A DNA stretch of 34,237 bases from a virus. Each line of letters opens with the position of its first letter. The stretch's first letter is position 1. Positions 1-34,237 of the stretch are shown here, one piece after another. A program made the translations under genes and the position numbers. Under the pieces are notes generated by a model. That model saw only the letters and a list, made by a program, of their open reading frames with translations. It did not search any database and had not been told where the DNA came from. The stretch spans positions 1-34,237 of the IMG/VR virus record IMGVR_UViG_3300031758_000284; one strand, given 5' to 3'.

Positions 1-39
1 CTACTTCTGTATCAGAAGTACCTTGTGACCAAAGAATTG
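1..39. repeat. terminal redundancy, left copy
   Basis: These 39 bases recur exactly at 34199-34237. Joining the ends at this overlap keeps the tail fibre frame open, so the contig closes into a 34,198-bp circle. The length suits an assembler overlap better than a biological terminal repeat. Confidence 0.95.
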
Positions 40-2899
40 AGTTATCAAAACTTGAAAATCTCATTACAGCATTTAGAGTTCCAGAAGCATCTATTCCTTT
101 AATGCCATTAGAATAATTGCCTGTATTGCCATTTGTTAAAGTAATAAAATTTTCTGCACTTGAATTGCCTTTAACATCAAGTTTTGTAGCAGGTGTACTC
201 GTACCAATACCCACCTTGCCTGTGTTGTAGTAAATGTCAGAACCGCTAGTTGTCCATTGGCTTGAGCCGCTGCCGCCGTTCTGCCAGCTTGGAGCAGCAG
301 CCGCGCCGTTCGACGTCAGCACCTGGCCAGCAGTACCGTAGTTCGCACCGCCAACACCAAACTGACCAGCAGAGCCGATGCGGAAGCGCTCAGAAGGACC
401 AGCGCTGCCGTCCGGTGTCGTTCCAAACACCAGGTCAGTAGGCATGTCGTTAGTGCCTGGCGTCGCGCTCACCAGCGCGTTGATGTACGCGCCCTGCAAA
501 TACTGCGTGCCGTCATAGCCCCTAAAAATCAGGTTGCCCATTACGTCGCCGCTTTGGACGATCGCGCCGTTGCGGTTTTTCTCGAGCACGACATAAGACG
601 CGTTTGCATCCGCAGTCGTGTTGCGCTGAACCAGCTGAGGGTAGTAACCGCTGTTGGAGACCAACGCGATACCGGCTGACGTCACGTTGTCGGGTGTGGT
701 TGTTCCGATACCCATCACACCCGTCGAGCTCACAACAAACGGCGTCGCGTCAGATGCCACGTCCTCGATGTAGAGCGCGTTGCCTGAGCCCGTCTGCGTA
801 ATCTTCAATGCGTCGCTGGAAGTGTTCGCGGTGATCGTCTGGTTTGCAGTAAACACATTGGCCGCGGCCAGCTGTGCGTAGCCTGACGCGGGCAAGTACG
901 CAACGACCCAAGCAGAGCCGTCATAGACGCGCATCTCGTTGCTGGTGCTGTTCCAGTACAGGTTGCCCTCAACCAAAGCGCCGCCAGTGTTGTTGGTCGA
1001 AGGGTCAGAGGCCTTGCTGCCAAGGTACTGGTTGTCAAATGCGGTGTATGACGCGGCTGCGTTGGTCGCCTGCGTTGTGGCGATGCCTGCTTGGGTAGTC
1101 GCAATGCCTGCTTGAGTCGTCGCGATACCGGCCTGCGTTGTTGCCGTGGCAGCCGACGCGGCAGCCGTTGTGGTTGAACCAAAGATTGTGTCGATGTAGT
1201 TCTTGGTCGCAGCGTCCTGGGCCAGCGTTGGATCAGCCAGGCCGGTGATCTTGTTGGCGCCCATGGCGATCACGCCTGACATGGTCCCACCAGTCAGGTT
1301 GAGCTTGAGTGCCAGGCCGGTGTCGGCGTAGTCCTTAGTAGCAGCGTCAGCGGCATTTGATGGAGCGCCCAAGCCTGTGACCTTGAAGCCACCCATCGCC
1401 AAGTTGCCAGTCATCGTGCCGCCAGTTAAGGACAGCTTTGCAGCCAAGAGAGTGTCTGTCTGTGCGCTGGTGTAGGCGTCAGCAATGCCAAAGCCAGCCA
1501 ATGTGGTGGGGTTTGTGCCAGCAGTCACGCGGCCATACGCGTCAACAGTCACCGACTTGTAGGTCGATGCAGTCACGCCAGTGGTGGCCAGGTCTATGTC
1601 GTCAGTGCCGACAACAATGCGAGACGCGGACGCAGTGCCGACGCTGAGAGTGTTGCCAGATTTGTAGAGACCAGCGCCAGCAGTGATCTGGCCAGCGCCT
1701 GAGAACTGCTCCCAGGTCACAGCAGTCACGCCCAGCGTGCCGCCAGCAGGCGACGTGCAGACCCAACCAGAGTTGTCGTTGACTGTGCCTTCTTCCACAA
1801 ACGTGAAAGCGCCCACCAGCTCTGCCCATGTGTCGGCATCACTTGCACGCGACCAGCTGCCGGCAGCCACGACGTAGATGCCGTTGTTGGCTGCCGTTGA
1901 TTGATCCTTAACCAGAACGCGATCGCCAGCGATGACGGCCACGCCGTCGATTGTCTGAGTGCCAGACAAAGTGATGTTTGCAACAGTTGCTGCGCGGCAC
2001 GATGCCTTGACATCGAGGCCCTGAGCGACGCTGTCAACGTAGGCCTTTGTGGCCGCGTCCTGGTCAGCTGTTGGAGTGCCCAAGCCCGTGATCTTGCTGG
2101 AGCCCATTGCAATCGCGCCAGCCATAGTGCCGCCTGCAATAGCCAAGCGCAACGCGTCTTGAGCGTCAACGTAGGTCTTGTTGGTGACATCACCACCAGC
2201 GCTTGGAGCGCCGACGCCAGTCACCAGGTTGCCGCCCATAGCGATGTTGCCGCTCATAGTGCCGCCAGTCAGCGACAGCTTGAGCGCGTCCTGCGTGTCA
2301 ACGTAGCCCTTGTTGGCTGCGTCAGATGCGTTGGTTGGGGTGCTCAGGCCGGTGATGGTCGCGGAGCTGCCGGCAGTCATGTCCAACGCGCCAGTGATCA
2401 CCACGTCGTTGAATGTCGATGTGCCAGAGGCAGCCGTCACGTTGCCGGTGACGTTGCCAACAACTCCACCTGTTGCTGTAATCGCACCAGTCACGGCCAA
2501 AGTAGAGGCCAAAGTGGTCGCGCCAGTCACGCTCAGAGTGCCGCTTGCGCTGGCGTTACCCAAGACCGTCAAAGCCTTGCCGGCTGCAACCGTAAGACCG
2601 ACAGTCGAGAACTGAGCGACGTTAACGCCCAGTACGGCCATCCAGGTCGAACCAGATCCAGAGCGATACAGGCCGGTGTTGGTCTCGTTCAAGTAAGACA
2701 GACCAGGGCCGCTGACGTTGCCGTCGGCAATGCGGAAAGGCGCCAGCATGCCGCCAGCGCCAGTGCGCGAAAGGGAGTTCGTCAGCGCGTCAGCAACGTC
2801 CTCCAGAGTCGTGTTGGCCCAATCGGCCTCGATGACGTCACCAGGCGTGACGGGGTTGCCGCCTGGTAGCGTGTAAATACCGGATGCGTTGCGTGGCAT
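1..2899 (-). CDS. tail fibre protein, N-terminal three quarters (continues at 33729-34198)
   Basis: This is the receptor-binding fibre of the virion tail. ATG at 2899 follows a good AGGAG ribosome site, 12 nt after the upstream stop. Seen across the circle junction, the protein is 1122 residues. The first 60 residues (MPRNASGIYTLPGG, then a WANTTLxDVADALT motif) match, from memory, the N-terminal attachment region of many podovirus fibres. Four fibre repeats of the type LTGGTMxGxIAMGxxKITGL...DAAxKxYVD begin near residues 207, 251, 488 and 532. Three tandem ATTQAGI heptads lie near residue 590. Predicted beta-rich shaft segments follow. Base composition falls abruptly near position 240 (about residue 887), so the tip looks imported. 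The frame is open to base 1 and continues without a stop at 34198. Confidence 0.93.
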   Translation of the reverse strand, partial: MPRNASGIYTLPGGNPVTPGDVIEADWANTTLEDVADALTNSLSRTGAGGMLAPFRIADGNVSGPGLSYLNETNTGLYRSGSGSTWMAVLGVNVAQFSTVGLTVAAGKALTVLGNASASGTLSVTGATTLASTLAVTGAITATGGVVGNVTGNVTAASGTSTFNDVVITGALDMTAGSSATITGLSTPTNASDAANKGYVDTQDALKLSLTGGTMSGNIAMGGNLVTGVGAPSAGGDVTNKTYVDAQDALRLAIAGGTMAGAIAMGSSKITGLGTPTADQDAATKAYVDSVAQGLDVKASCRAATVANITLSGTQTIDGVAVIAGDRVLVKDQSTAANNGIYVVAAGSWSRASDADTWAELVGAFTFVEEGTVNDNSGWVCTSPAGGTLGVTAVTWEQFSGAGQITAGAGLYKSGNTLSVGTASASRIVVGTDDIDLATTGVTASTYKSVTVDAYGRVTAGTNPTTLAGFGIADAYTSAQTDTLLAAKLSLTGGTMTGNLAMGGFKVTGLGAPSNAADAATKDYADTGLALKLNLTGGTMSGVIAMGANKITGLADPTLAQDAATKNYIDTIFGSTTTAAASAATATTQAGIATTQAGIATTQAGIATTQATNAAASYTAFDNQYLGSKASDPSTNNTGGALVEGNLYWNSTSNEMRVYDGSAWVVAYLPASGYAQLAAANVFTANQTITANTSSDALKITQTGSGNALYIEDVASDATPFVVSSTGVMGIGTTTPDNVTSAGIALVSNSGYYPQLVQRNTTADANASYVVLEKNRNGAIVQSGDVMGNLIFRGYDGTQYLQGAYINALVSATPGTNDMPTDLVFGTTPDGSAGPSERFRIGSAGQFGVGGANYGTAGQVLTSNGAAAAPSWQNGGSGSSQWTTSGSDIYYNTGKVGIGTSTPATKLDVKGNSSAENFITLTNGNTGNYSNGIKGIDASGTLNAVMRFSSFDNSILWSQGTSDTEV
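1063..1150 (-). repeat. 21-nt coding tandem repeat in the tail fibre gene
   Basis: Three imperfect 21-nt units encode ATTQAGI in tandem, followed by a partial fourth (ATTQA). The units differ mainly at synonymous positions, so the protein repeat is preserved while the DNA has diverged. This suggests selection on a short helical or coiled linker between the fibre repeats and the following domain. Confidence 0.75.
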
Positions 2900-2911
2900 G
2901 TGCCTCTCCTA

Positions 2912-4762
2912 TTACTGAGTGTCCATTTGAATTGCTGTCTGCGCCGCGTAGGGACGCAAGATCTCAGCGATCGTTTTCGGGTCCTTGGCTGACATTATCT
3001 TTGCAGCCGTCTTGGGGTCTGTCAGAGCTCGAGCCAGAAGCTGTTCTGTCTGGCTTTGAGTCATCTTGAATGGGAAGCCCATCAGGCCAGTGGTAATGCG
3101 TCCAATCATTGAATCAGCCGCGGATTGAGGGATTCCCAAGGGGCCAAGGAATTGGCGCACGACGTTCTGAGCGCCCAGGTATTGGGCAGTCGGTGAACCT
3201 GGTACGCGGGCAAGCTCTTGAGCGCCGGCATAACGCGCCATGTCTTGGCCGATGCCATTGATCTGGGCCATCTGCGCAGGGTCCATGACGCTGTCCATCT
3301 TTGCGCCTTTTAAGCCAGTGGCCTTGCGAGCTGTTGCATCCGCGTTGCGCAATGCGTTGGCGTAGCTGTTCGCGTTAACGCGAGCCAACGAGCCTTCGCT
3401 AAAGTCGGTCAAAGCAGGCAATGCGGTGTTGCGAAGCTGCTGAGCGATGTTCATCTGATTGATCGGACGCGACATCTGCTTGAAGGTCTCACGCGCCTCC
3501 ATGAACTTGGGAGACGCTTGCTCAAGGTAGTCCAGGATCTCGTCCTTGATGTTCATGAGCACGCCCTGGTCGTCCTTGCCCGCTGCGCCGATCTTGTCGT
3601 CTAGGGCACGCACGATGTACTGCATCCCGCGCACGCTGCCTGATGGGTCGCCAATGTCGATGCCTTCATTGAGCGCCTTGACGCGAGCCGCGGCGACAGC
3701 TTCCTGCACTACAGGCTTCTTCATCAGGTTGGCCGCTTGAGCGTCTAGCTGCTTGGAACTGTTCAAGCCGGCAGCTCTAGCCTGGCCGTAAAGATCGTCG
3801 GCAGTAGTGCCTCGAGCGGCGGTGAAGAACTCCATGCGGCCATCGTTTCCAGCCAGGTCATCAAGCACGCCTTTGTAGCCGGCAAACTGTTGGCCTCGAG
3901 CTTGAGCCAACGCACTGGCAACGTCAGACGAAGCAGAAGCCGCGCCGCGTTGAAGCTGAGCGATGCCAGGGTCCATCGTGGCCTCGGCCAATGTTGGAGT
4001 GACGCCAGGGACGTACTCGACAGGATTGGCTGCAGCTGCACGAACCTTTGCGGGGTCAGTAGCAAAGCGATCCAGCGTGCGCTTTAAGATGCGTTCGCGG
4101 CCAGACTGCCACAGGGGCTCCAATGCGGCCTTGCCGCCGCTGTAAGCAGAAGACAGCACCCTACCCCCTACCTCGCCAGCTGTACCTGCCAGAGCGCCCG
4201 TTGTGGCGCCACCAGACATGTCTTCTGGGGTTGTTGCTGCACCGATGATTGCGCCTGACCCGGCAGCACCTGCATAAGGTGCAACACCTTTGAAAACGCC
4301 TGCAGCTCGAGGAAGCATGCGAGCTCCCGCTTGCACGCCCTTGGTAATTGCTTGGGCGCCCTTCAGACCAGGCACAAACGTCAGTCCTGCGTCAGTGAGG
4401 CCTTTGCCCCAAGCGCCGGCACTGGTGTCCATCAAAGGTTTGTCCAAGGCCTCATCGGCTTTGGCTGCTGCCTCGTCATAGTCACCGATGCCGACCATGT
4501 TGGCCAAGCGCTTGGCTGAGCGGCCAAGATCCACAAAGGACTTGCCCGCGCCCGCCAATAGTTTGTCGGTGGTGGACATCGAGCCAACCAGCTCCTTGTT
4601 CAAGCGATCGCGCTCGGTGTCGTAGTCGATGTTGCTGTAAAACTTTGCAGCGGGGATGTCGCTGTAATACTTTCTGCGCAGTGAGATCAGCAGCTGATCG
4701 TCAGACAAGTCCCCATACATGGGGAACTTCTCCCGGATCTCGGAGACTTTAATCTTGTCCAT
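2912..4762 (-). CDS. putative internal virion / DNA-ejection protein
   Basis: 616 residues; start 8 nt after GGAGG and overlapping the upstream stop as ATGA. Residues 7-50 (REKFPMYGDLSDDQLLISL, then RRKYYSDIPAAKFYSNID) resemble an N-terminal module seen on many phage internal or structural proteins. Residues about 130-205 are rich in Gly and Ala and moderately hydrophobic (AGAAGSGAIIGAATTP), as in proteins that enter the host envelope at ejection. The rest is predicted helical. It sits just upstream of the tail fibre in the late operon. I see no enzymatic motif. Ejection protein is an inference from position, composition and the N-terminal motif; a general structural protein is the alternative. 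Confidence 0.6.
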   Translation of the reverse strand: MDKIKVSEIREKFPMYGDLSDDQLLISLRRKYYSDIPAAKFYSNIDYDTERDRLNKELVGSMSTTDKLLAGAGKSFVDLGRSAKRLANMVGIGDYDEAAAKADEALDKPLMDTSAGAWGKGLTDAGLTFVPGLKGAQAITKGVQAGARMLPRAAGVFKGVAPYAGAAGSGAIIGAATTPEDMSGGATTGALAGTAGEVGGRVLSSAYSGGKAALEPLWQSGRERILKRTLDRFATDPAKVRAAAANPVEYVPGVTPTLAEATMDPGIAQLQRGAASASSDVASALAQARGQQFAGYKGVLDDLAGNDGRMEFFTAARGTTADDLYGQARAAGLNSSKQLDAQAANLMKKPVVQEAVAAARVKALNEGIDIGDPSGSVRGMQYIVRALDDKIGAAGKDDQGVLMNIKDEILDYLEQASPKFMEARETFKQMSRPINQMNIAQQLRNTALPALTDFSEGSLARVNANSYANALRNADATARKATGLKGAKMDSVMDPAQMAQINGIGQDMARYAGAQELARVPGSPTAQYLGAQNVVRQFLGPLGIPQSAADSMIGRITTGLMGFPFKMTQSQTEQLLARALTDPKTAAKIMSAKDPKTIAEILRPYAAQTAIQMDTQ

Positions 4763-5985
4763 CAGCTAGGCCTCCGCAGACCCAATGGGTCATTGTCGGC
4801 AGCAGGCGCTCCACCTGGTGCGTTCTGCGGCAAAGCGCGGCCAGCGCGGGATTGCAACGACTTCATGTAAACGTCGTAGCTGGCCGTCTTCTGTGCAACC
4901 AGGCCAGGCTTATCACCCAGCTGAGGCACAAGCTCGCGCACCTTTTGTTTTGCTTCGTACTCATTCATGCCGGCGCCAGTAGCGGCACGCAGCAAAGCCT
5001 CGGCCATTGAGCTGCCTGCCTGAACAAACTTTTGACGGTCCTCGGGTCGAAGCTGGTTGGCAAAGTCTTCGCCAACGCCTGGAATAAATCCAGCAGCCCG
5101 CTCGCCAATAGTTGGGTACGCGGCCTGAGGGTTCTTCTTGATGACCGATTCCATGTTTCGGCGGGCGTTGTCAGCCTGAAAGAACCAGCCTGCTGCCTTG
5201 CGCTCATCTTCGGAAGGTTGTGCGCTGCTGGCACGCGGCAGCACCTGGCCTTGATAGGCCATTGGCTGACCGCTTTGATCATAGGTAAACAGCTGGCCGT
5301 TCTTTTGCCTAAAAATTGGCTCGTTGTTGGGGCCAGAACCCACTTGCGTGGCTTGCCCAGCGCCCAGCCCACCACCGCCGCCGGTGGCAACCATGCGTTG
5401 CGTGTTCGCGTTCATCAAACGAATTTCGTTGACGATTGCGTCTTGCCCAGCTTGGTAGCGAGCCTTATCTTGTGCTGTGAGCGCTGTCTCTGCCATCTGC
5501 TGGTAAGCGCGAGCCTGCTGCATAAGAAACTCAGCTTTCTTGTTCTGAGCAGCTTCAGGGTCTTTGATGTACTGACCGTCTGCCGTGATCATGCCGCTGC
5601 CCAACTTCATTGGGTCGCGAGCTGCGGCTGCCTTTTTCAGGAGCTGCTCTTGCACGGGTGCAAAACTTTCGCCGGCATATTGAGCCGCCAACGCGGTTAG
5701 CATGTCGCGATCGCCCTGCTCACCTCGCTGCTTGGCAAACGCCTGCAGCTGGCTCATGTCGGGCTCCTGGTCATACAGCTCAGAGCCTTGTTGATACAGC
5801 TGGGCGGCTCTGCCGCGCAAAGCCTCAATGGAGTTAGGCAGCATCGTTCCCTGACCAGGCTGCACGCTGTTAGACAAAACGCCGCCAGGAGATTGAATCT
5901 TAGCCCGCGCTTTTTGCAGCAGGCCATAGCGTGGCTGCTCAACATCGTTGTTGAACAGTCTGTAATCAGTTTCAAAATCGGCCAT
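4762..5985 (-). CDS. structural protein, probably internal virion
   Basis: 407 residues; GAGG lies 7 nt before ATG 5985, and the stop is coupled (ATGA) to the next gene. The protein is rich in Gln, Ala and Asp with long predicted helices at residues 50-190 (for example QLYQQGSELYDQEPDMSQLQ), then a Gly/Thr/Gln linker near 200-255, another helical region and a Pro/Gly-rich tail. I recognise no domain. Its place between the tail hub genes and the Gly/Ala-rich ejection candidate suggests one of the set of internal virion proteins that podoviruses encode in series. Confidence 0.6.
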   Translation of the reverse strand: MADFETDYRLFNNDVEQPRYGLLQKARAKIQSPGGVLSNSVQPGQGTMLPNSIEALRGRAAQLYQQGSELYDQEPDMSQLQAFAKQRGEQGDRDMLTALAAQYAGESFAPVQEQLLKKAAAARDPMKLGSGMITADGQYIKDPEAAQNKKAEFLMQQARAYQQMAETALTAQDKARYQAGQDAIVNEIRLMNANTQRMVATGGGGGLGAGQATQVGSGPNNEPIFRQKNGQLFTYDQSGQPMAYQGQVLPRASSAQPSEDERKAAGWFFQADNARRNMESVIKKNPQAAYPTIGERAAGFIPGVGEDFANQLRPEDRQKFVQAGSSMAEALLRAATGAGMNEYEAKQKVRELVPQLGDKPGLVAQKTASYDVYMKSLQSRAGRALPQNAPGGAPAADNDPLGLRRPS

Positions 5986-5987
5986 GT

Positions 5988-6368
5988 TCAGGCCTCATTA
6001 CCGTAGGTTGGCAAGTTGGCGTATGGGTCCTGATAGCCTGCTGACGAAGCGCCTGGGGTGACGCCCATGCCACCTCGGCGGCGCTTGCGCAGCTCCTCAA
6101 GAGCCATGCGCTGGCGATCGTTCATGCCGCGCATGCCAGCGTCAACGCCGCCTTGTGCCTGTGAAGCTAAGTAGCCCTGGCCCAACTGTGCAATTGCCTG
6201 GCCGATGCCTGGCGCGACGTAGTGCTTGCCGACCATCTGGCCTTCCATTGGCTTGAGAGAGTTGCCGCGCAAGGCGTCAACCATTGCCTGCTTTTTTTTG
6301 AGCTCCGCTTCTTCAGGACGCATTTGGCCCATTTGGACCAGGTACTCAAACATCAAATCGTCATTCAT
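5988..6368 (-). CDS. small structural protein of unknown function
   Basis: 126 residues from ATG 6368, which follows GGAGG by six bases; a GTG one codon earlier (6371) is also possible. The upstream stop shares one base with this start (TGATG). The N-terminus is acidic and helical (MFEYLVQMGQMRPEEAELKK), the middle is Gly/Gln-rich and the end is Arg-rich followed by Gly/Pro/Ala. No known domain. It lies in a tight run of virion genes, so a minor virion component or chaperone is likely. Confidence 0.55.
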   Translation of the reverse strand: MNDDLMFEYLVQMGQMRPEEAELKKKQAMVDALRGNSLKPMEGQMVGKHYVAPGIGQAIAQLGQGYLASQAQGGVDAGMRGMNDRQRMALEELRKRRRGGMGVTPGASSAGYQDPYANLPTYGNEA

Positions 6369-7660
6369 CACAGACCTCCGTAATTCACCATCAAATAGCC
6401 ACTGGCGTGACGCTTGACGAGGTCAGGTCGCACCGCTTCAACTTCTTGGGCAATCACACCGCGTTGCGGAATTCCCATCATTGTGTAGTCATAAATTCCC
6501 ACGCCAGTCGCGTGAGTGCCAACGCGCTTGATGTTTGACTTCAAGCGACGATCGGAGAACATGAACGCGGCAGATCCAAGCTGCGCGCCGGCGCCCAACA
6601 GGTTGCCAAATGCAGCGTTCTGCGCGTTGACCGCGCCCAGCTGCGCGTCGTACTGCGACTGCGTAGCGCCCAAAATGTTGGGGGCTTGAGCCTGGCCAGC
6701 AGCGTTAAACGAAGGCATGTTTGGCATCTGCACTTGCTGGCCAGAAAGCAATGCGTTCATCTCGTTCAGGGACATGCCGCGGCGCTGCGCTTCCTCCGCA
6801 ATCGCCTGCTGGCGCAATTGGTTCTGCGCATTCGCGTATTGCTGATTGAGACCGTACTGCTGAGAGATGGCGTTGTTGCCAGCGTTCATGTTTGCAAGAT
6901 CCAACGCGCTGGCCTGACCAAGCGCCTGGTTCTGGAATTGAGCCGCCTGCAGGTTCTGGTTGTAGCCCTGCTGCGCAGTGCCCATCTGCATGTTGTACAG
7001 GCGCTGTGCTTCATTTCCAGCTGTGTCCAGCGCGTTGTAGCGCTCGGCAGCCTGACGCTGCGACATGTTGTTCAGCTCGCGGTTGTACCCCTCAGTGCCT
7101 GGGCGGAAACCCATGTTGGACAGCTTTGTCTCGAGCTGGCGCTGCTGGTATTCATGCACCGGCTGCATCTTGTTCATAAGCTGCGTTGCGACTGTGTCCC
7201 TGTAACTTGAGTCAAACTGGGGCAGCGCATTGCCAAAGTTAAACGACGTAGCCAGCCCTGGCGTGTAGTCAGTGGTGGTCGCGTTCAGAGTGCCTGGAGC
7301 ATTAGCTGCTGTGCGCTGGGGCAGGTTTGCATAGTCGAAAGGCTGCGAGTATTCCTGGCCAACTCGATCCATAAACGAGTTTGCCAAATCGCTTCGCCCT
7401 GCCTGAATCGAAAACTGATCATCCAAAGCACCTTGCAGAGCAGGTGCAAGGGACGTGTTTTGCGTCCATGCAGTTACGTTTTGCCCCGTTGCAGGATCAA
7501 CAGCAGAACGGGTCGTCCAGGTCTGTGACCCAAACGGTGTATTCATCGTTGGCCTGTTGGCAAAGTTCTGCATGTTGAGAGCCTCTTTGGACATCTCCCC
7601 TTGCAGTTGTGCTGCGCCGACGTAATCAGGCGTTGCTGGTGCTGACGATTTTCCGCCCAT
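6368..7660 (-). CDS. Gln/Asn-rich virion protein with a C-terminal S74 chaperone-like domain
   Basis: 430 residues; ATG preceded by AAGGAG. Residues 1-365 are rich in Asn, Gln and Ala with long helical stretches. From residue 369 the end reads SDRRLKSNIKRVGTH...YDYTMMGIPQRGVIAQEV...VNYGGL. This matches the intramolecular chaperone (peptidase S74) family, which helps phage fibres and tailspikes trimerise and often removes itself using the Ser and Lys of the SDxRLK motif. Those residues (Ser369, Lys374) are present. The domain is only about 62 residues, shorter than a typical S74 domain, so self-cleavage is uncertain. The gene overlaps the preceding acetyltransferase-like gene by 35 bases. Confidence 0.75.
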   Translation of the reverse strand: MGGKSSAPATPDYVGAAQLQGEMSKEALNMQNFANRPTMNTPFGSQTWTTRSAVDPATGQNVTAWTQNTSLAPALQGALDDQFSIQAGRSDLANSFMDRVGQEYSQPFDYANLPQRTAANAPGTLNATTTDYTPGLATSFNFGNALPQFDSSYRDTVATQLMNKMQPVHEYQQRQLETKLSNMGFRPGTEGYNRELNNMSQRQAAERYNALDTAGNEAQRLYNMQMGTAQQGYNQNLQAAQFQNQALGQASALDLANMNAGNNAISQQYGLNQQYANAQNQLRQQAIAEEAQRRGMSLNEMNALLSGQQVQMPNMPSFNAAGQAQAPNILGATQSQYDAQLGAVNAQNAAFGNLLGAGAQLGSAAFMFSDRRLKSNIKRVGTHATGVGIYDYTMMGIPQRGVIAQEVEAVRPDLVKRHASGYLMVNYGGL

Positions 7661-8066
7661 GTTCCTTCTCCTTGATCCAGCGGCAGTCCTCTGCCTTCAT
7701 TTCAAACATTACGCAGTCAATTGTTTCTGCGATCTTCTTAAATCCCAATTTTTCGTTCATCTTCAGCGCGTCGCCAAGATGCTTTGGTGTGAGGCCGTAA
7801 ACCGCGTCTTTACCGCAGTGAACAAACGGGTACTCAAATGCCGCACGCCAAAGATTCTTGCTCAACCCATGTGGCCCATCAAACGCGACGTGCATCCAGC
7901 ACGCATTTTCCGTCCACGCGTTGTATGCAACCGCGCCAGCGATTGTCCCATCGTCACGCATTGATGCCACAGTGCGCAGATCAGACGACCAAGGCAGATT
8001 CACCTTGTGGTGCATCCACTGCCAGATGACTGGCGGTTGGCCGGGCTGATCTGTTACCAACTTCAT
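7626..8066 (-). CDS. GNAT-like acetyltransferase domain protein
   Basis: 146 residues. The layout fits a small GNAT fold: a strand with SMRDDGTIAGAVAYNAW, then WMHVAFDGP, a helix with SKNLWRAAFEYPF, and a C-terminal NEKLGFKKIAETID segment, which is the usual GNAT tail in which an (F/Y)xxLGF motif precedes the last strands. The canonical acetyl-CoA loop (R/QxxGxG/A) is not clear, so activity is uncertain. Such genes are common among podovirus tail and internal protein genes, and their substrate is not established. The start overlaps the upstream stop as ATGA; the 3' end overlaps the next gene by 35 bases. Confidence 0.65.
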   Translation of the reverse strand: MKLVTDQPGQPPVIWQWMHHKVNLPWSSDLRTVASMRDDGTIAGAVAYNAWTENACWMHVAFDGPHGLSKNLWRAAFEYPFVHCGKDAVYGLTPKHLGDALKMNEKLGFKKIAETIDCVMFEMKAEDCRWIKEKEHGRKIVSTSNA

Positions 8067-9001
8067 TTGATGCCCAAGTTTGCCAAGTAGGCCAAGTCAT
8101 CGGCCCCAAGTTTGAACGTCGATGCCAATGAACTCATTGGCAAGTCGTACTGATCCTTAAGCGCGTTGACGGTGTAATAATCACCGGCTTTAAACGCGTT
8201 CATGATGTCGGTGTTGGGGTCGTAGAACGACATGTTCTCGTGTTCAGTCAACCAGCTGACGTCCTCAGGAGTCAAATCAAACTGATCAACCGCCTGGTCC
8301 TGAGTCACTTTGTTTGACGTGATCACATTTTGCAAAGCAGACATGTCGTTTGCTTGGTTAGCGTCTACCGCCTGCTTGCCCCAATTTGTGTAAAAGTCCA
8401 CGTCGTAGATGTCGTCGAGCCAACGCATGTCGTCATCATTGAGGTTGTATGTGCTTCTAGCCTGGTCTGCCGTAATCTGTTTGTCCACAAGCATTTGCTC
8501 AAACCCGCCCAAGTCAACATCGGACATGTTGGTGGGTAACCCCGTAACTGGATCTGACTTAATTCCCAAGTTGTTCCAGTCCTGTGAAGCCTGCAGTCCA
8601 AGAGCAGATTTAAGCGGCGGCGCAGTTCGAGGCACATACGCCGTGCCTGAGCCTTCGCCAGCAACGACTTTGTTTAGACCAGCTGCTGGACTCTTGACCC
8701 AATTTAAAGGGGCCGCGTTGGCCTTATTTGCCCATGTCTTAAAGCCAGTGTTTGGGTTCACCGTCTCGGTGCTTCCCCTTAACGATTCGATCAGACTGCT
8801 TGCGTACTCTGGAGTTGCAGCCGCCCCTTGGTATCCTGTGACGCCCTGATTGTTCAAGTACGTCAAGTCTTCAGGCAGCAAATTGAAGTAAGACGAGACG
8901 TCTTCAAGCCCCAGCTTGTTGCTGTTCAAAATGTCTTGCGTCTTTCCAAAGTCGCCAGATTTGTAAGCGTCATAAACGCCTTGCAAAGTATTTGTTTCCA
9001 T
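8063..9001 (-). CDS. repeat-containing structural protein of unknown function
   Basis: 312 residues, translationally coupled on both sides (TAATG at its start, ATGA at its end). Four related segments end in the pattern aromatic-x-Leu-x3-Asp-hydrophobic-x-hydrophobic-Leu: residues about 38-54 (FNLLPEDLTYLNNQGV), 184-201 (YNLNDDDMRWLDDIYDV), 240-257 (FDLTPEDVSWLTEHENM) and 295-312 (FKLGADDLAYLANLGIK). The second and third are closely spaced. This suggests a small helical repeat protein, strongly acidic overall. It lies between the tail nozzle and acetyltransferase genes, so a virion role is likely, but I do not recognise the family. Confidence 0.6.
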   Translation of the reverse strand: METNTLQGVYDAYKSGDFGKTQDILNSNKLGLEDVSSYFNLLPEDLTYLNNQGVTGYQGAAATPEYASSLIESLRGSTETVNPNTGFKTWANKANAAPLNWVKSPAAGLNKVVAGEGSGTAYVPRTAPPLKSALGLQASQDWNNLGIKSDPVTGLPTNMSDVDLGGFEQMLVDKQITADQARSTYNLNDDDMRWLDDIYDVDFYTNWGKQAVDANQANDMSALQNVITSNKVTQDQAVDQFDLTPEDVSWLTEHENMSFYDPNTDIMNAFKAGDYYTVNALKDQYDLPMSSLASTFKLGADDLAYLANLGIK

Positions 9002-10596
9002 TACATCACTCCACCAATTTCAGTCATCACATTGCATGAAGTGAAGACTGTTTGTGGCAGGCCCCGCACTTTCATGCGCAGCGAGCCGTAATACCCAAGG
9101 CCAGTTGTGCCAGCCCAACCCTGGTAGGTGTTTGTTCCCACCCAGGTTGACGTGTTCCAAATGCCCTCGTCCCAAACGGCTCCGCTGTCCTTGGTAAAGA
9201 ACGGCGAGCCGCCTACGGGTGTGAGCTGAAACTGCGTGTTCATTTGCAGCTTGATTGCTGGCGCAGCCGTCGAGATAAACGTCGGACGCACCATGCCAAA
9301 CTTCTTCAGCTGGGCGGGCGTGTTGAACGCCTGGAAGGACGTCTGCACGTCTCCCTCGACATAGTTGCCGCCGTCGCCGTTAACGTCTGCGCCATCTTTG
9401 TCGCCTGTCAGACCTTCGCAGACGTAGCCGTCAACCGTTCCAAACAAGAGGCGGCCACCGATGATGCCGGCGCATCGCATGGGGATGCCGACAAACTGAC
9501 ACCAGGCGCCTGTGATCACGTTCATCGCAAACTGGCGATACGTTCCACCGTCAGCCGGCAGCTTGATGACCATCACGTCGGAAGACGGGACGACAAAAAC
9601 ATCGAAATACTTTTCGTTGATAAGTCTGCGCACCAGGGGCGCAAAGACCGACTGAATTTTGGACGCGGGGCCGATCTGCTGGTCTTCGGTGTACTGGCCA
9701 TTGACGAGCTTGGACATTGGGACCAGGCCTAGCTCGGAGACGATCATTACGTCACCGCCAAACGGGGTGAAGAACGTGCCGTGCTTAGGCACGGGGCCGA
9801 CGTACCAGACGCCCTTCAGGCTGAAGGTGTCGGCGCTGGTGGGGTCAGTGCCCTGCCACACGCCGATGTCGCCCTCTGTGCCGACCATAATCAGGTAGTC
9901 ATCGATCGAGAAGCCGGCGTCCATCGTCCAGTTAATCAACGCGGAAACGTAGCCGCCGTTGCGCAGGTTTGAGCCCATTGCAAACGATGTGCAGCTGCCG
10001 GTGACGACGTCTACGGCGTCCAGGTAGTAGACGTTCGAATCACCTTCTGCGGTGAACCAAACGCGCTGCTTCCAGACGGCCACGGTGCGCACGGTCGTGG
10101 GCAGGCCGGTAGTCGTCGCCGTGCGATCGACCCAGCCAGTGCCTGTGCTGTAGGTCCAGTACCCGGCGCCAGGCGAGACGGCCAACAGAAAAGTGTCGGC
10201 AGGCGTGGAGAACTGAGTCGTCCACCACTCGTCAGCATCACTGCCCGTGCCTGTTACAGCAAGCACGGGGGCGCCGGGGGCAGTCACGTCATAGATGTTG
10301 CCGTTGGCTGCAATGAATCGCTTGTCGTCATCGTTGACGGGCGCCTTGTAGCCAAAGACAGACTCGACAGAGTCTTCCAAAGGCGTGGTGTATGAGAACC
10401 AGCCTTTGCGCAGCTCCACGCCCTGTTGGCGCGGAATGAAGTTGGTCAACGCAAGCGCGTCCAGTGGCGACATGGCCGCGATCGGGTCGCGGTAGTTCAA
10501 GCCACCAGTGGGTGCAGGGATGACCTGGACTTGCGCTGTTTGAGCGGCGTAGGACCTTCTAGAGACACGCGGAGATTGAAGCGGCAACAGAGGCAT
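9001..10596 (-). CDS. putative tail nozzle / tubular protein B-like protein
   Basis: 531 residues; GGAG lies 7 nt before ATG 10596. The sequence is almost entirely beta-strand with repeated short Trp/Tyr/Gly segments, as in the beta-propeller-rich nozzle proteins of podoviruses (T7 gp12, P22 gp10). The opening PAPTGGLNYRDPIAAMSP...ALALTNFIPRQQGVELRKGW is the usual start of that group: a segment placing the protein on the adaptor, followed by the first propeller strands. Its position directly after the adaptor gene supports the call. The family was assigned by motif and order only. Confidence 0.72.
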   Translation of the reverse strand: MPLLPLQSPRVSRRSYAAQTAQVQVIPAPTGGLNYRDPIAAMSPLDALALTNFIPRQQGVELRKGWFSYTTPLEDSVESVFGYKAPVNDDDKRFIAANGNIYDVTAPGAPVLAVTGTGSDADEWWTTQFSTPADTFLLAVSPGAGYWTYSTGTGWVDRTATTTGLPTTVRTVAVWKQRVWFTAEGDSNVYYLDAVDVVTGSCTSFAMGSNLRNGGYVSALINWTMDAGFSIDDYLIMVGTEGDIGVWQGTDPTSADTFSLKGVWYVGPVPKHGTFFTPFGGDVMIVSELGLVPMSKLVNGQYTEDQQIGPASKIQSVFAPLVRRLINEKYFDVFVVPSSDVMVIKLPADGGTYRQFAMNVITGAWCQFVGIPMRCAGIIGGRLLFGTVDGYVCEGLTGDKDGADVNGDGGNYVEGDVQTSFQAFNTPAQLKKFGMVRPTFISTAAPAIKLQMNTQFQLTPVGGSPFFTKDSGAVWDEGIWNTSTWVGTNTYQGWAGTTGLGYYGSLRMKVRGLPQTVFTSCNVMTEIGGVM

Positions 10597-10598
10597 GA

Positions 10599-11348
10599 TC
10601 AGACTCCATAGCCGGTGTCTGGCGTGTTCGTCAGAGGCTGGATGTACGGGAATCGGAAGTCACGCGTCATGCTCAAAACAGGAGCGCCTTTTTCTGCGCC
10701 CTTGCGGTTCTCAAACGCGATCTGGAAGTCGCGCATAGCCGCGGCAGTGTCCAGGCCCTTCATCTCGAGCCACTTCACGCGGGTGTACAGCGTGATTAGC
10801 GTGGGATCGAGCAAAGCCTTGTCACCGTTCTTGGTGATGCGGTTTTTGTAAAGAGTTGGATCGTCCTGGTCTTGAACCCATGCCTGAGACAGATAGAACA
10901 CGTTCATCGTCTGGGGCGAGTTGGGAGGCGCCAGGACATAGATCAAGTTGTCGCGCACCTGCCAGTAAAACGACAGCACCGGCAGCGTTGTGCGGATCAG
11001 CAGCTGCTGCCACATCTGTGGCGAGACAGGGCCGAGAGACGGGAACTGCGTTGTCGCGTTCCAGTTGGTCTGATCAATCCAATCGAAAAAGTCTTCAGGC
11101 AGAGGGAAACCTTTTTCCTTCTGGTTGGTGTAGTCGGACTGAATCGGGATCACATAGTTTTTAATCAGCTCCTGCCAGTCGTACATGGTGAGCAGCTCAA
11201 TGCCGGCCATGTTGGCGGCCTGAATGAACTGCTGAACCGTAGGATCTGGATCGCCTGCAGGGTCTTGGGGGACGGGGAAGGCCACCATCGAGGCCACGTT
11301 CTGCACGATGGCCGAGAGGGTCGATTCGTTAACGATTTGAAAGGCCAT
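10599..11348 (-). CDS. putative head-tail adaptor (tail tubular A / P22 gp4-like)
   Basis: 249 residues; ATG follows AGGAG. The N-terminal half is helical (QFIQAANMAGIELLTMYDW); a central FPLPEDFFDWIDQTNWN segment is the Leu-Pro-x-Asp-Phe motif typical of podovirus adaptors, and the remainder alternates strands and helices (VFYLSQAWVQDQ). These proteins bind the portal ring after packaging and receive the nozzle. Length and gene order (capsid, adaptor, nozzle) agree. The alternative is another connector component. Confidence 0.72.
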   Translation of the reverse strand: MAFQIVNESTLSAIVQNVASMVAFPVPQDPAGDPDPTVQQFIQAANMAGIELLTMYDWQELIKNYVIPIQSDYTNQKEKGFPLPEDFFDWIDQTNWNATTQFPSLGPVSPQMWQQLLIRTTLPVLSFYWQVRDNLIYVLAPPNSPQTMNVFYLSQAWVQDQDDPTLYKNRITKNGDKALLDPTLITLYTRVKWLEMKGLDTAAAMRDFQIAFENRKGAEKGAPVLSMTRDFRFPYIQPLTNTPDTGYGV

Positions 11349-11361
11349 CCCCTGCTCCTAA

Positions 11362-11976
11362 TTACTCGACGTCAGCTGTTGCTGGCGCCACGTTGCGCTT
11401 GGCGGGCTTAGCACTGGCTTGCAGTGCCTCGACCATCGTGCGCAGGTTTTCGATCTCCGCGTCGCGCTTTTGCAGCTCGGCGTTCATCTTCTCGATCGGG
11501 GCGTTATTAGCCGCGACCTCCATGAATGCCTTGGCGCGCTGCTTGTCTTGCTGGAAGGACATGAACTTTCCGCCCAGGTTGTCATTCGCGTCGGCAAGCT
11601 GCTCGACGGTGATGATCTTGAAGAATTTGTATTCCTCAACCTTGGACGCGTTCATGCCTGGCAAGGCGCTTAATGGAGTGCCGGTGACAGCTTCTTCCTG
11701 GCCGGCCTTCCACTTGTTGTAGCGGTCCTGAAAGCGAAAGATGTCCTGCTGACTCAGAGGACGCTCAATCACAGAGGACTTGTCGCCCGGCACATGAATG
11801 CGGACGTAATCGACTTCTTCGTACACAGCGCGGCCAGCTTCACGGCTCTTGCCGGGTTGCATGACAGGCTTGCGAAAAAACTCGATGTAGAGCTTGTTAT
11901 CGGCGGCAAAGCGAGTCTCGTCCGGTTTGGAAAAGTCGCTAGGCTCGTCGAAGATGGTTGGTGTCGTGGGTTGCAT
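11362..11976 (-). CDS. conserved phage head-region protein with C-terminal coiled coil
   Basis: 204 residues; start after AAAGG. Residues 29-75 contain a strand-rich domain (YIEFFRKPVMQPGKSREAG and EEVDYVRIHVPGDKSSVIER). Residues 98-140 carry GTPLSALPGMNASKVEEYKF and ITVEQLADA, which resembles a helix-hairpin-helix-like unit. Residues 155-190 form a coiled coil (EKMNAELQKRDAEIENLRTM). I recall this architecture beside capsid genes in many phages but know of no established function. It lies downstream of the capsid gene, after its terminator. Confidence 0.65.
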   Translation of the reverse strand: MQPTTPTIFDEPSDFSKPDETRFAADNKLYIEFFRKPVMQPGKSREAGRAVYEEVDYVRIHVPGDKSSVIERPLSQQDIFRFQDRYNKWKAGQEEAVTGTPLSALPGMNASKVEEYKFFKIITVEQLADANDNLGGKFMSFQQDKQRAKAFMEVAANNAPIEKMNAELQKRDAEIENLRTMVEALQASAKPAKRNVAPATADVE

Positions 11977-11995
11977 CTCTGACCTTTTTTTTTAA

Positions 11996-12181
11996 TTAAG
12001 CGTTGGTATCGATCACTAGATCAGTACCAGGGGAGCCACCGATGCGAGAGCCACCGATGGATGCACCGTCAACGCCTGTCAGGCCAATGCCTTCACAGAC
12101 TGCGCCGGTGGATTGGGATGCAGCCGTGTCAACGACTGCGGGAGCGTTTGCGGAAACTGCGCCGCTAAATGTTGCTGCCAT
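11996..12181 (-). CDS. small Gly/Ala/Thr-rich head-region protein
   Basis: 61 residues; ATG 12181 follows a GGAAGGAA ribosome site, which decides in favour of a real gene. The sequence is low in charge and ends IGGSRIGGSPGTDLVIDTNA, with two IGGS units. It is the first gene after the capsid terminator. A minor head or decoration protein is possible from position alone; no family is recognised. Confidence 0.6.
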   Translation of the reverse strand: MAATFSGAVSANAPAVVDTAASQSTGAVCEGIGLTGVDGASIGGSRIGGSPGTDLVIDTNA

Positions 12182-12198
12182 GATTTATTCCTTCCGTT

Positions 12199-12252
12199 AA
12201 AAAACCCGAGGGGTTGTGGGTCTCCCCAGTCCCTCGGGAAAGGGAGACCCAC
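12199..12252 (-). terminator. terminator behind the capsid gene, with two interlocked stems
   Basis: Read on the minus strand, 12238-12231 (CCCGAGGG) pairs with 12212-12205 (CCCTCGGG), followed by six T at 12204-12199: a Rho-independent terminator. A second, perfect 11-bp stem (12252-12242 with 12226-12216, GTGGGTCTCCC) has its arms interleaved with the first. The two stems either exclude each other or form an H-type pseudoknot. The element starts 16 nt after the capsid stop codon and probably limits read-through from the capsid transcript. Confidence 0.8.
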
Positions 12253-12267
12253 GACGGCCCACCAAAA

Positions 12268-13239
12268 TTAGTTTTGGATACGACCTTGGAACTGAGCACC
12301 AGAGGTGGTCAGGTTGCCAGCCCAAGCCAAGATCTGAACTTCAGCGTCCTGGTTGATGGCGTAGCGGCGGTTAGGCGACAAAGGAACCATGTTGCGGTCC
12401 TTGTGAGGGCGCCATTTGATGTACTTGCTGTTGAGCATGAAGCCGGTGTTGGCAGGGCAATAGCCGCCGATACCGCCGTCCAAAACAACGTCAGCATCCA
12501 TGAACTTCAATGTGGGGAAGCCCAAATTGCCAGTCTCAGGAGATGTGAAACGCTGCTGAGCCTGCAAGCTGCCCATGTAGTAAGACCAGTAGTTGTTGTC
12601 CAACACGATCAAGTCAGGACGATCAGTACCGCGAACCAAAGAGGCCCACAGACTGTTCAACGCGGCCTGCATAGTGCTCGCGCTAGGTGTCACGCTTTGA
12701 GCGCTGAAGTCATACAACTTGGAGCGCCAGAACGTCCATGTTGCGCGGTTGATGCCACCGTAGGTGCCAGTCGTAGGATCGGCAGGCACAGCGGCGTTCA
12801 AGCCGGTGACTTCCTTACCGCCAGAGCCAGTGCCGTCTGAGTAGATGGACTGAGCAAGCTGGTTCACCATCGTGGATTCGGCCACGTTCAAGCGAGCTTC
12901 GAGCAAGTCGATGAATTGCTCTTTGCCACTGTTTTGCAACATCTCGAGGCCAGACATCACGACGGGCACTGCGTACTGCTTGATTTGGAATTCAGCAGCA
13001 GAGATGACGTCTTGAGCAGCCACAGGCAGCAAGTCGTAACCAGAGTAGAAACCGCCGTTCGCGTTTTCAGCGAATGAAAGTTCTTCAAAGATTGTGTTAC
13101 CACCAGAGATGGTTTTGACGTTGCCGCGTGTGTTCAAACGGGACAACAGGGCGTTGTTTTTTGTAACGTTGTCAGCGATCTGACGTGTGCGTGACTGGAT
13201 CGTCGTTGCGACGATGTCACTTACATTTGGAAAAGACAT
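12268..13239 (-). CDS. major capsid protein
   Basis: 323 residues; AAGGAG lies just upstream of ATG 13239. The length, a helical N-terminus (IVATTIQSRTRQIADNVTKN), a GGNTIFEELSFAENANGGFY segment that looks like an E-loop region, a central helix with LLEARLNVAESTMVNQLAQ and the late strand-rich part (PDLIVLDNNYWSYYMGS, then FMDADVVLDGGIGG) fit an HK97-fold shell protein. It sits between scaffold and adaptor genes and has its own promoter candidate, long structured leader and terminator, as expected for the most abundant virion protein. Confidence 0.88.
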   Translation of the reverse strand: MSFPNVSDIVATTIQSRTRQIADNVTKNNALLSRLNTRGNVKTISGGNTIFEELSFAENANGGFYSGYDLLPVAAQDVISAAEFQIKQYAVPVVMSGLEMLQNSGKEQFIDLLEARLNVAESTMVNQLAQSIYSDGTGSGGKEVTGLNAAVPADPTTGTYGGINRATWTFWRSKLYDFSAQSVTPSASTMQAALNSLWASLVRGTDRPDLIVLDNNYWSYYMGSLQAQQRFTSPETGNLGFPTLKFMDADVVLDGGIGGYCPANTGFMLNSKYIKWRPHKDRNMVPLSPNRRYAINQDAEVQILAWAGNLTTSGAQFQGRIQN

Positions 13240-13244
13240 GATGA

Positions 13245-13404
13245 CTCCTTCATCTGAGTTAAAACGAGCTTGCGCTCACCTTTTTCAGATGCGCCTACGC
13301 GAACCTTTCACAGTCCGACTTCGTCGTAGGTGGGACGCGGAGCGTCTCCTAGGAGCATGCGGTGGCTGGGGTGCTTGGGCACACCAGTCGAGATTTCTCT
13401 CAAC
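13245..13404 (-). promoter_or_regulatory. structured mRNA leader of the capsid gene
   Basis: This 160-nt gene-free stretch folds well on the minus strand. A 7-bp hairpin with a GAAA tetraloop occupies 13404-13387. A stem of about 8 bp with one mismatch and a CCAA loop occupies 13386-13367. A GACGC/GCGTC hairpin lies at 13346-13334. A CCTACG/CGTAGG pairing spans 13330-13294. A stem closed by CATCTG/CAGATG at 13291-13251 encloses a GAGC/GCTC hairpin with a GCAA tetraloop. The last stem abuts the AAGGAG ribosome site at 13250-13245. Two GNRA loops and stems up to the ribosome site suggest a functional RNA. Confidence 0.6.
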
Positions 13405-13408
13405 GTGG

Positions 13409-13421
13409 TGTGATTATCGCA
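13409..13421 (-). promoter_or_regulatory. extended -10 promoter candidate of the capsid gene with dyad operator-like motif
   Basis: On the minus strand the sequence reads TGCGATAATC, an extended -10 element, without a convincing -35. It overlaps the dyad TGTGATTATCGCA (plus-strand reading). The same TGCGATAATC appears before the lysis block at 33.4 kb. It lies beside the scaffold stop codon and would start the capsid leader RNA. Confidence 0.5.
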
Positions 13422-14558
13422 TTACCTTGTGGTCATTGTGATGGCCGCCTCAATTGCAGAGCGCACGTCGGTGCTTTCTTGCCTCAAGGCGCCCATTGGC
13501 GCAGAGCCGGAGACCTGCACGGCAGCCGACCTGGCCTTTTGTGCTGCGGTCGTCGTCTGCTGAGCGCCGCGAGCTTTGGCGCGCTGAGAGATCACAGAGC
13601 GAACGTTGTCATTCATCAGGCAGGCCTTTTTGTAAGCGTCCTGCAAGGTAATGTTTTGGCCACGGCGTTGCGCTGCCTCGATGATGTCGGCCATGTCCTC
13701 GCGCACGTCCTCGCCAAACTCGGCACGCTCCAGGAACGTAGACACCTCGGTCTGCGCGGCCTGCGTGGCCTGCTGCTGCTGCTGATACTGGGCCTGCTGA
13801 AACTGCGTGAGCATGTTCTGCATGGGGGCCAGGCGCTGGTTCAGCACCTGCTCGATGGCCACTTGCTGTGGGTCCTGGCGCGGTGTTTGACCAGCCAGGG
13901 CGCTGTCGAGCATCTCGATGAAGCCATTGCCAAAGCGGCCAGTGCCAAACTGGTTGACGATGCCGGCCACCAGCTGCGCGAGCTCGGGCGCCGTGCCAGT
14001 GCGCAAACGCGCTGCCGTTCCCATAAGGTTGTCAATCGCCTGCAAGGGGTTGCTGTTCTCGGCCTTGATGAACGCCTGATACGGCTCAATCGTCTTCATC
14101 ACGGCCTCGGCAGTCTTGCGTGCCTCGGCGGTTTCTTGCAAGGTGCGTGCGACCTCAGTCTCGCGGCGCTGGATCTCAGCACGCACTGGCTCAGGTAGTG
14201 AGCCCCAGTGCTCGCGAATGTCAGGACGCCATGAAGCTGGCGCCCTTTCGCCTTGCTGACGCGGCTGGGACTTGGGTCCAGCCTGGACACCCTCGGGTTT
14301 CTTAAATTTTCCTTGCTCGTCTCTTTCCGGTTGTTGAGCGAGCTCGTTATCGGCTGGCTTGTCCTCAGAAAGTGCATTCAAATCCTGCGATGCGGCGGGA
14401 TCTCCTGTGGGCTCGGAGGATGCTGCGACGGGCTCGCTAGACTCAACCAGGTCCGGGGCTGATACGGCCTCGGGTGCTGGCGCAAGCTGCAACGGCTCGT
14501 CTGCTTTTTCGAACGCGGCCTCAAGGGCGTCGCGCATGGTTGTCGTGGGTTCTGACAT
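13422..14558 (-). CDS. putative scaffolding protein
   Basis: 378 residues; start after AGGTGA. The protein is acidic, rich in Ala, Glu, Gln and Pro at residues 1-110, then almost wholly helical, with a Gln-rich stretch near residue 265 (QFQQAQYQQQQQATQAAQ) and a basic end near residue 320 (ISQRAKARGAQQTTTAAQK). This composition, and its place between portal-side genes and the capsid gene, fit an internal scaffold that guides procapsid assembly and then leaves. No protease gene was seen beside it. Confidence 0.72.
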   Translation of the reverse strand: MSEPTTTMRDALEAAFEKADEPLQLAPAPEAVSAPDLVESSEPVAASSEPTGDPAASQDLNALSEDKPADNELAQQPERDEQGKFKKPEGVQAGPKSQPRQQGERAPASWRPDIREHWGSLPEPVRAEIQRRETEVARTLQETAEARKTAEAVMKTIEPYQAFIKAENSNPLQAIDNLMGTAARLRTGTAPELAQLVAGIVNQFGTGRFGNGFIEMLDSALAGQTPRQDPQQVAIEQVLNQRLAPMQNMLTQFQQAQYQQQQQATQAAQTEVSTFLERAEFGEDVREDMADIIEAAQRRGQNITLQDAYKKACLMNDNVRSVISQRAKARGAQQTTTAAQKARSAAVQVSGSAPMGALRQESTDVRSAIEAAITMTTR

Positions 14559-14564
14559 GGGTTA

Positions 14565-14888
14565 TCACCTGTTTTGAAGTTTATGAATTGCGCGCTCTAT
14601 GTCGGCACGCTTAAATGAACCGCCCTCGGTCATGTACCGCTCGCGGCTTTCTTTGGCTTTCGCCCAAGATCCTGTGAAATCGTCCATCGTTGTGAGGCCC
14701 TTGGCCTTCATGTACTCACGATGCTTTGTGCGCGAGGAGATGTCAGTGCCATCCGGCGCCTTCATGCCCGCGTAGCTGCTGTCGCCCCACAGGGCGCCAG
14801 AGTCGGTGCGCAGCTCAGGTTGGTAGTCATCGGTGATCTCGATCAACTCGCCTGTTTTTCTGTCTTGAATCCAGCGTCTTCTAGTCAT
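14565..14888 (-). CDS. small conserved phage protein between portal and scaffold
   Basis: 107 residues. It opens MTRRRWIQDRKTGELIEITDDY, which I recall as a conserved start (xRRRWIxDxxTGxLVEVxxDY) of small phage proteins in head gene clusters; function is not established. A segment SSRTKHREYMKAKGLTTMDD follows. The C-terminus is basic and helical. There is no clear ribosome site before ATG 14888, and the start region faces the promoter of the divergent plus-strand gene. Confidence 0.6.
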   Translation of the reverse strand: MTRRRWIQDRKTGELIEITDDYQPELRTDSGALWGDSSYAGMKAPDGTDISSRTKHREYMKAKGLTTMDDFTGSWAKAKESRERYMTEGGSFKRADIERAIHKLQNR

Positions 14889-14893
14889 GATGG

Positions 14894-14902
14894 TGATATA
14901 AT
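14894..14902 (+). promoter_or_regulatory. extended -10 promoter of the lone plus-strand gene
   Basis: TGATATAAT matches the extended -10 consensus (TG-N-TATAAT) exactly. No good -35 hexamer is seen at the usual spacing, which extended -10 promoters often lack. The start codon at 14937 lies 34 nt beyond it. The element also overlaps a one-mismatch copy of the genome's dyad motif (14894-14906). Confidence 0.65.
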
Positions 14903-14936
14903 CTCAACATTGATTGATTAACAAAATGGAGGATTT

Positions 14937-15140
14937 ATGAAACCCCAAGTGATCATCGTTACCGGCGACCGCGTGTTGCGTGTCTCCCCGAAAACATGGG
15001 CCGCTTTTTTGCAGGCTGCCGCCCTGGTTGTTGACACCGGCGACATGTACCCGCACCTGCAAAAGCAGCTGGGAAAAAAAACCCTGGATGACGTCAAGGC
15101 CATGAAAGGCGAGCTTGACGATCACTGCATCTCTTCCTGA
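14937..15140 (+). CDS. lone plus-strand gene in the late operon (moron-like), unknown product
   Basis: 67 residues. ATG 14937 is preceded by GGAGGA at 14928 and by the extended -10 promoter above, in a late region otherwise read on the minus strand. The protein begins MKPQVIIVTGDRVLRVSPKT and is probably a small soluble alpha/beta protein; no family recognised. Its last 19 bases overlap, antisense, the end of the 466-residue gene. An independently transcribed extra gene in a late operon fits the definition of a moron, often expressed from the prophage to the benefit of phage or lysogen. Function unknown. Confidence 0.72.
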   Translation: MKPQVIIVTGDRVLRVSPKTWAAFLQAAALVVDTGDMYPHLQKQLGKKTLDDVKAMKGELDDHCISS

Positions 15141-16522
15141 CCCATTGACGCAGCACCTGCGCCGACCAGGCCTGCAGCGCCCACGCCATACAGTGGATGC
15201 GTGCGACGCACCAGGCTGTCTCGCACCACTTCTTCAGGCGTCTTGCCAGTGACTCGAGCGGTGCGCTCGATCGCCTCGTTAACGTGCTGAATCATTGGTT
15301 TCCCGCTAGTGCCCTTTGCGCCTGCCCAGGCCACGTCCTGGAAGTTGACAGGCTTGACGCCTTGGGTCTTGGCCACGTCGTTCAAGACCTGCTCCATCAC
15401 GCCGTAGGAATCACCAGGCGGCACAACCATTCCAGGCTTGTACAAACCGCTCATTTGCTCGTCAATCGTCGGACGATCGAGGTGGCCCATGAAGTTGGAT
15501 GCAAAGTTGAATCGTTTGGGCGTGTCAGTCGTTAAGCCGGCGCCCTGGTTAATGACCTTGTCGTACATGGCCATGTTGCCGCTTGCATAGCGGCCACCGA
15601 TTGGGTACGGCATTTCATGCGCAGCCTTCGGCATTTGCTGGCCGTTTTTGCGCAAGAAATTGCCGTAGTAAGACATCAGCAAATTGGCTGTCGGATCAGC
15701 GCCGCCTGTAGTGGCCGCCATCGCTACAGGGAATGCTTCCTTGTATTCGGCGCGGCCAACTTTGGGGCCGTACTCTTTGATGAATTCCTTCTCGAGCTGG
15801 CCGGTGGCGTACCAGTCTTTTGTCAGCGGGTCCTTGTTGCCGCGAAGGAACGCAGCCCGCAAGTTTTCCCTGATCTCTGGCGTGTCAAATTCCTGCTTCC
15901 ACTTGTCAATCGTGGCTTGCTTTTTTGGCAGCGCGTCGGTGACAGTCGCGCCCTGCAATGGGTACTTGCTTGCATCGGCGTAGGTTCGTTTTGAGACGTC
16001 GAAATAAGGCGTGTAGTTACCCTTGTCGATTTCCTTTTGAGCGGCCTTGCGAACCTTCTCAACGGCAAGCGCCTCGGCAGAATTTTCTTTCTGCAAAAAC
16101 TCTTTGCCTGTCTTTTTATCTTTGGCCAGCACGGCAGGCGCTGTGTCTGGGTATTGCTTGGCAATCTTTGCTCGGTCATAGCCAACATCGTCGGCCTTGC
16201 TTGCCGCTGCCTCAAGGGCCTCGCGTATTGATGGCGTCGCCTCCTCGGCAGCCTTGCCGCCCTTACGCAGCTTGTTGACGCCCTTGGTCACACCGCCAAC
16301 GACGGGGATCATTCCTAGACTGGACAAGGCCATGCCCAGCTTGTCGTCTTCACGCCTGGCACGCTCAAAGTCGCGCCCTGATGTTGCCGTGCCAACTACT
16401 GGCACAAAGCCCGAGGCGATGTCGATGGCCGTGTCGGCCAGGTCACCGTCTTGGGGAGTGTCTAGCGATGTGAATTTCCGCGCACGATCGCGCAGGGCTT
16501 TGACAATCGTTTCGTAGTCCAT
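15122..16522 (-). CDS. 466-residue head-region protein, possible packaged protein, unknown
   Basis: Start ATG after GGAG. Residues 20-85 contain two hydrophobic Gly-rich helices (TAIDIASGFVPVVGTATSG and LGMALSSLGMIPVVGGVTKG), as in membrane-inserting or secreted effector-like phage proteins. The C-terminal half has YYGNFLRKNGQQMP, PIGGRYASGNMAMYDK, KRFNFASNFMGHLDRPTIDE and NFQDVAWAGAKG, patterns I associate with a family of phage proteins that pair a conserved Asn/Arg-rich core with a TIDxxM motif and whose function is not known. It lies between scaffold-side genes and the Dps-like and portal genes. An enzyme carried in the virion is one possibility, based on architecture only. Confidence 0.6.
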   Translation of the reverse strand: MDYETIVKALRDRARKFTSLDTPQDGDLADTAIDIASGFVPVVGTATSGRDFERARREDDKLGMALSSLGMIPVVGGVTKGVNKLRKGGKAAEEATPSIREALEAAASKADDVGYDRAKIAKQYPDTAPAVLAKDKKTGKEFLQKENSAEALAVEKVRKAAQKEIDKGNYTPYFDVSKRTYADASKYPLQGATVTDALPKKQATIDKWKQEFDTPEIRENLRAAFLRGNKDPLTKDWYATGQLEKEFIKEYGPKVGRAEYKEAFPVAMAATTGGADPTANLLMSYYGNFLRKNGQQMPKAAHEMPYPIGGRYASGNMAMYDKVINQGAGLTTDTPKRFNFASNFMGHLDRPTIDEQMSGLYKPGMVVPPGDSYGVMEQVLNDVAKTQGVKPVNFQDVAWAGAKGTSGKPMIQHVNEAIERTARVTGKTPEEVVRDSLVRRTHPLYGVGAAGLVGAGAASMGQEEMQ

Positions 16523-16525
16523 TTT

Positions 16526-16885
16526 TTACTCCAAAGTCAGCGTGTATTGCGTGTGCTCGTACAGTCGCAAGATCTCATCGATCGTGTTCTGCAGCGACGT
16601 CTCGTCCTTCTCGCAGATCTGATAGCGATACATCTCGATCCACTCGCAGCGAAAATCAATCAGGTCGCGGATGTCGCTGTCGTCACCGTTTTCGCGCTTG
16701 ATCGTCATGCGCGTTTTGTAGTAGCCCTGGTACTGCTCGACAAAGCCGTCGATTAGCTCGAGCAGCTCGTCATAAAACTCATTCAGTGCCTTGTGCTCAG
16801 CAAAGCTCTTGGTCTTCCAGTGCGCGATGTGCGCAGCGTCACGATCAAATAACGCTTTGCTGACAAATTCTTCTGCTTTGTTCAT
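16526..16885 (-). CDS. small helical protein with a Dps/ferritin-like metal-ligand pattern
   Basis: 119 residues; start after GAGG. Residues 19-54 read HIAHWKTKSFAEHKALNEFY, then DELLELIDGFVEQYQG. The order His22-Trp, His31, Asp46, Glu50 follows the Dps ferroxidase signature (HW...H...D...E). The His31-Asp46 and Asp46-Glu50 spacings of 15 and 4 equal those of E. coli Dps; the first interval is 9 instead of 12. The protein is shorter than Dps (about 167 residues) and predicted all-helical. It sits between portal and head genes. Metal binding or a Dps-like fold is an inference; a degenerate structural descendant is possible. Confidence 0.6.
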   Translation of the reverse strand: MNKAEEFVSKALFDRDAAHIAHWKTKSFAEHKALNEFYDELLELIDGFVEQYQGYYKTRMTIKRENGDDSDIRDLIDFRCEWIEMYRYQICEKDETSLQNTIDEILRLYEHTQYTLTLE

Positions 16886-16893
16886 GTGTTACC

Positions 16894-18855
16894 TCACTGC
16901 ATTGGACCGCCGGCTTGCGGCATCTGTGGGACGGGCGCTGGCATCTGTGGCTGCGCGGGTGGAAGCTGTGGCTGTGGCTGCAAAACGCCCATTGCACGCA
17001 ACTGGGCCTCTTTGCCAAGCGCGTCCATTTGGGTGTCTTTGGCCTTGGCCATGCGCTGTGCGGCTCCGGCTTGTTTCTCGGCCACCTCGGCCTCTTGCAG
17101 AGGGTTGGGTTTTGGCTGAGGCATACCCTGCTGCTTGAGCGAGGAGATGGCCTGGTCCAAAACGCTCTCGATCTGCGTCGAGACGCGGAACTTGGAGACG
17201 CTCCACTGCAAGAGTGACATCAAAACAGGCGCCGCTTGAGGCACTTGCTGCGCCATCGGCGCCACCTGAGAGATGAACGCGCCAAGGCCCTGCATGAACT
17301 GCACAGCTGCGTCACGTTCTGCTGCCCAGTCGAGTGCGGCCATTGAGTCGGCCTCGATGTTGATGCGGTACTCGTTCATTTCCTCGTCCTTGAGAAGCTG
17401 AACGGCCTGCATGGCCAGCGGTGCATCAGGCGTGCGCTCGATGTTGCTTCGCTTGATGATCGTCTCGGGCTGGAAGTGCTTGCAAATGATCTCTGCCTTG
17501 ATGCGCAGGGCCTGCGTAATCCAGTCAGCAATGTAGAACTGCTTGAGCTGAATACGCGTCGAGCCAAACTGAGCCTTGATCTGCTGGGCAGCCGCGGTCT
17601 CAGAGGCCTTGGAGCTGCCGCGCATGATGTCGGAGACACCCAGGACCTCGTAGATCTGCGTGACTTTGTCTTGACGGTATTGGCGAAGGTGATCGATGGC
17701 GTTCACCACCTGGTCGATCGGTGCAAAGTCAACCTGGCCCTTAACACCGCCGCGCTCGGCAAACATCGCCCAGTTGTCCACGGGGATCAGCTGGTTTTCG
17801 GTGGTCTGGTTGTAAAGCCTTTGGATGCCCTCGGCGCTCTTGTCATAGACGCCGGCCACACGCGCAGCTCGAGTGAGCCAGGTGATGCGGGTGTTGATCT
17901 CGTCTAGCTCATTGAACTGATCCTGAGCAAAGATGTAGTCGGCCCGAGGCATAAAGTTGCTCGAGGTGACGTTCGCGGCCAGGGGTTTCGGGCAGGGGAA
18001 AAAGCCATCGAGACCAAGTGGGTCGTCTTTGACGTCCAGGATGATGTCGCAGCTCTTGGCGTACCAGTAGACCTTGCGTTTTTCCTTGCACCAGATCTCG
18101 AAAACTTCTGCCTTGCTCCAGGGGTCGTGCTTCGGTGACTGGTCGTTGACTTGGTCCTTTTTGCTGTAGTTGCCAAGCGGCACTTGCGCAGCGATCACCT
18201 CGCCAAAGCGGGCCACCAGTTGGTCTTTGGTCATGAACACGCGGCGGGCAACCCAACGAACTTCGTGCCAGGTGCGTGCGGGGGAATAGAAAAAATCTTC
18301 CCAGTAGATGTAGTCGCAGGGGGCGTCTTCGTTGACGATGCGCTCAGCCTCTTGCGCAGGGCTGAGTTCTTGGCCGTACTCGTCAAAAACCGCAGGGATC
18401 TCGTAGGGCTCGGTCGTCACCTCGTAACGCAGCCAGATCTGGCCACATCCGACAACAAGCCAGTCCTCGATGCCCTGGCGAACTGCTGAGTCCCACGCAG
18501 AGACGTTGTCGTCAAAAGCGCGATTGAGCAAACGCTGCAGCATCGTGCCGGAGACGCGGGCGACGTCGTCGTCATAGTCCTGGAAGGAACGCGCCACGTC
18601 AGCCTTCGGTGGCCGGGCGTAGAGCATGGACAGCAAGACCTGCATCGTTGACCAAAACAAGTTGACCTTGCTCTCGTCTTTGGCATACGCGTCGCGCTTG
18701 TCCAGGTAGCGCTGCGTGATGCGGTTCGCGTCCTGGTGAAACTTCAGCAGCTCCTGCTGCGAAGCCTGAATCTCGGTCTGCCACTTTTGGGCCAGGCCGT
18801 TCGGCGTATTCGCGAAATCGCTTTCGCTGTTAATCGATGCGCTATTACTCATCAT
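16894..18855 (-). CDS. portal protein
   Basis: 653 residues from ATG 18855 (ATG 18852 also possible). GGAAGG lies upstream, and the start overlaps the terminase stop (ATGATGA), so I prefer it to the in-frame ATG at 18891. The length, an N-terminal helical region with RYLDKRDAYAKDESKVNLFW, the central stem-like part (FNELDEINTRITWLTRAARV) and the long helix near SDIMRGSSKASETAAAQQIK agree with podovirus portals of the P22 class: a dodecameric ring that is the DNA entry channel. The last 45 residues are Pro/Gln/Met-rich, probably disordered. It is encoded directly after the large terminase. Confidence 0.88.
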   Translation of the reverse strand: MMSNSASINSESDFANTPNGLAQKWQTEIQASQQELLKFHQDANRITQRYLDKRDAYAKDESKVNLFWSTMQVLLSMLYARPPKADVARSFQDYDDDVARVSGTMLQRLLNRAFDDNVSAWDSAVRQGIEDWLVVGCGQIWLRYEVTTEPYEIPAVFDEYGQELSPAQEAERIVNEDAPCDYIYWEDFFYSPARTWHEVRWVARRVFMTKDQLVARFGEVIAAQVPLGNYSKKDQVNDQSPKHDPWSKAEVFEIWCKEKRKVYWYAKSCDIILDVKDDPLGLDGFFPCPKPLAANVTSSNFMPRADYIFAQDQFNELDEINTRITWLTRAARVAGVYDKSAEGIQRLYNQTTENQLIPVDNWAMFAERGGVKGQVDFAPIDQVVNAIDHLRQYRQDKVTQIYEVLGVSDIMRGSSKASETAAAQQIKAQFGSTRIQLKQFYIADWITQALRIKAEIICKHFQPETIIKRSNIERTPDAPLAMQAVQLLKDEEMNEYRINIEADSMAALDWAAERDAAVQFMQGLGAFISQVAPMAQQVPQAAPVLMSLLQWSVSKFRVSTQIESVLDQAISSLKQQGMPQPKPNPLQEAEVAEKQAGAAQRMAKAKDTQMDALGKEAQLRAMGVLQPQPQLPPAQPQMPAPVPQMPQAGGPMQ

Positions 18856-20195
18856 CCAACCCTTCCAGACTGCACCGCTTGGCAGTCCCAAATGTCATTA
18901 AGTGCAAAGGCGTAGCTCGCGCCACCTTTGGGCAGTGATGAGATTGTAGTAACACGGCTCGATTTTCTCGACGTTGGGCGCGCAGCAAGAGCCAGGTATC
19001 TGAACGAGTCAGACGCGTGTGAGTGCTGGTCGTGCTTGGGCCTGTTGCGGTAGGTCTGCGTCTTCTCATCCCACTCGCGCATGTACGCACGCAGGTGCTC
19101 GAGGCCCTCGTAGGTCTTCTCTTCGTCGAAGTAGCACGTCGGGATCGTGAGCCTTGCCGCCTCGATGCCGTCTTGCAATGACATCTCGGGCACCAGGTTT
19201 GGCCGGATGCCGTTGGCCAGGAATTGCTCGATGATCGACTTGCCGGTCTGCAGCGACTTGGCGCGTGCGTCGTGCGGCAAAAAGATGCCTTTCGGGTTGA
19301 CCAGGTATGGCCGGCTCTTGACCCAGTCGATGTAGTGCTGGATCGGCTGGTTGTCGTCCTCCATGAAGTCAACGATCCGAATGCCGTCACGCGTCTCCTG
19401 CCAGCCCCACCAGGAGCAGCTGTCGGTGTAGCCAAGGTCAGCGACCAGGTTCACAGGGAACGCGGGATCGACGGGGTGCTTGCCGATGCGGCCCTCGTTG
19501 TAGGCCTCACCGATCTGCTTGGCGAAGTAGGCGCCTGGCACGGCAGCGTCAAAGCTGCACTCGTACTCGACCAGGAACGCCTCCTCGGTCATTTGCGCCT
19601 TGGCGTCGCGCAGCTCGTCGGGGTGGATGATCCCGGTCTTGCTGGCCGGCAGCTCGAGAAGCAGGTGCGTCTCTGGATTCATGCGGGCTTCTTCGCGCAG
19701 GTTCCAGAACATGTTTTTACCCGCGGGCGTGCCGGCAAAGATTGCCCAGCCGCGTCGATCGGAGAGCGCCGGCCTGAGCACCTTGTACCAGGCGCTCGGT
19801 CTGATCTGGCCGACCTCGTCCAGCACAACGCCGTCGAAATACATTCCGCGGAGGGCATCGTAGTTATCGGCGCCAGCGACGTAGATCGTTGACTCACCGC
19901 CGTGGCCGTTGTTGATCGTGATCTTGAGCTCGGACTCGTTGGGCGGTTTTGACCACATCGGACGCGTCAGGTCCTTGAGGTAGGTCCATGCCACACGCTT
20001 GGCCTGGTCGCGCTGCGGAGCCATGTAGGCAAACTGTGGTTTTGGCAGTGCCGTCTCGAGCGCCCCGATCACCAGGTCAGCGCACATGGCCACCGTTTTG
20101 CCGCAGCGGCGATGCGCCACGACGCAGACCCAGCGCTTGTCGCGGTTGTGCAGCGGCGTGAATACGCTGCGGGGGACATACTCGTTGAGGTTCAC
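18852..20195 (-). CDS. terL: terminase large subunit
   Basis: 447 residues from GTG 20195, which overlaps the DUF3310 stop as GTGA; the longer frame back to 20342 lies over DUF3310 and is not coding. The ATPase domain has Walker A AHRRCGKT (residues 27-34) and Walker B VVLDE (123-127), then a coupling motif near AIFAGTPAGKN. The nuclease domain has Asp253 (LVADLGYTD), Asp309 (FLPHDA) and Asp396 (HASDSFRY), the usual metal-binding acids of the RNase H-like fold. It pumps DNA through the portal and cuts genome ends. The motor is complete. Confidence 0.95.
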   Translation of the reverse strand: MNLNEYVPRSVFTPLHNRDKRWVCVVAHRRCGKTVAMCADLVIGALETALPKPQFAYMAPQRDQAKRVAWTYLKDLTRPMWSKPPNESELKITINNGHGGESTIYVAGADNYDALRGMYFDGVVLDEVGQIRPSAWYKVLRPALSDRRGWAIFAGTPAGKNMFWNLREEARMNPETHLLLELPASKTGIIHPDELRDAKAQMTEEAFLVEYECSFDAAVPGAYFAKQIGEAYNEGRIGKHPVDPAFPVNLVADLGYTDSCSWWGWQETRDGIRIVDFMEDDNQPIQHYIDWVKSRPYLVNPKGIFLPHDARAKSLQTGKSIIEQFLANGIRPNLVPEMSLQDGIEAARLTIPTCYFDEEKTYEGLEHLRAYMREWDEKTQTYRNRPKHDQHSHASDSFRYLALAARPTSRKSSRVTTISSLPKGGASYAFALNDIWDCQAVQSGRVG

Positions 20196-20410
20196 TTGGT
20201 GAGCCTCTCGAGCTCGCGGTCGATGTACCAGCGCGCCTTGCGCAGGTCTTCCACCGGGCTGTTGCTCTTGAGGCCTGCGCGCCAGATGTACTTCATCGCG
20301 TTGCCAAGGCAGAAGTTCATGTGCTCGGTCACTTGGATGCACTCGACGCCTGAGGGGTGCTCGGTGTAGTGCGAGGGGTGGTTGACGGGGTCGTGTTGAG
20401 AATTACTCAT
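20192..20410 (-). CDS. DUF3310 family protein
   Basis: 72 residues from ATG 20410; the longer upstream frame runs into the G/C-rich spacer and is unlikely. The sequence HDPVNHPSHYTEHPSGVECI and NFCLGNAMKYIWRAG, then DLRKARWYIDREL, is the hallmark of DUF3310 (SaV-like), a nucleotide kinase-like or turnover-associated family widespread in phages with no firm function. It overlaps the large terminase start by four bases, so the two are probably translationally coupled. Confidence 0.9.
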   Translation of the reverse strand: MSNSQHDPVNHPSHYTEHPSGVECIQVTEHMNFCLGNAMKYIWRAGLKSNSPVEDLRKARWYIDRELERLTK

Positions 20411-20583
20411 AATGTCTTTTTTGGTTGGTGAATTTTGGGGCGGGGCCCCTGCTCGCGCCGCCCGCCCCCCTGCCGATCGATGGGGGGTGGGGGTCTGGGA
20501 ATTCCTGGCCCAAGATCGGGCCCAGGCTTGCGCCAGATCCACGCAGGAGACGCGATCGCCTGGCGGCCAAGGGCGTGGTAGCG
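20411..20583. other. G/C-rich intergenic spacer, candidate packaging site
   Basis: No gene is evident in these 173 bases between the small terminase candidate and DUF3310. They hold GGGGCCCC (near 20440), a six-C/six-G hairpin around ATCGATCGGCA (20464-20488), runs of five and six G, and GGGCC/GGCCC pairs near 20508-20523. Cos or pac sites lie beside terminase genes in many phages. This stretch is the best candidate here, by position and structure only. Confidence 0.35.
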
Positions 20584-21144
20584 TCAGTCACCTTGCGCGC
20601 CTCCTGCGGCCTTTGGCTCCTGCCCCCCGCCGCCGTCTGCCTGCCCTGCCGGCGTGTCAATCGGATCGATGATCCGGTACTTGCCTGCCGAATCCCTTTG
20701 CATATCAATGACTTGCGTGACCGGCTCTGCAATTTGTGTCGTTGTTGCGCCAATGTTGCGCTGGCCAAGCCAGGATAGCTGCACCTGAATGCCGCCCTCT
20801 ACGTTGGCGTTGATCTGAGTCGGCAGCACCTTGCTCACCAGTCCGACGAACGCGGCGCGGTCTGAGCTGTTGCCTTGAGCGAGCCTGGCCAGATACGCGG
20901 CGCCGCCGACCTCATCGAACGCCTCGAGCACGGCCTCGCGCAGGTTCGTCAGCCGGTTCTTGACGTTGCGCGGCCTCCCTGGGCCCGCCGTCCCGTCTCC
21001 GACGCGAGTTTTCTCGGCGTTATTTCCGCCATTTATGTGAGCATCCGCTAACGTTGGAATGTGAACGTCATCCGCCGGCATTGCAGCCTTTAAGACCGCG
21101 TCTTGCAGCTTCTGGCCAATGTCATCGTGTGTCTTTGTTTCCAT
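20584..21144 (-). CDS. putative terminase small subunit
   Basis: 186 residues. Residues 54-115 (GPGRPRNVKNRLTNLREAV, LEAFDEVGGAAYLARLAQGN and SDRAAFVGLVSKVLPTQI) match the core of a phage family often annotated as small terminase: a GRPxGxxN start followed by helices ending in KVLP. The N-terminus is Asp/Asn-rich; the C-terminus is Gly/Gln-rich and disordered. Position before terL supports recognition of the packaging site. The ribosome site is weak. Confidence 0.65.
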   Translation of the reverse strand: METKTHDDIGQKLQDAVLKAAMPADDVHIPTLADAHINGGNNAEKTRVGDGTAGPGRPRNVKNRLTNLREAVLEAFDEVGGAAYLARLAQGNSSDRAAFVGLVSKVLPTQINANVEGGIQVQLSWLGQRNIGATTTQIAEPVTQVIDMQRDSAGKYRIIDPIDTPAGQADGGGGQEPKAAGGAQGD

Positions 21145-21159
21145 GCTTCGATTTTCTCA

Positions 21160-21318
21160 TCACGCATTGCCCGCGATTGCCGCGAACAACAAAAACACCA
21201 GGAAGCCTTCCCAGCCTCCAATGGCCCAACCAGCGACCGCGGCGCAGATGTACAACGCCAAGGCCAGCTCATCTTTGGCCTGCTCGGCCTTCACTGCTCT
21301 GAACTCTGTTTCTGACAT
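21160..21318 (-). CDS. small membrane protein
   Basis: 52 residues from ATG 21318, just after GAGG; the longer in-frame start at 21354 has no better signal and would place coding sequence over the repeat boxes. After an acidic amphipathic segment (MSETEFRAVKAEQAKDELAL) the rest is hydrophobic (LYICAAVAGWAIGGWEGFLV, then FLLFAAIAG), which allows one long or two short membrane segments. It is the first gene after the box cluster, ahead of the terminase genes. Function unknown. Confidence 0.6.
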   Translation of the reverse strand: MSETEFRAVKAEQAKDELALALYICAAVAGWAIGGWEGFLVFLLFAAIAGNA

Positions 21319-21337
21319 TTCCTCAATCCTTTCCAAA

Positions 21338-21493
21338 TTTGCACCGCACCCCACCCCTATATATCTAAGTGAGTGCGGTGCACATTTTTCACACTACAGG
21401 TAGTGCTTTTGCACCGCACCCCTTGGGGGGGTGCAGTGCATGCATCTCACTGCTCCTTACCCTGCACCTTACTTGCGGTGCAGTGCGGTGCAG
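21338..21493. repeat. cluster of TGCGGTGCA boxes, possible origin or late control region
   Basis: The 9-mer TGCGGTGCA occurs at 21374, 21474 and 21484 (the last two 10 bp apart), and its complement at 21340 and 21410. TTTGCACCGCACCCC is an exact 15-bp direct repeat at 21338 and 21408. Two boxes flank an AT-rich TATATAT at 21358-21364. A 7-bp hairpin (GCACCCC/GGGGTGC) lies at 21416-21434. Iteron-like repeats downstream of a replication gene and ahead of late genes suggest an origin or a regulator-binding control region. Part lies inside the 3' end of the Cys-rich gene. Confidence 0.6.
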
Positions 21494-21638
21494 ATGGCAC
21501 TCGAGCAGGGCAATCTCTGCCCTGATTGCAGTTGCCGTAGCATGGTGGGCAGGTCTTTTTGAAGATCTTGTCCCAGTTGTCCTGGTAGCCATTGCCTGGT
21601 CTGCGGTCTGACCCTTTGCCGCCGTCACTTGATGCCAT
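21447..21638 (-). CDS. small Cys-rich protein
   Basis: 63 residues; its start overlaps the end of the 42-residue gene, continuing a chain of coupled genes. The segment FKKTCPPCYGNCNQGRDCPA has four Cys within 14 residues, plus a later Cys, a pattern like small zinc-binding phage proteins with a GNCNQGRxCP signature. The gene's 3' end carries two TGCGGTGCA boxes. Function unknown. Confidence 0.65.
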   Translation of the reverse strand: MASSDGGKGSDRRPGNGYQDNWDKIFKKTCPPCYGNCNQGRDCPARVPSAPHCTASKVQGKEQ

Positions 21639-21753
21639 TGCGTTTCTCCAATCGTTTCAGTGCAGGCGCAATGAGCTTGGCCACCCACCACGCTGTTTTG
21701 TTTTTGATCTTGATCCTGACAAGGTGCAGGTGCTTGCGTTGCCTGACTTTCAT
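21625..21753 (-). CDS. small basic protein
   Basis: 42 residues, MKVRQRKHLHLVRIKIKNKT then AWWVAKLIAPALKRLEKRNG and IK. GGAGG lies 7 nt before ATG 21753, and the start overlaps the glutaredoxin stop as ATGA. Strongly basic with a Trp-rich amphipathic helix; it could bind nucleic acid or a membrane. No family recognised. Confidence 0.65.
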   Translation of the reverse strand: MKVRQRKHLHLVRIKIKNKTAWWVAKLIAPALKRLEKRNGIK

Positions 21754-21989
21754 GCTTTGCCCTCCAGGATCTGCAGCGCTGCCTGGAAGCCAGCCAGGCC
21801 TCCGACGCGCTGATCCCCGATAAAGATCTGAGGCATCTGCCTGGCTTCTGGATACTCGGCCATGAAGTTGGCCCTGCGCTCACCGACCTCGATGTCCACC
21901 TCCTGGACCTCAAAGCCTTTGACATGCGCCAGCTTCTTGGCAGCCACGCAATTGGGGCAGTTGGCCTTTGTGTAGATCGTGACTCTCAT
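21750..21989 (-). CDS. glutaredoxin / NrdH-like redoxin
   Basis: 79 residues. The thioredoxin fold is clear: MRVTIYTKANCPNCVAAKKL with a CPNC active site (Cys11, Cys14), the cis-Pro segment RQMPQIFIGDQRVGG and the helix after it. Such proteins pass electrons to ribonucleotide reductase or other disulfide substrates in the cytoplasm; no reductase gene is present, so the partner would be the host's. Both neighbours overlap it by ATGA. Confidence 0.9.
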   Translation of the reverse strand: MRVTIYTKANCPNCVAAKKLAHVKGFEVQEVDIEVGERRANFMAEYPEARQMPQIFIGDQRVGGLAGFQAALQILEGKA

Positions 21990-22165
21990 TTCTTTGGTCT
22001 CCTTGTTGCTCTATGCGTCCAGCAGGCTGCGCAGATCCATCTGGCCGCGCTCATCTGCACACCGCCCTCTGGCGGCTTTAACTCTTCGCACTTGTTGCAC
22101 AGCTTGAACTTGTGCATGTTCTTTGATGACTTGGGCATCTCGATTTGGTTTTTCACAAAGCTCAT
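21986..22165 (-). CDS. small zinc-finger protein
   Basis: 59 residues from ATG 22165, overlapping the primase-helicase stop (ATGA) and the glutaredoxin start (ATGA). Cys23, Cys26, Cys45 and Cys48 form C-x2-C-x18-C-x2-C (LCNKCEELKPP and WICAACW), a zinc ribbon. The end is basic (THRATRRPKK). A DNA-binding accessory to replication is plausible from position. Confidence 0.7.
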   Translation of the reverse strand: MSFVKNQIEMPKSSKNMHKFKLCNKCEELKPPEGGVQMSAARWICAACWTHRATRRPKK

Positions 22166-24273
22166 GCGTCAGCCTCCTCACGCTGTGCCCAGTTGGGTGG
22201 AGCTCCAGATCCAATGGCCACACGCGTCTGACCTGATTGAGTGAGCACCACGCGCTGGCCTGACATGCGGTTGGCTTTCTTGTAGGTCTCGAGAGCCACC
22301 AGGCCCTCACGCTCAAGGTCGCGCATGATTCCAAAGAAGGCTTTGCGGTCCAGGTGGTTGGGGAACTCTGTGTCGTCTGCCAGGACGTTGTAGATGTTGG
22401 AGCGCGGTGAGTTGCTGCTCATGGATAGGTTGACGCCTGCTGCCACTGCACGACCGACTAGTTTGAGAATCGCAGCGCGTTGTGTATTTCGCACCAGTGA
22501 TTGCGCAGCTTTTTGGCCTGGAATGGTTCCAAAGCGCTTGAAGACTTTGGCGACTGAGTCGAACTCAATGCGCAGCTCTTCTTGCAGTGGTCCCAGGTTG
22601 CACTTTTCATGTCTGAGCACAACGGTGTCAGCATCACGCACCATCGCCCAGCGCGAGCGAGCTGAGTTGTTCCAAGCTGTAGATCCTGAAAACGTCGTGT
22701 TGCTATCGAGCCCTGCCCCACCGCGCACGCTCGCCTTGTCAACGTGCGCCAGCAGCAGGACCGCTGCGCGTGTGACGTTGGCGATCAGGTTCAGAGCCCG
22801 CATGAAGCCGCGGACCTCTGTTCTGTCGTTCTCGTTAGACGCAAAGACGTCAGAGGCGTTGTCGATGATCACGACGTTGGCCTTGCTGGCCACAGTCACA
22901 TCGGCCAGCCACTGCATGCGCTCAGTTATGGCGCCGTCCTTCCACAGAATGCAGTCAGCCTGGGTCAAGTCATAGACGACCAGGCGATCGCGCAGCTCTG
23001 ACATTAAGATGCCAAGGTCTTGGCAGATGTTGGCCACGCGAAAGTGCACGGTGCGTGCCTCGTCTTCGCCGGAGAGGATCAGCACCTTGGATGGCTTTGT
23101 CTCGATGTCGAACAGGCTCATCCCATGAGCCATTGCCACGCCCAGCTGCAATGACAGGTTGGACTTGCCCACGCCGCCGTTGGCGCTAAGCAAAGTGACT
23201 GTGCCCTCGGGCAGCCAGCCCTCGTAGCGCCAGTTGGTTGGCTCTGGCTGTGTGTGCTCAAGCACGCCCCAGTCCATCGGCTGCAGGTCGCCCTTGACCT
23301 CTGGCACTGGCTCATCAGCTGAGCCACCAGGCATGGATAGATTGACAGTGATGCTCGGCGGCTGGCGCTCCTCGGGTGCGAACTTCTCAGCACTCTTGAC
23401 TGCGCGTGGGATCTCGGCGCGTCTGGTTTCCCAGCGACGCATCTCCTCTGGATCGCCTGGCCGGTTCTCATCCATCAGGCTGTAGAGAAAGTCCACAGCT
23501 GCACCAGGGAACATGCCACCGGCCACAAGAGAAGCGGCCAAGCGCGTGATGCTTTCGTGATAGACGCGGGCACCTGGGTTGGGATCTGTCAGGCCGGCGA
23601 TCATCTCGCCTGCATGAGTTGTCGCGCCAGTAGTTGAAGACTTGGTTGTCGGCAGCTGTGCAGCAATGCGCAGACTGTCTAGGTCAATTCCGATGGCCGC
23701 GCAGGCATCGTCCAGGCTCCAGCGAATGTTTGGCTGCCAGACCTCGAGCTTGACTTTCCACTCGCCGGCAGCGCGTGGTTTTGTGTTCATGCCATTGGGC
23801 AGGCGAACGTATCGCACGCAGGCATTGCCCGAGGCGTCATTGCTCCTACCGCGGGCGGCCAAAGCCGACATAAGACGGTCGATCAATACTTTGTTCGAGG
23901 TATCAGCGTCTTCCCCGTCGAGGAATATGCCTACTTGAAACTTGCCTGGGCTGGTTTGCAAAGCGTAAGAAAAGCCTTGCACATCAGACAGTTGGACGTC
24001 GTCTAAGACAAGCACCGCGAGTCGGACAAAAGCCGACTTGTTTCGAGCAATTTCACCGTCTGGTGTTGCCGTCAAAACTGACGTGCAGAAGTAGGTGTTG
24101 TCTTGGACAGAACGATCGATCAGGGCCGCTTGATTAGGCAGGCCCTTGTATGCGCGGCCTGACCACACTGCTGGGGGCGCGTTGTTTGGATCAGCGCGGA
24201 ACGAGCACACCCAGCCGTGGGTGCCTGGCTCCATCTCGCCATAAATTTCCGCAAGGAAGTCACTGTTGGTCAT
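22162..24273 (-). CDS. primase-helicase (RepB-like primase fused to RepA-like helicase)
   Basis: 703 residues from ATG 24273, with GAGG eight bases upstream; the longer frame overlaps the cro-like gene. Residues about 1-180 resemble a RepB-like archaeo-eukaryotic primase: VRLAVLVLDDVQL with paired Asp near residue 91, ALQTSPGKFQVGIFLDG, and RYVRLPNGMNTK. Residues about 350-600 are a RecA-type helicase of the RepA/AAA_25 kind: Walker A LSANGGVGKSN (363-371), ILSGEDEARTVHFRV, and Walker B VVIID (467-471). A C-terminal winged-helix-like region follows. It should prime and unwind phage DNA, probably using the host polymerase. It is the main replication gene and heads the coupled minus-strand run. 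Confidence 0.88.
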   Translation of the reverse strand: MTNSDFLAEIYGEMEPGTHGWVCSFRADPNNAPPAVWSGRAYKGLPNQAALIDRSVQDNTYFCTSVLTATPDGEIARNKSAFVRLAVLVLDDVQLSDVQGFSYALQTSPGKFQVGIFLDGEDADTSNKVLIDRLMSALAARGRSNDASGNACVRYVRLPNGMNTKPRAAGEWKVKLEVWQPNIRWSLDDACAAIGIDLDSLRIAAQLPTTKSSTTGATTHAGEMIAGLTDPNPGARVYHESITRLAASLVAGGMFPGAAVDFLYSLMDENRPGDPEEMRRWETRRAEIPRAVKSAEKFAPEERQPPSITVNLSMPGGSADEPVPEVKGDLQPMDWGVLEHTQPEPTNWRYEGWLPEGTVTLLSANGGVGKSNLSLQLGVAMAHGMSLFDIETKPSKVLILSGEDEARTVHFRVANICQDLGILMSELRDRLVVYDLTQADCILWKDGAITERMQWLADVTVASKANVVIIDNASDVFASNENDRTEVRGFMRALNLIANVTRAAVLLLAHVDKASVRGGAGLDSNTTFSGSTAWNNSARSRWAMVRDADTVVLRHEKCNLGPLQEELRIEFDSVAKVFKRFGTIPGQKAAQSLVRNTQRAAILKLVGRAVAAGVNLSMSSNSPRSNIYNVLADDTEFPNHLDRKAFFGIMRDLEREGLVALETYKKANRMSGQRVVLTQSGQTRVAIGSGAPPNWAQREEADA

Positions 24274-24295
24274 TGTTGATGCCTCAATGACCATC

Positions 24296-24538
24296 TCAAA
24301 CCTCAACGGCGGCAAGCTCCTCGAGAGTGATGTCAACGCCTTGCTGGCGTGCCATCACAACCAATGCGGACCAATACCGCTGCGGGATCACGCCGCCAGT
24401 GCCACCAGGCTTTGGCTGACACCAGCGCGAAAGGGTTGATTTATCAAGATTTAATGATTCGGCCACACTGGCCTTGCCACCTAACTTCTCGATGACACCG
24501 AACGCCGGCTCGAGTGTGTGAATTGTGGGGATGCTCAC
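24296..24538 (-). CDS. Cro-like HTH regulator
   Basis: 80 residues from GTG 24538, chosen because AAGGAG lies seven bases upstream; the longer ATG starts have no such site. The HTH reads AFGVIEKLGGKASVAESLNL then DKSTLSRWCQPKPGGTGGVI, the YdaS/Cro-like pattern in which helix three carries STLSRW. It is divergent from the repressor gene across a short control region and lies before the primase-helicase, as in a lytic-control gene. Confidence 0.8.
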   Translation of the reverse strand: MSIPTIHTLEPAFGVIEKLGGKASVAESLNLDKSTLSRWCQPKPGGTGGVIPQRYWSALVVMARQQGVDITLEELAAVEV

Positions 24539-24642
24539 CTGATTTCTCCTTTTTGTAATCATCAATTGAGATTGACTCATCGTGGAGTTTATGTCACTAT
24601 GCATTCCCCTTAACAAGAATTCGGGTGCAGATTAGAAACAGT
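24539..24642. promoter_or_regulatory. divergent control region between cro-like and repressor genes
   Basis: This spacer must hold both divergent promoters. A one-mismatch copy of the dyad (TGAGATTGACTCA, 24567-24579) lies inside it and overlaps a TTGACT hexamer (24572-24577) on the plus strand. A matched -10 is poor (CACTAT, 17-nt spacer). A short ACTC/GAGT dyad lies at 24575-24588. Confidence 0.55.
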
Positions 24643-25233
24643 ATGGAAAACACGATGAACACACAATGGTTCAAAGACCGACTTAAAGACAAACAAATCT
24701 CACAGAGGGGGCTTGCTAAATTGTTAGATATTGACCCTGCAGCGGCCTCTTTGATGCTGCGCGCAAAAAGAAAAATGACAACGCACGAAGCGCATCAGAT
24801 TGCAACAATATTGGGTCTGCCACTCAATGAAATTATGCGCAACGCTGGCATTGAAGTGATTGATGATGTACGTCGTGTTCCGATCACGGCCTACATGGAC
24901 GAGCATGGTGTTGTCTCTCTCATGCCTGCGCGCACACACGACACAGTTGTTGGCCCTGCCGACTGCCCCATCGGCACTTACGCGATCCAAGTGCGCTCAC
25001 CCGCAACGATCAAGGACGGCTGGCTGGTGTTTGTAAACCCGACCCAAGCGCCAGCTGCGGACAACATTGACAAGCTGTGCTCGACGGCTACAGCTGAAGG
25101 CAAGCAGATCGTTGCAGTGGTTCGCCGTGGTTATAGGCGCGACACCCACAACTTGATTTTGTGGCCCAGCATGGAAGTCCTGGCTGACTGCAATGTCGCC
25201 TGGTCATCCCCAGTTCTCTGGATCAAACCTTAA
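24643..25233 (+). CDS. CI-like phage repressor
   Basis: 196 residues from ATG 24643; GTG 24625 and ATG 24655 are other possible starts, none with a strong ribosome site. The N-terminal HTH is clear: QWFKDRLKDKQISQRGLAKL, LDIDPAAASLMLRAKRKM, THEAHQIATILGLPLNEIMR. A linker and a C-terminal beta-rich domain follow (AIQVRSPATIKDGWLVFVNP), similar to the S24/LexA-type repressor tail, but I do not see the catalytic Ser-Lys dyad. It may therefore dimerise without RecA-driven self-cleavage. A terminator closes the gene. Confidence 0.8.
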   Translation: MENTMNTQWFKDRLKDKQISQRGLAKLLDIDPAAASLMLRAKRKMTTHEAHQIATILGLPLNEIMRNAGIEVIDDVRRVPITAYMDEHGVVSLMPARTHDTVVGPADCPIGTYAIQVRSPATIKDGWLVFVNPTQAPAADNIDKLCSTATAEGKQIVAVVRRGYRRDTHNLILWPSMEVLADCNVAWSSPVLWIKP

Positions 25234-25243
25234 TTTTTTAAGC

Positions 25244-25268
25244 ATTAGGGTTTCCCCTAGTGATTTTT
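25244..25268 (+). terminator. terminator of the repressor gene
   Basis: ATTAGGG and CCCTAGT pair (7 bp, one wobble) across a TTTC loop, followed by GATTTTT. It separates the repressor gene from the early operon promoter 14 nt later. Confidence 0.7.
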
Positions 25269-25281
25269 GTTGATCTTGTTG

Positions 25282-25310
25282 TTGTGATTTTCGCATCATT
25301 GATATATATT
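25282..25310 (+). promoter_or_regulatory. early rightward promoter with operator-like dyad
   Basis: TTGTGA (25282-25287), a 17-nt spacer and TATATT (25305-25310) form a good sigma70-type promoter. The dyad TGTGATTTTCGCA (25283-25295) covers the -35, so a repressor bound there should silence the early operon. Transcription would start near 25317, which rules out the in-frame ATG-like start at 25260 for the next gene. Confidence 0.75.
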
Positions 25311-25352
25311 CACAACATGTTTGATTTAACGCAACAGCAAGAAAGAACGCAA

Positions 25353-25520
25353 ATGCTTAAACCCAGCCACTTCCAAACCCCCCGCACCCTCGCTGACTGC
25401 ACCTTTCCGGTCGGTTACGCAGACAAAGAACCCGTCCTCGAATCAATCCTTGGCTACTGCCTGGCACTGGCCATCGGCGTTGGCCTTGCAGTCCTCCTCG
25501 TTGCCTGGTGGAGCAGTTGA
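25353..25520 (+). CDS. small single-span membrane protein, first early gene
   Basis: 55 residues from ATG 25353, chosen because it lies downstream of the promoter. The first 31 residues (MLKPSHFQTPRTLADCTFPV then GYADKEPVLES) are a pattern I recall in small phage early proteins. The last 24 form a membrane helix (ILGYCLALAIGVGLAVLLVA then WWSS). Function unknown; being first in the early operon suggests takeover or exclusion, which is inference. Confidence 0.65.
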   Translation: MLKPSHFQTPRTLADCTFPVGYADKEPVLESILGYCLALAIGVGLAVLLVAWWSS

Positions 25521-25684
25521 ACTGCCCAAGATGCGGCACTTGGACAGAGGTTCTGGAAACCAGAACTAAGCAGGACAACACCAAGCGACGCAGATACCAG
25601 TGCGCAAACCTGCACCGATTCACAACGATAGAACTGATCAACGAAAAAGTTTTCCCTGAAGTACCCCAAAAAAAGAAGCAGTAA
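25517..25684 (+). CDS. zinc-ribbon protein (NrdR/Ogr-like)
   Basis: 55 residues from TTG 25517, read as Met; GGTGGAG lies upstream and the start overlaps the previous stop as TTGA. The sequence NCPRCGTWTEVLETRTK, then RRRYQCANLHRFTTIE, matches the NrdR-type zinc ribbon, with Cys3, Cys6, Cys29 and His33 as ligands (His in place of the usual last Cys). The family includes small phage DNA-binding regulators. The C-terminus is basic. It is too short for NrdR's ATP-cone, so only the ribbon is present. Confidence 0.8.
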   Translation: MNCPRCGTWTEVLETRTKQDNTKRRRYQCANLHRFTTIELINEKVFPEVPQKKKQ

Positions 25685-25714
25685 TTTTTTAAACCCACGA
25701 CTGGACCCACAACT

Positions 25715-26095
25715 ATGAACACAGACGAACTAGCAACAAAGTGGCGAGAAGCCAAACAACGCGAAGAGGCGGCCCGCAATGACCGGGTTGCCATTGAGCA
25801 AGAGATCATTGAAATGCACCCTGCTAAAGAAGAAGGCGCGGTCACAGTGCACACAGCAGGTGGGAACAACATCACCCTCACCGGCAAGTTAACTTACAAA
25901 GTTGACATCGAAAAACTGACAGCTCTCACGGGTAGCTGGCCAGCAGAGATTCGGCCCCTCAAGACCAAGATTGAGGCCGACGAAACCAAACTGAAAGCAT
26001 TGCGCAATGACGTGCCCAAGCTCTGGGCTGAGATTGCGGCTGCTGTAGAAACCAAACCCGCGAAAACTGGGGTTGCAATTAAGTTTAAAGAATGA
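25715..26095 (+). CDS. conserved phage protein, recombination operon, unknown
   Basis: 126 residues. The N-terminal helix (LATKWREAKQREEAARNDRV, then AIEQEIIEMHP) leads into a small beta domain (GAVTVHTAGGNNITLTGKLT, then YKVD) and a C-terminal helix ending in AIKFKE. I recall this type in phage recombination operons beside ATP-binding proteins, function unestablished. Its stop overlaps the next start (ATGA). Confidence 0.65.
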   Translation: MNTDELATKWREAKQREEAARNDRVAIEQEIIEMHPAKEEGAVTVHTAGGNNITLTGKLTYKVDIEKLTALTGSWPAEIRPLKTKIEADETKLKALRNDVPKLWAEIAAAVETKPAKTGVAIKFKE

Positions 26096-26394
26096 GCAGC
26101 GGTGAACAGCTGCGCGACCAGGGCATCACGCTGGTCCTCGACAACGCTGCTGACTGGGCCCTGGTGTCACAAGTCAACTTCACCTTCTGGCTTGAGCATG
26201 TGGCTCCCACAGAGTTCAGCATTGAAGACTTCCGCATCTACGCGGCCAAGAATGGCATGCCAGAGCCGCACCACCCCAACGCATGGGGCGCGATGAGCAA
26301 ACGCTTTTCTCACCTAATCCAGCCAGTTGGCTACACACAGAGCCGGCGCCCCGCTGCTCACTCTCGTTTAACTCGTACTTATAGAAGGGCCTGA
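26092..26394 (+). CDS. small winged-helix-like phage protein
   Basis: 100 residues. FSIEDFRIYAAKNGMPEPHH then PNAWGAMSKRFSHLIQPVGY is a pattern I know from small phage proteins with a winged-helix-like core, where a PxAWG motif precedes a helix and a GYTxSRRPxxH end. DNA binding is likely but unproven. It sits between the 126-residue protein and the Sak4-like ATPase. Confidence 0.65.
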   Translation: MSSGEQLRDQGITLVLDNAADWALVSQVNFTFWLEHVAPTEFSIEDFRIYAAKNGMPEPHHPNAWGAMSKRFSHLIQPVGYTQSRRPAAHSRLTRTYRRA

Positions 26395-26396
26395 TC

Positions 26397-27140
26397 ATGG
26401 CATTCGATCTCTCATCCATTTCGCGCACCAAGCGCATGCGCGCTCCCAAAATTGTCATTGCCGGCCCAGGCAAAATTGGCAAGACAACCTTTGCTTCCCA
26501 GGCGCCAAACGCTGTCGGCATCTTGACTGAGGACGGCGCTGACGCGGTCGATGCTTCGGCCTTTCCGTTGTGTTCTTCGCTATCCGATGTTTATGCCGCA
26601 ATAGGAACGCTGCTCAAAGACAAGCACGACTTTGAGTCTGTGTTCCTGGATTCCCTCGACTGGCTTGAGCCATTGCTGCACCAGCATGTTTGCGAGGCCA
26701 ACAAGTGGGCATCGATCGAGGCGCCTGGTTACGGCAAGGGCTACATCGCTGCAGCTGAAGAGTGGCGCACGTTGCTCTCAGGCCTGGAGGCTCTTCGCGC
26801 CCAACGCAACATGGCCATCATTTTGATCGCGCACGACAAGATCAAGCGCTTTGAGTCTCCCCTGCATGAGGGCTACGACCAATACACATTGAAGTTGCAC
26901 GACCGCGCTGGCGCTCTTGTCCAGGAGTGGGCAGACGTCATTGGCTGGGCCAACTACCGCGTCGTCACAACTCAATCAGACGCCGGCTACGGCAACAAAG
27001 AAACAAAGGCCCGCACCACGGGCGAACGAATCCTTCACGTCGAACCGCACCCCGCTCACATGGGTGGGAACCGCTTCGGTTTGAAGAATATGCCTCTCAG
27101 CTGGGAAGCATTCGCTGCTGCACTTGCGGCCAACAACTAA
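26397..27140 (+). CDS. Sak4-like RecA-type ATPase (recombination)
   Basis: 247 residues. Walker A GPGKIGKT (residues 23-30), Walker B SVFLDS (81-86) and a Gln/His-type third motif near MAIILIAHDKIKRFE identify the AAA_24 / Sak4 group, single-strand annealing ATPases of phages that work with an SSB-like partner. The partner candidate (DUF669) is the next gene, and a RecB/Cas4-like nuclease follows. The core is complete. Confidence 0.88.
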   Translation: MAFDLSSISRTKRMRAPKIVIAGPGKIGKTTFASQAPNAVGILTEDGADAVDASAFPLCSSLSDVYAAIGTLLKDKHDFESVFLDSLDWLEPLLHQHVCEANKWASIEAPGYGKGYIAAAEEWRTLLSGLEALRAQRNMAIILIAHDKIKRFESPLHEGYDQYTLKLHDRAGALVQEWADVIGWANYRVVTTQSDAGYGNKETKARTTGERILHVEPHPAHMGGNRFGLKNMPLSWEAFAAALAANN

Positions 27141-27162
27141 GCCATCAACCAGGAGAAACCAC

Positions 27163-27627
27163 ATGGCCTTATTCAACTTCAACGCTGCCACTGTCGAACC
27201 AATGCAGGCGCGCTCCTTCGAGCCGCTGCCCAAAGGCGACTACGAAATGATGATCGTCAAATCAGACGTCAAGCCAACGCAGGCCGGCACCGGTCACTAC
27301 ATTGAGCTCGAGATGCACGTCCTGAACGGTGAGCACTCAGGCCGCCGTCACTGGGAGCGCTTAAATGTCGACAACCCAAACAAGACAGCGCAAGACATTG
27401 CCAACGCGGCCCTGGCCTCTCTTTGTTATGCCATTGGCATCGAGGACATGACAGAGACAGAGCAGCTGCATGACCAGCCGTTTGTTGCGCATGTGGAGAT
27501 CGACAAGAAAGATCCAACTCGTAACCGCGTCATGGGATATGCCACCGCAGGCGCGCCAGCAGCTAAAGCAGCAGCGCCAGCAGCACGGCCCGCGGCTGCA
27601 GCTCCAGCTAAGAAGCCCTGGGGTTGA
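27163..27627 (+). CDS. DUF669 family, SSB-like recombination partner
   Basis: 154 residues from ATG 27163, after AGGAG; the upstream in-frame start at 27124 is unlikely. An OB-fold-like core (GDYEMMIVKSDVKPTQAGTG and YIELEMHVLNGEHSGRRHW, then NPNKTAQDIANAALASLCYA) matches DUF669, which commonly accompanies Sak4. The tail is Ala/Pro-rich and ends KKPWG, like the disordered acceptor tails of SSB proteins, though without acidic residues. Confidence 0.85.
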   Translation: MALFNFNAATVEPMQARSFEPLPKGDYEMMIVKSDVKPTQAGTGHYIELEMHVLNGEHSGRRHWERLNVDNPNKTAQDIANAALASLCYAIGIEDMTETEQLHDQPFVAHVEIDKKDPTRNRVMGYATAGAPAAKAAAPAARPAAAAPAKKPWG

Positions 27628-27629
27628 AC

Positions 27630-28817
27630 ATGGCGCGAGTGCCCGAGTCACAGCACACAACGGCCACCGCCATCGTGCGGTGGTACGAGAGCAAGCCACA
27701 AGAGCACCGCCCACACATGGGCGCGTCGCTGATTGGCCACCAATGCAATCGCTACATCTGGCTGACATGGCGCTGGGCGCTCAAGCCTGAATTTTCAGGC
27801 CGCATGCTGCGCCTGTTCAGCACCGGCCAGCGCGAGGAATCACGCCTGGTCGAAGAGCTGCGCGGCATCGGCGCGACTGTGTGGGACCGTGATCCAGACA
27901 CTGGTGATCAGTTCCGCGTATCGGCCTGCAATGGCCACTTCGGTGGCTCACTTGATGGCGTTGGCAAAGGTTTGCCAGAGGCGCCCAAGTCCCCATGTGT
28001 GCTCGAGTTCAAGACACACAACGACAAGTCATTCAATGACCTGTGCAGCAAGAAAGTGCAAGGCGCAAAGCCGCAGCACTACGACCAGATGACGGTCTAC
28101 ATGGGGCTGATGGAGATCGATCGCGCCATGTACATGGGCGTGAACAAGAACAACGACGACGTCTATTGCGAGTGGGTCCATTTTGACAAGGACCACTTTG
28201 CAGTGCTGATGGATCGCGCACAGCACCTGATCGAGCAGACAGCATCACCAGAGCCATTGAGCCGCGACCCAAGCTACTACATCTGCAAGATGTGCAGCTT
28301 TCACAAACACTGCCACGGCGGCATGGCTGCCGAGATGAACTGCCGCACTTGCTGTCATTCCTCACCCGTTGAGAACGCGGCGTGGCAATGCGTCAAGTTC
28401 AGAAAGCAGTTGACTGACAAAGCGCAGCGCGCAGGCTGTGAGGCTCACCTGATGATCCCCTCGCTGATCCCCTACGCGGAAGCAATCGACGGCGGCGAGT
28501 CATGGATTGCCTACAAGCACCGTGAGACTGGTGCGACGTTTGTGAATGGCCAAGAGACGATTCAAGAGTACGGCCAGAGCTTCTCGAGCAAAGAGCTGCA
28601 ATTGTGTCCAGGCACATTGATCTCTGAAGTGGCCGCGCTCAAGGAACAGTTTCCAGGCAGCACGGTTGCAAGCGGAAGTCTTCTAACAATTTTTGATGAC
28701 CTGGCCACGCATCCTGATGACATCCCAGTCAAGAAGGACAACCCAACCAAGGCAGAAACCAGGCGCAAGACAACCGCTGCAGTTGAGGCAATGAAACGTT
28801 TCGGAGAGACGCGATGA
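27630..28817 (+). CDS. Cas4/RecB-like PD-(D/E)XK nuclease with iron-sulfur cysteines
   Basis: 395 residues from ATG 27630 (TTG 27624 is possible). The nuclease core shows Asp109 (GGSLDGVGKG), Glu126 and Lys128 (VLEFKTHN) and a QxxxY-like helix (KPQHYDQMTVYM). Cys39 with Cys219, Cys222 and Cys228 (YICKMCSFHKHC) gives the 1+3 cysteine pattern of AddB/Cas4 4Fe-4S nucleases. The C-terminal third adds more Cys (NCRTCCHS) and a basic end. It probably makes single-stranded ends for the Sak4-type annealing pathway. The last base pairs overlap the next start (ATGA). Confidence 0.87.
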   Translation: MARVPESQHTTATAIVRWYESKPQEHRPHMGASLIGHQCNRYIWLTWRWALKPEFSGRMLRLFSTGQREESRLVEELRGIGATVWDRDPDTGDQFRVSACNGHFGGSLDGVGKGLPEAPKSPCVLEFKTHNDKSFNDLCSKKVQGAKPQHYDQMTVYMGLMEIDRAMYMGVNKNNDDVYCEWVHFDKDHFAVLMDRAQHLIEQTASPEPLSRDPSYYICKMCSFHKHCHGGMAAEMNCRTCCHSSPVENAAWQCVKFRKQLTDKAQRAGCEAHLMIPSLIPYAEAIDGGESWIAYKHRETGATFVNGQETIQEYGQSFSSKELQLCPGTLISEVAALKEQFPGSTVASGSLLTIFDDLATHPDDIPVKKDNPTKAETRRKTTAAVEAMKRFGETR

Positions 28818-28927
28818 TCAAGAATGTCTGCATCTATGTGAGCCTGTGGTGTGCCAGCCTGGTCATCATTGGCTTGATTGCCAAGGCCACTTACTACGTC
28901 TTCATGTTGGGGTGGAACGCGCTGTGA
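28814..28927 (+). CDS. small membrane peptide in the recombination operon
   Basis: 37 residues (MIKNVCIYVSLWCASLVIIG then LIAKATYYVFMLGWNAL), almost entirely one hydrophobic helix. Start and stop both overlap neighbours (ATGA at 28814, GTGA at 28924), which supports it as a real coupled gene. No known family. Confidence 0.65.
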   Translation: MIKNVCIYVSLWCASLVIIGLIAKATYYVFMLGWNAL

Positions 28928-29424
28928 CCATCATCGACATGATCAAAGAACGCACGATTGAGGTGGGCGATTGCTGGGAGTGGCAAGGCGCTTTGCAGGC
29001 GTGTGGAACAACACCCACGATTCGTCACAAGCAGCGGACCATGTCTGTGCGTCGATTGATCATGGAGGTGCAGGGCTATTCGCTTGAAAGCAAAGTTGCC
29101 ACATGCACATGCGGCAATCACTTGTGCGTCAATCCTGAGCATGTGGAAATCATCACCAGGAAAAAACTCACAAAGCGAGTCGCATCACAAATCAGGCGCT
29201 CAGTCAGCGTGATTCGCATGGCCAAGATTTCATCAGTGGCGCGTCAACACGCAAAGCTCAACGAGCAGTTGGCTGAAGAGATCAGGCAGGCCGATGGCAC
29301 ACAGCGCGAGATCGCCAAACGCTTTGGCGTGAGCCAGGCCACCGTCAGCGTGATCAAACGCGGCAAGACCTGGCGCGACTACAACAACCCTTTCGCTCAG
29401 CTTATTGGAGCAAGTAACAAATGA
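28924..29424 (+). CDS. HNH endonuclease-like protein with C-terminal HTH
   Basis: 166 residues from GTG 28924 (ATG 28939 possible). Residues about 20-80 show an HNH_3-type pattern: GDCWEWQGAL, RRLIMEVQGYSLESKVATCT and CGNHLCVNPEHVEIIT. Residues about 115-150 contain a Hin-like HTH (REIAKRFGVSQATVSVIKRG). Such proteins cut or nick specific sites, often as homing enzymes; the HTH would direct them. It lies between the nuclease and the resolvase; the stop overlaps the RuvC start (ATGA). Confidence 0.78.
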   Translation: MTIIDMIKERTIEVGDCWEWQGALQACGTTPTIRHKQRTMSVRRLIMEVQGYSLESKVATCTCGNHLCVNPEHVEIITRKKLTKRVASQIRRSVSVIRMAKISSVARQHAKLNEQLAEEIRQADGTQREIAKRFGVSQATVSVIKRGKTWRDYNNPFAQLIGASNK

Positions 29425-29897
29425 ATTTTTTAATTGGTATTGATCCAGGCGCGTCCGGCGCCGTTGCGATCCTGGAGAAGAGCGGAAAGCTGGTCCATGT
29501 CTTTGACATGCCATCAGTCGAAGTCATGGCCGGTGGCAAAGCCAAAAAGCGCGTGAGCCCTGAGATGCTGGCCGCCGAGCTCAAGCTCTACGCCGACCAG
29601 GGCGCCACAGCTGTGGTCGAGCAAGTGGGCGCGATGCCTGGGCAGGGCGTGAGCTCCATGTTTGCCTTTGGTGAATCGTTTGGCTTGGCCAAGGGAGTCC
29701 TGGCCGGCCTGGGCATCCCGACCAGCACCGTGACGCCTGGTAAGTGGAAAAAAGCAATGGGAGTCAACGCAGGCAAGGACGGCAGCCGGGCCAAGGCAGC
29801 GCAGCTGTGGCCAACCCAGGCAGGCGAGTTCAAGCGCGTCAAGGACGATGGCCGCGCCGAGGCAGCGCTAATTGCCGAATGGAGCCGTCTTAACTGA
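29421..29897 (+). CDS. RuvC-like Holliday junction resolvase
   Basis: 158 residues. An RNase H-fold with acidic residues in the RuvC order: Asp8 (IGIDPGASGAVA), Glu67 (AVVEQVGAMPGQGV) and Asp142/143 with Glu147 (KDDGRAEAALIAEW). The segment SSMFAFGESFGLAKGVLAGL is typical of the phage and bacterial RuvC group. It would resolve recombination or replication junctions before packaging, and closes the recombination operon. Confidence 0.9.
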   Translation: MNFLIGIDPGASGAVAILEKSGKLVHVFDMPSVEVMAGGKAKKRVSPEMLAAELKLYADQGATAVVEQVGAMPGQGVSSMFAFGESFGLAKGVLAGLGIPTSTVTPGKWKKAMGVNAGKDGSRAKAAQLWPTQAGEFKRVKDDGRAEAALIAEWSRLN

Positions 29898-29903
29898 CAC
29901 ATG

Positions 29904-29938
29904 TTGACATTTCCGATGATAGTTGAGACAATCTCATC
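29904..29938 (+). promoter_or_regulatory. integrase promoter with overlapping operator-like dyad
   Basis: TTGACA (29904-29909), 17-nt spacer and GACAAT (29927-29932) form a strong sigma70-type promoter. TGAGACAATCTCA (29924-29936) is a perfect palindromic dyad over the -10. The integrase can therefore be controlled apart from the early operon. Confidence 0.78.
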
Positions 29939-29961
29939 ATCAAATTAAGGAGTCCCAAAAA

Positions 29962-30918
29962 ATGGCACTTATTCTCAGAGGCGAAAACTATTGGATGGAC
30001 GTCCAGATCAATGGCAAGCGGTTGCGCGAATCATTGAAGACTGGCGACAAGAAGCTGGCCCAGCAGCTGCACGACATGCGCAAGGCTGAGCTCTGGCGCG
30101 AGGGGGTCCTGAAGGAGAAGCCCAAGAAGACATTCAAGGAGGCCTGCGCACGCTGGGTGGTCGAGCGCGCACACAAGCGCTCACTGCCTGATGACGAGCT
30201 CAAGATCAAGTTTCTCCTTCCAAAGATAGGCACTGTCCTGCTGTCTGAGCTCACTCGAGACAAGATCGAAAGCGTGCTGCCCAAGGAGGTTGCAGGCGCC
30301 ACCAGGAACCGCTACCGCGCCCTGATTCGGGCCATGTTGCGTGCTGCTGAGCGTGAGTGGGACTGGCTTGACCGCGCCCCTATCCTCAGAACAGAGGCAG
30401 AACCAAAGCGCCGCGTCGCATATCTGACACGCGAGCAGGCCGAGGTTTTGATCGCTTGTCTCCCGGAAAAGTATCGGATGCCAGTCCGTTTCGCTTTACT
30501 CACCGGGTTGAGAAGATCGAATGTTTTTGGCTTGACCTGGGAGGCTGTGGATCTGGACAACAGCATGGTGCATGTGGCCGCGGAAGACGCCAAAGCTGGC
30601 CAGCGCATCCTGGTCCCGCTCAACAAGTCGGCCAAGGCACTGCTGGAATCCTTCCCTGAGCCCCGCAAAGGGCGCGTGTGGGGCGATATGGACCGCGTCT
30701 GGGCCAACACCTGGACAGGCGCCTGCAAGCGCGCTGGCGTGCCTGGCTTTCGTTTCCATGATCTGCGCCACACCTGGGCGTCCTGGCACGCTATGGCAGG
30801 CACTCCCCTGTCGGTGCTCCAGGAGCTGGGTGGCTGGCACTCGCATGAGATGGTGCAGCGCTACGCCCACCTGTCGCCAGAGCACCTGGCGAATGCTGCT
30901 GAGCGCGTTAACTTTTGA
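29962..30918 (+). CDS. int: tyrosine recombinase, phage integrase
   Basis: 318 residues from ATG 29962, after AAGGAG; the upstream in-frame start lies inside the promoter. An N-terminal arm-binding segment (MALILRGENYWMDVQINGKR) and a core-binding SAM-like domain (to about residue 150) precede the catalytic domain. Arg184 (LLTGLRRSN), His266-x-x-Arg269 (FHDLRHTWAS), His293 (GGWHSH) and Tyr301 (QRYAHLSPEH) complete the catalytic set. The tRNA-His elements just behind it are the expected target. Confidence 0.95.
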   Translation: MALILRGENYWMDVQINGKRLRESLKTGDKKLAQQLHDMRKAELWREGVLKEKPKKTFKEACARWVVERAHKRSLPDDELKIKFLLPKIGTVLLSELTRDKIESVLPKEVAGATRNRYRALIRAMLRAAEREWDWLDRAPILRTEAEPKRRVAYLTREQAEVLIACLPEKYRMPVRFALLTGLRRSNVFGLTWEAVDLDNSMVHVAAEDAKAGQRILVPLNKSAKALLESFPEPRKGRVWGDMDRVWANTWTGACKRAGVPGFRFHDLRHTWASWHAMAGTPLSVLQELGGWHSHEMVQRYAHLSPEHLANAAERVNF

Positions 30919-30924
30919 GGGGGC

Positions 30925-31001
30925 TGGGGTGGCCGATGGGACTCGAACCCACGACCGCTGGAATCACAATCCAGAGCTCTACCAGCTGAGCTACGGCCAC
31001 C
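30925..31001 (-). tRNA. tRNA-His (GTG), complete, with encoded CCA
   Basis: The minus strand folds into a full cloverleaf: extra G at -1, GTGGCCG/CGGCCAC acceptor stem, GCTC/GAGC D-stem, CTGGA/TCCAG anticodon stem around GTG, T-arm with TTCGAGT and a terminal C then CCA. The -1 G and GTG anticodon are diagnostic of tRNA-His. It lies seven bases behind the integrase stop and differs from the second, partial copy. Confidence 0.95.
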
Positions 31002-31019
31002 ATTGCTTTGAATCTACGA

Positions 31020-31034
31020 CACAAAAATGTCACA
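31020..31034 (+). repeat. arm-type direct repeat, left copy
   Basis: CACAAAAATGTCACA recurs exactly at 31203-31217. The two copies flank the half tRNA-His and have the spacing expected of integrase arm sites. Confidence 0.6.
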
Positions 31035-31081
31035 ACAATTCAAAAATCACAACTGGGAAATGCCGAAAGCCTTGATTCTAT

Positions 31082-31128
31082 TGGGGTGGCTGATGGGGCT
31101 CGAACCCACGACAACAGGAATCACAATC
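31082..31128 (-). other. attP core: 3' half of tRNA-His
   Basis: Read on the minus strand, this 47-nt segment runs from the anticodon loop (GATTGTGATTCCTG) through the T-arm to CCA, but lacks the 5' half and D-arm. It matches, from memory, a betaproteobacterial tRNA-His better than the phage's own copy does. Upon integration it would restore the host gene's 3' end. Its position behind int, between direct repeats, supports attP. Confidence 0.8.
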
Positions 31129-31138
31129 TGAAAATACC

Positions 31139-31163
31139 AAAAAAAGCCCCCAGTTACGGGGGC
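31139..31163 (-). terminator. terminator of the lysis block
   Basis: GCCCCC and GGGGGC pair on the minus strand across a 6-nt loop, followed by seven T. It lies 56 nt behind the lysozyme stop and keeps late transcription out of the attachment region. Confidence 0.85.
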
Positions 31164-31202
31164 AAAGGTGCAGATGGCAACTGCTCTGTCACAAACTAAT
31201 GG

Positions 31203-31217
31203 CACAAAAATGTCACA
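31203..31217 (+). repeat. arm-type direct repeat, right copy
   Basis: Exact copy of the 15-mer at 31020-31034. A related TGTCACAA lies at 31187. Confidence 0.6.
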
Positions 31218-31218
31218 T

Positions 31219-31746
31219 TTATTCTTCCTCGGTTTCCATCGAGCTGAGGAACAAGGCCTTCTCAGCCTTGCGCCGCTTAACTAGGCCCGGCAATTCTTTG
31301 CCGCCGCCGCGAGTCCACTGCATGAAAGCCTCCGCAGCGCCCTCCCAATCCTCACGTCCGATCTTCATCCGAATAGTGGAACGCTGAAAGTTTCCCAGCC
31401 CGGCATTGAACGCAAAGCTGGTACACGCGTCAAAAGCGCCTTGATTGCCAAGTAGATTGGGAGCAAGTCGTAGAACACCACGCTCAAAACTAGCGACGTC
31501 ACTTGCGAATAGCGCATCGATCTCTTGTTGACTCCAAACACGGCTGTCCTCCGGTCTCAGTGGGTACTCCTTGCGGATCACGGGGCTGTGGATCTCCTTC
31601 ACCCGCACCATTGGCAGCCTGATCTGCTCCTGGTAGAGCACATGGCCCCAGCCGATCGTCCAGATGTGCGCGGGGCATAGGTAGGGCCGGTTTCGGCAGC
31701 CCTCGTACTGGTGCATGAGATCTGCACCGGCCTTGCTCAACTTCAC
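31219..31746 (-). CDS. endolysin, GH24 lysozyme
   Basis: 175 residues. Glu15 (MHQYEGCRNR) is the catalytic acid and Thr30 lies in HIWTIGWGH, with the spacing of T4 lysozyme Glu11 and Thr26. The middle position (Asp20 in T4) is Cys24 here. I recall that T4 lysozyme tolerates Cys at this site, so activity is likely. The Cterminal half (FDACTSFAFNAGLGNFQRST) is typical. No signal peptide is seen, so export should rely on the holin. Start overlaps the holin stop (ATGA). Confidence 0.92.
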   Translation of the reverse strand: MKLSKAGADLMHQYEGCRNRPYLCPAHIWTIGWGHVLYQEQIRLPMVRVKEIHSPVIRKEYPLRPEDSRVWSQQEIDALFASDVASFERGVLRLAPNLLGNQGAFDACTSFAFNAGLGNFQRSTIRMKIGREDWEGAAEAFMQWTRGGGKELPGLVKRRKAEKALFLSSMETEEE

Positions 31747-32246
31747 TTCTTGCTCCAGCTGCGTGAGCCAAACCAGAAGCCAATGATCCCGCCCAGCATG
31801 GCCATCTCGTCAGAGCTGAAAATGATGTCCGAGAGGCGAATCAGGTCGTCCATGTTGATGACTAGGCCAGGGTGCTGGTAGACGTAGAAGGCGATCCAGG
31901 CGTTAATCGCGCAAAGCTCAAGCACGAAGATGTAGGTCACGACTGGCCGCACAGTGCCAACGAAGTTGACGACCCAAGTGCTGGCTCGCTCCAAGACCTT
32001 CTTGTCGTGGTCATACGCGGCCACAGTCATCTGCGCGTCGGTCTGCATGGCGATCTGATCTGTGCGGATCTCCTCGACCCTCTGCTGCGCTGCAAAGCCC
32101 TTGGCCGCCAGCTCGAGCTCGCGCTCTGTCTGGACCCTGGCCAGCGCCAGCTCATGCTTCTGGTCAGCTTTGTTCTGGAAGTAGTCCAGGAGCTTAGGAA
32201 GGCCTGAGATCAGCAGGCCGCCAAGGGTTGAAAACAGAGACAGCAT
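31743..32246 (-). CDS. three-TM holin
   Basis: 167 residues. A hydrophobic N-terminus (LFSTLGGLLISGLPKLLDYF) is followed by a charged helix of about 70 residues and two or three membrane segments (RPVVTYIFVLELCAINAWIA, then MAMLGGIIGFWFGSRSWSKK). This matches the Holin_3TMs family (gene-transfer-release holins). It lies directly before the lysozyme, with which it overlaps by four bases. Confidence 0.82.
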   Translation of the reverse strand: MLSLFSTLGGLLISGLPKLLDYFQNKADQKHELALARVQTERELELAAKGFAAQQRVEEIRTDQIAMQTDAQMTVAAYDHDKKVLERASTWVVNFVGTVRPVVTYIFVLELCAINAWIAFYVYQHPGLVINMDDLIRLSDIIFSSDEMAMLGGIIGFWFGSRSWSKK

Positions 32247-32248
32247 TT

Positions 32249-32398
32249 TTAAAGTCCAATCTTTTCAAGCAGTAAATTCACGATCTTGTTTGACAGGTCG
32301 TCAGGCAAGAACTTCAGGAAACCCAAAAACCACCAGGCCGCGCAGCCGTAGCAAATGATTTTGCAGAACAGGTTGAATTGCTTCTGGTACTCATTCAT
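32249..32398 (-). CDS. small membrane protein of the lysis block
   Basis: 49 residues from ATG 32398, overlapping the upstream stop (ATGA). A central membrane helix (LFCKIICYGCAAWWFLGFLK) is flanked by an N-terminal polar and a C-terminal amphipathic segment (DDLSNKIVNLLLEKIGL). A second holin, antiholin or pinholin-like role is possible from position. Confidence 0.7.
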   Translation of the reverse strand: MNEYQKQFNLFCKIICYGCAAWWFLGFLKFLPDDLSNKIVNLLLEKIGL

Positions 32399-32892
32399 CG
32401 ACCACAGCGGCGTGTTGTTTCGCAGAAGTCCATCAGCTCAACGACGCCGATGAAAACCAGAAGCACAACGAACGCGATGCCGCCAATGAGCGCGGCCATC
32501 TCCATCTGCTCCTGCTCTTTTTCCTTGCGCTTCTTTTCCTCTGCCTTGAGCTTGCGTGCCTCATGAGCGTCGTCGGCGTCCATCTGTGCCTGGCGCTGCT
32601 TAATCTTTGCCCAGACGTCGGCGCGGCCAGTAGCCTGGAACAGCATCATCAGCTCAGCTTCAAAGCGCTTGGCCTCGTCCAAGGCCATCTCGATTTGTAA
32701 GGCTGTGCCAAGGTTTGATTTGTTGCCGGATCTCTTTGCCTCCACCATCGCCTTGGTGGCCACGCTCTTGGCGTCAAACATCTTGCCGATCATGGGCGCC
32801 AGGCCGCCTAGGTCATTGGCGACCTTGCTGGCCTTCTTGACCATGCTGATGGCTTTTTGTAGGCCTTCCAGGGCGCTGATTGGATCGATCAC
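32395..32892 (-). CDS. coiled-coil protein with C-terminal membrane segment
   Basis: 165 residues from GTG 32892, 8 nt after GGAGG and coupled to the 33-residue gene (GTGA). The N-terminal helix (IDPISALEGLQKAISMVKKA) resembles a common phage family start. A long charged coiled coil (ARKLKAEEKKRKEKEQEQ) leads to a membrane segment (ALIGGIAFVVLLVFIGVVEL) and a short basic end. A spanin-like or holin-accessory role is possible; no lipoprotein signal is seen. The longer upstream frame is not coding. Confidence 0.68.
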   Translation of the reverse strand: MIDPISALEGLQKAISMVKKASKVANDLGGLAPMIGKMFDAKSVATKAMVEAKRSGNKSNLGTALQIEMALDEAKRFEAELMMLFQATGRADVWAKIKQRQAQMDADDAHEARKLKAEEKKRKEKEQEQMEMAALIGGIAFVVLLVFIGVVELMDFCETTRRCGR

Positions 32893-32990
32893 GATGGGAG
32901 CCTCCACTGGAAGACCATGACGTAGACCGACCACAGGATCAGGCCGCACATGGCGGCTGCAGAGATGAAAGCGATCAGCCAGTCTTTCAT
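32889..32990 (-). CDS. small membrane peptide of the lysis block
   Basis: 33 residues from ATG 32990 (GTG 32999 is possible), one membrane helix (LIAFISAAAMCGLILWSVYV). It overlaps the next start as GTGA. Unknown family. Confidence 0.6.
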   Translation of the reverse strand: MKDWLIAFISAAAMCGLILWSVYVMVFQWRLPS

Positions 32991-32995
32991 GGCGA

Positions 32996-33181
32996 TCACT
33001 TAGGCAATGAGTTGTGACCAGCCAGCCACATAAACAGGCCAATCACTGCTGCGCCTGTGAGCCAGGCGAGCTTCTTTAAAACTGATTTACCGACTTCGGT
33101 GTAGACCTTGTTTAAGGCGACCTCGGCAGCACGCTCCGCGATCGCCTCGATCTGGTCATCAGTCAGTGGTACTTCCTTCAT
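32996..33181 (-). CDS. small membrane-anchored lysis-block protein
   Basis: 61 residues from ATG 33181; the longer frame starts inside the previous gene. The N-terminal helix (LTDDQIEAIAERAAEVALNK) and the C-terminal membrane helix (LAWLTGAAVIGLFMWLAG) match a small phage family seen beside holins. It overlaps the preceding gene by 23 bases. Confidence 0.7.
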   Translation of the reverse strand: MKEVPLTDDQIEAIAERAAEVALNKVYTEVGKSVLKKLAWLTGAAVIGLFMWLAGHNSLPK

Positions 33182-33335
33182 CGCCCGCCCCTTCAGAGTG
33201 CTTTGGGAGCTGCACTTCTGCCTGGGCGCGGATCTTGGCCGCAAGCGGCCAGACGTTTGTGTTTGTGGGCTGTGCGCCCATCATGTCCAGGACCGCGTTG
33301 ACTTCGTTCAGCTCAAGTTTGAGAGTGATTTCCAT
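33159..33335 (-). CDS. small soluble phage protein, first of the lysis block
   Basis: 58 residues from ATG 33335 after AAGGA. MEITLKLELNEVNAVLDMMG then AQPTNTNVWPLAAKIRAQAE is a recurrent phage pattern (strand, helix, helix). No function known. It follows the promoter candidate at 33.4 kb. Confidence 0.7.
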   Translation of the reverse strand: MEITLKLELNEVNAVLDMMGAQPTNTNVWPLAAKIRAQAEVQLPKHSEGAGDEGSTTD

Positions 33336-33382
33336 GTTTATTCCTTGGTGGTTGTCGTGGGGTTTCTTTTTTACTATCGCGT

Positions 33383-33397
33383 GGCGATTATCGCATC
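33383..33397 (-). promoter_or_regulatory. extended -10 promoter candidate of the lysis block with dyad
   Basis: The minus strand carries TGCGATAATC, identical to the candidate before the capsid leader. It overlaps the perfect 11-bp palindrome GCGATTATCGC (33384-33394), a one-mismatch copy of the dyad. No clear -35. Confidence 0.5.
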
Positions 33398-33412
33398 GCC
33401 TACTTCAAGCAA

Positions 33413-33679
33413 TTAGGCCTCTGATGTGAGAGCCGCAGCAGCCGCAGCCTGTGCCGCCTGATAAGCCTCAACAACCTCTGTTGTCCAAGCCGCATTGCAG
33501 ATTGCAACAACATTAGCGGGAACTCCAGTTAAGTCTTGCGCTGGTGTCAGACTATTTCGATGATAAGTTTTGCTGATTTCGTTACCATCTTCCATGATGC
33601 GAGTTGCCTCACGATAGAGAATGATGCCGTTTTCTTGAACGACAATTTGGTCAACAGTTGTGATTTTAGTAAGTGACAT
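33413..33679 (-). CDS. small tail-associated protein
   Basis: 88 residues; start after AAAGGAAA. SLTKITTVDQIVVQENGIIL then RTMEDGNEISKTYHR-like residues (RIMEDGNEISKTYHRNSL) match a small family that accompanies tail fibre genes in podoviruses, in which VAICNAAWTTEVVEAYQ forms the helical end. The 5' half is AT-rich like the fibre tip. An assembly or fibre-associated role is inferred. Confidence 0.68.
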   Translation of the reverse strand: MSLTKITTVDQIVVQENGIILYREATRIMEDGNEISKTYHRNSLTPAQDLTGVPANVVAICNAAWTTEVVEAYQAAQAAAAAALTSEA

Positions 33680-33704
33680 AATGATTTCCTTTGGTTAGTG
33701 TCCG

Positions 33705-33725
33705 ACTACGCTAATCTGGCGTAGT
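33705..33725. other. 7-bp hairpin behind the tail fibre stop
   Basis: ACTACGC and GCGTAGT form a perfect 7-bp stem around a 7-nt loop, three bases after the fibre stop. No T-run follows on either strand, so termination is doubtful; it could be an RNA-processing or stability element or the edge of the imported segment. Confidence 0.6.
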
Positions 33726-33728
33726 TAA

Positions 33729-34237
33729 TTAAATAGAATATGTAAGAGAAAAGTAAAATCTTGTAGCTGTTGCTGAAATAGCAGAGCCTGCGTAAACAGA
33801 AGTAACGGATGCACCGCAAATTCCTAAGCCGCCTCCGTTATTATCTTGCATCCCTCCTGCGCAAAATAAACCAAGAGCTGCTGTAGTAAATGGCAGATTA
33901 CTCGTAATAATTGCTTCTTTAGCGCAGGTAAGAGTTGAAGCTGCAAGTACTCCTTGCACAAAAACTTGTCTACCAATTTTTGTATAAGTTCCTGCTGAAG
34001 CGAATGTTCCTGTTACCGTCAAACCACTACCTTGGTTTGGTGTCCAATCGCCTTCTTCATAGTCATCTAGCGTATTAGCGTTTGTAGATGCTGATTGAGT
34101 TGCGGGGAATGTGATGCCTGTGCCTGATGTTGTGGGCGTTGCCGCACCAAGACCAAGATTTTTTTGAAGGCTTAAATTTCCACTTGCGTTAAATCGTCCT
34201 ACTTCTGTATCAGAAGTACCTTGTGACCAAAGAATTG
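33729..34237 (-). CDS. tail fibre protein, C-terminal part (continues from 1-2899)
   Basis: Across the circle junction this segment is in frame with the N-terminal part; the stop is TAA at 33729. Its translation includes NTLDDYEEGDWTPNQGSG, a hallmark of phage fibre tip domains, followed by a beta-rich Gly/Ala/Thr domain ending FYFSLTYSI. By hand count 33721-33780 is 25 percent GC and bases 1-60 are 33 percent, against 63 percent for 2761-2820 in the same gene. The receptor-binding end therefore probably came by exchange. Confidence 0.92.
   Translation of the reverse strand, partial: ILWSQGTSDTEVGRFNASGNLSLQKNLGLGAATPTTSGTGITFPATQSASTNANTLDDYEEGDWTPNQGSGLTVTGTFASAGTYTKIGRQVFVQGVLAASTLTCAKEAIITSNLPFTTAALGLFCAGGMQDNNGGGLGICGASVTSVYAGSAISATATRFYFSLTYSI
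34199..34237. repeat. terminal redundancy, right copy
   Basis: Identical to bases 1-39; see the left copy. Confidence 0.95.

Follow-up and report, generated by a model that had tools for sequence, protein, structure and literature searches.

The major-capsid (MCP) gene in the window, a virus record of 34,237 bases, is preceded by an RNA leader whose structure can be regarded as established on comparative grounds. From the alignments it classes as a cis-acting structured mRNA leader, with a 5' UTR status that rests on a predicted promoter. On balance, and by a small degree, we lean towards reading it as the 5' UTR of a dedicated capsid mRNA and as a bistable element that would control capsid translation through access to the Shine-Dalgarno (SD) sequence. 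Infection yields more capsid protein than any other product, and to our knowledge conserved RNA control of its synthesis is hardly known in tailed phages; the leader may be how a large phage group controls its most abundant protein. The leader type is widespread (at least 119 stretches in a core-pattern scan) and absent from Rfam, and related leaders occur in the cultivated phages Mx8, Mx9 and BUCT555.

Position and architecture of the leader

The leader (170 nt, 13406–13237, minus strand) lies ahead of the Mx8-like MCP gene (12268–13239, minus strand; phrog_9953, E 8.7e-115), the product of which is related to the capsids of Mx8, Mx9 and BUCT555. It corresponds to the minus-strand gap 13421–13240 between this gene and an upstream ORF (13422–14558, minus strand), which was assigned by position only to the usual place of a scaffold protein; located between the portal and capsid genes, this ORF matched no PHROG or Pfam family. 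An earlier sequence-only reading had described the leader as gene-free, and indeed no gene lies between the stop of the upstream ORF at 13422 and the MCP start at 13239. Covariance-model searches found a single copy of the leader in the window. The sole Rfam match in the window was a tRNA gene at 30928–31000 (minus strand).

An extended -10 promoter element, TG-n-GATAAT (TGC-GATAAT, minus strand, 13421–13413, hexamer 13418–13413), identified by promoter scan and conservation, is the sole promoter-like site in 12200–14600. In the leaders of the window's type (type A), the -10 element ends at the leader start, its TG and ATAA columns are conserved, and 75% of the sites exceed the 95th percentile of shuffled sequences. 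RNA synthesis is predicted to start at about 13406, which would make hairpin P1b, beginning at about +2, the 5' end of the RNA. A further helix of our first model, P1a (CACACC at 13412–13407 with GGUGUG), was rejected for lack of significant covariation and because the promoter-to-start region takes in part of its 5' strand.

All features of the leader are on the minus strand. P1b (13404–13398/13393–13387), with a GAAA loop at 13397–13394, is 95.7% canonical and has two-sided changes in all seven pairs, six of which covary at E≤0.025 (the seventh, E=0.72). P2 (GUGC-CCAA-GCAC, 13382–13371) is 96.3% canonical with little variation. The central part contains two copies of a 3x1 internal-loop module in which CCA is opposite A (the CCA/A module), M2 being nested inside M1. 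The strands of M1, CAG[CCA]CCG (13368–13360) and CGG[A]CUG (13317–13311), are invariant in type A. The module is also backed by motif enrichment, and its outer pair changes from C-G in type A to G-C in clade C. M2, UAGG[A]G-P4-C[CCA]CCUA (13351–13327, with P4 at 13345–13342/13338–13335), is supported by coevolution and by covariation of A13350-U13328 (E=0.085), 13345-13335 (E<0.005) and 13343-13337 (E=0.01); three type A leaders (L405, L441 and L387) carry extra sequence inserted in P4. Linker J, GCUCCU (13356–13351), is a putative anti-SD, its CUC being present in 85% of the leaders. The segment GGUUCGCGUAGG (13305–13294), with a mean pairing probability of about 0.5–0.65, provides the alternative strand for P5/P6 and competes with M1 and M2; its GGUUCG (13305–13300) is the alternative partner of the M1 3' strand (P6). 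P7 (13291–13285/13257–13251) encloses the GNRA hairpin P8 (13277–13274/13269–13266, loop GCAA at 13273–13270). Three pairs of each covary at E≤0.035, and CAUCUGA/UCAGAUG of P7 is replaced by CCACA/UGUGG in another clade. P7 abuts the SD of the MCP gene, AAGGAG (13250–13245), which is followed by the capsid start codon.

The two GNRA loops and a last helix ending where AAGGAG begins (13250) had been recognized in the sequence-only reading, and both were borne out. Every feature that it named lies at the coordinates it gave, but the leader starts slightly further 5' than it supposed, and two stems that simple folding draws (13330–13325/13299–13294 and 13317–13312/13305–13300) are in competition with helices of better conservation. 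This reading had overlooked the promoter and the helix competition, as well as the repetition of the CCA/A module and the connection with HNH endonucleases.

Comparative evidence for an RNA structure

The minimum free energy (MFE) of 13235–13410 (minus strand) is -64.8 kcal/mol, compared with -49.7 +/- 4.2 for 200 dinucleotide shuffles, none of which was as low (z -3.6); folding from the predicted start at 13406 gave -63.5 (z -3.6). Scans with capsid proteins yielded 204 distinct capsid loci, 78 of them with a type A leader. A scan with the core pattern CAGCCACCG..CCCACC..CGGACTG matched the 119 or more stretches mentioned above; among 80 matches listed, 77 were real and 3 failed the covariance model. 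All 77 are immediately before this MCP gene, 4 of them placed there by reading their context, where a spurious short ORF had been the automatic assignment.

The first covariance model (R1) matched all 78 type A leaders, with 94.5% canonical cells and a covariation score of 0.474, compared with 0.138 for shuffled and at most 0.08 for slid controls. In a test that scattered tree-mapped substitutions among sites, the top 15 column pairs by covariation all belonged to the model. A further helix, UAGG/CCUA, emerged from the same test and was included in a second model (R2). With R2, the most divergent leaders score higher than with R1 (49 to 94 bits for L263 and L382), and clade C is matched as well (E of 1.6e-9 and 5e-6). 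In the final set of 88 homologous leaders, every one of which precedes the same MCP gene, 96.6% of the cells are canonical, two-sided changes occur in 29 of the 37 pairs, and the covariation score is 0.499 vs 0.126. With R-scape-like tree nulls, 14 model pairs had E≤0.035 and one further pair 0.085, the top covarying column pairs being almost all predicted pairs. These alignments were made by covariance-model realignment; MAFFT alone gave misaligned helices and weak covariation only. The pair tables contain G-U intermediates, which fits RNA rather than DNA palindromes. As judged by these comparisons, both the helices and their exclusive association with the MCP gene are shown. The earlier suggestion, an mRNA element with structure that belongs to no described class, is supported by this covariation and by the lack of Rfam matches. 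Neither of the two outcomes named there as refuting it was obtained, compensatory change being extensive and the folding energy far below that of shuffled sequence.

Predicted competing folds and access to the Shine-Dalgarno

Three segments of the leader have two states: i) CGGACU pairs in M1 or P6, ii) CCUA pairs in M2 or P5, and iii) J is free or paired with the SD. When the duplex energies of matched segments were compared with those of segments permuted between phages, z was -8.5 for M2, -7.2 for J-SD (0 of 2000 permutations) and -3.8 for P5/P6; as kinship of the phages inflates these scores, and shared ancestry is not fully removed from the J-SD test, they are to be read against the control combinations, which ranged from -2.0 to +3.0. 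A nested structure with P5/P6 as the sole fold was rejected, since M2 shows the stronger coevolution. In type A, the mean unpaired probability of the SD is 0.10 in the free fold vs 0.51 with M1 formed. By nearest-neighbour energies, the M1-formed fold has a median cost of 10.3 kcal/mol relative to the MFE, so that a ligand, a pseudoknot or tertiary contacts would be required for it to form. Burial of the SD and its pairing with J are thus supported by coevolution and folding.

Predicted folds also bury the SD in clades C, D, E and F and in the Mx8 group; in types B and H it is not buried. Type B has an SD-adjacent helix, CAUGANN/NNUCAUG, which covaries and is 100% canonical. Since this helix shares the bases CAU with the CCA/A module of type B, the two compete, repeating the logic of the switch proposed for type A. 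Type A leaders show no variation in M1, and the case for its pairing in them comes from clade C and from the analogy with type B.

In the mechanism that we propose, transcription would start at about 13406 from the extended -10 element and the RNA would open with the GNRA-capped hairpin. In a default OFF fold, GCUCC of linker J would pair with GGAG of the SD, while CCUACG and CGGACU would pair with their downstream partners (P5/P6), keeping capsid translation low. In the ON fold, CGGACUG would pair with CAGCCACCG and CCUA with UAGG, forming the nested modules M1 and M2; M1 would then enclose J, and the SD would be freed beside helix P7. The balance, and with it the timing or amount of capsid, may be set by a factor recognizing the CCA/A modules or by slow co-transcriptional folding. 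That the two folds interconvert, which way and by what trigger control acts, and that a ligand exists are inferences. Of the roles first suggested for the element, timing or tuning of translation is the one with direct computational support, from the predicted burial of the SD and the co-varying anti-SD; stabilization of the transcript may be possible through the 5'-terminal hairpin but is not specifically supported.

The CCA/A module in other leader types

Leaders of types A, B, C, E and H contain on average 2.1, 3.1, 5.0, 3.2 and 3.5 copies of the CCA/A module, respectively, which are upper values since the counts take in overlapping alternative pairings, compared with 0.06–0.08 in dinucleotide shuffles; the enrichment is 30–70 times. 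In capsid coding sequence the module occurs about 0.2–0.4 times per kb. The type B module shows covariation, with 98.2% canonical cells, a score of 0.563 vs 0.206, and a change from U-A to C-G beside the loop. Recurrence of the module is thus shown by motif counts and alignment. Type B leaders were seen in gaps of 255–336 nt (L328, L187, L219, L319, L362, L067, L241, L260 and others).

By motif count, clades D, F, I and J are without the CCA/A module and have their own structured leaders instead. Clade D (L336, L339, L376, L356 and L361) has two or three hairpins sharing the loop UCAmGCG, which is likely another repeated recognition motif. Clade F, which includes the cultivated phage BUCT555 (L100) as well as L103–L116, L120–L124 and L135, has strong TTGACN-17-TANNNT promoters, terminal hairpins that enclose the SD, and repeated GCUAACC/GACACC loops. 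In two close relatives, L345 and L357, the place of type A upstream of the MCP gene is taken by an unrelated leader rich in G+C.

Short identical modules, 2–5 per leader and kept across clades, are typical of protein sites. A capsid protein, or another phage or host protein, may accordingly bind the CCA/A modules and repress or activate capsid translation; we give this proposal appreciable weight while considering it rather less probable than not, and the absence of the module from clades D and F despite their related MCP speaks against it. It is compatible with the bistable switch, the ligand of which would then be a protein. The module is a reusable internal loop, and its putative binding partner can be sought directly. 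CsrA, with AGGAG/GGA sites, was rejected as a candidate: the type B modules carry GAAC.

The leader might also be a non-switching stabilizer, in which the 5'-terminal GNRA hairpin and the compact fold guard the abundant capsid mRNA against RNases, with P7 maintaining order around the SD. Long-lived mRNA leaders such as that of ompA provide a parallel, P1b is predicted at about +2 of the transcript, and in most clades the leader clearly exceeds the MCP coding sequence in its degree of structure. However, this explanation, which we consider unlikely, accounts neither for the constancy of the internal-loop nucleotides nor for the mutual exclusion of helices and the co-varying anti-SD, and the SD is predicted to be buried. 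Still less probable is an RNA antiterminator like put, which would modify RNA polymerase once the leader is transcribed and allow read-through of a long late operon. The leader does directly follow a promoter and has a strongly structured 5' end, but antitermination would require neither the coupling to the SD nor an exclusive place directly before the MCP gene, and the sequence conservation runs up to the SD.

HNH endonuclease genes in the leader position

In nine loci, the gap before the MCP gene is filled by an HNH endonuclease ORF of about 195–205 aa, one of them cut by a contig end. Examples are L292 (893–1501) and L312 (911–1492), in the coordinates of their own loci, as well as L186, L185, L305, L317, L215 and L329. 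The ORF had no Pfam match; in phages, its relatives bear the annotation HNH homing endonuclease. L292 and L295, with and without the ORF, encode an identical capsid protein, and on the capsid tree its state requires seven changes, at least five of them forced. This scattered presence is, on the evidence of the tree, the pattern of homing.

The CCA/A module, as AUGCCAUCUACG..GAACAUGACGGUU, is present in all 7 HNH genes checked before the MCP gene, while among 44 HNH relatives located elsewhere 43 lack it and one has a chance-like match. Across the module stretch, identical residues share their codon at a rate of 0.89; other stretches of the gene average 0.65 and reach at most 0.87. Type B is a frame-broken descendant of the HNH gene that keeps the covarying RNA module and the SD-adjacent helix. 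By eye, the 5' and 3' ends of type A and the HNH gene are alike; as the type A core has no detectable homology to the HNH gene, descent of type A from it is not claimed. That type A is itself a decayed HNH gene with incidental leftover hairpins is highly improbable: an intact HNH ORF in the same gap of close relatives, the type B remnant and the alike ends would fit, but compensatory changes, together with a core that is near-invariant throughout a deep tree, call for selection at the RNA level, and that core shows no detectable HNH homology.

Tentatively, and with less confidence than for the bistable leader itself, we propose that the repeated CCA/A modules are a new modular class of RNA switch for capsid translation across this phage lineage, and that the homing endonuclease repeatedly overwrites the leader while encoding the essential modules in its own frame, so that capsid expression would survive. 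The overlap between an RNA module and a homing-endonuclease ORF is a plain example of how a selfish gene accommodates the RNA element whose place it takes.

Comparison with known systems

Searches of the leader against Rfam 15 gave no match at gathering score and no plausible weak match; a weak scan returned only a sub-threshold snoRNA on the opposite strand. The literature searched contained no account of a leader RNA for a capsid gene, although a survey of viral or phage structured RNAs outside it may list an anonymous candidate. The leader family is therefore new relative to Rfam 15 and the literature searched.

Like ribosomal-protein leaders and other autoregulatory 5' UTRs, it has structure and immediately precedes a gene for an abundant assembly protein, with predicted SD occlusion and recurring modules resembling protein sites; unlike them, it belongs to a phage capsid gene and matches nothing in Rfam 15, by sequence or by structure. 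With translational riboswitches it would share predicted mutually exclusive helices and a putative anti-SD linker, but it serves a capsid gene rather than metabolism or transport, its architecture varies strongly among clades, and its ligand is putative. The put RNA of HK022, a processive antiterminator, is likewise a phage RNA structure at a transcript 5' end; the capsid leader is larger, is located at the capsid gene and reaches the SD, and we know of no sequence relation between the two. The packaging RNA (pRNA) of phi29 is a structured phage RNA with a CCA bulge. Identity with it was rejected, there being no match to the Rfam pRNA model, and in the leader the CCA faces A, recurs 2–5 times and lies before a capsid gene, in a phage whose large terminase is an ordinary one. 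HEARO/OMEGA RNAs also overlap or adjoin an HNH ORF and have ORF-less versions. Identity with these was also rejected, as the leader did not match the Rfam HEARO model, and here the HNH protein is small and without a Pfam match, and the RNA ends at the capsid SD. In phage ShiLan, a hidden HNH homing element has its ORF fitted into functional phage sequence (PMC11855218); that ORF overlaps another reading frame, whereas the HNH ORF described here overlaps a conserved RNA module. What is known in this leader is thus its kind, a cis-acting structured leader, and what is new is the class, the reusable module and the interplay with a homing endonuclease.
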